From: Candidatus Cloacimonadota bacterium | GTDB taxonomy: Bacteria > Cloacimonadota > Cloacimonadia > Cloacimonadales > Cloacimonadaceae | Reading direction: 5' to 3' | DNA length: 39,069 nt | Assembly (NCBI GenBank): GCA_020532545.1 | Contig: JAJBAW010000024.1 | Coordinates: 1-39,069, forward strand | Shown: piece by piece, positions 1 through 39,069 of the stretch | Position numbering within the stretch: position 1 is the first letter of the stretch | Layout: every line of letters starts with the position of its first letter | Program-made: the position numbers and the translations under genes | The notes under the pieces: generated by a model | Told to the model about the DNA's origin: nothing | Databases searched by the model: none | What the model saw: the letters and a program-made list of their open reading frames with translations, nothing else

Positions 1-25
1 TTCGAGCTTATATTCTTTGTTTTTG

Positions 26-62
26 ATCCGTGTTGATCCGTTTAATCCGCTAAATCCGTGTA
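26..62. repeat. 9-nt-periodic ATCCGTG repeat
   Basis: ATCCG begins at 26, 36, 45 and 54, giving steps of 10, 9 and 9 bases. The same style of 9-nt periodicity (ATCYGTGNN) recurs at 26175-26210, 37000-37026 (opposite strand) and 37233-37259, always between genes. The function is unknown to me. Confidence 0.6.
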
Positions 63-126
63 ACTATTCAATAAACTACAGCACCCAGTACTGCCCATAT
101 AAAAATGGGGGGATGCCTGCAAAATC

Positions 127-150
127 GTGTAAACGCTGTCTTCAGACGGC
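127..150. repeat. Palindromic repeat copy (GTCTTCAGAC family)
   Basis: This is a single intergenic copy of the dispersed palindrome whose core is GCTGTCTTCAGACGGC. The arms pair through seven positions with one T/G wobble. It belongs to the family described at 18452-18717. Confidence 0.7.
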
Positions 151-228
151 CTGGGAAATCTGAATCCTCATCCCCTGAAGGTGTTTGTGGATTATGACCA
201 TCCACCTTTGCTGCATCGGATCAGGGCA

Positions 229-307
229 GTAGGGGCCTTGGGCCGAACGCCCAAATGCAAGGTATGATCAACGGGGTGTTTTCGGGCGTTCAGCCCAACG
301 CCCCTAC
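229..307. repeat. 24-bp inverted repeat, 31-nt spacer
   Basis: The arm at 229-252 is complementary to 284-307 at 22 of 24 positions; the arms begin GTAGGGGC and end GCCCCTAC. The transcript could form a long GC-rich hairpin. No T-run follows on either strand, so it does not look like a simple intrinsic terminator. It resembles the kind of mobile intergenic palindrome seen in many bacterial genomes. Confidence 0.75.
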
Positions 308-354
308 ATTGGACAGTCTCCCAGCCAAGCTTTTACCCTCCCTGAAGATTTTGC

Positions 355-382
355 TTGACACCCTGCGCCTTTACACAGGAAT
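355..382 (+). promoter_or_regulatory. Candidate sigma-70-type promoter
   Basis: A consensus -35 box, TTGACA, lies at 355-360. Sixteen bases later is a weak -10 candidate, AGGAAT, at 377-382, which would give a leader of about 40 nt before the TTG start at 430. The assignment rests mainly on the -35 match and on similar TTGACA boxes ahead of other transcription units in this window. Confidence 0.35.
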
Positions 383-429
383 CTGACTGATAATTGTTTA
401 CGAATCTTAAAATACTATAGGAGTACAGT

Positions 430-1707
430 TTGAAGATAGATTTTACCACGCAAAGCCTTAAGATCGCGCTCCTTTTGCTGCTTTTGGGGCTGCTCTGCAC
501 CGGACTTTCGGCTGAGCTTCTGATCCCGATGGATCGCACGCAAAGCAATCACCTCAAAGCCTATGGTGTTGCTTTTGCCGGGCTGAAAGAGCAGATGGTG
601 GTAAAGTGGCTGTTAAATTACCGGGGTGGCAGTTTTCTGCTGCCTTCCGAGCCCTCCATCATCGCCATTTGCAATATCCGCGGAGTCCGTTATGAGACTG
701 TGACTTCCGCTGATGTAGCCGCTATCAGCCTGGAGATTCAGGAAGCGAATATGGAGATAATCACTCTGGAAAAAGAGCCCAAAATCGCGGTGTATATCCC
801 GCCCAATACTCTGCCTTGGGACGATGCGGTTTCGATGGCTCTCGAGTATGCCGAGATTGATTATGACCGGCTTTGGGACGATGAAGTGCTGACAGGCAAA
901 CTCAACGATTATGACTGGCTGCATCTGCATCACGAAGATTTTACCGGACAATTTGGCAAGTTTTACGGTTCTTACCGCCATATCGAGTGGTATCAGACCG
1001 ATGTGCGAGTCAACGAAGCCATGGCAGCAAAATTCGGCTATGACAAGGTCTGGCAGCTCAAGCATGCCGTGGCGGAAAAGATCCGGGAATTTGTAGTTTC
1101 CGGCGGTTTTCTCTTTGCCATGTGTGCAGCTACGGACACCTTCGATATCGCCATGGCTGCCAGAGGTATAGATATAGTGGATGCCGTGATCGATGGCGAT
1201 GGCATCGACCCCCAATACCAGAGCAAACTGGATTATGAGCGCTGTTTCGCTTTTGAAGATTTCAAGCTCAAAACCAATCCCTTTGAATATGAATTTTCCG
1301 ATATAGACGCCAGTGATTACAGCCGTTTACGCGGTGCTGAGGGTGACTACTTCCAGCTCTTTGACTTTTCGGCAAAATATGACCCCGTACCCACTATGCT
1401 TACTCAGTGTCATACCAATATCATCGATGGCTTTTTGGGGCAAACCACCTCATTTTTCCGGGATAAGGTCAAGAAAAGCGTGATTATCCTGGCCGAAGTG
1501 CCGAATCAGAGCGATGTGAAATACATCCACGGCAATATCGGCAAGGGCACCTTCACCTTTTATGGCGGTCACGATCCGGAGGATTATCAGCACATGGTGG
1601 GAGACCCGGAGACCGTATTGGACCTGCATAAAAGTTCCCCCGGTTACCGCTTGATTCTCAACAACGTGCTCTTTCCCGCTGCGGAAAAGAAAAAGCTGAA
1701 GACTTGA
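430..1707 (+). CDS. Secreted 'asparagine synthetase B'-type GATase-like protein
   Basis: The product has 425 residues. The start is TTG at 430, with AGGAG at 419-423 six bases upstream. A hydrophobic N-terminus (about residues 10-28, ending in an Ala-rich site) suggests export. The motifs LLIPMDRTQSNHLKAYG and LLNYRGGSF match a Bacteroidota family usually annotated asparagine synthetase B. However, I see neither the N-terminal Cys nucleophile nor the ATP-pyrophosphatase domain of true AsnB. The centre, with VSGGFLFAMCAATDT and Cys232 in a nucleophile-elbow-like position, resembles a class-I glutamine amidotransferase or ThuA-like fold. The substrate is unknown. It heads a plus-strand run in which the next gene, an MCE protein, begins 18 bp downstream, so an envelope-linked role is possible. 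Confidence 0.7.
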   Translation: MKIDFTTQSLKIALLLLLLGLLCTGLSAELLIPMDRTQSNHLKAYGVAFAGLKEQMVVKWLLNYRGGSFLLPSEPSIIAICNIRGVRYETVTSADVAAISLEIQEANMEIITLEKEPKIAVYIPPNTLPWDDAVSMALEYAEIDYDRLWDDEVLTGKLNDYDWLHLHHEDFTGQFGKFYGSYRHIEWYQTDVRVNEAMAAKFGYDKVWQLKHAVAEKIREFVVSGGFLFAMCAATDTFDIAMAARGIDIVDAVIDGDGIDPQYQSKLDYERCFAFEDFKLKTNPFEYEFSDIDASDYSRLRGAEGDYFQLFDFSAKYDPVPTMLTQCHTNIIDGFLGQTTSFFRDKVKKSVIILAEVPNQSDVKYIHGNIGKGTFTFYGGHDPEDYQHMVGDPETVLDLHKSSPGYRLILNNVLFPAAEKKKLKT

Positions 1708-1725
1708 AGAGAAGAAGGAAGAATC

Positions 1726-2625
1726 GTGGCAAAGTTTTATAAGCATCTGCGCAGCACCAGGATCAAAACCGGCCTCTGGACTCTGGCGATCTTTCTCATC
1801 CTTTTCTTTGGCTATTTTTGGCTGACAAACCGTCTGGATATGAAGGCACAGCAAAACCTCAGAGTACTTTTTAGCGATGTGATCGGCCTGGAAACGGGAG
1901 ATAAGATCATGTTTCGCGGCATGGAAGCTGGCAGGGTAAAGACTGTGAGCATGCACGAAGGCGGCATTTTGGTGGCGGGCAAAATCTCCACAGAAATTAA
2001 GATTCCAGTGGGCAGCAGATTTTATATCGAAGACAGCTTGATGGGCAGTAAAAGCCTGAATATCCAGCCCGCAGCCAGCAGCGAATACTTGGATCTCACC
2101 CAAGTCCAGAGGGGAGAAAAGCCTTCTGGAATGATGAGCATCATCGCCAAAGCCACCGAGCTTTTGTCCCGGCTGGATGGCATCCTGGCCGATGTGGGTG
2201 CAGAAGGCGGCCTCATCGACCAAGGCGAACTGCTCTTGAAAGACAGCAGCAGCACCATGCGCAATGCCAACCGCACGATTACGGAGCTCAAGGGCAGTAT
2301 CTACACCGCTATCGGCAGAGTGGATTCCCTGACCCTGCAGGTAAGCAGATTCGTCGCCGAAAACAGAGAGCCGCTGCAGGAAAGCATCGCGCTTACTCCG
2401 GCAGTGCTGGGCAAAGTAAACAGCGCTCTGGATAGCCTGAGCGTGCTTTCTGCCAAGCTGAATCACAGCGCAAATGCTCTTGCCACCGGTCAGGGTAGCG
2501 CGGGTAAACTGCTGAACGAAGACGATTTGTATGAAAAGCTACTCAATTCCATCGATAAACTCGATGCCCTGATTGCTGATATCAAGGCGAATCCCCGTAA
2601 ATACGTGAAACTCTCAATCTTTTAG
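1726..2625 (+). CDS. MCE/MlaD-family lipid-transport protein
   Basis: The product has 299 residues with a GTG start at 1726 preceded by a GAAGGAAG Shine-Dalgarno. One N-terminal transmembrane helix (about 15-34) anchors it in the inner membrane. An MCE domain follows at about 44-125, with the typical VIGLETGDKIMFRGMEAGRV segment. The rest, about 135-299, is predicted helical or coiled with Ser/Leu-rich heptads, as in proteins that build a periplasmic tunnel. MCE proteins are the substrate-binding part of Mla-type ABC systems that move phospholipids between membranes. No MlaE permease or MlaF ATPase gene is present in this window, so its partners lie elsewhere. It sits 6 bp ahead of a large outer-membrane-type protein, which may be functionally linked. 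Confidence 0.88.
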   Translation: MAKFYKHLRSTRIKTGLWTLAIFLILFFGYFWLTNRLDMKAQQNLRVLFSDVIGLETGDKIMFRGMEAGRVKTVSMHEGGILVAGKISTEIKIPVGSRFYIEDSLMGSKSLNIQPAASSEYLDLTQVQRGEKPSGMMSIIAKATELLSRLDGILADVGAEGGLIDQGELLLKDSSSTMRNANRTITELKGSIYTAIGRVDSLTLQVSRFVAENREPLQESIALTPAVLGKVNSALDSLSVLSAKLNHSANALATGQGSAGKLLNEDDLYEKLLNSIDKLDALIADIKANPRKYVKLSIF

Positions 2626-2631
2626 GATTTT

Positions 2632-5600
2632 ATGAAAAAACTACTCATCGCCATCCTGCTCCTGATTCAAGGGCTGCTGTGTGCCCAGACTTTTGGACAA
2701 AACAAGGTAAACGCCACGGCCCAGGATTGGTCTGTGCTCAAAACCATGCACTTTGATATCTATTTCCCCCGCGGTGAAGATGATTTTGGCAAAACCGCCG
2801 CCTTGATGGCAGAGGAAATCTACTATTATCTCAAGCAGGATCTGAAGTATCCGGTGGTCAGCCGCATCCCGATCATATTTTATGCCACCCGCACCGAATT
2901 TCAGGTGACCAACATCATCTATCCCTTGCTTTCAGAGGGCGTTGGCGGCTTTACAGAGAGCCTGCACAACCGCGTGGTGGTACCCTTTGACGGCAGCTAT
3001 AGCAATCTTGAGGAGCTGCTGACGCATGAGCTGACCCATGCTTACGTAAATGCCCTGGACGACAGGATTACCAATGCCATTCAGGCTCTGCGCCCCACCG
3101 CCTTTCCGTTCTGGTTTTCGGAAGGCTTGCCAGAATTCCTTTCTATAGGTGGCGAAGATGAGTATAACAACATGTTCATTCTGGACATGGTGCTAAATGA
3201 CAATCTGCCCAAAATCGAATATCTCGGTGGCTATCTGGCCTACCGCCTGGGTGAGAGCTTTCTGAGCTATATAGCCGATACTTATGGGCGTGAAAAGGTG
3301 AGCGAATACTTTTACTCTTTGCGCACCATGCGAAGCTTGGAAGAAGCGACCAAACGCGTATTTGGTATCAAATTTGAAGAGCTGGAATCGCGCTGGCACT
3401 ATCAGCTCAAGCGTGATTACTTTCCCGCTATCAATACCCACAAAATCCCCCAGGAAGTCTATGAACGCCGTACTGATCACAAAAAAGACGGCTCTTACTT
3501 CAATTTCTCGCCCCGCTTTTCTCCAGACGGCTCGCGCTATGCCTATTTTTCCAATGCCGGAGCCCGCTATAGCATCTGGATGGGTAGCACTCACGGCATC
3601 TCCAAAGCCAAAAAGATCATCACCGGCGAAGCCAGCGGGAAAATGGAAGAATTCTACTATATGCGCAGCAACCTGAGCTGGTTTCCCGATGGCAAGCGCA
3701 TAGCTTTCAGCGCCAAAACCGCAGATGGAGACAGGATTCACATCCTGGATATGGACAAGCGCAAGATCGTGCGCACACTGGATATTCCCCAGCTTCGCTC
3801 TATCTTTGAAGTGGATGTAGCTCCCGATGGCAAACAGATCGTGCTCAGCGCCCAAAGGCAAATGCAGACCGATCTGTACCTCTATGACCTTGAGACAGAG
3901 GAGCTGCAGCAGCTTACCGACGATAGCTTTTACGATGCCCAGCCCCGCTTTTCTCCGGATGGCAAGCGCATAGCTTTCAGCTCCCAGCGCGATGAAATCC
4001 CCGGATCAAAGCGTTATGGCTATTTTGCCAATACCAGCCACGATATCTTTGAGTATCTTCTGGATGAAGACCTCATTATGCAGATCACCAAAGAGCCTTT
4101 TGATTGCACACAGCCCTTCTATGTAGATTCCGGCTCCAAACTGGCTTTCGTCTCCGCCCGCGATGAGATCACGAACTATGAAATTCTGGACTTTGAGCAG
4201 CAGCAGATCGCGCCTCTGACCCAGGTCCTGGCGGGCACCTTCAATGGGGATATCTCGCAGGATTCAAATTATCTCTTGATTTCAAATTACTTTGACGGCG
4301 CCTGGGACCTCTTCTTTGGCAATAACCCTCTAAAGGATCTGGAATATCGGCCTTACCCCCAGGCTACTATCTATGAGCAGCAGTATGACCTGCTGGATAG
4401 GGTGAATTTTGCCGAGCTCGACCGCTATGGCATCATCGGAAAGAAAACCCTGCCCAAGAGTGGTGGCAGCATCCAGGACGCCCGTCGCCCCTTCCTCAGC
4501 GGCTTTGAACCAGCGGTTCCGGATACCACTTTGATCGCCACAAACTACGGTTGGGACTCCCGTCCAGAGGAAAATGCCCAGAACCCGCCTGAAATCCGCA
4601 AATACAGACCCCGCTTTGCAGTGAATAGTCTATGGGGTGGCATGGCATATTCCAGTGCCTATGGCGCTGTGGGCAGCATTGAACTGGGAATGAGCGATCT
4701 GATGGGCGATCATGGCATTGGCGTGAGCCTGGGCCTCAGCGATAAACTGGAAGAGACTAATCTGGTGCTGTCCTATCTCTATTTGAAGCGCAGAATAGAC
4801 TGGGGCATTGGGGTTTACAATCTTTACGATGAAACCTACCTGCGCTATTACAAGCCCGAAGGCAGCGACTATTTTCGCATCCGCCAACGCCAAACCGGAT
4901 TGTACGGACTGGCGCGTTACCCCTTCAGCCGCTTTTCCCGCGTTGAATTTGACAATATGCTCTATGAGTATGAGCTCCATCAAGACTATCTGCCTCATGT
5001 GAATGTGGAGGCAGGACATTGGTATAATGACGTTTATCAATCCAGCGACATAGCCTATGCTCCAGGTCTCAGTCTGGTCTATGACAACGCCCTATATGGC
5101 TCCACCGGGCCGCTTTTGGGATTCCGCGGCGTCTATACCATCCGTAAAAGCTTTGCCAAAACAGACCTGGATTACCTCACGAACTATATCGATCTGCGCA
5201 AATACATCCTCTTCAGCCGGCGCTACAGCGTAGCTCTGAGAGCCAATGCCGCCATCAGCACCGGTTCCAGCCCGGATCGTTTTGCTTTGGGCGGCTATTA
5301 TGGCGTGCGGGCTTTGGATTACAATCTGGCCGGCAATCGAAAAGTTTTGACCAGCGCGGAATTGCGCTTTCCCCTCTTGGACTATATATCCATAGCTTTC
5401 CCCATCCCCCTGGCCTTGAGCAATATCCGCGGCTCAGCCTATGTGGATATGGGCGCGGTATGGGACAACGATGAGAAGTTCAGAAGCTCTATCGATGGGC
5501 GTCTGGAAGATATCAAGCTGGGTTATGGATTTGGCCCCAGATTTAACCTGGGCTATTTTGTTTTGAAGCTGGATGTTTCCTGGCTTACCGATCTTTCCAG

Positions 5601-5646
5601 GATCAGCAAACCGCAGATCTATCTAAGTTTATCTGAAGATTTTTAA
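2632..5646 (+). CDS. Peptidase-MA/TolB-propeller/outer-membrane barrel protein
   Basis: This 1004-residue exported protein has a clear signal peptide (about 1-19). Domain 1 (about 30-270) is a gluzincin-like metallopeptidase: HELTH at 132-136 supplies two zinc ligands and the catalytic Glu, and EGLPE at 164-168 supplies the candidate third ligand. Domain 2 (about 285-560) contains PD40/TolB-like propeller blades, including RFSPDGSRYAYFS, WFPDGKRIAFSAK, RFSPDGKRIAFSSQ and KLAFVSARDE. Domain 3 (about 665-1004) is an Omp85/surface-antigen-like beta-barrel ending in Phe, as outer-membrane barrels usually do. A protein of this kind would sit in the outer membrane with its protease and propeller in the periplasm. 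The substrate is unknown. It directly follows the MCE gene with a 6-bp gap. Confidence 0.85.
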   Translation: MKKLLIAILLLIQGLLCAQTFGQNKVNATAQDWSVLKTMHFDIYFPRGEDDFGKTAALMAEEIYYYLKQDLKYPVVSRIPIIFYATRTEFQVTNIIYPLLSEGVGGFTESLHNRVVVPFDGSYSNLEELLTHELTHAYVNALDDRITNAIQALRPTAFPFWFSEGLPEFLSIGGEDEYNNMFILDMVLNDNLPKIEYLGGYLAYRLGESFLSYIADTYGREKVSEYFYSLRTMRSLEEATKRVFGIKFEELESRWHYQLKRDYFPAINTHKIPQEVYERRTDHKKDGSYFNFSPRFSPDGSRYAYFSNAGARYSIWMGSTHGISKAKKIITGEASGKMEEFYYMRSNLSWFPDGKRIAFSAKTADGDRIHILDMDKRKIVRTLDIPQLRSIFEVDVAPDGKQIVLSAQRQMQTDLYLYDLETEELQQLTDDSFYDAQPRFSPDGKRIAFSSQRDEIPGSKRYGYFANTSHDIFEYLLDEDLIMQITKEPFDCTQPFYVDSGSKLAFVSARDEITNYEILDFEQQQIAPLTQVLAGTFNGDISQDSNYLLISNYFDGAWDLFFGNNPLKDLEYRPYPQATIYEQQYDLLDRVNFAELDRYGIIGKKTLPKSGGSIQDARRPFLSGFEPAVPDTTLIATNYGWDSRPEENAQNPPEIRKYRPRFAVNSLWGGMAYSSAYGAVGSIELGMSDLMGDHGIGVSLGLSDKLEETNLVLSYLYLKRRIDWGIGVYNLYDETYLRYYKPEGSDYFRIRQRQTGLYGLARYPFSRFSRVEFDNMLYEYELHQDYLPHVNVEAGHWYNDVYQSSDIAYAPGLSLVYDNALYGSTGPLLGFRGVYTIRKSFAKTDLDYLTNYIDLRKYILFSRRYSVALRANAAISTGSSPDRFALGGYYGVRALDYNLAGNRKVLTSAELRFPLLDYISIAFPIPLALSNIRGSAYVDMGAVWDNDEKFRSSIDGRLEDIKLGYGFGPRFNLGYFVLKLDVSWLTDLSRISKPQIYLSLSEDF

Positions 5647-5669
5647 GTACAATCATAAAAGGAGTAACC

Positions 5670-7148
5670 ATGAAAATCGATGTAAGCCGCAAATTGCCGG
5701 AGCACCTCGAAACCCTGGTCTTATTACAGGAAGAAAATGCCGAAATCAAGAGTACCGAGGTCCTCAGCGAGGAATTGGCAGAAACCATAAATGACTTTTG
5801 CGCCTTGGAAGAGTTTAGCTTCAAAGATGGAGCCATTAAGAGCTTTACCCGGCTGGTGCACAAAAAGAGACAGCTTATCATCCTCTGCGGAGTGGGCGAA
5901 CACAAGAAAAAGGAAAGCTACAAGCTGCGTAATCACATAGCCAATAGCCTGCGCGAAGCCACACGCTGCAAAGCCCGCACAGTATTTCTCATGTTTGACT
6001 TTGATACAGGTATCCCGGAAGTGCAATTGGGCCATCTGCTCGCAGAATCCGCTCTTTTAACTGCCTATAAATTCAATAAATATCGCAGTTCCGATCCCGT
6101 GCATGAGATCGAGAACCTGCATCTGATCTATTCTGCCAAGACCAATCGCCATCTCAATCGGGGCATTTTGGAAGGACGCATCTTTGCCGATGCTGTGATC
6201 CTGGCCCGTGATCTGGTAAATGAACCCGCCAATGTGATCAATCCTGAAGCTCTGGCCGAACATGCCAAGAAGGCAGCTCTGCAATATGGTTTCTCCATCG
6301 ATATCTACTCTATGGACAAGATCAGACGCCTGAAGATGGAAGCGTTTTTGGCCGTGGGCAAGGGTTCTGCAAGTGAGCCCAAACTGATCATCATGCGTTA
6401 CAACGGCAATCCGGACAAGAAGAGCAAGCTTACCGCTCTGGTGGGCAAAGGCCTCACCTTTGACACCGGAGGCTACAGCATCAAGCCCACAAACGGTATG
6501 CTGAGCATGAAAAGCGATATGGGCGGAGCGGCTGCCGTGATCGGTGCCTTTAGCGCCATCGCCACCCTCAAGCTCAAGGTAAATGTGATCGGCGTAATCG
6601 CTGCTGCCGAAAACATGATCAGCTCTGCAGCCTATCGCCCCGGAGATATCCTCACCTCCATGTCCGGCAAGACCATCGAAGTCGTAAACACCGATGCCGA
6701 AGGCCGGCTGACTTTGGTGGATGCCGTACATTATGCTATTGACAAAGAAAAGGCAGATCGGGTCCTGGATATTGCCACGCTCACCGGTGCCGCTGTGGCA
6801 GCTTTGGGCAAGGATTACTCCGCTGTGCTGGGCAATGACGATGCCTGGCTGACCAAACTGAGTGACGCCTCCAATTTATGTGGAGAAAAGCTCTGGAAAA
6901 TGCCTCTGCATGAGCCCTATATGGATCTCATCAAATCCGACGTGGCAGATCTGAAGAACTCCGGCGGACCTCTGGCCGGATGCATCACCGCCGCACTCTT
7001 TATCCGGGAATTTGTGCAGGATAAGCCCTGGATTCACATCGATATAGCCGGTAGTTCAATGCGCGACAAGGTGAATGGCATTGATAGCCTCGGAGCCACA
7101 GGAGTGGGTGTGCGCCTGCTCGTGAACCTCTTGCGCAGCATGGAATAG
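5670..7148 (+). CDS. Leucyl aminopeptidase (M17 family)
   Basis: The 492-residue protein is a cytosolic M17 metallo-aminopeptidase that releases N-terminal residues, Leu preferred, from peptides. All hallmark residues are present. The metal ligands are Lys260, Asp265, Asp283, Asp342 and Glu344, the last two within NTDAEGRL. The catalytic pair is Lys272 and Arg346. Spacing between these positions equals that of E. coli PepA (K270, D275, D293, D352, E354), shifted by ten. The ATG at 5670 follows AAGGAG. The N-terminal ~160 residues form the macro-like oligomerisation domain. It lies between the outer-membrane protein gene and the zinc importer genes; a zinc-dependent peptidase beside a zinc importer is suggestive but not proof of co-regulation. 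Confidence 0.97.
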   Translation: MKIDVSRKLPEHLETLVLLQEENAEIKSTEVLSEELAETINDFCALEEFSFKDGAIKSFTRLVHKKRQLIILCGVGEHKKKESYKLRNHIANSLREATRCKARTVFLMFDFDTGIPEVQLGHLLAESALLTAYKFNKYRSSDPVHEIENLHLIYSAKTNRHLNRGILEGRIFADAVILARDLVNEPANVINPEALAEHAKKAALQYGFSIDIYSMDKIRRLKMEAFLAVGKGSASEPKLIIMRYNGNPDKKSKLTALVGKGLTFDTGGYSIKPTNGMLSMKSDMGGAAAVIGAFSAIATLKLKVNVIGVIAAAENMISSAAYRPGDILTSMSGKTIEVVNTDAEGRLTLVDAVHYAIDKEKADRVLDIATLTGAAVAALGKDYSAVLGNDDAWLTKLSDASNLCGEKLWKMPLHEPYMDLIKSDVADLKNSGGPLAGCITAALFIREFVQDKPWIHIDIAGSSMRDKVNGIDSLGATGVGVRLLVNLLRSME

Positions 7149-7170
7149 TAGCTTAAATTTGAAAGCCGTG

Positions 7171-7190
7171 TCTGGCAGAACGCTGCCGGA
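7171..7190 (+). other. Hairpin in the znuA leader
   Basis: TCTGGCAG at 7171-7178 can pair with CTGCCGGA at 7183-7190 around an AACG loop, giving eight pairs with one wobble. It lies ten bases upstream of the znuA Shine-Dalgarno. It could be a processing or attenuation element. It does not match a Zur box I recognise, and it has no T-run. Confidence 0.35.
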
Positions 7191-7212
7191 TGCTGCTCTC
7201 AGGAGAAAATAT

Positions 7213-8142
7213 ATGAAGAAAATCGCTTTATTTATCGCTCTACTTAGCATCTTTGGAGCCGGCTGCAAACAGGCGCCCAAGCAGCAGGAGCAGGAGCAGA
7301 AGCCTCTGATCCTCACCTCCATCTATCCTTACGAACTGCTGGTCAAACAATTGGTGGGAGATGCCATTCAGGTGCGCAGCCTCATCCCGCCCACGGCCTC
7401 CGTGCATAGCTATAGCCCGCAACCCTCGGATCTCAGCGATCTGCACAAAGCCGATCTGATCATCACAAACGGCCTGGGCCTGGAGGCCATGATCGAGCAA
7501 AACCTGAGCATCATGAAAGACAAGCATCTGGTCTGTGCAGAGCTTTTGTACGACAGCATTGCCCTGGATTCTTTGAACCAGGTGCGCGACAATCTCATGC
7601 ATCAGCATGAAACAGAAGAAGAACATCATGAGCACATAGGTGCAGATCCGCATCTGTGGACCTCTATTCAGATGATGAGCAAGCTGAGCACCAAGATCAA
7701 GAATGAACTGGTCACCCGTTTTACGGATTATGCGCCTTTGATCAACCACAATTATGAGCTGATGCAAGCGGAATTGAAGCAGGCGGATGAACAGATCAAG
7801 CGCGAACGCGCCGAGCTGCAGCAGCCCGCTTTGGTGACCTATCACAATAGCTTTCATTACTTTACCAGGGATTATGACATCGAATATCTGGGCTGGGTGC
7901 AAAGCTCTCCCGGCAAAGAACCCAGTGCCCGAGAACTAACTAAATTAGGTGGCAAAATCCGCGCCCATGGCGTGAAAGCCATCTTCATCGAGCCGCAACA
8001 AAACCCGAAATCCGCCCAGGTCCTGGCCAAAGAATATGGACTTAAGCTTTATACCCTGGATCCCATCGGCGCAAGCCTGAAAGTGAAGACCATCGCAGAA
8101 CTGATCCTGGCAAATTGGGCTGCCATGAAACAGGCTTTTTAA
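7213..8142 (+). CDS. Zinc ABC transporter substrate-binding lipoprotein ZnuA
   Basis: I choose the ATG at 7213, which has AGGAG seven bases upstream, over an upstream in-frame TTG at 7159. This gives 309 residues with a lipoprotein signal whose lipobox ends FGAGC. His65 (in SVHSYSPQPSDL), His147 (DPHLWTS), His211 (TYHNSFHYF) and Asp283 (TLDPIG) match the metal ligands of cluster A-I solute-binding proteins; E. coli ZnuA has H60, H143, H207 and D279. A His/Glu-rich loop (HQHETEEEHHEHIG) just before His147 is typical of zinc rather than manganese binders. It is the first of three consecutive znu genes, and its TAA shares a base with the ATG of znuC. Confidence 0.95.
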   Translation: MKKIALFIALLSIFGAGCKQAPKQQEQEQKPLILTSIYPYELLVKQLVGDAIQVRSLIPPTASVHSYSPQPSDLSDLHKADLIITNGLGLEAMIEQNLSIMKDKHLVCAELLYDSIALDSLNQVRDNLMHQHETEEEHHEHIGADPHLWTSIQMMSKLSTKIKNELVTRFTDYAPLINHNYELMQAELKQADEQIKRERAELQQPALVTYHNSFHYFTRDYDIEYLGWVQSSPGKEPSARELTKLGGKIRAHGVKAIFIEPQQNPKSAQVLAKEYGLKLYTLDPIGASLKVKTIAELILANWAAMKQAF

Positions 8143-8870
8143 TGATTAGTTTCAAGGACCTGCAGTACCACATTGCCAATAAAACCATCCTCGAGGATAT
8201 CAATCTTGAGATCCCGGATGGTGTGTTTGCCGCGATTATCGGACCCAATGGAGCCGGTAAATCCACCTTGATCAAGCTGCTTTTGGGGATGATCGAGATG
8301 CAGGAAGGCAGCATCATGATAGACGGCAGCTCTCAAAAGAAATGGTTGAAGGCGAACAGCTTTGGCTATTTGCCGCAACGAGAAGAATTTGACCGCAGCT
8401 TTCCTGCCACAGCCCGGGATATCGTACTGATGGGCATGGCCGGCACTCTGCCTTGGGGCCGGCGCTTCACCAAAGAGCACGAAGCCAAAGCCCTGGAAGT
8501 GATGCACATGTGCGGAATCGGGGAAAAGGCAGGAGCTCAGATCGGCAGCCTTTCCGGCGGTGAATATCAGCGTGTACTGCTGGCTCGCGCCATCCTCACA
8601 GACAGCAAATACCTGATTTTGGACGAACCTGAGGCCGGCATCGATCGCCCCGGAGTCACCAGTTTCTTCAAACTGCTGCAAAAGTTCAATGAAGCTGGCA
8701 AGACCATCATCACAGTCTCCCATGATCTGCACACCCTCTCCAAATTCTGCACGTTTCTGATCTGCCTGAACCGGCGTTTACACTGTCACAACAACGCCGA
8801 ACTGATCAATGCGGAAGTCATTCGCAATACATTTGGCGATAGCGTGCGCCTCATCGAAAAGGAATACTGA
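8142..8870 (+). CDS. Zinc ABC transporter ATPase ZnuC
   Basis: The product has 242 residues from the ATG at 8142, which overlaps the znuA stop as TAATG and implies translational coupling. An in-frame TTG at 8115 lies inside znuA and is unlikely. Walker A is GPNGAGKS at 34-41, the signature LSGGE starts at residue 137, and Walker B runs LILDEPEAGID with Asp161-Glu162. The switch His lies in ITVSHDLH. It energises zinc uptake through ZnuB at the cytoplasmic face of the inner membrane. It is of normal length for the family. Confidence 0.95.
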   Translation: MISFKDLQYHIANKTILEDINLEIPDGVFAAIIGPNGAGKSTLIKLLLGMIEMQEGSIMIDGSSQKKWLKANSFGYLPQREEFDRSFPATARDIVLMGMAGTLPWGRRFTKEHEAKALEVMHMCGIGEKAGAQIGSLSGGEYQRVLLARAILTDSKYLILDEPEAGIDRPGVTSFFKLLQKFNEAGKTIITVSHDLHTLSKFCTFLICLNRRLHCHNNAELINAEVIRNTFGDSVRLIEKEY

Positions 8871-9658
8871 TGCCACTTTTTCTGATCTCTGCCCTGGCCG
8901 GAGCCGTTTTGAGCGGAATATCCCTGGCCATCTTTGCGCCCTATGTAACGCTCAGGCGCATTTCCTACATGGGTGAAGCGCTTTCCCACATAGCCTTTGC
9001 CGGCATCGCGCTGGCCATGATAGCCGGGCTCAATCTCACCTTTGGTGCCTGGATGTTCGTGAGCTTCGTGGCTCTGGGCATATCCTGGCTCTCCCAAAAA
9101 TACAAGATTCAGGAAGCCAATACCATCACCATCTTCCTGTCGCTATCCATGGCACTAGGTATCATCATGATCTCCCTGAAGCAAGACTACACTTTCGATC
9201 TGGCCAGCTATCTCTTTGGAAATGTGCTGCTGATTTCAGCTTCCGAGCTCTGGGCTTTGGGCCTGCTCAACATACTGAATATCGCCTATGTCCTCTTCTT
9301 TTACAAAGAGCTGTTTTACCTGAGCTACAATCCTGAGATGTCCAAGGTCTTTCGCATTCGCACCCAGGCTGTGGACAAGATCTTTTACCTGCTTTTGGCA
9401 GCCAATATCGTCTTCAATCTCAAAAGCGCCGGGATCATCCTGGTTACAGCCCAACTCATCCTGCCTGCTGTGACGGCTTTTAACCTCACCGTGAGACTGC
9501 ATAAGGCCATCTTTATCTCTGTGATAGTGGCCATTCTCTCTGCTTTGGGCGGTTTTGCCGTATCTTTTGCCCTGAATCTACCCACCGGCGCCACCATCGT
9601 GGTCTGCCAGGCCCTGCTTTACACCCTTAGCTTTGCCTTCAAAAAGGGGATAAGATGA
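8870..9658 (+). CDS. Zinc ABC transporter permease ZnuB
   Basis: This 262-residue, very hydrophobic protein belongs to the ABC-3 (ZnuB/TroC) permease family, with about seven to eight predicted transmembrane helices. Near the N-terminus, RRISYMGEALSHIAFAGIAL is the typical permease segment for this family. The ATG overlaps the znuC stop (TGATG), and the 3' end overlaps the next gene by four bases (ATGA). With ZnuA and ZnuC it makes a complete importer. No Zur-like regulator gene is visible in the window. Confidence 0.93.
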   Translation: MPLFLISALAGAVLSGISLAIFAPYVTLRRISYMGEALSHIAFAGIALAMIAGLNLTFGAWMFVSFVALGISWLSQKYKIQEANTITIFLSLSMALGIIMISLKQDYTFDLASYLFGNVLLISASELWALGLLNILNIAYVLFFYKELFYLSYNPEMSKVFRIRTQAVDKIFYLLLAANIVFNLKSAGIILVTAQLILPAVTAFNLTVRLHKAIFISVIVAILSALGGFAVSFALNLPTGATIVVCQALLYTLSFAFKKGIR

Positions 9659-10662
9659 GAAGAAAAAATATAGCCCTCTTCAGCGCCGTGATCTCCCTGC
9701 TCTTTATCAGCGTGATCTGGCAAATTGCCGAGCTTAAAATCTATGATACGGTTGATGATCTCAGCCTGCGCATCTTCGGACGCAGCATCCATGCCAGCAC
9801 CGTTCTTGATGAAGAAGGCATCCCGATGCTACTTTATTCCAAAAATGAAACTTATTACAATCCCCTCTTTGTAGCTCGTGCAGCGCAAGAGGAGAATCTG
9901 CAACGCCAACTCTCTGGGGATGATGCAAGCTTTATCAAACTCACAGATTGGCTGCTGAAAAACCTATCAGAAACAGACTCCACCGCTTTGGCAATATACG
10001 ATTTTGCCGTTCCCGAATACGGGCAAAAGCCGCCCTGGAGCTCTGCTTTGACCCAATCTGTAGTAATGCTCGCTCTGGCAGACAGAGCCGCCTATCAGCG
10101 GGATCTAAAGATCTATGCAATAGCGAGCCGCGCCCTATACAGCCTCCGCCCCGGTGCGGCAGGATTGACCCACGTCATCTCCGATAGCAGCTATTGGTAT
10201 ATGGAATACCCCGCAGATGAGCCTTACTACGTGCTAAACGGCATGCTCAGCGTGCTGTTGAATCTGCATAAATATCACGAGCTGACTCATGACCCCCTGG
10301 CTCTTGATCTATATGAAAAGGGCTTGAACGCCGTGCGCAAGAAGCTGCCGGAATTTGATTATCACGGCTATAGCTACTATGACATGGCCGGAAACAAGGC
10401 GGGCAGGAATTATCACCAGTGTCACATCAAGAGTTTAAACAAACTCTTAGAAATCGAAAATGATCCCATTTTAAGGGAATATCGTGACCGCTGGCAAAAA
10501 GCCGATAGCTATCCTGTGCTCTGGCAGATGGCGATGAATCCCCGGCCCCGGCGAATTTTGTGCTTTACTCTGGCTTTTCTGGCTCTGTGGCTGGTGTGCT
10601 ATCTGCTTTTAGCATCGACCCAAAGAAAGGAGCCATCCGATCCGGAGCATAGCTCATCTTAG
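9655..10662 (+). CDS. D-glucuronyl C5-epimerase C-terminal-domain-like membrane protein
   Basis: This 335-residue protein has a transmembrane helix at each end (about 5-25 and 299-318) and a soluble domain between them. The pattern NPLFVARAA, then PPWSSALTQSV, YWYMEYPADEPYYVLNG, and YHGYSYYDMAGN with NYHQCHI matches the C-terminal alpha-barrel of heparosan/alginate-type glucuronyl C5-epimerases. Family knowledge suggests action on a uronic-acid polysaccharide at the cell surface; the actual substrate is not deducible. The start overlaps znuB by four bases, so it is probably co-expressed with the zinc importer. Its last 98 bp overlap the end of the convergent gene on the minus strand, which is unusually long for a convergent overlap. 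Confidence 0.75.
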   Translation: MRRKNIALFSAVISLLFISVIWQIAELKIYDTVDDLSLRIFGRSIHASTVLDEEGIPMLLYSKNETYYNPLFVARAAQEENLQRQLSGDDASFIKLTDWLLKNLSETDSTALAIYDFAVPEYGQKPPWSSALTQSVVMLALADRAAYQRDLKIYAIASRALYSLRPGAAGLTHVISDSSYWYMEYPADEPYYVLNGMLSVLLNLHKYHELTHDPLALDLYEKGLNAVRKKLPEFDYHGYSYYDMAGNKAGRNYHQCHIKSLNKLLEIENDPILREYRDRWQKADSYPVLWQMAMNPRPRRILCFTLAFLALWLVCYLLLASTQRKEPSDPEHSSS

Positions 10663-11500
10663 CGTGTCTCAGCCCCGGAAGGCCGATGTCCTGCTCGCGG
10701 TTGACCCACTTATAGTTGTCCGATAGATAGCGCGCCGTCTCCCAGGTGACCACCTGAGCAGAGCCTTTTTTGTAAGGATCATACTTCTCAAAATGCACTG
10801 TCGCCATATCCAGAGTCTGCGGGCTGAAGATCGAGTACGCCACGATCTTGTTATTCAGGCAGATGATAATCCCTTGCACGGGAAGATGATCCCAGTGTTT
10901 GAGGGTATTCTCGATCGCCTGCAATTCCGTCATCAGATAAGCACCCTCAGCATCGCGGTCCCGACGCCATTTGTGGGTAAAACTCATGATTACCGGTAGT
11001 CTGTCTTCGGTGATTTTCATCACTTTATAGTTCGGATAAGCCCGGCGAAATTGTGAGATCAGATTCTTTTTCTTGGCCAGTTTCTTGCCCCGCATTTCCA
11101 CCATCTCTTCAATGCTATAGATGTAATCTGCCCAATCCCTGTCTTCATTGATGTCGAAATAGTCTAGCAATCCGGGATACTGATCGATGTACTCTTTGGG
11201 AATCAGGATCATTTTGGCTTCGGGGTAGTACTTCTGAAAGCATGTAACCATGTCCTTGAGCTCCAGGGGCGTCAGGTATTCTCCCACCGGAAAATAGACA
11301 TATTGATACTGGGGGTTGAAGATCACCAGCCGCTCTTTGTACAGCAGAAAGTGGTTATCATAGATTTCGCCCCAGGAGATGAGATTGGTGATCGTATAAT
11401 CGCAATTTTCTCGTGGGTATTTGCTCAGGTATTCGCGCAGCATCAGCGTGTGCGAAGTTTCCAACCGGTTGAGCCCTGGCATTGCATTTTGCATTGTCAT
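10565..11500 (-). CDS. DUF2156 / phosphatidylglycerol lysyltransferase C-domain protein
   Basis: The product has 311 residues and no membrane segments. It resembles the GNAT-related tandem-acetyltransferase domain found at the C-terminus of LPG synthases (MprF), here standing alone as in many anaerobes. The segment NREQDIGLPGLRHAKMSYAP near residue 280 is typical of this family, as is the N-terminal CDYTITNLISWGEIYDNHF. Family members transfer an aminoacyl group or have unknown acyl-transfer roles; the substrate is unknown. It is translationally coupled to the upstream GNAT gene (ATGA at 11497-11500). Its 3' end runs 98 bp into the convergent epimerase-like gene. Confidence 0.82.
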   Translation of the reverse strand: MTMQNAMPGLNRLETSHTLMLREYLSKYPRENCDYTITNLISWGEIYDNHFLLYKERLVIFNPQYQYVYFPVGEYLTPLELKDMVTCFQKYYPEAKMILIPKEYIDQYPGLLDYFDINEDRDWADYIYSIEEMVEMRGKKLAKKKNLISQFRRAYPNYKVMKITEDRLPVIMSFTHKWRRDRDAEGAYLMTELQAIENTLKHWDHLPVQGIIICLNNKIVAYSIFSPQTLDMATVHFEKYDPYKKGSAQVVTWETARYLSDNYKWVNREQDIGLPGLRHAKMSYAPDRMAPFFGSMLKADSTPATEPEKPE

Positions 11501-11922
11501 ATATCCTCATTGGAAAATAGGAAGGGAGTATAATTCTTCATCACGCCAAAGCCCAGAGCCGTGTAAAAGCTCTCATAGCCTGGCTCCGAGATGAGACCGA
11601 TCCACTGCAGCTTTTGCTCCAGCAGTTCCTGCACCAGCCGTCTCACGATGCCCTTGCCATAGCCCTGGCCCCGATATTGCTCCAGGACCGTCACATCCTG
11701 AATATAGGCATCACTCACCCCATCCGAGATCGCTCTGCCCATACCGATGATCTCACCATCATAGATGGCGATCACAAAACAGAAACTATTGGCAATAATG
11801 GCGTCCACTGTCTTCAGATCTCCGGGGAGATCTTCCTGTTGCCACCAGCCTGCAGCCCTGTATAAGTGCAAAATGCGGGAACTATCCGCATTCTTCACTA
11901 TCTCATATCTGACTTCTTTCAT
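11497..11922 (-). CDS. GNAT-family N-acetyltransferase
   Basis: This 141-residue protein has a compact GNAT fold. The acetyl-CoA pyrophosphate-binding motif A is visible as DVTVLEQYRGQGYGKGIVRRL, with the R/Q-x-x-G-x-G/A core at Arg84-Gly89. The N-terminus, VRYEIVKNADSSRILHLYRAAGWW, is like that of small GNATs annotated as generic acetyltransferases. The substrate is not predictable. It overlaps the DUF2156 gene by four bases, so the two probably form a unit. Pairing a GNAT with a GNAT-fold aminoacyltransferase-like protein suggests a shared substrate class, but that is inference. Confidence 0.88.
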   Translation of the reverse strand: MKEVRYEIVKNADSSRILHLYRAAGWWQQEDLPGDLKTVDAIIANSFCFVIAIYDGEIIGMGRAISDGVSDAYIQDVTVLEQYRGQGYGKGIVRRLVQELLEQKLQWIGLISEPGYESFYTALGFGVMKNYTPFLFSNEDI

Positions 11923-11983
11923 TAAAAATTCATCCTATATCTTTGTTCTTGATAGACAAAGTAAGCACTTGAGCTTCCCTTTG

Positions 11984-12013
11984 CCAGTTCCCGTCCAAGT
12001 CACCGGGAACCGG
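11984..12013. other. Strong hairpin between two minus-strand genes
   Basis: CCAGTTCCCG at 11984-11993 pairs with CGGGAACCGG at 12004-12013 (nine of ten Watson-Crick pairs) around a 10-nt loop. It lies 27 bp downstream of the kinase/FGE stop on the minus strand. No uridine run follows in that direction, so intrinsic termination is possible but not clear. Confidence 0.4.
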
Positions 12014-12039
12014 TATTTTAGATAGATCGTGAGCCGGGC

Positions 12040-14085
12040 TTACTTGCTTCTTGCCAGCCGGAATCCCACGAATTGATATCCCTTATTGGGATCACCCCGC
12101 TCGCGCCAGAGTATATTCAGATTGCGGCCTTCGCTGTTCATCACATTGCCACCGCGAATGGTCTTTTGAGTTCCGGTCTCTGGTCCGGTAGGGTTGATAA
12201 ATGTGGTCAAGGCATTGGGATAGTTTGCATCCTGCCAGTCCCAGACCCATTCTGAGACATTTCCGCTCATATCATAAAGACCAAAGTCATTGGGGCTTTT
12301 GCTCCCTGGTTTGCGCAATTTGCCGGCAGAGTTATCCCTGTACCAGGCCACATCGGCAGGATCATTGGAACCGCTGTAATTGTGGAGCTTTCCGGCTTTT
12401 GCAGCCAGTTCCCATTCGGCTTCGGTGGGCAAGCGATAGCCATTGACGTTAAAATCGCAAGTAACCACCCGCGAAGCGCCCAGCCCCCGGATGCGATAGG
12501 CGGGAGTAAGTCCTTCCGCTTCGCTCAGTCCATTGCAGTAGATGGCGATGTCGAACCAGGACACGTTATCCACAGGGAGATCCTCTCCAAAAGTGGTGGC
12601 ATTGGCGGGCTTCATAAAACGGCTCCATTCGCCCTGGGTCACCTCGTGTTTACTGATATAAAATCCCGATATAGATACGTTATGCGCCAGATTTTCGCCC
12701 AATCTGCCAAAACCAAAGGTTGAGGCTTCGATGCGGGCAAAATTCCTTCCCGGCTGCATTGGCTTGATCACCGGTGCGGGGCTGCTGTCTTTGCCCTGAG
12801 GCGAAGCGGGCAGACGCCTGGGATCCTGTCTCTCGTCCAACGAGCTGCCTTTTAATTGCCCATAGGTGGTCAGAACCGGATCTGAGCTGCTTATCGGTCC
12901 CTGGGACTCCTCGATGCGCTGGGCGAGGCTATCAGACTCTGCGTCTTTTCCCCAGACAAATCCAGTGAATTGCAGCTTATCTTCATCGGCACCAAAGACT
13001 ACCTTATAGATATTTGTGGTAAAAAGCAGGATCATCAGGACCACCACCACCCCGATCAGGATCCAGAAACCGAATTCTATTCTGGATTTGGGCATGATCG
13101 CTGCTTCCGGTTTACCTGTATCCAGGAAGCTGGTATCCTGCACGGTGCATTTTTCTGCGCCTTCCACCGGGCCCAGTTTTTCGATGGCAGTATAAAACTT
13201 TTCCAGGCTCCCAAAGCGCTGCGAGATATTGCGATGCAGGCTTTCTGCCAGCACTTTATTCAGAGCCAGGGTCACGCCCACGATCTTCACATATTTATAG
13301 AGTCTGAGGCGTTCCGGGCTATAGATATTGCGATACAAAGGGCTCAGGGCCAGCAGTTGGGCGATGACGGTGCCTATGGTAAAGATATCCTCGCGCTCAT
13401 CCTGCTCATGGTAACCTATGCCGCTGGAAAGCAGCACAGGTTCCAAATTGTCTTTGATCATGATGCTGCTGAGTTGCAAATCTGAAATGCTGAGTCCATG
13501 GCCCCGTACCAGCATTACAGTTTTAATCAATTTTAAGGCGATTTCCCTCACCAGTTCTTCCGTCAGACGTTCGGGATTGTACTGTTTGATCTCATCCAGA
13601 GAAACCCCATGCACATATTCCACAGCCATGAAAGCTGGAGAGTGATTTTGGTTTACCTCGGTCACTTTGGCGATGCTGGCATCTTCGATATGGTTCAGCC
13701 GGGTAAGCCGCATCTGCATTCCGAAGAGGGTATCCATATTGTGAAAGCTGGATTGGAAGAAGATCTTCAGCACATGTTCTTTGCCGTTTTTTTCGGCTAT
13801 GTACTTGATGCCTTCCTTGTCTTTATTCATCATGCGCAGGATTCTGTAGCCGGCAAAATGCTCTCCGGGATCCAGCAAGGTAAAGTTCTTGTTGATCGCT
13901 TCCGGGGGCGCAGCCGGAGTCACTGCTTTCGGCTTAGTCTCCCCGGCAGCTTCCTTAACTACATCTTGCTTTTCATCCAAAACCACATTTTCTCCGCAAA
14001 AAGGACAGAATTTCGCCTTTCCCGGGATCTTTTCCCCACAATTCAAGCAGTAATGCATTGTCGTAGCCTCCGGTGTTTTAGCCAT
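12040..14085 (-). CDS. Zinc ribbon-pseudokinase-TM-SUMF1/FGE-like fusion protein
   Basis: The protein has 681 residues. Cys13, Cys16, Cys27 and Cys30 form an N-terminal zinc ribbon. A protein-kinase-like domain spans about 75-310. The VAIK lysine is kept (HVLKIFF), but the catalytic loop reads SISDLQLSSIMI (Asp kept, Lys to Gln, Asn to Ser) and the DFG region reads LSSG, so catalysis is probably lost. A transmembrane helix lies at about 335-358. A SUMF1/FGE-like C-lectin-fold domain (about 445-681) carries EVTQGEW, GYRLPTEAEWELAAK, GLYDMSGNVSEW and VGFRLAR. The FGE active-site cysteines are absent, so it is a structural or binding version. The fusion would link an outside ligand-binding domain to an inside kinase-like domain. 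The ATG overlaps the ileS stop by eight bases, so they are likely cotranscribed. Confidence 0.85.
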   Translation of the reverse strand: MAKTPEATTMHYCLNCGEKIPGKAKFCPFCGENVVLDEKQDVVKEAAGETKPKAVTPAAPPEAINKNFTLLDPGEHFAGYRILRMMNKDKEGIKYIAEKNGKEHVLKIFFQSSFHNMDTLFGMQMRLTRLNHIEDASIAKVTEVNQNHSPAFMAVEYVHGVSLDEIKQYNPERLTEELVREIALKLIKTVMLVRGHGLSISDLQLSSIMIKDNLEPVLLSSGIGYHEQDEREDIFTIGTVIAQLLALSPLYRNIYSPERLRLYKYVKIVGVTLALNKVLAESLHRNISQRFGSLEKFYTAIEKLGPVEGAEKCTVQDTSFLDTGKPEAAIMPKSRIEFGFWILIGVVVVLMILLFTTNIYKVVFGADEDKLQFTGFVWGKDAESDSLAQRIEESQGPISSSDPVLTTYGQLKGSSLDERQDPRRLPASPQGKDSSPAPVIKPMQPGRNFARIEASTFGFGRLGENLAHNVSISGFYISKHEVTQGEWSRFMKPANATTFGEDLPVDNVSWFDIAIYCNGLSEAEGLTPAYRIRGLGASRVVTCDFNVNGYRLPTEAEWELAAKAGKLHNYSGSNDPADVAWYRDNSAGKLRKPGSKSPNDFGLYDMSGNVSEWVWDWQDANYPNALTTFINPTGPETGTQKTIRGGNVMNSEGRNLNILWRERGDPNKGYQFVGFRLARSK

Positions 14086-17000
14086 GATGCCTTGTCACTT
14101 TCATGCCGACTTCTTTGCCGTTGAGATCTATCTGTGGCAGATCTGCATCGTCTAGCCTTACCAGGCTTTCGGCCAAAGTCTCGCTCATGATATAGTCTTT
14201 GTATTGGGCAATGGCTTTATCGATCTCGGCATCTCCAAAATAGGATATATCGATATGGTCCATGATCTCAAAGCCTTGCTCTTTACGGGAAAACTGGATC
14301 TTATTGATCAGCTCGCGGGCATAGCCTTCCAGGATCAGCTCCTCATTCAGAGTGATGTCCATAGCGATGAAGATATCCTTCATGCTGGCAAAGACATAGC
14401 CTTCCCGGGGGAGAATCTGTACCTGCAGATCTTCCTGCAACAGGGAGACCTGCTGGCCATTTAATTCAAATTCAAAAGAGCCTTTTGCGGCAAAATCGCG
14501 CAGAGCCTGAGTGGCATCCACATTTTGCAGATAGGCTGCGATGGCCTTCATCTGCTTGCCATACTTCGGGCCCATCACCTTAAAATCTGGCTTCAGCTCA
14601 TAGAGCACAAAGTCGCTATCGGTTTCCACATATTTGATCTCATGGATATTCACTTCTTCTTTCACCAAATCCAGCATTTTGTCCAGAGAATCGCGCAATT
14701 TGGCTGGCACATACATCACAGAGAGAGGCTGACGAATCTTCATATTGCTCTCGCCCCGGGCTGTACGTCCCAGAGATACCACATCGATCACAGCCTGCAT
14801 ATCGCGTTGAAGCTCAGCATCTATGTGCTCAGTTTGGCTTACAGGATAATCTTCCAGATGAACGCTTTCTACGCTCTGTGGGCTCTGTAGGCTCTGTAGT
14901 GCAGATTTTTCAAGGCCTGTGGCCTTGCTCGACACGAGACGTGTCGAATCCAGCTTGCCAAGGCTGGGCTTGTCCTCTGAATTACCCTTCAGGTTCTGAA
15001 AAAGCTCTTCGGCCAGATAGGGCACAAAGGGGGCGATGAGTTTGGCTGTTTCCAGCAGCACCATATACAGGGTGCGATAGGCCTGAATCTTGTCTTCAGT
15101 CAGTTCAAAAGACCAGAATCTGCGGCGTGATCTGCGCACATACCAATTGGAGAGCTCGTCGATCACAAAGTCTTGAATAGCGCGCACACTGCGGGTAAAT
15201 TCATATATCTCAGTATATTCGCGCACGTCCTGGATGAGGCTCTGCAGCCGGGAAATGATCCAACGATCGATCTCGGCATCTCTAGCCCAATCTGCCGGAT
15301 ATGTACTGGCATCAAAGCCATCTATATTCGCATAAGTTGCGTAAAAGGCATAAACGTTTTTCAGCGTTCCGATGAACTTGCTGATAATCTCGCGCACACC
15401 GTCCACATCAAAGCGGGTGGGTACCCAAGGCGGGCTCACTTCCAGAAGATACCAGCGGATAGCGTCTGCACCGTATTGATGCATAAGCTCGATGGGATCC
15501 ACGCTGTTGCCCTTGGTTTTGCTCATCTTCTGACCCTTTTTGTCCAAAACCATGTCATTTACCAGACAGCTTTTGTAGGAAGAAACCCCTTTAAAGAGGG
15601 TGGAGATGGTGAGCATGCTGTAGAACCAGCCCCGGGTCTGATCTATCCCTTCCGAGATAAAATCCGCCGGGAACAGCTCGGTTTCAAAGCGTTCTTTATT
15701 TTCAAAAGGATAGTGCCACTGCGCAAAAGGCATGGCTCCGCTATCGAACCAGCAGTCAATCACTTCCGGGGTGCGGTGCATTAGGGATCCGCATTTTTCG
15801 CAGTCCAGCTTTACTTCATCGATATAAGGTCTATGCAGCTCGATATCTTCACTCACTGCTTCGCCGGATTCCATTTTGCCTTTTTGGGCAAGTTCGGCCC
15901 GGGAGCCCACTGAGGTCTTATGACCGCAGTCTTCACAAACCCAGATATTGAGCGGAGTTCCCCAAAAACGGTCGCGGGAAAGTGCCCAATCCACGTTGTT
16001 TTCCAGCCATTCACCAAAGCGTTTTTCTCCCACAAAGGAAGGATACCAATCTATCTTTTTGTTGTTTTCGATCAGTTGATCTTTGAACTGCGTGGTGCGG
16101 ATATACCAGCTTTCGCGGGCATAATAGATGAGCGGACTGCTACAGCGCCAACAAAACGGATAATTGTGCTTGATCTGCTCGCGGCGATAGAGCTTGCCGC
16201 TGTCTTTCAGGTGGCGGATAATCTCTTTATCCGCAGTTTTCACGAAGATGCCGGCCCAAGGGGTAACGATTGCTTCGAATTTCCCTTCTGCATCCACCGG
16301 ATTGACAAAAGGCAGATCGTATTTCGTGCCCAGAGTGTAGTCGTCAGCGCCAAAAGCCGGAGCTGTGTGCACGATCCCCGTGCCATCACTCATGGATACA
16401 TAATCTGCGAGACCGATGAACCAGGCCGGTTTATCCACCGGCACATAAGTAAAGAGCGGTTCGTAAGCACGACGCTCCAGATCGGAGCCCTTCATTTCGG
16501 CGAGAATTTCATAATCGCCGTCCAGGACTTCCAGGCGCGCCTTGGCCAGGATGAGGTTCTGTCCGTGATGCAGTACTTTTACATAAGTCTTGTCAGCATG
16601 CACAGCCAGCGCCACGTTGGAGATCAAAGTCCAGGGCGTGGTAGTCCAGGCCAGATACCAGGTATTTTCCTCGTCTTTGGCTTTGAAACGCACATAGACG
16701 GAGGGGTCTTCCACATCACGATAGCCCTGAGCCACTTCGTGGGAAGACAAAGGTGTGCCGCAAGAGGGACAGTAAGGTACGATCTTATGCGCTTTGTAGA
16801 TCAGATCGCGCTGGAAAAAGTCGTTTAAAATCCACCAAACGCTTTCTATATAGTCATTGTCCAAAGTGATATAAGGATTGTCCAGATCGATCCAATAGGC
16901 CATGAGCTCGGTCATTTCGCGCCAGAGCTTTTCATAAGAAAACACCGAAGCCCGACATTTGGCACAAAACTCTTCCACGCCATATTCTTCGATACCCCGT

Positions 17001-17314
17001 TTATCTTCCAGACCGAGAGCTTTTTCCACTTCGATTTCCACGGGCAGTCCGTGGGTATCCCAGCCGGCTTTGCGCTTTACCTGAAATCCGGTCATGGTCT
17101 TGTAGCGGCAGACTGTGTCTTTTAAGCTGCGGGCCAGCACATGATGAATGCCGGGTTTGCCGTTTGCCGTGGGCGGGCCTTCATAAAATACAAATTGTGG
17201 ATTGCCTTCCCTGAAATCGACGCTTTTTTGGGCTAAAGCATGCTTTTCCCAATACGCACGAATCCGGGCCTCGAAATCCCGAGGATTTTCTTTTGGATCG
17301 ATTGTTTTATACAT
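14078..17314 (-). CDS. Isoleucyl-tRNA synthetase
   Basis: The 1078-residue class-I synthetase charges tRNA-Ile. The HIGH-type motif is GPPTANGKPGIHHVLAR (GIHH at 55-58), as in Bacteroidota-like IleRS. GWDTHGLPVE follows at about residue 84. The CP1 editing domain contains the AWTTTPWTLISN region. The KMSKS loop is KMSKT at 596-600. The anticodon-binding domain follows with NWYVRRSRRRFW. One oddity stands out: between LFQNL (ending at 775) and VESVHLEDYP (from 815) there is a Ser/Leu/Lys-rich stretch of about 37 residues encoded by palindromic and tandem repeats. It lies where related enzymes, as I recall them, have only a short linker. The gene starts 8 bp after a small zinc-knuckle gene and overlaps the downstream kinase/FGE gene. 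Confidence 0.97.
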   Translation of the reverse strand: MYKTIDPKENPRDFEARIRAYWEKHALAQKSVDFREGNPQFVFYEGPPTANGKPGIHHVLARSLKDTVCRYKTMTGFQVKRKAGWDTHGLPVEIEVEKALGLEDKRGIEEYGVEEFCAKCRASVFSYEKLWREMTELMAYWIDLDNPYITLDNDYIESVWWILNDFFQRDLIYKAHKIVPYCPSCGTPLSSHEVAQGYRDVEDPSVYVRFKAKDEENTWYLAWTTTPWTLISNVALAVHADKTYVKVLHHGQNLILAKARLEVLDGDYEILAEMKGSDLERRAYEPLFTYVPVDKPAWFIGLADYVSMSDGTGIVHTAPAFGADDYTLGTKYDLPFVNPVDAEGKFEAIVTPWAGIFVKTADKEIIRHLKDSGKLYRREQIKHNYPFCWRCSSPLIYYARESWYIRTTQFKDQLIENNKKIDWYPSFVGEKRFGEWLENNVDWALSRDRFWGTPLNIWVCEDCGHKTSVGSRAELAQKGKMESGEAVSEDIELHRPYIDEVKLDCEKCGSLMHRTPEVIDCWFDSGAMPFAQWHYPFENKERFETELFPADFISEGIDQTRGWFYSMLTISTLFKGVSSYKSCLVNDMVLDKKGQKMSKTKGNSVDPIELMHQYGADAIRWYLLEVSPPWVPTRFDVDGVREIISKFIGTLKNVYAFYATYANIDGFDASTYPADWARDAEIDRWIISRLQSLIQDVREYTEIYEFTRSVRAIQDFVIDELSNWYVRRSRRRFWSFELTEDKIQAYRTLYMVLLETAKLIAPFVPYLAEELFQNLKGNSEDKPSLGKLDSTRLVSSKATGLEKSALQSLQSPQSVESVHLEDYPVSQTEHIDAELQRDMQAVIDVVSLGRTARGESNMKIRQPLSVMYVPAKLRDSLDKMLDLVKEEVNIHEIKYVETDSDFVLYELKPDFKVMGPKYGKQMKAIAAYLQNVDATQALRDFAAKGSFEFELNGQQVSLLQEDLQVQILPREGYVFASMKDIFIAMDITLNEELILEGYARELINKIQFSRKEQGFEIMDHIDISYFGDAEIDKAIAQYKDYIMSETLAESLVRLDDADLPQIDLNGKEVGMKVTRHHG
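14873..14953. repeat. Repeat-derived in-frame insertion in ileS
   Basis: Three consecutive 9-nt units, GCTCTGTRG, at 14873-14899 encode LQS-LQS-PQS. Next come an AAGGCC-TGT-GGCCTT hairpin at about 14913-14927 and the perfect hairpin CGACAC-GAGAC-GTGTCG at 14930-14946, followed by AATCC at 14947-14951. An intergenic hairpin at 22419-22435 has the same loop, GAGAC, with different stem bases and the same AATCC follow-on. The stretch stays open in the ileS frame (about residues 778-814). Confidence 0.75.
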
Positions 17315-17322
17315 AGCTTTAC

Positions 17323-17688
17323 TTAGATCTTCTTTGCTCTTCCTGTTCTTTTGGGGCCGGGGGTATAGGCCATTTTTCCCACTGGGTGGGACTTTTTGTG
17401 TTCATAATCCTGCTGAGCGGGGTGGTCTTCGCCTTCCACCGCTTCTGCAGGGGCTTCTTCAAAGAGTTCACTAAAGTGCTCTTTGAGCTCTTCATGTTCG
17501 CCTACATATTTCTTCCAGTCTTCCATGGCGGCATCCATATCCACACAACGGGTGCACAGAACCAGCAGATTCTGCTCGGATACGCCTATCCAACCGCGGT
17601 CGTAACACTCATCACAGCGTTTCTTCTTGCGATTGTCCAGAGCTATTTTCTTAGCTGCTTCCAGATGTTTTTCATCTAAATTAAACAT
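17323..17688 (-). CDS. Small four-cysteine zinc-knuckle protein
   Basis: The product has 121 residues and I do not recognise a named family. Cys25-x2-Cys28 and Cys45-x2-Cys48, within RCDECYDRGWIGV and LVLCTRCVD, look like a zinc knuckle of the DnaJ/rubredoxin type. The remainder is acidic and helical to about residue 90, with a basic Lys/Arg-rich tail (GPKRTGRAKKI) that could bind nucleic acid. The start has an ideal AAAGGAG. The stop lies 8 bp before ileS, so it is probably the first gene of an ileS operon. A link to translation is possible but only inferred from position. Confidence 0.8.
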   Translation of the reverse strand: MFNLDEKHLEAAKKIALDNRKKKRCDECYDRGWIGVSEQNLLVLCTRCVDMDAAMEDWKKYVGEHEELKEHFSELFEEAPAEAVEGEDHPAQQDYEHKKSHPVGKMAYTPGPKRTGRAKKI

Positions 17689-17826
17689 ACATTACTCCTT
17701 TTTTGGGCAGAGCATTTTCTGCCTTATAAGCTGTCTTGGACTTACAATCTTTTACTATGTGCCAGTATTCTAGATAGCGCAATTTTGTAAAAGCTTTTTT
17801 TCAAGTCGCTTGGCGTTTATTGTCCC
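17689..17826 (-). promoter_or_regulatory. Probable leader/promoter region of the zinc-knuckle-ileS operon
   Basis: This 138-bp AT-rich gap separates two minus-strand genes. It contains a small hairpin (GGCAGA/TCTGCC around 17706-17723) just upstream of the Shine-Dalgarno of the 121-residue gene. I cannot assign -35/-10 boxes with confidence, and no T-box features are evident in so short a leader. Confidence 0.3.
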
Positions 17827-18402
17827 TTATGCCTTTTTACGGGGCTTGGGCTTCGGTGCGGGCTCGGGCTCCGGCTTCGTTTCCTTGGCCTTGGGCGCAG
17901 GTTTTGGCTCCGGTTTCTTTTCTTTGGCCTTGGGAGCGATTGCGGGCGTGGGCTCCGGCTCCGGCAGCTCTTCGGGGATCGTCCCAAATTGCATGGGCTT
18001 GGTAATCACCGATTTCTTCAGAGTCACTTTCACGATGGGCTGCAGGCGATGGGTTACCACAAAAAGACTTTTGTTCTTGGAGAGCGCCAGTTTATCTTCC
18101 GGGCTCATGGCATCGATTTCTTTTAAATTCGCAATGCGTTCAATCTTGCCAGTTTCCATGTCCACAATTTGCACGAAGTGTTGTTTCTCGTTCATGAACT
18201 GAACCTCCATTTGATATTTTTCGGGGAATTTACTTACAATATCCAGGACAAAATCCAGATATTCCTGATTGTGAGTTTGGTGCCAGACCCTAAATGCCTT
18301 GCATTTTGCCACACGCGGACATACGGCACATAGCTCCGGGGCTATCTGCCGGTGTCGTTTTATTTCGCAGGTAAAAAGTCTGACTTTTTTCACAAGATGC
18401 AT
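17827..18402 (-). CDS. Unknown protein, Cys-motif N-terminus and Pro/Lys/Glu tail
   Basis: The 191-residue protein is of unrecognised family. The N-terminus has Cys12, Cys25, Cys28 and Cys34 (CEIKRH...LCAVCPRVAKC), a spacing that could bind zinc or an iron-sulfur cluster. The middle (about 45-140) is predicted mixed alpha/beta with no motif I know. From about 143 the protein becomes a low-complexity tail of PEPEP, PAPKAKE and KPKPRKKA repeats, ending strongly basic, like tethers seen in nucleoid- or envelope-associated proteins. The start codon is uncertain: ATG at 18402 has only a weak upstream AAAGG, and a GTG three codons later is an alternative. It is followed by a repeat-free gap and then the ileS operon. 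Confidence 0.7.
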   Translation of the reverse strand: MHLVKKVRLFTCEIKRHRQIAPELCAVCPRVAKCKAFRVWHQTHNQEYLDFVLDIVSKFPEKYQMEVQFMNEKQHFVQIVDMETGKIERIANLKEIDAMSPEDKLALSKNKSLFVVTHRLQPIVKVTLKKSVITKPMQFGTIPEELPEPEPTPAIAPKAKEKKPEPKPAPKAKETKPEPEPAPKPKPRKKA

Positions 18403-18451
18403 TTGAGTGTAAAGCCTTTATCTGTCAAGGATAAACTGCCATTTCCCTATG

Positions 18452-18717
18452 GCTGTCTTTAGACGGCCGTAGCACTGTCTTCAGACGGTGCGTGTCCAAG
18501 CTTTCTAAAGCAATGTTTCCAAAGCAGATATTACAAATCACGCACCGTCTAAAGACAGCGTTACGATGCGAATCCCAAGCTGTGCAAAGCATTCTCTCAA
18601 AGGCATTTCTTGCACGCACCGTCTGAATACAGCGTTACAATGCGAATCCCAAGCTATGCAAAGCATTCTCTCAAAGGCATTTCTTGCACGCACCGTCTAA
18701 AGACAGCGTTACGATGC
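18452..18717. repeat. Composite palindrome/tandem repeat element
   Basis: Two palindromes at the left (GCTGTCTTTAGACGGC at 18452-18467 and GCACTGTCTTCAGACGGTGC at 18472-18491) are followed by a 74-bp direct repeat at 18542-18615 and 18616-18689 and a partial third copy at 18690-18717. Each 74-bp unit starts with the reverse-oriented palindrome and ends with a GTGCAA...TTGCAC arm pair. The same arrangement with one 74-bp unit recurs at 22621-22819. The two elements flank the 988-residue gene and its downstream repeats. Confidence 0.85.
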
Positions 18718-18798
18718 TGCAAACCTTGCCCCACCCAGCTTTCCCGGACACCCAATTCTACCCGCAGGTGCTAAAAAAATCAAAAACATATTATTCAC

Positions 18799-18839
18799 AG
18801 ATGGCTCAAATATTGCATGTACATAGATTTGAGCCATCT
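18799..18839 (+). promoter_or_regulatory. Perfect 13-bp inverted repeat in a leader
   Basis: AGATGGCTCAAAT at 18799-18811 is exactly complementary to 18827-18839, with a 15-nt loop. It ends seven bases before the GGGAGG Shine-Dalgarno of the gene at 18857. It could be an operator, a leader hairpin controlling translation, or a terminator for transcription from the left (no T-run is seen). Confidence 0.55.
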
Positions 18840-18856
18840 CATACCGGGAGGTAAGA

Positions 18857-21823
18857 ATGAAAAAGTCATGCTTATTACTGTTGCTTATCCTGCTGGGGAT
18901 CCTGAGCCTGGAAGCAGAAGAAATGGTTCTGCGTCGTGCTGATGATCTTCGTCTGGAAAGGTTTCATTTTCGTACGGCGGACAATTGCGAGATTATATTC
19001 TTCTCAGATCTCAGCGCTGGAGATCGCAATGTCTATTGTCAGAAGCTCAATTCATCCGGTCAGCCGCTTTGGAGTGAAGATTTTGCGCTCATTTCCCAGC
19101 CCGGGGATCAAGAGCTCCTGGCTGTGGTTCCCAGCTCGGATGATAATTTCATCGTCCTCTGGGCAGAATATGAGATTAACAATTATTCTGAACTTCGGGC
19201 CCAGAAGGTCAGCTCCAATGGTCAAGCACTCTGGCCTTTAGCAGGGGTTTTAATCAATGGCGTCCCCAACGCCTTTTCAAATCCAAAACTAATCCCCAAT
19301 AGCATAGGCGGTGCTTTTATCGTCTATAAAGATGAGACTTCGAACTTTTTAGCAGGGCAAAATCTGGATTCATTTGGCAATCGGATCTGGCCCTTGGAAG
19401 GTGCAGAGCTCTTTTATCCCCCACATTACTTCAGCTTGGAAACTGCGATCGCCGATGGCGAGGGCGGGATGATTATCAATTATCAGGGATCTCAAAGCCA
19501 AAATATCGGTAGCCGTCTCATCAGAATTTCTGCTGAGGGCGATATCGTGGGAACTGGTCCCTTGACCTCCCCCAATGCCTCTTTGGGATATATTTTTGAG
19601 ATTATGCCCTACCAAAACGGGCAGTTTATCCTCTGGAATCAAAGTTTGGGGCCGGATTCCATGCTCCGGATTCAGAAGATTGATAATCTGGGTAATTTCC
19701 TGATGCCGCAAGCCGTGTCTTACAACATAGGAACTTATTCCTCACCTTACATCACGACGCTGACGCTGCAGAATGGCCCCGGTGGTGCCATCATTGCAGC
19801 ATGGCGGGGGCTACCTGTTACAAATGGACTCGATACTATCCGTATGCAGAAATTCGATGCGAATTTCATCCCGCAGTGGCAAGAAAACGGAGTGGTGGTG
19901 GCAAGCTTTGATGCTGCCGTGTTCCGGTATTCATTGGCAGTTCATGCGAGCGGCAATTCCTGGATCAGTTGGCGCCAAAATGATGCCAGCCCCTCCTGCA
20001 AGGCTCAAGTGCTGAATCCGGATGGAATACCGCTCTGGGAAACAGGAGGTAAAACCCTCTCTAATGTGGATGCCAGCCCCATGAGCCTGGCTTTTGACAA
20101 CCAGGGACTATTTGTATGGCAAACCGATCAATATAGTTTCCAGACAGATACCAGTATCGCGCGGCAAGTGATAGATACGGATGGCACTATGCATCTGCCT
20201 GCCAATGGACTTTCGCTGATCGAAAGACCGAACGGACAGGCTTTTATCTTCGACACTATCGCCCTGGGGGATAGAACCCTGAGTATCTGGACGGATTATC
20301 ACCCGATTGGCAAGATTTACTACCAGATCCACAATCAAAACATGGAGCCTCTGCTGGCTTTGAATGGGGTCGCTTTGAACCCTGGCGACGATAAATCAGA
20401 AACCATATTCTGTGCCCAAAAGACTCCGGATGGCTCTGTAGCCGTGCTCTATAATGCCATGATCTATGGTAATAATGAGTATATGAGCTGCACTTTTATC
20501 CAGAAGATAGCTGCCAACGGCCTTCCTCTCTACCCTGGCAGAGGTATCGCAATAGCAGATATTTGCTCCTATGACCGGAACACTTTTATGGGGATATCTG
20601 GCGACGATATCTACCTGGGCTGGAATGATTATTCAGATGCTAACCAAGGCTTAATCAAAGGACAGCGGATCACCAACGGACAGAAAATGTGGGGTGAGGA
20701 TGGTATGGTGATCATGAATCCTGCGCCCACATCACGTATCTACCTGCAAAATGTGACCGGTCAATATTACCAATGGAAAGAAACCAATAGCAGCATGGAC
20801 CAAGCTATCAAAGTTCTGCGTGTGGATGCCAATGGGGCTGCAGCCGATGCTTGGAACCCTGTGGGAATGAATATCGTGGAAGATGACGAGTATCCGGTTC
20901 AGGAACAAGTCCGCTCCGGCCTGGTGGGAGAAGATCTGGTCGCATTTGTATCGCTTGCAATGCCTTATGATTATCCTATTCGTGCCCAAAAAATCAGCAG
21001 CGCTGCTCAAAGACTCTGGCAAATCCAGGGAGTAGAATTGACCAGCCCTGAAACATATTACTGGCTTTCAGACGTGGTCTATGGTGCAGAAACCGCATTA
21101 CTGTTATCTGGTTCTTCAGGTGATATTGCCAGTTTGCGTTTCCAAAAGATTTCAGAGGATGGACAATTGCTGGTGGATCCCTCAACTGAGCCGATAGTCA
21201 CAGGTCTTTTTAACTGTTATGATGCCAGACTGGCAAGATTTGCCGATGGTTCCTATCTCTGTGCTTTTTCAAATACTTATGGCAACTTGATTGAAAACCG
21301 TGATCTGTATTACCGGATGATCACCCCCCAGGGTATTCTGCTGGGTAGTCAGACTCAGACTTTGTGCGCGGAGCGTTATCAACAAGAAAATATCAAAATT
21401 GCTATACATGAAAACCAGGCAGTGCTCGTCTGGAATGATGACCGTGCGGGAATTAGAGATAGCGAAACAGCCTATACCGGCATCTGGGGAAATACACTTA
21501 GCAGCAGCTATGTCGCCAACGACGATCCTCTTGAGATCCCTGCGGCAAAGCCCATGCTGAGTGCAAACTATCCCAACCCCTTCAATCCCGAAACTACGAT
21601 CTGCTTTAGCACAATGGACAATGGCCCCATCAGCATCAAGATATTTAACCTCAAGGGACAATTGGTAAAAACCCTGGTGAACGAAGCTAAAGCCCTTGGG
21701 AACTACTCTGTAATCTGGAACGGCAGGGACGATAATGATCGTGCTGTATCCAGCGGCGTCTATTACTACAAGATGAAGACGGGCAAATTCAGTGCCACCC
21801 GCAAAATGATCCTGATGAAATAA
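18857..21823 (+). CDS. Large secreted protein with propeller-like repeats and sorting tail
   Basis: The 988-residue exported protein has a signal peptide (about 1-20). The body consists of at least eight degenerate repeats of the type 'xxAQKxxxxGQxLWxxxG', for example VYCQKLNSSGQPLW, LRAQKVSSNGQALW, CKAQVLNPDGIPLW and IRAQKISSAAQRLW. Spacing of roughly 50-100 residues suggests one or more beta-propellers. The last ~85 residues form a FlgD-Ig-like sorting domain (YPNPFNPETTI, then IKIFNLKGQLVKTLV, GVYYYKMKTG and a final MILMK), as used for type IX secretion and surface attachment. The ligand or enzymatic role is unknown; I see no catalytic motif. The start ATG has a strong GGGAGG. Confidence 0.88.
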   Translation: MKKSCLLLLLILLGILSLEAEEMVLRRADDLRLERFHFRTADNCEIIFFSDLSAGDRNVYCQKLNSSGQPLWSEDFALISQPGDQELLAVVPSSDDNFIVLWAEYEINNYSELRAQKVSSNGQALWPLAGVLINGVPNAFSNPKLIPNSIGGAFIVYKDETSNFLAGQNLDSFGNRIWPLEGAELFYPPHYFSLETAIADGEGGMIINYQGSQSQNIGSRLIRISAEGDIVGTGPLTSPNASLGYIFEIMPYQNGQFILWNQSLGPDSMLRIQKIDNLGNFLMPQAVSYNIGTYSSPYITTLTLQNGPGGAIIAAWRGLPVTNGLDTIRMQKFDANFIPQWQENGVVVASFDAAVFRYSLAVHASGNSWISWRQNDASPSCKAQVLNPDGIPLWETGGKTLSNVDASPMSLAFDNQGLFVWQTDQYSFQTDTSIARQVIDTDGTMHLPANGLSLIERPNGQAFIFDTIALGDRTLSIWTDYHPIGKIYYQIHNQNMEPLLALNGVALNPGDDKSETIFCAQKTPDGSVAVLYNAMIYGNNEYMSCTFIQKIAANGLPLYPGRGIAIADICSYDRNTFMGISGDDIYLGWNDYSDANQGLIKGQRITNGQKMWGEDGMVIMNPAPTSRIYLQNVTGQYYQWKETNSSMDQAIKVLRVDANGAAADAWNPVGMNIVEDDEYPVQEQVRSGLVGEDLVAFVSLAMPYDYPIRAQKISSAAQRLWQIQGVELTSPETYYWLSDVVYGAETALLLSGSSGDIASLRFQKISEDGQLLVDPSTEPIVTGLFNCYDARLARFADGSYLCAFSNTYGNLIENRDLYYRMITPQGILLGSQTQTLCAERYQQENIKIAIHENQAVLVWNDDRAGIRDSETAYTGIWGNTLSSSYVANDDPLEIPAAKPMLSANYPNPFNPETTICFSTMDNGPISIKIFNLKGQLVKTLVNEAKALGNYSVIWNGRDDNDRAVSSGVYYYKMKTGKFSATRKMILMK

Positions 21824-21858
21824 ACTTAGACGGTAAACGGTAATACGTCGAGACAAAA

Positions 21859-21982
21859 TGGAGTTCAAAGAGCCGTTAGTATGGAGGTCAAGGAGCCTTT
21901 GCTGGTTTCAAATTATCCACTGGCTTCGGGGCTCTTTGGACTTCATATGAAACTGCAGTGCTGTTTGATTCCAAGCCACTGG
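21859..21982. repeat. ~100-bp inverted-repeat element, copy A
   Basis: A short arm, ATGGAGTTCAAAGAGCC at 21859-21875, is followed by a full copy starting ATGGAGGTCAAGGAGCC at 21881 and closing with GGCTCTTTGGACTTCAT. A tail containing TGCTGTTTGATTCCAAGCCACTGG follows. The two arms are nearly complementary, so the unit can fold into a long hairpin. Copies B (22006) and C (22463) share about 90% of the sequence by eye. Confidence 0.8.
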
Positions 21983-22005
21983 TCCTGCTGTTTGATTCCT
22001 TCCGT

Positions 22006-22095
22006 ATGGAGTTCAAAGAGCCTTTCATGGTTTCGAAATATCCACTGGCTTCAGGGCTCTTTGGACTTCATACAGAACTGCAGTGCTGTTTGACT
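22006..22095. repeat. ~100-bp inverted-repeat element, copy B
   Basis: The arm at 22006-22022 pairs with 22055-22071 at 15 of 17 positions. The copy is followed by the common TGCAGTGCTGTTTGA tail, but its tail differs from copies A and C after TGACTCC. Confidence 0.8.
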
Positions 22096-22153
22096 CCTGC
22101 TGTTTGATTCTCAGAGAGAAGCAGTCCGGAGGACGAAAGGCGAATGCCAATAG

Positions 22154-22173
22154 CCCAGCAGGTGACTGCTGGG
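22154..22173. repeat. CCCAGCAG hairpin with GTGA loop
   Basis: CCCAGCAG and CTGCTGGG form a perfect 8-bp stem closed by GTGA, a GNRA-type tetraloop if transcribed on the plus strand. There is no flanking T-run. It sits between two segments containing GTCCGGAG, possibly part of one mobile element. Confidence 0.6.
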
Positions 22174-22290
22174 GTTACCGGCAGATCGAATTCAGAGTCC
22201 GGAGCGCAGCGCAGGACGACAGCTGATCCCTCAATAAAGAATCCGCTATTATAGCCTGGGATTTATTGATTCATAGAGCTGCGGGTGCCC

Positions 22291-22440
22291 GGCCTTGAAA
22301 GGCCAGGAAAGAGTCTTGTCTTGGCAGGCAATTTTGGGCGTGGCGGTTAAAAACCGCCACCTGGAGTCTTTCAAGGCAGGAGGAGAGATTGTGACTACAG
22401 GAGGCAAATCCTGCAACTGGACGCGAGACGCATCCAATCC
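22291..22440. repeat. Module of GC-rich hairpins
   Basis: The module contains GGCCTT-GA-AAGGCC at 22291-22304, the perfect GTGGCGGTT-AAA-AACCGCCAC hairpin at 22340-22360, and GGACGC-GAGAC-GCATCC at 22419-22435 followed by AATCC. The last hairpin has the same loop and follow-on as the hairpin inserted in ileS at 14930-14946. Confidence 0.75.
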
Positions 22441-22462
22441 TGCAGGTAAAAGAGCCGTTAGT

Positions 22463-22567
22463 ATGGAGTTCAAAGAGCCTTTCATGGTTTCTAAATATCC
22501 ACTGGCTTCGGGGCTCTTTGGACTTCATATGGAACTGCACTGCTGTTTGACTCCAAGCCACTGCTGT
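22463..22567. repeat. ~100-bp inverted-repeat element, copy C
   Basis: This copy begins ATGGAGTTCAAAGAGCC and keeps the closing arm GGCTCTTTGGACTTCAT and the TGCTGTTTGACTCCAAGCCACTG tail. As in copy A, it is preceded by AAAGAGCCGTTAGT, so the preceding half-arm is part of the mobile unit. Confidence 0.8.
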
Positions 22568-22620
22568 CAAAACGGACTACTAATAATTTAAACTTAAATC
22601 TCCTTCTTGGCACGCAAGAG

Positions 22621-22819
22621 CATCGTAACGCTGTCTTTAGACGGCCGTAGCACTGTCTTTAGACGGTGCGTGTCCAAGCCTTCTAAAGCAATGTTTCCAA
22701 AGCAGATAGTGCATTTCACGCACCGTCTAAAGACAGCGTTACGATGCAATTCCCAAGCTGTGCAAAGCATTCTCTCAAAGGCATTTCTTGCACTCACCGT
22801 CTGAAGACAGCGTTACGAT
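22621..22819. repeat. Composite GTCTTTAGAC-family element, second copy
   Basis: This contains four palindromes and one 74-bp unit arranged as in 18452-18717: ACGCTGTCTTTAGACGGC, then GCACTGTCTTTAGACGGTGC, a spacer with TTCTAAAGCAATGTTTCC, the reverse palindrome, and the GTGCAA...TTGCAC segment. It closes with a reverse palindrome and TTACGAT. Conservation with the first copy is high across nearly 200 bp. Confidence 0.85.
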
Positions 22820-22877
22820 AGCGGATAGTATTCCAGTGTAAATATCCTAAGCATCTATGCAACCGCCCAAGCTATAT

Positions 22878-22904
22878 CTTCTTTTCTTTCCCAAAGAAAA
22901 GAAG
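22878..22904. repeat. 12-bp perfect AT-rich hairpin
   Basis: CTTCTTTTCTTT at 22878-22889 is exactly complementary to 22893-22904 around CCC. It lies about 140 bp downstream of the FGE-like gene on the minus strand. It may act in transcription termination or be another mobile palindrome. Confidence 0.6.
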
Positions 22905-22932
22905 CAAAAGAAAGCCCGTCGCGCCCCATGCC

Positions 22933-22985
22933 GCATAGCCACCTTCGCTCCCTTGCTGCGCTGGGGGGAGCTACGGTGGCTATGC
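22933..22985. repeat. Two-tier hairpin downstream of the variable gene
   Basis: GCATAGCCACC at 22933-22943 pairs perfectly with 22975-22985. Inside it GCTCCC at 22947-22952 pairs with GGGAGC at 22966-22971. It begins 56 bp past the stop codon of the FGE-like gene on the minus strand. It could be a terminator-like or cruciform element. A downstream hairpin is also a known accessory of DGR target sites, though those are usually closer and smaller. Confidence 0.6.
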
Positions 22986-23041
22986 TTAATTCGCAGGATC
23001 TTTTGTTCATTACAAGGTAAAAAGGTAAGAAACATAAAAGT

Positions 23042-24676
23042 TTACAGACCTGCCCTGCAGAGCCGGAACCCAATGCCGTAGAAGCTGTAGTACGGGCTGT
23101 TGCCACTTCGACCCGCAACCCGGCAGAAAACGGCATAATAGTACCAGTACCCGCCCCGAGACACACGGACCGACCCGCTATTTGGGCCTGTCGGATTGGA
23201 GCTGGGACTGCTGCTGTAATAACTACTGTCCCACCAATCCCAACACCATTCATAAAGATTGCCGCTCATGTCATAAAGACCAAGCACATTGGGAGCTTTG
23301 CTGCCAACTGGCTTTGAGCCATAAGGGCTATTATTCCCATCATACCAGCCCACAGCGTTCAGATCATCCGAACCGCTATAGAGGTAGTCTGGAGTGTTGG
23401 TGGCGCCCCGGGCCGCATATTCCCATTCCGACTCGGTAGGCAAACGGTAGCCATTGGCAGTCCAATTGCAGATCGCGGCATTCCAGGTAGCATTGTTTGA
23501 AGTAGGCACAGTTCCCCAAGTAGTAGGATTGGTGGAACCGCTGATGCTATAGACCGGAGTAAGGCCTTCATCCAGGCTGCGCAGGTTGCAGTACTTCATG
23601 GCGGAGTACCAACTAACGTAGTAAACTGGGTAATTAGCCCCAACCCCATAACCAGAAGCCGGATTGGAACCCATCACGGCCGCATACTCCGCTTGAGTCA
23701 CCTGATATTTACCCAGATAAAAAGAATTCAGAGTTACGCTGTGCGTGGGAAGCTCAGAGCTATATCCACCGCCTCTGGTATCACCCATGGTGAAAGTGCC
23801 GCCGGGGACATAAACGAAGTTCTCCGGAACAGGTGGCGTGCTGCCGTCATCGGCATAGATACGGTAAAGATAGCTATCGCCTTCCAAAGTGTAGCTTTCT
23901 GCGCCGGCATCCCAGACGATGTGTTTATCCGTGCCCAAGCTTAGATCATCCCCAAAATCACCACTCAGATTGGCCAAACTGGGGATGATGTCAAAACTGG
24001 CACCGTCATTATCGGATACTTTTAATGTGATATCGCAAAGATCGCCATTGGCGTCAGAGACATCATAATAGATATCTACCAGCTTGCTACCATCGCTGCG
24101 TTGGACTGCGCTTACGTTGCTGACCACCGGTGCAGTACTGGGATTGGGAGTCTTTCCTACTGTGATGTAGTCCCAGTGGGCATATTTTGTATTGCCGTCG
24201 AACTTGCTGCTGAGGCGTAAACGCAGGCTATTGCTATTGGCAGGGATATCCACCGTTACTTGTGTCCAGGCATTGCTGTTGTTATTCACTGTCACCCAGT
24301 TGTCCCAGTTTGTGCCCGTGTCGTACATCAGGCTATAGCGGCAGTAGTCATTGGTGGTTATCAGATTTTTGGTGAAATACCAAAAGCTGAGTTGATAAGT
24401 ATAGCCGGACTGAAGTGTCTGCGTAGCAAAAGTGACAGTGCTTTCCACATTGTCCAGGTCCCAGCCGGCCCAATATGTATCGCCTTCCTGAGCTATGGCT
24501 CCACCCATCATTTCAGTGGTTGGTCCCCACCAGATGCGTTTGGCATCCGGGCTGGGGTTGGCAGTGTAGCTCCAGCTATCCGTGGCGGCAGATTCAAAGC
24601 TTTGCTGCAAGATGGTTTCGGCAAACAGCGAGAAAGAGCAGAATAATAACAAGAGCGCTACGATATTCCTTCTCAT
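23042..24676 (-). CDS. Secreted FGE/C-lectin-fold protein, probable DGR target
   Basis: The 544-residue exported protein has a signal peptide (about 1-19). A jelly-roll carbohydrate-binding-like domain (about 20-178, with YTYQLSFWYF and WDYITVGKTP) is followed by an Ig-like domain (about 185-285). A SUMF1/FGE-like domain (about 288-544) carries VYVPGGTFTMGD, YQVTQAEYAAVMG, GYRLPTESEWEYAARG and GLYDMSGNLYEWCWDWW. The catalytic FGE cysteine pair is not intact, so a binding role is likely. The last 40 residues contain RGGYWYYYAVFCRVAGR and end IGFRLCRAG, the layout of variable regions in DGR-diversified proteins. The ATG overlaps the stop of the upstream 260-residue gene by four bases. It would be exported and could show a variable ligand-binding face outside the cell. 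Confidence 0.88.
   Translation of the reverse strand: MRRNIVALLLLFCSFSLFAETILQQSFESAATDSWSYTANPSPDAKRIWWGPTTEMMGGAIAQEGDTYWAGWDLDNVESTVTFATQTLQSGYTYQLSFWYFTKNLITTNDYCRYSLMYDTGTNWDNWVTVNNNSNAWTQVTVDIPANSNSLRLRLSSKFDGNTKYAHWDYITVGKTPNPSTAPVVSNVSAVQRSDGSKLVDIYYDVSDANGDLCDITLKVSDNDGASFDIIPSLANLSGDFGDDLSLGTDKHIVWDAGAESYTLEGDSYLYRIYADDGSTPPVPENFVYVPGGTFTMGDTRGGGYSSELPTHSVTLNSFYLGKYQVTQAEYAAVMGSNPASGYGVGANYPVYYVSWYSAMKYCNLRSLDEGLTPVYSISGSTNPTTWGTVPTSNNATWNAAICNWTANGYRLPTESEWEYAARGATNTPDYLYSGSDDLNAVGWYDGNNSPYGSKPVGSKAPNVLGLYDMSGNLYEWCWDWWDSSYYSSSPSSNPTGPNSGSVRVSRGGYWYYYAVFCRVAGRSGNSPYYSFYGIGFRLCRAGL
23050..23158 (-). other. Putative DGR variable region (VR)
   Basis: The region encodes residues 507-543. 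Residues 510, 512-514, 516-517, 522, 524-527 and 529-534 (17 in all) fall where DGR templates for this fold usually carry Asn codons (pattern RGGxWxxxAxxCRVAxRxxxxPxxxxxxIGFR). Their codons are TAC, TAC, TAT, TAT, GTT, TTC, GGT, AGT, GGC, AAC, AGC, TAC, TAC, AGC, TTC, TAC and GGC. Each can be reached from AAY by changing only the adenines. The segment 23045-23074, after the last variable codon, is GC-rich and would be the place for an initiation-of-mutagenic-homing site. No template repeat or reverse transcriptase is seen in the window. Confidence 0.72.
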
Positions 24677-25455
24677 TTCACACCCCCATCGGTACGATGC
24701 AAGCGGTTTTTGATTTCCGCCAGACTAAGTTTAAGCTCTGAGTCACCCTTAGCTTCCGCCAAAACACCCGCCATGCGTCCGTCATAATCCTTATAGGCCA
24801 CGATCCGGTAAAACATCTGATCCCGGAAGCGCGCTACCCGTTGGTGGGTATAACTTAAGCTATTCGTTTCGGTCAGAAAATAAAAGAAATGTTCATCATG
24901 CTCGTAGGGGCTTTCGTTGTAGAGCACGATATAGCCATCTGGTGTGATGTCACTATTGTAAGGGGGGATGGTGTGCGTCACGGCTTGCCAATTGATCACA
25001 GCATCTACGTTATTGGAGATATCCACCATGAGTCCGGTAGGTTCGGCAGGTGGGACGTAGGTGATGGAAAAGCCCGCGGAGCTGAGCTCGCTGCTATTGC
25101 CAAAACTATCGGAGACTTGGATCTTCACTCTGGCGTTGTAGCTTTGGGTGGATGGCATCAGCCAGGGCTGGGTGCCGTCGTTGTCTGTCATTTCTGCGAT
25201 GGGGATATAATCCGTGCCGCTACTGAGGCTATACCAGAGATTCACCGAGTTATTCACCAGATTAGTATCGCTTGCTGCCCAGAGGATCTCGTTCGTATCC
25301 CCTATGTACCAGGCTTCCCCACCAGTGGGGCTAAGAATAGAAAGGCTGGGATCTACGGTGTCATTCGCCACGGGCGCTGATGTGCCATAGCTGCTGAGAG
25401 CAAAGGCTCCGCCTAGCAGCATACAGAGCACAAATGCCAATAATGCTTTACGCAT
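24673..25455 (-). CDS. Secreted Ig/fibronectin-like protein, partner of the variable protein
   Basis: The 260-residue exported protein has a signal peptide (about 1-19). An Ig-like segment (about 36-130) begins LSILSPTGGEAWYIGDTNEILW, a pattern seen in secreted proteins with Kre9/KNH-like domains. A fibronectin-III-like domain follows (about 135-235, with EPTGLMVDISNNVDAVINWQAV and YTHQRVARFRDQMFYRIVAYKD). The tail, LSLAEIKNRLHR, is helical and basic. No sorting tail is present. The strong GGAGG precedes the ATG at 25455, and the stop overlaps the start of the FGE-like gene (ATGA). The two are translationally coupled and may work together on the cell surface, for instance as a scaffold plus a variable binder. 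Function is otherwise unknown. Confidence 0.8.
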   Translation of the reverse strand: MRKALLAFVLCMLLGGAFALSSYGTSAPVANDTVDPSLSILSPTGGEAWYIGDTNEILWAASDTNLVNNSVNLWYSLSSGTDYIPIAEMTDNDGTQPWLMPSTQSYNARVKIQVSDSFGNSSELSSAGFSITYVPPAEPTGLMVDISNNVDAVINWQAVTHTIPPYNSDITPDGYIVLYNESPYEHDEHFFYFLTETNSLSYTHQRVARFRDQMFYRIVAYKDYDGRMAGVLAEAKGDSELKLSLAEIKNRLHRTDGGVK

Positions 25456-25538
25456 GTTTCCTCCATTGTGCCACGGTTTAAGGTGGCTTTTTGTTATTAT
25501 TATCGTTTGGATCGCTTAGATAAAATCAACATTTTACA

Positions 25539-25566
25539 GGATATCTGAGCAGTTGTTTTGTGTCAA
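25539..25566 (-). promoter_or_regulatory. Candidate promoter for the 260-aa/544-aa operon
   Basis: On the minus strand TTGACA lies at 25566-25561. ATATCC (or TATCCT with a 17-bp spacer) follows 16 bases downstream, about 85 bp before the start at 25455. The -35 match is exact and the -10 is fair. Confidence 0.4.
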
Positions 25567-25664
25567 TGTAATACTTTGGCAAGCAGTTCTAATTTCACGA
25601 AAGCGTTATTATGGCGCGTTCCTTGGGTTCTATCTTGAAAATGCAGCGCTGCTCACAAGACGTT

Positions 25665-25710
25665 CGTAACGCTGTCTTTAGACGGCCGTAGCACTGTCTT
25701 CAGACGGTGC
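25665..25710. repeat. Double palindrome of the GTCTTnAGAC family
   Basis: CGTAACGCTGTCTTTAGACGGC followed at once by GTAGCACTGTCTTCAGACGGTGC repeats the left half of the composite elements at 18452 and 22621. The second hairpin has a 9-bp stem, two pairs longer than the first. Confidence 0.8.
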
Positions 25711-25940
25711 AGCACGCCCAGTGCTCCGCAGACGAATCCCCTCTGCTATCCATTATCTCCCCCCGTCAAACCCAGATCCGGACTTACAGAGTTCTTCCTG
25801 CCTAGGATGACGTGTAGATGTCGTGTAGATAAGAGTATTTTTTCCTGCTATCTACAGGTCATATATACGACAACAAGCGGGATAGAAGCAGTCAGGGCAA
25901 AGCTAAGCCTAAGCTAAAAGCAACGCTGATCAGATCGGAC

Positions 25941-26160
25941 ATCGCAACGTTGTGATTTCCCTGTTTTAACTCACAATTTTGACAGATAGGATAGTAGGTA
26001 ATGAGTTTGCAAGGGAGTAAAGAAAAAGAATTGCAGAAGCTTTTTCGCCAAGGCAAAATTGTAAGTCAAAACAGTCACCGGGTTAGCCAGGCAAGGCTCA
26101 GCGAAGTTTCGAAAAGAACGGTGTGCTGCACTACGTTAAAACGATACAACGTTGAAACTT
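25941..26160. other. CAACGTTG palindromes
   Basis: A near-perfect 16-bp palindrome, ATCGCAACGTTGTGAT, lies at 25941-25956, and CAACGTTG recurs at 26147-26154. The second is beside the downstream half of a 7-bp inverted repeat (AAGTTTC at 26104-26110, GAAACTT at 26154-26160). They could be protein-binding sites between the divergent units, but two copies are weak evidence. Confidence 0.3.
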
Positions 26161-26174
26161 TAAAACCTCTTTTG

Positions 26175-26233
26175 ATCCTATAAATCCATCCGATCCGCCC
26201 GATCTGTGTTCTATGATTACGATGATTACGATG
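26175..26233. repeat. 9-nt-periodic repeat stretch
   Basis: ATCCTATAA, ATCCATCCG, ATCCGCCCG and ATCTGTGTT follow one another in exact 9-nt steps (26175-26210). Two copies of ATGATTACG (26213-26230) then continue with the same period. It resembles the stretches at 26-62, 37000-37026 and 37233-37259. Confidence 0.6.
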
Positions 26234-26261
26234 TAGGCTAAGCAGGAGTCCGCCACTACGA

Positions 26262-26292
26262 TAAAACGCTAAAACCTTAAAACCCTAAAACG
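26262..26292. repeat. 8-nt TAAAACNN tandem repeat
   Basis: TAAAACGC, TAAAACCT, TAAAACCC and TAAAACG run in exact 8-nt steps. The stretch is short and not in a gene; it lies 16 bp upstream of the TTGACA box for the 26399 gene. Confidence 0.55.
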
Positions 26293-26307
26293 AATCTCAA
26301 TTAATCC

Positions 26308-26335
26308 TTGACATTCTACCCCACCAAAATAGACT
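26308..26335 (+). promoter_or_regulatory. Candidate promoter for the DUF4139 gene
   Basis: TTGACA at 26308-26313 is followed after 16 bases by TAGACT at 26330-26335, which would give a leader of about 57 nt. The spacer is C-rich (TTCTACCCCACC), like those of other TTGACA boxes in this window. Confidence 0.4.
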
Positions 26336-26398
26336 GTTATTATTACGAAATTACCTCAATGAACCGTAATGAACAACGCTGATAATAAGGAGCCTAAC

Positions 26399-27742
26399 AT
26401 GAAACTAAGGCATATAATCACCGCAGTTTTACTGCTCTCACTGATGCTGCCACTTTTGGCGGAAGACTGGATTACTATTTACAACGACGACCTTTCCCTG
26501 ATCCGTTCCAGCTTCAACCTGGATCTGAAAGGTGGGCGGCAAAAATACAATTTTGATGATATCACTTCCCGCATCATGCCCAGTTCGGTGATCGTAAAAG
26601 GTGACGGCATCCGCGTGGCAGAGCAGAATTATGAATACGATCTGGCGGGTAAACATCAGATCATGGCCAAATATCTGGATAAAGAAGTGATGGCGATCAT
26701 GAAGGATCAATCCCGTTTGCAAGGTATGCTGAAGTTCTTTGACGGCTCCAATCTCGGGATTATCGAAAGCGACACACAGCGACTTTTGGTGATCGCCGAT
26801 AGTGAAGTGCAGTGGATCCAATTGGCCTCGCTGCCCACAAACTTTTATACGAAACCTACCCTGGCCTGGGACCTCATCGTGGCGAAGGGCGGAAAACACC
26901 CGATGATGATGACCTATCTCAGCGGTGGTTTTTCTTGGGACGTTACCTATAACGCGGTCTGGGATGGGAAAAAGCTGGACCTGAATTCCTGGGTCACCAT
27001 CAATAACCAAAGCGGTAAAGCCTTTGAAGACACAAATCTGAAGCTGATCGCCGGCGATGTGAACCAGGTGAGAAACAAATACATGGGCAGAGGTGGAGCC
27101 TATGAGGACGGCATGATGATGGAGTCTATGGCCCCGAGCGCTCCCTCCTTTGAGGAAAAGGCTTTCCACGATTTTCACATGTACACTCTGGATCAGAAGG
27201 TCTCTTTTGCAAATAATCAGACCAAGCAATTGGAACTTTATCCCCTGCAAAAGGTTACGGCTTTTTCGGTCTATGAATTCAAGACTTTTGGCAGCGGCGT
27301 GCAAAGCCTGATCAAATTCACAAATACCGAAGATCAAGGCTTGGGCAAACCTCTTCCCAAAGGCGCGATCAAGGTCTATAAAGCCGATACGGACGGAAAT
27401 CTGGAGTTTATCGGTGAAGACTCGATCAATCACACCAGCCGCAATGAAGAGGTCAGTATCACCACCGGCACAGCCTTTGACCTGGTGGCCAGCTCCACTG
27501 TGCGCAATCAAAAGACCGTTTCCCAGCGCTCTTCTTCACGCGAAATCCAAGTGCGCGTAAAGAATAACTCCAAGGAGCGCAAGAGTGTAAACGTGGTGCA
27601 TCAGCTTCCCCGCAATTCCAAGGTCTCATTCGCGGAATTGCGCTATGGCTATGATGAGTTCAAAAACACAGTTACCTTCACCGTGAGTCTTGATCCGGAC
27701 AAGGAGCAAAGCTTCTTCTTCCGTGAACTCAGTGAATGGTAA
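26399..27742 (+). CDS. Secreted DUF4139-domain protein
   Basis: I choose ATG at 26399, preceded by AAGGAG, over an in-frame ATG ten codons upstream, because it places the signal peptide at the N-terminus (MKLRHIITAVLLLSLMLPLLA). The mature product of the 447-residue precursor is a beta-rich protein of the DUF4139 family. Family features are WITIYNDDLSLIRSSF near the start, LSGGFSWDVTYNAVWD in the middle, and the Met/Gly-rich linker GRGGAYEDGMMMESMAP. The segments LPKGAIKVYKADTDGNLEFIG and RVKNNSKERKSVNVVHQLP follow. The biological role of the family is unknown; exported location is likely. It is 20 bp upstream of the Hsp20 gene on the same strand. Confidence 0.88.
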   Translation: MKLRHIITAVLLLSLMLPLLAEDWITIYNDDLSLIRSSFNLDLKGGRQKYNFDDITSRIMPSSVIVKGDGIRVAEQNYEYDLAGKHQIMAKYLDKEVMAIMKDQSRLQGMLKFFDGSNLGIIESDTQRLLVIADSEVQWIQLASLPTNFYTKPTLAWDLIVAKGGKHPMMMTYLSGGFSWDVTYNAVWDGKKLDLNSWVTINNQSGKAFEDTNLKLIAGDVNQVRNKYMGRGGAYEDGMMMESMAPSAPSFEEKAFHDFHMYTLDQKVSFANNQTKQLELYPLQKVTAFSVYEFKTFGSGVQSLIKFTNTEDQGLGKPLPKGAIKVYKADTDGNLEFIGEDSINHTSRNEEVSITTGTAFDLVASSTVRNQKTVSQRSSSREIQVRVKNNSKERKSVNVVHQLPRNSKVSFAELRYGYDEFKNTVTFTVSLDPDKEQSFFFRELSEW

Positions 27743-27762
27743 TAGATATTTAGGAGATCCTT

Positions 27763-28203
27763 ATGCGTGAAAAGCTGTTTAGCAATCTGGTGGGCATCCA
27801 ACGTGAGATGCTAAAATTGATCGGAGAAGTGCATGCTTTGAATGGCGGCCCCCTGGCCATGGCAAATGCCATCGACGAATCCTGGCATCCCAAGTGTGAT
27901 GTATTTCAGACCGATACAGAGTGGATAGTGGTGGCGGAACTGGCCGGAGTGGAAAAGGATGAAATCTCCATCTCGCTGAGCCCGGAATATCTACGCATCA
28001 GCGGAGTGCGGAACTTTCTGGCCTCAAGCTGCCCTGTATGCTACTATAATATGGAGATCGAAACGGGACATTTTGAGCGCAAAATCTTTTTCCCGGAGGT
28101 CCCGATGGATAAAACTAAACCCAAAGTGAGCTATATCAATGGCATACTCAGGATCGCCTTCACTCTGGCGCCTGTGGTGGAGAGGATCATACCCATTAGC
28201 TGA
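27763..28203 (+). CDS. Hsp20-family small heat-shock protein
   Basis: The 146-residue protein carries an alpha-crystallin domain (about 40-140). PKCDVFQTDTEWIVVAELAGVEKDEISISLS is the typical beta2-beta4 region, and YINGILRIAFTL matches the conserved G-x-L signature. The C-terminal IPIS is an I-x-I-type anchoring motif. It acts as an ATP-independent holdase for unfolding proteins. An internal CPVC pair (SSCPVCYY) is uncommon in the family. The Shine-Dalgarno is GGAGA. It is closely spaced between the DUF4139 and DUF4390-like genes, suggesting expression with the two-component genes downstream. Confidence 0.9.
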   Translation: MREKLFSNLVGIQREMLKLIGEVHALNGGPLAMANAIDESWHPKCDVFQTDTEWIVVAELAGVEKDEISISLSPEYLRISGVRNFLASSCPVCYYNMEIETGHFERKIFFPEVPMDKTKPKVSYINGILRIAFTLAPVVERIIPIS

Positions 28204-28218
28204 TTGCTGAGGAAATAG

Positions 28219-28767
28219 ATGTTTGAGCTGCTGGGCACGAGGATCATGGCGGGAGTGGTAGCGCTCTCCATGTTGCTGTTTTCCTCATTTCAGGGCAACG
28301 ACCCCCAGCTAGGCGCGATAAAACATTACAGCAGCAGCAGTACGCTGTATTTGAGCGGAGAGCTGCTCTCTGCTTTCAATAACGATTTTGCGAGCATCTT
28401 TGCCTCTTCGGCACCCATCCCGGTGTATTTTAAGCTGAATATCAAAAGCGGAAACCGCACAGTGGTGAGCCAGCAGCTTACACATCTGGTGAACTTCAAT
28501 CCCGCCACCGGCATCTACGTGCTGCGCAAAGACGGGGAATCGGAGGTCTTGCGCACATCCTCTGTGACACAGACTATCAAAGAGATCTCGAAGTACAAAT
28601 TCAGTGTACCCTACCAGAGCTCCTGGGGGCTGATCAGCATCAATATCCAAGCGGAAATGCCGCTGGTGCGCCTTGAGGAAAAGGGAAAAGAGCTGGACCT
28701 GATGGTGCTCTGGAAGTATAAAAAACCTTCTGCCAAAATTCAGATCGATCTACGCAAAGCTCAATAA
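28219..28767 (+). CDS. DUF4390-like exported or membrane-anchored protein
   Basis: The 182-residue protein has an N-terminal hydrophobic segment (about 8-24) that is a signal or anchor. The rest is predicted beta-rich: STLYLSGELLSAFNNDFASIF, then VYFKLNIKS, FNPATGIYVLRKDG and a C-terminal charged strand. The general pattern and the position just before an NtrY-type kinase match DUF4390 proteins, which in Betaproteobacteria precede ntrY. The homology call rests on layout and short motifs, so it is moderate. It may sense or modulate an envelope signal for the kinase 11 bp downstream. Confidence 0.6.
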   Translation: MFELLGTRIMAGVVALSMLLFSSFQGNDPQLGAIKHYSSSSTLYLSGELLSAFNNDFASIFASSAPIPVYFKLNIKSGNRTVVSQQLTHLVNFNPATGIYVLRKDGESEVLRTSSVTQTIKEISKYKFSVPYQSSWGLISINIQAEMPLVRLEEKGKELDLMVLWKYKKPSAKIQIDLRKAQ

Positions 28768-28778
28768 AAGGAGATAAA

Positions 28779-29933
28779 ATGCCCAAGCTCGGTATGCGAA
28801 CCCGGATTATCCTGCTCTTTATCTTTGTATCCATCGGAGGCCTCGTCCTGCTGAATAACGTATTTCAAGTCAAACATAACGATATCCACAACAGTCTGGG
28901 GAAAATGGAGCTCTCCAGCCGGCTCAGAGAAATCAGGCTATTCAGCCAGGAAGATTCGCTGAAAGCCGAGACTTTAATGAAGGAATTTAACTCCACCAAA
29001 GCCGCGGTCAATGTGGCTTTGGGGGATTCCAGGATCGCCACTTCGGTGGTTCTATTCCTGATTATCGTAGTCTCCAGCACCATCTTTATCTTCGTTATTT
29101 GCCGCCTCAGCAAGCCGCTCAAAGAGCTGAAGCGCGCCACTGAGCAGATCAGACAGGGGGACTTTTCGGTGCATCTGCCCGAAACCGGCATTCCGGAGAT
29201 GAGAGAGCTGAAAAACTCCTTTAATGTGATGTCCCGCGAACTGGAAACCACCCAAACCCGGCTGCTGGTGGCGGAGAAAGAGATGATCTGGAAAGACCTT
29301 TCCCGCATCCTGGCCCATGAGATCAAGAACCCCCTCACCCCCATCCAGCTTGTGATCCAGCGTTTGGAAGAGCGCCTGGAATCGGACTGCGATCAGATCA
29401 GAGAGCTCTTGCCGGAATCCATCTCCATCATCAGCCAGGAAGTGGAAAACCTGCAGCTTCTGGCACAGGACTTTTCAAACTATGCCAAAGTGAATCAGCC
29501 CAATACCGAAGAGCTCAATCCCGCCCTCTCCATCCGCGAGATCGTGAAATCCTATGTGCAAAACTATCAGATCAATCTCGAACTCAGCGATCAACTCACC
29601 ATCAAGTTCGATAAAACCCATTTCTATCAGGTGATTACGAATATCCTGCAAAATGCCATAGACGCCTCGGAACCTGATAAAGCCATATATATCCGCCTCT
29701 ACAAAGAGCGCAGCTATGCGGTGCTCAGCATCAAAGACCTGGGCAAAGGCATCGATAGCAAAGACCTGCCCCGCATCTTCGAGCCTTATTTCTCCAAAAA
29801 GTCCAAGGGCACCGGCCTGGGTCTGGCTCTGGTAAAAAGGCTCTGTGAGGCCAATGGCGCCATCATCCGTGTGAAAAGTAAACCCGACGAAGGCAGCGAA
29901 TTTACCCTGATCATGGAAGACACGGATAAATGA
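28779..29933 (+). CDS. NtrY-type sensor histidine kinase
   Basis: The 384-residue protein has transmembrane helices at about 9-28 and 84-106 flanking a small (~55-residue) periplasmic loop. A HAMP domain (about 106-160) follows. The HisKA region has His180 in LAHEIKNPLTP, and the HATPase domain has the N box (ITNILQNAIDASEP), G1 (IKDLGKGID) and G2 (KGTGLGLALVKRL). The PLTP sequence after the H-box is typical of NtrY-like kinases. It should phosphorylate the adjacent response regulator, whose ATG overlaps its stop (ATGA). The signal is unknown; the loop is too small for a recognised sensor domain. Confidence 0.95.
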   Translation: MPKLGMRTRIILLFIFVSIGGLVLLNNVFQVKHNDIHNSLGKMELSSRLREIRLFSQEDSLKAETLMKEFNSTKAAVNVALGDSRIATSVVLFLIIVVSSTIFIFVICRLSKPLKELKRATEQIRQGDFSVHLPETGIPEMRELKNSFNVMSRELETTQTRLLVAEKEMIWKDLSRILAHEIKNPLTPIQLVIQRLEERLESDCDQIRELLPESISIISQEVENLQLLAQDFSNYAKVNQPNTEELNPALSIREIVKSYVQNYQINLELSDQLTIKFDKTHFYQVITNILQNAIDASEPDKAIYIRLYKERSYAVLSIKDLGKGIDSKDLPRIFEPYFSKKSKGTGLGLALVKRLCEANGAIIRVKSKPDEGSEFTLIMEDTDK

Positions 29934-31279
29934 AGATCTTCATCATCGACGACGAAAAGAACATCCGCATCAGCCTGGGCAACATCCTGGAAGATGAAGG
30001 CTATGAAGTGCAGAGTTTCGCCAATATCAAAAGCGGCCTACAGGCTTTGGAAGAGGGCGATCCGGACCTGATCCTGCTAGACGTGATCCTGCCGGATGGC
30101 AATGGCATCGAGGCCTTGGAAGAGATCAAAAAGAGCCTGCCGCATGTCCCGGTGATCATGATCTCCGGAAATAGCAATATCTCCAGCGCTGTGAAGGCCA
30201 TCAAGCTCGGAGCATTTGACTTTTTGGAGAAACCGCTGTCCCTGCCCAAGATCAAGATCACGGTGAAAAAGGCCCTGGACTACCATGCACTCACCCTGAA
30301 ACTGATGCGCATGCAGGCCGATAGCGAACGCGCCTGGAGGATGATAGGCCAAAGCCCGGTGATGCATGAACTGAACGCCCTGATCAGCAAGGTGGCCCCC
30401 AGTAACGCCAAAATCCTGATCTACGGCGAAAGCGGGACAGGCAAGGAATTGATCGCACGCCTCATCCACGCCCGCAGCACACGCAAGGACAAGACTTTTG
30501 TGAAGTTCAACAGCGCTGCCATCCCCCGGGAGCTTGTGGAAAGTGAGCTCTTTGGCTTTGAAAAAGGAGCTTTTACCGGGGCTATTGCCCGCAAAAAAGG
30601 CAAGCTGGAAGAAGCCGATGGCGGCACCCTGTTTCTGGATGAAATCGGCGATATGGAGCTGGCTTCACAGGCCAAGATCCTGCGCGTGATCCAGGAAGGG
30701 GAATTTGAGCGCGTGGGCAGCAATCAGACCCATCGCATCGATGCGCGCATCATCGCCGCCACCAATCAGAACCTGCCGGAAATGGTGCAAAAGGGGACCT
30801 TCCGCGAAGACCTCTACTACCGGCTGAATGTGGTGCCTATCCAAAGCCCGCCTTTAAGAGAAAGAACCAGCGATATCCCCCTCCTCATCAATCACTTTGC
30901 CTATGACCTGGCCCTGGAACTCGGTACCCGCATCAAGGTCTTTATGCCCTCTGCCCTGCAGAAAATGCAGCAGCAAAGCTATCCCGGCAATGTGCGCGAA
31001 CTGAAGAACATCATGGAGCGCATCTATCTGCTCTGCGACAAGGAAATGCTGGAGGCAGAAGACATTCAGCCGCTTTTGCCGGATTCTGCGCTAGCGAAGG
31101 ACGGTGTCCATTTTTGGGAAGAAACCGCCAATTTCCAGGATAAAAGGCGCGAATTTGAGATCCGCTATCTGAGCCGGCAATTGGAACGCTTTGGCGGCAA
31201 TATCAGCCAAACGGCCGCAGCTTTAGGGCTTCAACAGGGCAATCTTTCCCGCAAGATCAGCGAATTAGGGCTGAAATAG
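29930..31279 (+). CDS. NtrC-family sigma-54-dependent response regulator
   Basis: The 449-residue regulator has a receiver domain (1-120) with Asp7-Asp8 and the phospho-acceptor Asp51 (LLDVILPDGNG). The AAA+ domain (about 140-370) has Walker A GESGTGKE at 166-173, the sigma-54-contacting GAFTGA loop at 213-218 and Walker B GGTLFLDEIGDM. YPGNVRELKNIMERI follows. A Fis-type helix-turn-helix (about 410-449) ends in NISQTAAALGLQQGNLSRKI. It should activate sigma-54 promoters when phosphorylated by the upstream kinase. Its targets are not known. It is of normal length and intact. Confidence 0.96.
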   Translation: MKIFIIDDEKNIRISLGNILEDEGYEVQSFANIKSGLQALEEGDPDLILLDVILPDGNGIEALEEIKKSLPHVPVIMISGNSNISSAVKAIKLGAFDFLEKPLSLPKIKITVKKALDYHALTLKLMRMQADSERAWRMIGQSPVMHELNALISKVAPSNAKILIYGESGTGKELIARLIHARSTRKDKTFVKFNSAAIPRELVESELFGFEKGAFTGAIARKKGKLEEADGGTLFLDEIGDMELASQAKILRVIQEGEFERVGSNQTHRIDARIIAATNQNLPEMVQKGTFREDLYYRLNVVPIQSPPLRERTSDIPLLINHFAYDLALELGTRIKVFMPSALQKMQQQSYPGNVRELKNIMERIYLLCDKEMLEAEDIQPLLPDSALAKDGVHFWEETANFQDKRREFEIRYLSRQLERFGGNISQTAAALGLQQGNLSRKISELGLK

Positions 31280-31324
31280 CAGTTATGTTTTCAGTATTTA
31301 AGAGTATAATAATAGAGGATTAAA

Positions 31325-32368
31325 ATGAAGAAAAGCGTCATTTTACTTGGCTTAACACTTTGCATATTCGGTCTATGGGCACAAAACGGCCTGTCTGAAT
31401 ACAACTTTAGCTATAGCGTGAATCCATATCTGGAAATAGCAGATGGCACAATTTTGGGCTCAGAAATTAGCGAAGACAAATTCTTTATCAATCCTGGAAA
31501 TTTCAACGGAAGTTCTTCAGTACTCACCGGACCAGGCTTCCCGATCGGCTTTGAATTCCGCTTTGACGGCTACAGATTTGATAGGGTAGGCATCAGCTCC
31601 AATGGCTGGATCTCTTTGGGAAACTCGGCCTTGGGAACAAGCGCTATAAATATGACGACAATCAGTATCCATAACCCTCTGGCTTCAGAGATAGACGAAC
31701 ATCCCAATGAAGTGCTCATTGCCAGAATTGCCGGATTTGCCAGACAGCTTCGGGCTCAGCCAGGCTCATCAATCCGCATAAAAAAACAGGGTACTGCTCC
31801 AAATAGGGAACTGATCGTACAATGGAAACACTATCGCAGATTGAATGCCACAGGAGAATCCCTCAATTTCCAGATCTGCCTGCAAGAACAGGGTATGCAG
31901 GTCTGCACGCGCTATCAATTGATGCAAGTCAGTATGGGCTGTTCAGGGGAGATCGGACTCAGAGCAGCTCCTGCGGCCACTGCAACGAATTTTGCCAATC
32001 GCACCACTACTGATGGCTGGGCATCCTCTCAGGCAGGTATCGCAGCCAATATCGGTGCTATCTTGGACAGTACAAACTGTCCCGTGGCCGGAGCTACCTT
32101 TACCTGGAGTCCAGTTCCGAATATCCATATTCAGATGCAGGGAAATGATGCGGTGATTTCGTGGGATCCCATACTTGTGGATGAGAGCGGAAATAGCTTT
32201 ATTCCCCAATATTACCAGCTATATTCCAATAGCTGCTCCACCTCTTCCGAAGATTTCTCTTTTCTAGCCCAGATTCCTTATCCACAAACTACATACACCC
32301 ACACAGGAGTAGGCCTCGGGGCCTCACGGATGATGTATCGGGTGAAGGCAGTGCGCCTGGACGATTAG
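31325..32368 (+). CDS. Secreted beta-sandwich surface protein of unknown function
   Basis: The 347-residue protein has a signal peptide (about 1-19). The N-terminal ~230 residues carry FPIGFEFRFDGYRFDRVGISSNGWISLG, a motif common in Bacteroidota surface proteins before a jelly-roll domain. A fibronectin-III-like C-terminal part (about 255-347: DAVISWDPILVDESGNSF, YQLYSNSC, YRVKAVRLDD) ends without a sorting tail. The two Cys in the CLQEQGMQVCTRYQ segment and those near 200 could form disulfides. The gene is 45 bp downstream of the regulator, with AGAGGAT ahead of the ATG; a TATAAT at 31305-31310 may signal its own promoter, though it lies very close to the start. It ends convergently with dprA, overlapping by four bases. 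Confidence 0.75.
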   Translation: MKKSVILLGLTLCIFGLWAQNGLSEYNFSYSVNPYLEIADGTILGSEISEDKFFINPGNFNGSSSVLTGPGFPIGFEFRFDGYRFDRVGISSNGWISLGNSALGTSAINMTTISIHNPLASEIDEHPNEVLIARIAGFARQLRAQPGSSIRIKKQGTAPNRELIVQWKHYRRLNATGESLNFQICLQEQGMQVCTRYQLMQVSMGCSGEIGLRAAPAATATNFANRTTTDGWASSQAGIAANIGAILDSTNCPVAGATFTWSPVPNIHIQMQGNDAVISWDPILVDESGNSFIPQYYQLYSNSCSTSSEDFSFLAQIPYPQTTYTHTGVGLGASRMMYRVKAVRLDD

Positions 32369-33453
32369 ATCAGGAAAAAGGCGTTTCCGCCTTCTTTGGC
32401 GATCAGTCCTTTAAGCTCCAGATTGGTGAGCACTGTGGAGAGTCTGCCGATGGGGAAGGCCGTTTTGAGCAGGATTTCATCAAAGCTCAGCGCTCTTTGC
32501 TCTGTCTTCAGCAGGTCGCAGAGCGTTTGTTCATCTACACTGAGCAGAGCTCTGATTTCCAGTTGTTCACCCTGCTCGTAATCGATACCCAAAAGAAACA
32601 TGAGGTCTTCGGCTTTGGAGATCAGGGTAGCGCCGTTTTTGAGCAGATGATTCGGCCCCTCGGCATTGAGGTTGTTGATATTTCCCGGCAGAGCGCAGAT
32701 ATCTTTGTTTTGCTCGATGGCGTTTTTAGCCGTGAGCAGAGCTCCGCTCGTGATGGGACCTTCCACGATGAACACGACATCGGACAAAGCGCTGATGATG
32801 CGATTGCGGGCCGGAAAATTCCAGCGATCGGGCTTTGCCCCCGGTTCAAATTCACTGACCAAAGCGCCTGAGTTTATAATCTTGCGGGAAAGCTCCAGAT
32901 TTTGGCTGGGGTAGATGATGTCCAGGCCGCTGGCCAGAACTCCCAGAGTGAGCGTCCCATTTTGCACTGCCGTGCTATGAGCCACGGTATCTATGCCCAA
33001 AGCCAGCCCACTGATGATGCTCACCTGCCTCTCGCAAAGCGGAGTGAGCAGCTTGCGGCACATCTCCCGTCCATAGGCAGTGGGTTTGCGGGTTCCCACC
33101 ACAGCCAGGGCTTTCTGCTTCAAAGCAGGCTCGATCTCGCCACGCACATAAAGCAGCAGTGGCGGAGCAAAGATCTCCCGAAGCTGCGCCGGATATTCAT
33201 GATAGGACAAACATTTGATCTCATGATGCCGCATAAGCTGCTGGATCTGCGGCATATTCCCCGGCAGCACAGCTTTTTTGAGATGCTCTGCCGTGTTGGC
33301 TTTGAGCAGCCCGCTCTGATAGATGGGATGCTGGGCCACACCGACAAATTCCTCTGGCTGAGGATAGACGGACAAAAGCTCCAGACAGGCCTTCAGAGGC
33401 AGTTCCGGGGCAGTTTTAAGGCAGAGCCAGGATGGATACTGCTCCTTCGTCAC
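32365..33453 (-). CDS. DNA-processing protein DprA
   Basis: The 362-residue protein carries a Rossmann-fold DprA domain. The ssDNA/RecA-interaction region has LAVVGTRKPTAYGRE, ISGLALGIDTVAHSTA, SDVVFIVEGPITSGAL and CALPGNIN. An N-terminal SAM-like region precedes it and a C-terminal winged-helix (about 300-362) follows. In transformable bacteria DprA loads RecA on incoming ssDNA, and it is also widely kept in non-competent species. The start overlaps the obgE stop by four bases, so it is co-translated with obgE. A TfoX-like gene lies about 4 kb away on the other strand; that protein has only the N-terminal domain. Confidence 0.95.
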   Translation of the reverse strand: MTKEQYPSWLCLKTAPELPLKACLELLSVYPQPEEFVGVAQHPIYQSGLLKANTAEHLKKAVLPGNMPQIQQLMRHHEIKCLSYHEYPAQLREIFAPPLLLYVRGEIEPALKQKALAVVGTRKPTAYGREMCRKLLTPLCERQVSIISGLALGIDTVAHSTAVQNGTLTLGVLASGLDIIYPSQNLELSRKIINSGALVSEFEPGAKPDRWNFPARNRIISALSDVVFIVEGPITSGALLTAKNAIEQNKDICALPGNINNLNAEGPNHLLKNGATLISKAEDLMFLLGIDYEQGEQLEIRALLSVDEQTLCDLLKTEQRALSFDEILLKTAFPIGRLSTVLTNLELKGLIAKEGGNAFFLI

Positions 33454-34463
33454 ACGCCTTCCTGGATCTGTTTGTAAAGCTGGAACTTCAGGGCCTCCAG
33501 CCCCACATTGCTCACCGAGGAGATCGCTATGACCTTTTGCGAGGTAGTTTCTTGGAAGATCCTGGCTACTTCCGCGATTCTGGCTTCGCGCTCCTCTTCG
33601 GGAATGGTATCGATTTTGCTGAGCACGATATTGAAGGGCTTTTTATCCATAAAGCTATCGTAAAGGATGAGTTCGCTGCGCAAGGTGCGATAGTCTTCCA
33701 GTGGATCTTCACTGGCGATATCGATCAGATACAAGAGGATGCTGGTGCGCTGAATATGGCGCAAAAACTGGTGTCCCAGCCCCTTACCCATGTGAGCACC
33801 TTCGATGATGCCAGGGATATCCGCCATCACAAAGCTCTCATAATCCGTAACTTTTACCACTCCCAGCATGGGCTCCAAAGTGGTAAATTCATAATCCGCG
33901 ATCTTGGGAGTGGCTGCAGAAAGCACCGAGAGTAAGGTGGATTTTCCGGCATTGGGAAAGCCCACCAGGCCCACGTCTGCCATCAGTTTCAGCACCAGTT
34001 CCAGCTCAATCTCCTGGACTCTGCGGCCTGGTGTGGCATGCCGGGGAGCCTGATTCGTAGGTGTGGCATAATTGCTATTGCCCTTGCCTCCTCTGCCCCC
34101 TTTGGCCAGAACTATCTGTTCCCCGTGATCGGTGATGTCGGCCAGTTTTACCTTGCTGCCATCTTCTTTGATCTCAAAGATTTCGGTGCCCAAAGGCAGG
34201 GTCAACACTGTATCCACTCCGGAGCGTCCGGTCTTGCGAGAACCAGCTCCACAGGCTCCGCTTTCGGCCTTAAAGTTCTTATTATAACGGAAATTGAGCA
34301 AGGTATTGGCATTGGTATCGCCCTGGGCTATGATGCTTCCACCCCGGCCGCCATCGCCACCGTCCGGACCACCTTTGGGAACGAATTTCTCGCGGCGGAA
34401 GCTGACTACTCCATCTCCGCCGTGTCCTGCTCTGATCTTTATTCTGGCATAATCTATGAACAA
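33450..34463 (-). CDS. GTPase Obg/CgtA
   Basis: The 337-residue GTPase has the Gly-rich Obg domain (1-160, FRREKFVPKGGPDGGDGGRGG). The G domain has P-loop GFPNAGKS (168-175), switch I TTLEP, DIPG (215-218) and SKID (282-285) in place of the usual NKxD. There is no C-terminal OCT extension, as in many short Obg proteins. It acts in ribosome (50S) assembly and stress response. It sits 16 bp downstream of a secreted-protein gene and overlaps dprA, an unusual neighbour set for a housekeeping gene. Confidence 0.97.
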   Translation of the reverse strand: MFIDYARIKIRAGHGGDGVVSFRREKFVPKGGPDGGDGGRGGSIIAQGDTNANTLLNFRYNKNFKAESGACGAGSRKTGRSGVDTVLTLPLGTEIFEIKEDGSKVKLADITDHGEQIVLAKGGRGGKGNSNYATPTNQAPRHATPGRRVQEIELELVLKLMADVGLVGFPNAGKSTLLSVLSAATPKIADYEFTTLEPMLGVVKVTDYESFVMADIPGIIEGAHMGKGLGHQFLRHIQRTSILLYLIDIASEDPLEDYRTLRSELILYDSFMDKKPFNIVLSKIDTIPEEEREARIAEVARIFQETTSQKVIAISSVSNVGLEALKFQLYKQIQEGV

Positions 34464-34479
34464 ATCTTACCTCTTTTCT

Positions 34480-35961
34480 TTAGTGTAATATGGTGAATTT
34501 GTGGCTATGAATTCGGCTTCCCTGGCTCATCTTCAGGAAGTAGATGCCCTGAGGAAGCCCCTGATAACCGTCGCTGCTCCAGGAAAGCCTGGCTACAGGA
34601 TCCATCGGTGTAAAAATATCAAAATCCCTGATCTTCTGCCCGCGAGTATTGTAGAGACCGATCTGCAGAGGCTCTCTTTTCAGTCCGCTGATCTCGATCT
34701 GGGAAGAAGAGCTGCCTTTGTGCAAAGGATTGGGCAGACGGCAAGCCAGCGCTTGAACTGCAGGTGCATTTATGTCGGCATTGGCCACCGGAAGCCAGAG
34801 TGTCACATAATCAATGAGATTGTCACTTACTGATATGTGGGCACCTGGGTTTGCATGTTCGATAAAAGAAATGCTGCCATCCTCGTTGTAAATGGGAGTC
34901 ATATCCACTCTATTAACTTTCCCATCTTCATCGTCGTTGAACATAGAAGCTTCCAGCGGGAAATCCTCATCTAAATCGGTATAACGCAATTCCACCCTGC
35001 CACTTGCTTCATCATAAGAGACCAGCACCAGCTCCGGCAGCGTATTTAGCAGCACCTCATAGTAGAGAGGGGTAAAATCGATCAGCCCCGGAGTGCTGTA
35101 ATCTCCGATGGCGAATTCGGGAACCTGGGTCTGAAGATCTAACGAGATTTGGGCAGTGAGATCCGTGGTCAAAAGCGTATTTGTACTATTTGGCCAGGGC
35201 CCGAAGCCCGGATCAGAGGTCAGATCAGCAAAATTGCAGCTCAGGTAGAGCTTGCCACCGGATACTGTGCTTTGGACATCTCCTATGCGCTCAAAACTGG
35301 GTGTAAGTGAGAGATCCACGCCTATTTTGTACAGCCCGGGAGAAATCAAACCAGGGATATTGAAGGTATAAAGCATGGCGTAAGCCATGGAATCCAGAAC
35401 CGTTTCGGGGTTCATGATCATGCTGCCATAGAGATTGTAAGTGGTGAAGTTTTGCATGAGCGGGAAGGTGCCGGAGACATTGCTCACAGCGCGGTAAAAC
35501 TTGTTCTGGCTGCTGGCCACATAAGAGGCGGTGAGATCGAAATTGGGACCAACTGTCTGCCAGGGATCGCCGATGGGATCTTCCGCGATCAAGGCCATAG
35601 CAGAGCTTGGCGGGGGAAAGCTATCCTCTTCCAGCCAGGCCGCATGCAGGTAGGAAGCCGCTTGGCCCATGGCCTCCACCGAGGTCTGAAATCTGTAATA
35701 AAGCTTATCCCCAAAGCTGTAGGGCAGCAGAGCCTCAAAACCGCCGGTATCATGGGCATTGATCGTGGCCGCTTGCCACACTCCGGTGCTGCTGTAAAAA
35801 AGCTGTTGATCCACCACACTTGATCCTATCAGGTCATAACGCAGATGGATATAGCCACCAGAATCCACAGAACTGTGCCGGATATTTTGAAAGGGGCTCA
35901 GAGTCTGAGCTCCCATACCCGCCGTCAATACCAGTAAAATGACTATTAAAACTTGTTTCAT
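34480..35961 (-). CDS. Secreted protein with C-terminal sorting domain
   Basis: The 493-residue protein has a signal peptide (about 1-19) and a mostly beta body with no motif I recognise. It has an Asp-rich segment, ELRYTDLDEDFPLEASMFND, at about 330-350, possibly calcium binding. The last ~85 residues form a sorting domain: LPNPLHKGSSSSQIEISG, IGLYNTRGQKIRDF and LPQGIYFLKMSQG. The usual YPNPFNP core is reduced to LPNPL. The ATG overlaps the upstream DUF1838 stop (ATGA), so the two are coupled. Function is unknown. Confidence 0.8.
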   Translation of the reverse strand: MKQVLIVILLVLTAGMGAQTLSPFQNIRHSSVDSGGYIHLRYDLIGSSVVDQQLFYSSTGVWQAATINAHDTGGFEALLPYSFGDKLYYRFQTSVEAMGQAASYLHAAWLEEDSFPPPSSAMALIAEDPIGDPWQTVGPNFDLTASYVASSQNKFYRAVSNVSGTFPLMQNFTTYNLYGSMIMNPETVLDSMAYAMLYTFNIPGLISPGLYKIGVDLSLTPSFERIGDVQSTVSGGKLYLSCNFADLTSDPGFGPWPNSTNTLLTTDLTAQISLDLQTQVPEFAIGDYSTPGLIDFTPLYYEVLLNTLPELVLVSYDEASGRVELRYTDLDEDFPLEASMFNDDEDGKVNRVDMTPIYNEDGSISFIEHANPGAHISVSDNLIDYVTLWLPVANADINAPAVQALACRLPNPLHKGSSSSQIEISGLKREPLQIGLYNTRGQKIRDFDIFTPMDPVARLSWSSDGYQGLPQGIYFLKMSQGSRIHSHKFTILH

Positions 35962-36833
35962 TTTAAGCCTTCTTCGTCTGAGATTTCCTGCTCAGTCAGT
36001 TCTTTGAAATAAGACCAGGGATCTTGATTGGGCTCCGTCCAGATAGTGGGAGCCTGCGAGAAATCTATATGATGGGTCATGATATAGCCCTTCAGAGCAG
36101 TGGGCAAAGCCGCAAAGCCGCCTTTCAGCTTTTCTCCCCGGGCCACAAAAAGCAATTGTCCCGCGCGATCAGACATATTCATAAAGGGCAGCCAGGGCGA
36201 GATATAGCTCCAGTTATATTCTGCCGGCACTGAGCTGGCGCCACGATCTGCCAAGGCCTGGGTGCGGACTCTGTATTCCGTGATCTCCGCAGCCTGAAAA
36301 TAGTCGCTCTGCACATTGGCATTATACTCCCGGCGGGGCAGCAATTGCGGATAAAAGGGAAAGATTTCACTATGATAAATTATGCTTTCATCCAGGCGTT
36401 CAGAAGGCAGCATGGCGGGAATATAGGGCAGCATATCCGGCTCATAGACAAAGCTTTGGTTCGTGGGATCGTTCAGGATATGCAGCACCGGCAAAGTTTC
36501 GCCAGTAAAGGGATTGCGCCAGGTATTCAGGATTTCCTTGGTGCGATGATCCAGCAGAAGCAACACTTCTTTTTCGAGCAACTGATATCCCCCCTCTACT
36601 TTCTGCAGACGGGAAATATTGTAGCCATCCACCGCAAAAAGCTGCATGCTCTTTTGCCCTGGAATCAGGCTATAAACCTCTCCGGTAAAATGAAACACAG
36701 TTTCACCGCCAGAGAGATCTGCTCTAGTGCGCAGATAATCCTGAAGATAGGCCGCAGCGGGATCTATATCCCCAGCCAGGATCAGCAGCGGAAGCAATAG
36801 CAAGACTATCGCGTATAGTGTTCTCTGGAACAT
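35958..36833 (-). CDS. Exported DUF1838-family protein
   Basis: The 291-residue protein has an N-terminal signal peptide (about 1-20). The pattern TVFHFTGEVYSLIPGQKSMQLFAVDGYNISR is followed by LLLDHRTKEILNTWRNPFTGETLPVLHILNDPTNQ, WSYISPWLPFMNMSDRAGQLLF and PWSYFKEL. This follows the DUF1838 layout well. The family's function is not known to me. It is the first gene of a four-gene minus-strand unit with the sorting-tail protein, obgE and dprA. TTGACA on the minus strand at 36888-36883 is a plausible promoter element. Confidence 0.75.
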   Translation of the reverse strand: MFQRTLYAIVLLLLPLLILAGDIDPAAAYLQDYLRTRADLSGGETVFHFTGEVYSLIPGQKSMQLFAVDGYNISRLQKVEGGYQLLEKEVLLLLDHRTKEILNTWRNPFTGETLPVLHILNDPTNQSFVYEPDMLPYIPAMLPSERLDESIIYHSEIFPFYPQLLPRREYNANVQSDYFQAAEITEYRVRTQALADRGASSVPAEYNWSYISPWLPFMNMSDRAGQLLFVARGEKLKGGFAALPTALKGYIMTHHIDFSQAPTIWTEPNQDPWSYFKELTEQEISDEEGLK

Positions 36834-36860
36834 AATCCTCCATCCAATTCTCTTTTGACC

Positions 36861-36888
36861 ATTTTCAGGGCAAGGCTGTGGATGTCAA
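36861..36888 (-). promoter_or_regulatory. Candidate promoter for the DUF1838-obgE-dprA unit
   Basis: On the minus strand TTGACA lies at 36888-36883, with GAAAAT 16 bases downstream at 36866-36861. It is about 28 bp ahead of the start at 36833. Confidence 0.4.
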
Positions 36889-36910
36889 GGTTTTTGACTG
36901 TCACCAGATT

Positions 36911-36934
36911 AACGTAGCGCTGTCTTCAGACGGT
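36911..36934. repeat. Palindromic repeat copy
   Basis: AACGTAGCGCTGTCTTCAGACGGTGC is the GTCTTCAGAC family in the forward orientation, followed by CGTGG as in the composite elements. Confidence 0.7.
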
Positions 36935-36999
36935 GCGTGGCCCTGTCACTGGCTTTAGCGCACCTTAGCACTGTCCTTAGAGCTTGCGAAAAAAAGTCT

Positions 37000-37026
37000 C
37001 TCACAGATCACACTGATCGCACAGAT
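37000..37026. repeat. 9-nt-periodic repeat (minus orientation)
   Basis: CTCACAGAT, CACACTGAT and CGCACAGAT occupy three exact 9-nt steps. Read on the minus strand they are ATCTGTG-type units, inverted with respect to 37233-37259. Confidence 0.6.
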
Positions 37027-37046
37027 TATTGATGGGAAAGAGATTA

Positions 37047-37072
37047 CCGTAACGCTGTCTTCAGACGGCACG
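37047..37072. repeat. Palindromic repeat copy
   Basis: CCGTAACGCTGTCTTCAGACGGC is a forward copy of the dispersed palindrome, next to the 9-nt-periodic stretch. Confidence 0.7.
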
Positions 37073-37232
37073 TCTTTAAAATAGTCACACTGATTATGCG
37101 GATTGAACAGATTTTACCGGATAAAAGGCATATTAGCCCATTCCATCAATATTCCCGCTCTATTGAGCCATGTACAGGTCAAAATATCAATGTATTACGT
37201 GGTAAACATATTTCATTTCTCTTCAGCCGATA

Positions 37233-37259
37233 ATCTGTGTGATCTGTGAGATCTGTGAG
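37233..37259. repeat. 9-nt-periodic ATCTGTG repeat
   Basis: ATCTGTGTG, ATCTGTGAG and ATCTGTGAG occupy three exact 9-nt steps. This stretch is the inverted partner of 37000-37026; together they could form a large imperfect stem across about 260 bp. Confidence 0.6.
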
Positions 37260-37270
37260 AAACTGATCTC

Positions 37271-37300
37271 ACGCGCCGTCTGAAGACAGCGCTACGGTGC
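37271..37300. repeat. Palindromic repeat copy (reverse orientation)
   Basis: GCGCCGTCTGAAGACAGCGC is the reverse-oriented form of the palindrome, with an extended perfect GCGC/GCGC-like flank. Confidence 0.7.
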
Positions 37301-37321
37301 TCCATCAGCCAAACAAAACAT

Positions 37322-37349
37322 TTGACATCTACACCTGCCTTAGAATCAT
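37322..37349 (+). promoter_or_regulatory. Candidate promoter for the tfoX-N/tag pair
   Basis: TTGACA lies at 37322-37327, followed by a C-rich spacer (TCTACACCTGCC). The -10 is unclear: AATCAT at 37344-37349 has the 16-bp spacing seen at other boxes here. Confidence 0.3.
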
Positions 37350-37391
37350 GATGTTTATGAATAATGAAGCCTCAAAAAACAAGGAGTCACC

Positions 37392-37715
37392 ATGGCATCC
37401 AGAGCAGAAATAGCAGATTACATCACCGCCCAAATCAGCGGAGCGGGAGCTGTGCGCAGCCGCAAGATGTTCGGAGAATACAGCATCTATTGTAATGACA
37501 AAGTGGTCGCTTTAGTCGCAGACGATCAGCTCTTCGTGAAACCCACAACAGCAGGAAAAGCCTATTTGCAAGATGTAGAAGAAGCCCCGCCCTATCCAGG
37601 TGCCAAGCCCTGCTTCCTCATCCCGGAAGACATGTGGGACGATGCGCCCTGGCTCACGGAATTGATCCGCATCACCGAGCAGGAACTTCCGCTGCCTAAG
37701 AAGAAGAAAGCATGA
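37392..37715 (+). CDS. TfoX N-terminal-domain protein
   Basis: The 107-residue protein contains only the TfoX N-terminal domain. VRSRKMFGEYSIYCNDKVVALVADDQLFVKPT is the typical core, and PYPGAKPCFLIPEDMWDD follows. The C-terminal helix-hairpin part of full-length TfoX/Sxy competence regulators is missing, as in many stand-alone members whose role is unclear. A Lys-rich tail (KKKKA) ends it. AAGGAG precedes the ATG. It is coupled to the tag gene by a four-base overlap (ATGA), hinting at a link to DNA repair. Confidence 0.88.
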   Translation: MASRAEIADYITAQISGAGAVRSRKMFGEYSIYCNDKVVALVADDQLFVKPTTAGKAYLQDVEEAPPYPGAKPCFLIPEDMWDDAPWLTELIRITEQELPLPKKKKA

Positions 37716-38302
37716 AGAACAAAACCCGCTGTGGCTGGGAAGGGAACACAGAACTGATGATCCGCTATCACGATACCGAATGGGGCGTCCCTGTGCACGA
37801 CGATCGCAAACTCTTTGAATTCCTTACTCTGGATGCCTTCCAAGCCGGCTTGAGCTGGGCCGGCATCCTGGGCAAACGGGAAAACTTCCGCGCCGCCTTT
37901 GACAATTTCGACCCCATCCAGATCGCCAAATACGACGGACAGAAGGTTCAGCAGCTCTTGCAGAACCCAGGCATCATCCGCAACAAAAGCAAGATCACCT
38001 GCACCATCTCCAATGCGCAGAAATTCCTGGAGATCCAGCAGGAATTTGGCTCTTTTGACCGATATATCTGGCAATTCACAGGCGGCAAGACGATCGTCAA
38101 CCAATGGCAAGAGCTCAGCCAGGTACCTGCCAGCAGTCCCGAATCCGATGCCATGAGCAAAGACCTGAAAAGCCGGGGTTTCAAGTTTGTCGGCAGCATC
38201 ATCTGTTATTCCATGATGCAGGCAGCGGGAATGGTGAATGACCATCTGGTCTCCTGTTTCCGTTATCACGAGCTTGCCGGGGCTTCAAAATCCAGATCTT
38301 AA
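37712..38302 (+). CDS. 3-methyladenine DNA glycosylase I
   Basis: The 196-residue glycosylase removes 3-methyladenine from alkylated DNA. The zinc snap is intact: Cys7, His20, His178 and Cys182, each three residues beyond the E. coli Tag ligands (C4, H17, H175, C179). Other family marks are RCGWEGNTELMIRYHDTEWG, FEFLTLDAFQAGLSWAGIL and CYSMMQAAGMVNDHLVSCF. It is coupled to the TfoX-N gene just upstream. Confidence 0.95.
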   Translation: MKNKTRCGWEGNTELMIRYHDTEWGVPVHDDRKLFEFLTLDAFQAGLSWAGILGKRENFRAAFDNFDPIQIAKYDGQKVQQLLQNPGIIRNKSKITCTISNAQKFLEIQQEFGSFDRYIWQFTGGKTIVNQWQELSQVPASSPESDAMSKDLKSRGFKFVGSIICYSMMQAAGMVNDHLVSCFRYHELAGASKSRS

Positions 38303-38313
38303 GGCTAAGCGGT

Positions 38314-38339
38314 AGCTGAAGTAGCGTTTTCTCTCAGCT
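38314..38339. other. Weak hairpin between convergent genes
   Basis: AGCTGA at 38314-38319 can pair with TCAGCT at 38334-38339, between the stop of tag and the stop of the convergent surface-protein gene. It could help terminate both transcripts; there is no clear T-run. Confidence 0.25.
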
Positions 38340-38358
38340 TCTGATACAGATTGCTGGG

Positions 38359-39069
38359 CTATTTCAGCTTAATTACCTTGCTTTTCATTATCTTGCTATT
38401 CGTCTGATATCTAGTAAAATAGAGGCCGGAGGATACTCGACTTCCAGCTTGGTCACATCCATCCCAAAAGATATCATGGCTACCCGGTCCCTTTGTTTCA
38501 TGCACGAGGCTGCGTACAAGCTGTCCTTTGAGGTTATAGATCTCGATTTTCACCAGCCCGGCTTTGGGGACAGAATAGCGGAGTGTAGTATGATCATGGA
38601 AGGGATTGGGACTCAGCCTCAGGCTAAACTGCTCCGGTGGCTGCAGGAGGTCTTGTGTATCTACCACTTCAATGTAACACAATACTTCCTCTCCCGGGTC
38701 AGACTCCAAGGTGCCATACATTGCGGTAACATAATAGCTGTAGGTTCCGCTGAGGGCGATGGCATCGGTGTATTGCATTTCTGCTGGATCGCCCAGTCCC
38801 GCTCTGAGCTCACCGTTTCTGTATATACGATAGCCAGATAGCACTCTGAGGAAGCTGGGCATATCCCAAGCCAGGATTACAGAGTTATTGTCGATCTGAG
38901 CGCTGAGATTTACAGGGCTGGGCATATTCTGATATTCATAAGCTCCGATGTCTATGCGGCTACTCCCATCCGCATTTCCATCCCAAAATCTCTCATTGCC
39001 CGCCAGATCAAGCCAGCCCAGTTCAAAACTGTTTGCATCCGGATTTCCTATGTCGATCAGAGGCGATCC
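38359..39069 (-). CDS. Surface protein, beta-helix remnant plus sorting tail (5' truncated)
   Basis: This is a minus-strand frame that stays open to the right edge of the window, so only the last 236 residues are seen. The upstream part reads PLIDIGNPDANSFELGWLDLAGN and then RFWDGNADGSSRIDIGAYEYQ, the closing 'D-GxE' pattern of secreted right-handed beta-helix (choice-of-anchor Q type) proteins. A fibronectin-III-like domain follows (about 50-140), then a FlgD-Ig-like sorting tail (LRLSPNPFHDHTTLRYSV, VKIEIYNLKGQLVRSLV, SGLYFTRYQ). It would be secreted and attached at the cell surface. The start codon is outside the window; internal Met codons should not be taken as the start. Confidence 0.85.
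   Translation of the reverse strand, partial: GSPLIDIGNPDANSFELGWLDLAGNERFWDGNADGSSRIDIGAYEYQNMPSPVNLSAQIDNNSVILAWDMPSFLRVLSGYRIYRNGELRAGLGDPAEMQYTDAIALSGTYSYYVTAMYGTLESDPGEEVLCYIEVVDTQDLLQPPEQFSLRLSPNPFHDHTTLRYSVPKAGLVKIEIYNLKGQLVRSLVHETKGPGSHDIFWDGCDQAGSRVSSGLYFTRYQTNSKIMKSKVIKLK

Follow-up and report, generated by a model that had tools for sequence, protein, structure and literature searches.

Introduction

In the prototype diversity-generating retroelement (DGR), that of Bordetella phage BPP-1, an inverted repeat or hairpin below the variable region (VR) is required for efficient homing, according to the part of the source available to us (PMC3240598). In isolates of Treponema denticola, as the accessible text describes them, DGR target genes are kept without a reverse transcriptase (RT) or template, and the authors took some of these genes to be what is left of a core DGR (PMC4891356). 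For Thiohalocapsa PB-PSB1, the available portion of the source reports degenerate DGR loci where the machinery is missing or pseudogenised and where MITE-like repeats are found (PMC10907252). Roux et al. (2021) state, in the excerpt at hand, that their own survey would miss remote DGR targets (PMC8144416). The literature searched contained no paper joining diversity-generating retroelements with Cloacimonadota, a result to which we attach little weight.

Here we describe a target gene in a window of 39,069 nucleotides, which makes up all of contig C34 in genome G000, an assembly of 154 contigs that totals 3.04 Mb and has a completeness of 92.5%. Since DGR targets that lack an RT are already in print for T. 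denticola and Thiohalocapsa, as far as the accessible parts of those papers go (PMC4891356, PMC10907252), the focal locus belongs to a known kind. Just as in the T. denticola isolates so described, it has a target without RT or template and an HRDC accessory gene, here reduced to a stump, and the best solved sequence relative of its protein is the treponemal TvpA; like the Thiohalocapsa loci as they are presented in the available text, it combines missing machinery with repeats. Unlike what the accessible T. denticola text describes, the locus, which belongs to another lineage, shows a cassette stump and a breakpoint at a repeat, and the order in its relatives is target, HRDC, Avd, RT, template. 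The BPP-1 target is a phage tail protein, unlike the focal one. With the type-1 cassette of the congener G041 (L029) the locus shares the VR type, the spacer, the inverted repeat and the HRDC start; that cassette, unlike the focal one, is complete with HRDC, Avd, RT and template, and the N-terminal part of its target differs (16% amino acid identity).

Intact DGR cassettes in related genomes

When 49 genomes of the family were searched with the BPP-1 RT, 15 gave a match at E 1e-20 or better. The 16 RT loci obtained had an Asn-rich template beside the RT in 14 cases; the two that showed no Asn-rich stretch in the 3.9 kb fetched both belong to G042 (C48 and C71; L030, L050) and differ from the others in RT motif, carrying GLPIGNY(L/M)SQ and YRYCDD. 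Within the genus (12 genomes), RT and template were found together in G035, G038 and G041, and in G037 a template is accompanied by a fragment of an RT where a contig begins. The templates seen in the genus are of type 1 (CRVANRNNNNPNNGNNN; G041) or type 2 (CTVSNRNNNNATN[S/T]NNN; G035, G037, G038). In G038 and G041 the target gene is followed by HRDC (PF00570), bAvd (PF22296), the RT and the template, HRDC and bAvd having been assigned by Pfam and Avd by PHROGs; a bAvd-type accessory gene is shared with BPP-1, whose RT is 36% identical to that of G041. In a wider scan of genome contigs, the G041 RT as a query retrieved eight distant relatives.

The RT (206 aa) and the template (144 bases) on G037:C73 (L036 / L099) are 100% identical to those on G038:C87 (L028 / L100), a genome assigned to a different species, which reflects either a recent transfer or cross-contamination.

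The variable region compared with the template of a congener

The VR-bearing gene and its surroundings are as follows.

23042-24676, minus strand: VR-bearing target gene encoding 544 aa, with an N-terminal signal-like hydrophobic stretch (read by eye), an N-terminal part of ~260 residues and a C-terminal FGE/C-type-lectin-fold domain
23056-23179, minus strand: variable region of type 1 (the G041 template type), matching the G041 template over 124 bases
24673-25455, minus strand: upstream gene, 59% identical (96/162, aligned part) to the gene that precedes the second VR gene (contig C31)

The G041 template differs from the VR of its own cassette, over 124 bases, at 24/40 A and at 0/84 non-A positions; since the changes fall on adenines only, the G041 cassette is a true DGR. 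When the same template was compared with the focal VR, 26/40 A and 11/84 non-A positions differed. Nine of these 11 non-A differences lie at third codon positions and only 2/44 at positions 1-2; two of the 11 change an amino acid, the template being that of another species. In the 96-base core the counts were 21/33 A, 10/63 non-A and 1/31 non-A at positions 1-2 (Fisher p: 5e-6 over all codon positions; 1.6e-7 when restricted to positions 1-2), so that 30/31 non-A positions 1-2 match and all 16 Asn codons of the template core face NNY codons in the focal VR (16/16). The focal VR thus shows a strong bias to A, not a strict confinement to A, relative to a template from another species.

The G041 template predicts the focal VR and, with the full cassette of G041, bears out the sequence-only reading, which had proposed a DGR variable region here. 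The 17 variable codons that it had counted are indeed all NNY and all reachable from AAY, and two further variable codons lie upstream of them (GTC and TCT, with AAC and AAA in the G041 template). The span it had given, 23050-23158, was about right, but the stretch matching the template is slightly shifted, to 23056-23179.

To put these counts in context, we used as controls the FGE C-termini from the searched genomes that fitted a search pattern (101 rows, of which L065 and L118 look like chance matches). After 23 rows with other spacing were left out, 78 with the same spacing were retained, and 69 once nine templates had been set aside; the template L022 (of G001) still stands among the 69. 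FGE genes whose end misfits the pattern fall outside these counts, which in G000 concerns one of its 12 FGE domains (L018). All template-Asn codons were NNY in 15/22 rows with two or fewer non-A differences at positions 1-2 from either template vs. 5/47 rows with three or more from both; without the G001 template row the figures are 14/21 vs. 5/47 (Fisher p 5.6e-6). The focal row has one non-A difference at positions 1-2 and is NNY at 16/16. The NNY criterion and the non-A-match criterion agree, and they rest on different bases of the codon.

The control set also bears on the view that the gene is an ordinary FGE paralogue, the exposed loops of which vary by usual evolution and in which a DGR was never involved. 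The genome has as many as 12 FGE domains, the loops of this fold vary freely in paralogues without a VR, and the 5/47 template-unlike C-termini that are all-NNY led us to reject NNY codons as stand-alone proof of a DGR, just as the earlier reading had cautioned that NNY alone is weak evidence. Because these loop positions are the most variable ones in the non-VR paralogues too, counts of A vs. non-A differences alone overstate the DGR case. Low synonymous divergence was likewise discarded as a DGR sign: pN and pS between the focal and G041 VRs are 0.33 and 0.32, and the VR-unlike paralogue of G000 on C83 gives much the same (0.33 and 0.39). Against an ordinary paralogue speak the match of the template core at 30 of 31 non-A positions 1-2 with every core Asn codon NNY and, directly 3′ of the gene, a DGR spacer, an inverted repeat and an HRDC start. 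Tested against the fetched C-termini, this explanation was rejected because of that cassette stump, and we regard it as hardly credible. For the DGR origin of the locus, the stump carries more weight than the codon and divergence statistics of the VR.

Remains of a DGR cassette below the variable region

From the focal stop codon to the HRDC start codon at 22854, the contig can be aligned with the VR-HRDC spacers of G041 and G043. The following features were found there and beyond.

22933-22985, unstranded: inverted repeat with arms 22966-22985 and 22933-22952, 90% complementary, 13 nt between them; largely conserved in G041 and G043
22878-22904, unstranded: AT-rich hairpin of the VR-HRDC spacer, present also in G041 and G043
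22819-22854, minus strand: stump of the HRDC accessory gene (ATG, LRIFTLEYYPLS, stop; in frame)
22620-22819, unstranded: dispersed palindromic repeat (CGTAACGCTGTCTTTAGACGG and its complement), occupying the place of the remaining cassette
21859-22563, unstranded: 123-nt repeat in three copies (21859, 21984, 22441) with inverted ends, beyond the breakpoint

The inverted repeat is separated from the stop codon above it by 57 bases and from the VR end by 71; the segment 22925-22990 gave a folding value of -35.0 with RNA parameters. It is a candidate homing hairpin or cruciform, longer than those of the phage-related DGRs described in the accessible part of PMC3240598, which have 4-nt loops and lie 4 to 34 bp below the VR.

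The HRDC stump matches the HRDC of G041 (MLRIFTLEYDPV..., MLRIFTLEYDPVRKSFDD) over 12 residues, ten of them identical, at E 3.4e-4, a value shared with the match in the spacer above it. Homology to the G041 cassette ends near 22820, at the palindromic repeat and at about codon 12 of HRDC. When the 12 congeneric genomes were searched with the focal spacer, the VR-HRDC spacer of G041 was matched at E 3e-37, and further matches were found in G043 (4e-35), G039 (1.5e-23) and G040 C39 (2.8e-16); the loci are thus the intact one of G041, G043 C78, G039 C292, G040 C39 and the focal locus, together with an HRDC-start match on G000 C56. The results show that a spacer and a truncated HRDC gene lie below the VR, and therefore that a cassette once stood in cis at the focal locus. 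The sequence-only reading had found no RT, accessory gene or template in the window; the absence of RT and template holds, but about 12 HRDC start codons and the VR-HRDC spacer had been overlooked.

Taken together, the results make it likely that the focal locus is a degenerate type-1 DGR cassette whose cis machinery has been lost here and whose target is probably a frozen product of past diversification. The target gene would once have stood directly upstream of the HRDC, Avd and RT genes and the template repeat, as it still does in G041. The template would have been copied in an error-prone manner, with adenine changes, and the copies would have homed into the VR, for which the inverted repeat served as the mark, thereby giving rise to the present exposed residues. 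Sequence with dispersed palindromic repeats would then have replaced everything from about HRDC codon 12 on, such that RT, Avd and template were lost from the locus. The VR frame and the inverted repeat are still intact, and the protein most likely works on as a fixed binder with a surface that no longer changes.

As the breakpoint lies in a many-copy repeat, a wrong assembly join may have been made there, in which case the type-1 cassette of the living cell would continue intact below the HRDC start. When G000 was searched with a 221-base query (22610-22830), at least 118 pieces matched, 40 of the 69 candidates having been scored, and cassettes run into contig ends on G000 C31 and on G037 C73, both of which fit a misjoin. 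It is opposed by the other contigs of G000, on which no piece of a DGR RT, Avd or template was found and where the HRDC pieces (C31, C56) are other copies, and by the three congeneric loci that have the same spacer and different breakpoints. We judge a misjoin to be very unlikely, and a loss through the repeats to be the better account of the degenerate cassette.

In the window the palindromic repeat family is seen at 22610-22830 and at 18452-18715.

Search for the machinery in the genome of the focal locus

No DGR-type RT was found in G000: a search with RVT_1 at E 0.001 gave two RTs, one of the group II intron type (TIGR04416, 383 bits) and one retron-like, and the BPP-1 RT as a query matched the group II intron RT only. 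A type-1 Avd query had no match in G000 at E 0.01; the same query does find the type-2 Avd of G035 and G038. With the focal VR as a query, the genome gave no close copy or template, the best other match being 66%, on C83; the template DNA of two congeners found only the VRs (on C31 and C34) and one 20-base match on C83. Of the accessory genes at the focal locus, HRDC is reduced to ~12 codons.

Contig C31 (G000:C31:1-3378, L016 / L065) carries a second VR gene of this genome, of type 2, and starts inside the HRDC gene that follows it, of which 75 residues are present (59% identity to G038); the Avd, RT and template of this cassette are therefore probably missing from the assembly. The C31 VR has ACC GTT TCC where the focal VR has CGG GTT GCG, which are not changes of template adenines, and a single template serving both VRs was rejected on these non-A differences. 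Another contig, C56, was considered as the missing type-1 cassette and rejected: it carries only an orphan HRDC fragment (~119-274; L184 / L181), which has no VR gene beside it and is interrupted by an end of the 123-nt repeat (20/22 nt).

The sequence-only reading had left the choice between a relic and a target acted on in trans, and had proposed a search of the genome for a template beside a DGR RT, the absence of which, together with a lack of excess variation in reads or close relatives, would speak against it. Neither was found in the 92.5%-complete assembly, so that this refutation applies by half; parts of the genome are missing, however, and another cassette is cut short at the edge of C31. 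With 154 contigs and cassettes at contig edges (C31 of G000, C73 of G037), an RT and a template of type 1 may exist unassembled at another place in the genome and might still diversify the VR in trans. The all-NNY VR, its intact frame and the intact inverted repeat are consistent with continued diversification; the cut end of C31 suggests that an RT probably exists; and remote targets in T. denticola (PMC4891356) and candidate remote or trans targets in Thiohalocapsa (PMC10907252) are described in the accessible parts of these sources. Against this stand the lack of any template, Avd or DGR RT in the G000 assembly, the differences by which the C31 and focal VRs cannot share a template, and the stump, which shows that the cis cassette is gone from the focal locus. 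Diversification in trans is therefore unlikely, and the stump favours a relic.

The retron-like RT (430 aa; L002, G000:C101:45021-48554) stands beside a protein of 250 aa that had no match in Pfam, NCBIfam or PADLOC at E 0.001.

Probable losses of cassettes in the genus

The loci that share the focal spacer are broken at different places. In G043, as read by eye, an element with inverted ends cuts HRDC further on than in the focal locus. In G039, homology to the spacer breaks off within the inverted repeat, which is followed by a long frame on the opposite strand that may encode a TonB-type receptor. In G040 C39, both the spacer and the HRDC start are decayed, and 12/16 template-Asn codons are NNY in the VR. 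The difference in breakpoints speaks for separate losses.

A genus C-terminus in the 69 rows was called VR-like if it had no more than two non-A differences at positions 1-2 and if all of its template-Asn codons, or all but one, were NNY. Three of the 16 so found stand beside an assembled RT and template (G035, G038, G041), and 13, in seven genomes, have no such pair adjacent (G000 2, G034 1, G037 1, G039 1, G040 3, G042 3, G043 2); among these, G037 has a template and an RT fragment on another contig, and C31 runs into HRDC at a contig edge. The assembled DNA examined below the 13 orphan genes ranged from 357 bases (C31) to more than 6 kb and was under 1.4 kb in 4/13; within it, tblastn with HRDC, Avd and RT gave only HRDC pieces, at C31, G043 C78, the focal locus and G042 C61 (15 codons).

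Seven orphans (G034 C17, G040 C48, G040 C10, G042 C96, C149 and C61, G043 C123) have sequence in common with the DNA that immediately follows cassette-bearing type-2 VR genes. In most pairs this covers roughly 100 bases from the stop onward, in G034 often 26 only and in G042 C61 up to ~170. The orphan copies of G042 share up to ~290 bases below the VR gene with each other. Below its VR gene, G037 C62 has ~33 bases in common with the cassettes, and the gene on G040 C118 has nothing in common with them. In the cassettes of G038, G035 and G001 and in G000 C31, G042 (3) and G043 C123, the last piece of the shared part is a GC hairpin of 9-10 bp with a 4-nt loop. In G030 the stem is perfect and shorter, and the hairpin is altered or absent in G040 C48, G040 C10, G034, G037 C62 and G006. 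This hairpin below type-2 VR genes recalls the one that homing in BPP-1 requires (PMC3240598), but it could also be a terminator.

It is conceivable, though rather unlikely, that the DGR targets of this genus as a rule survive the loss of their mutator, the VR and the hairpin just below it being kept while RT and template are repeatedly lost, so that the binder would be frozen and the locus could be re-mobilised by an incoming cassette. The focal locus offers a case at the level of a stump, in which a hypermutating system dies and its product survives, and among the relatives both an intact cassette and various degrees of decay can be seen. The genus could be used to address whether a useful binder becomes fixed when the mutator is lost or whether such a loss is merely neutral, and in what share of cases a target in a metagenome assembly without a neighbouring RT is a relic, a trans target or an assembly gap.

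Outside the genus, an FGE gene of G006 (L174, G006:C414) with a VR-like layout (six non-A differences, 13/14 NNY) is followed by an RT remnant (24 aa, 87.5% to the G038 RT) and is perhaps another decayed cassette.

The target gene and its protein

The FGE-sulfatase domain (PF03781) covers residues 286-540 of the target protein. Its best sequence match among solved structures is TvpA of T. denticola (2y3c, E 2.3e-43), with an alignment that runs through the VR; the VR is placed at the C-terminus of a C-type-lectin/FGE-fold protein, the fold being assigned from sequence alone. The C-terminus reads RGG-Y-W-YYY-A-VF-CRVA-G-R-SGNS-P-YY-S-FYG-IGFRLCRAGL. The hydrophobic N-terminus, as judged by eye, suggests that the protein is probably secreted. 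Outside the VR, the FGE domain is 78% identical to that of G041 at the amino acid level (pN 0.17, pS 0.78), and this conservation indicates that the protein is probably still in use, presumably as a fixed binder.

The upstream gene and the VR gene, at the focal locus and on C31, look like a duplicated two-gene unit. The focal target itself looks mosaic: next to the 78% identity of its FGE domain to that of G041 outside the VR, its N-terminal part is 43% identical to those of C31 and G038, and 16% to that of G041. A second FGE protein is encoded in the window at 12040-14085; its C-terminus, GNVMNSEGRNLN, recurs little changed in several congeners and makes a useful non-DGR control.
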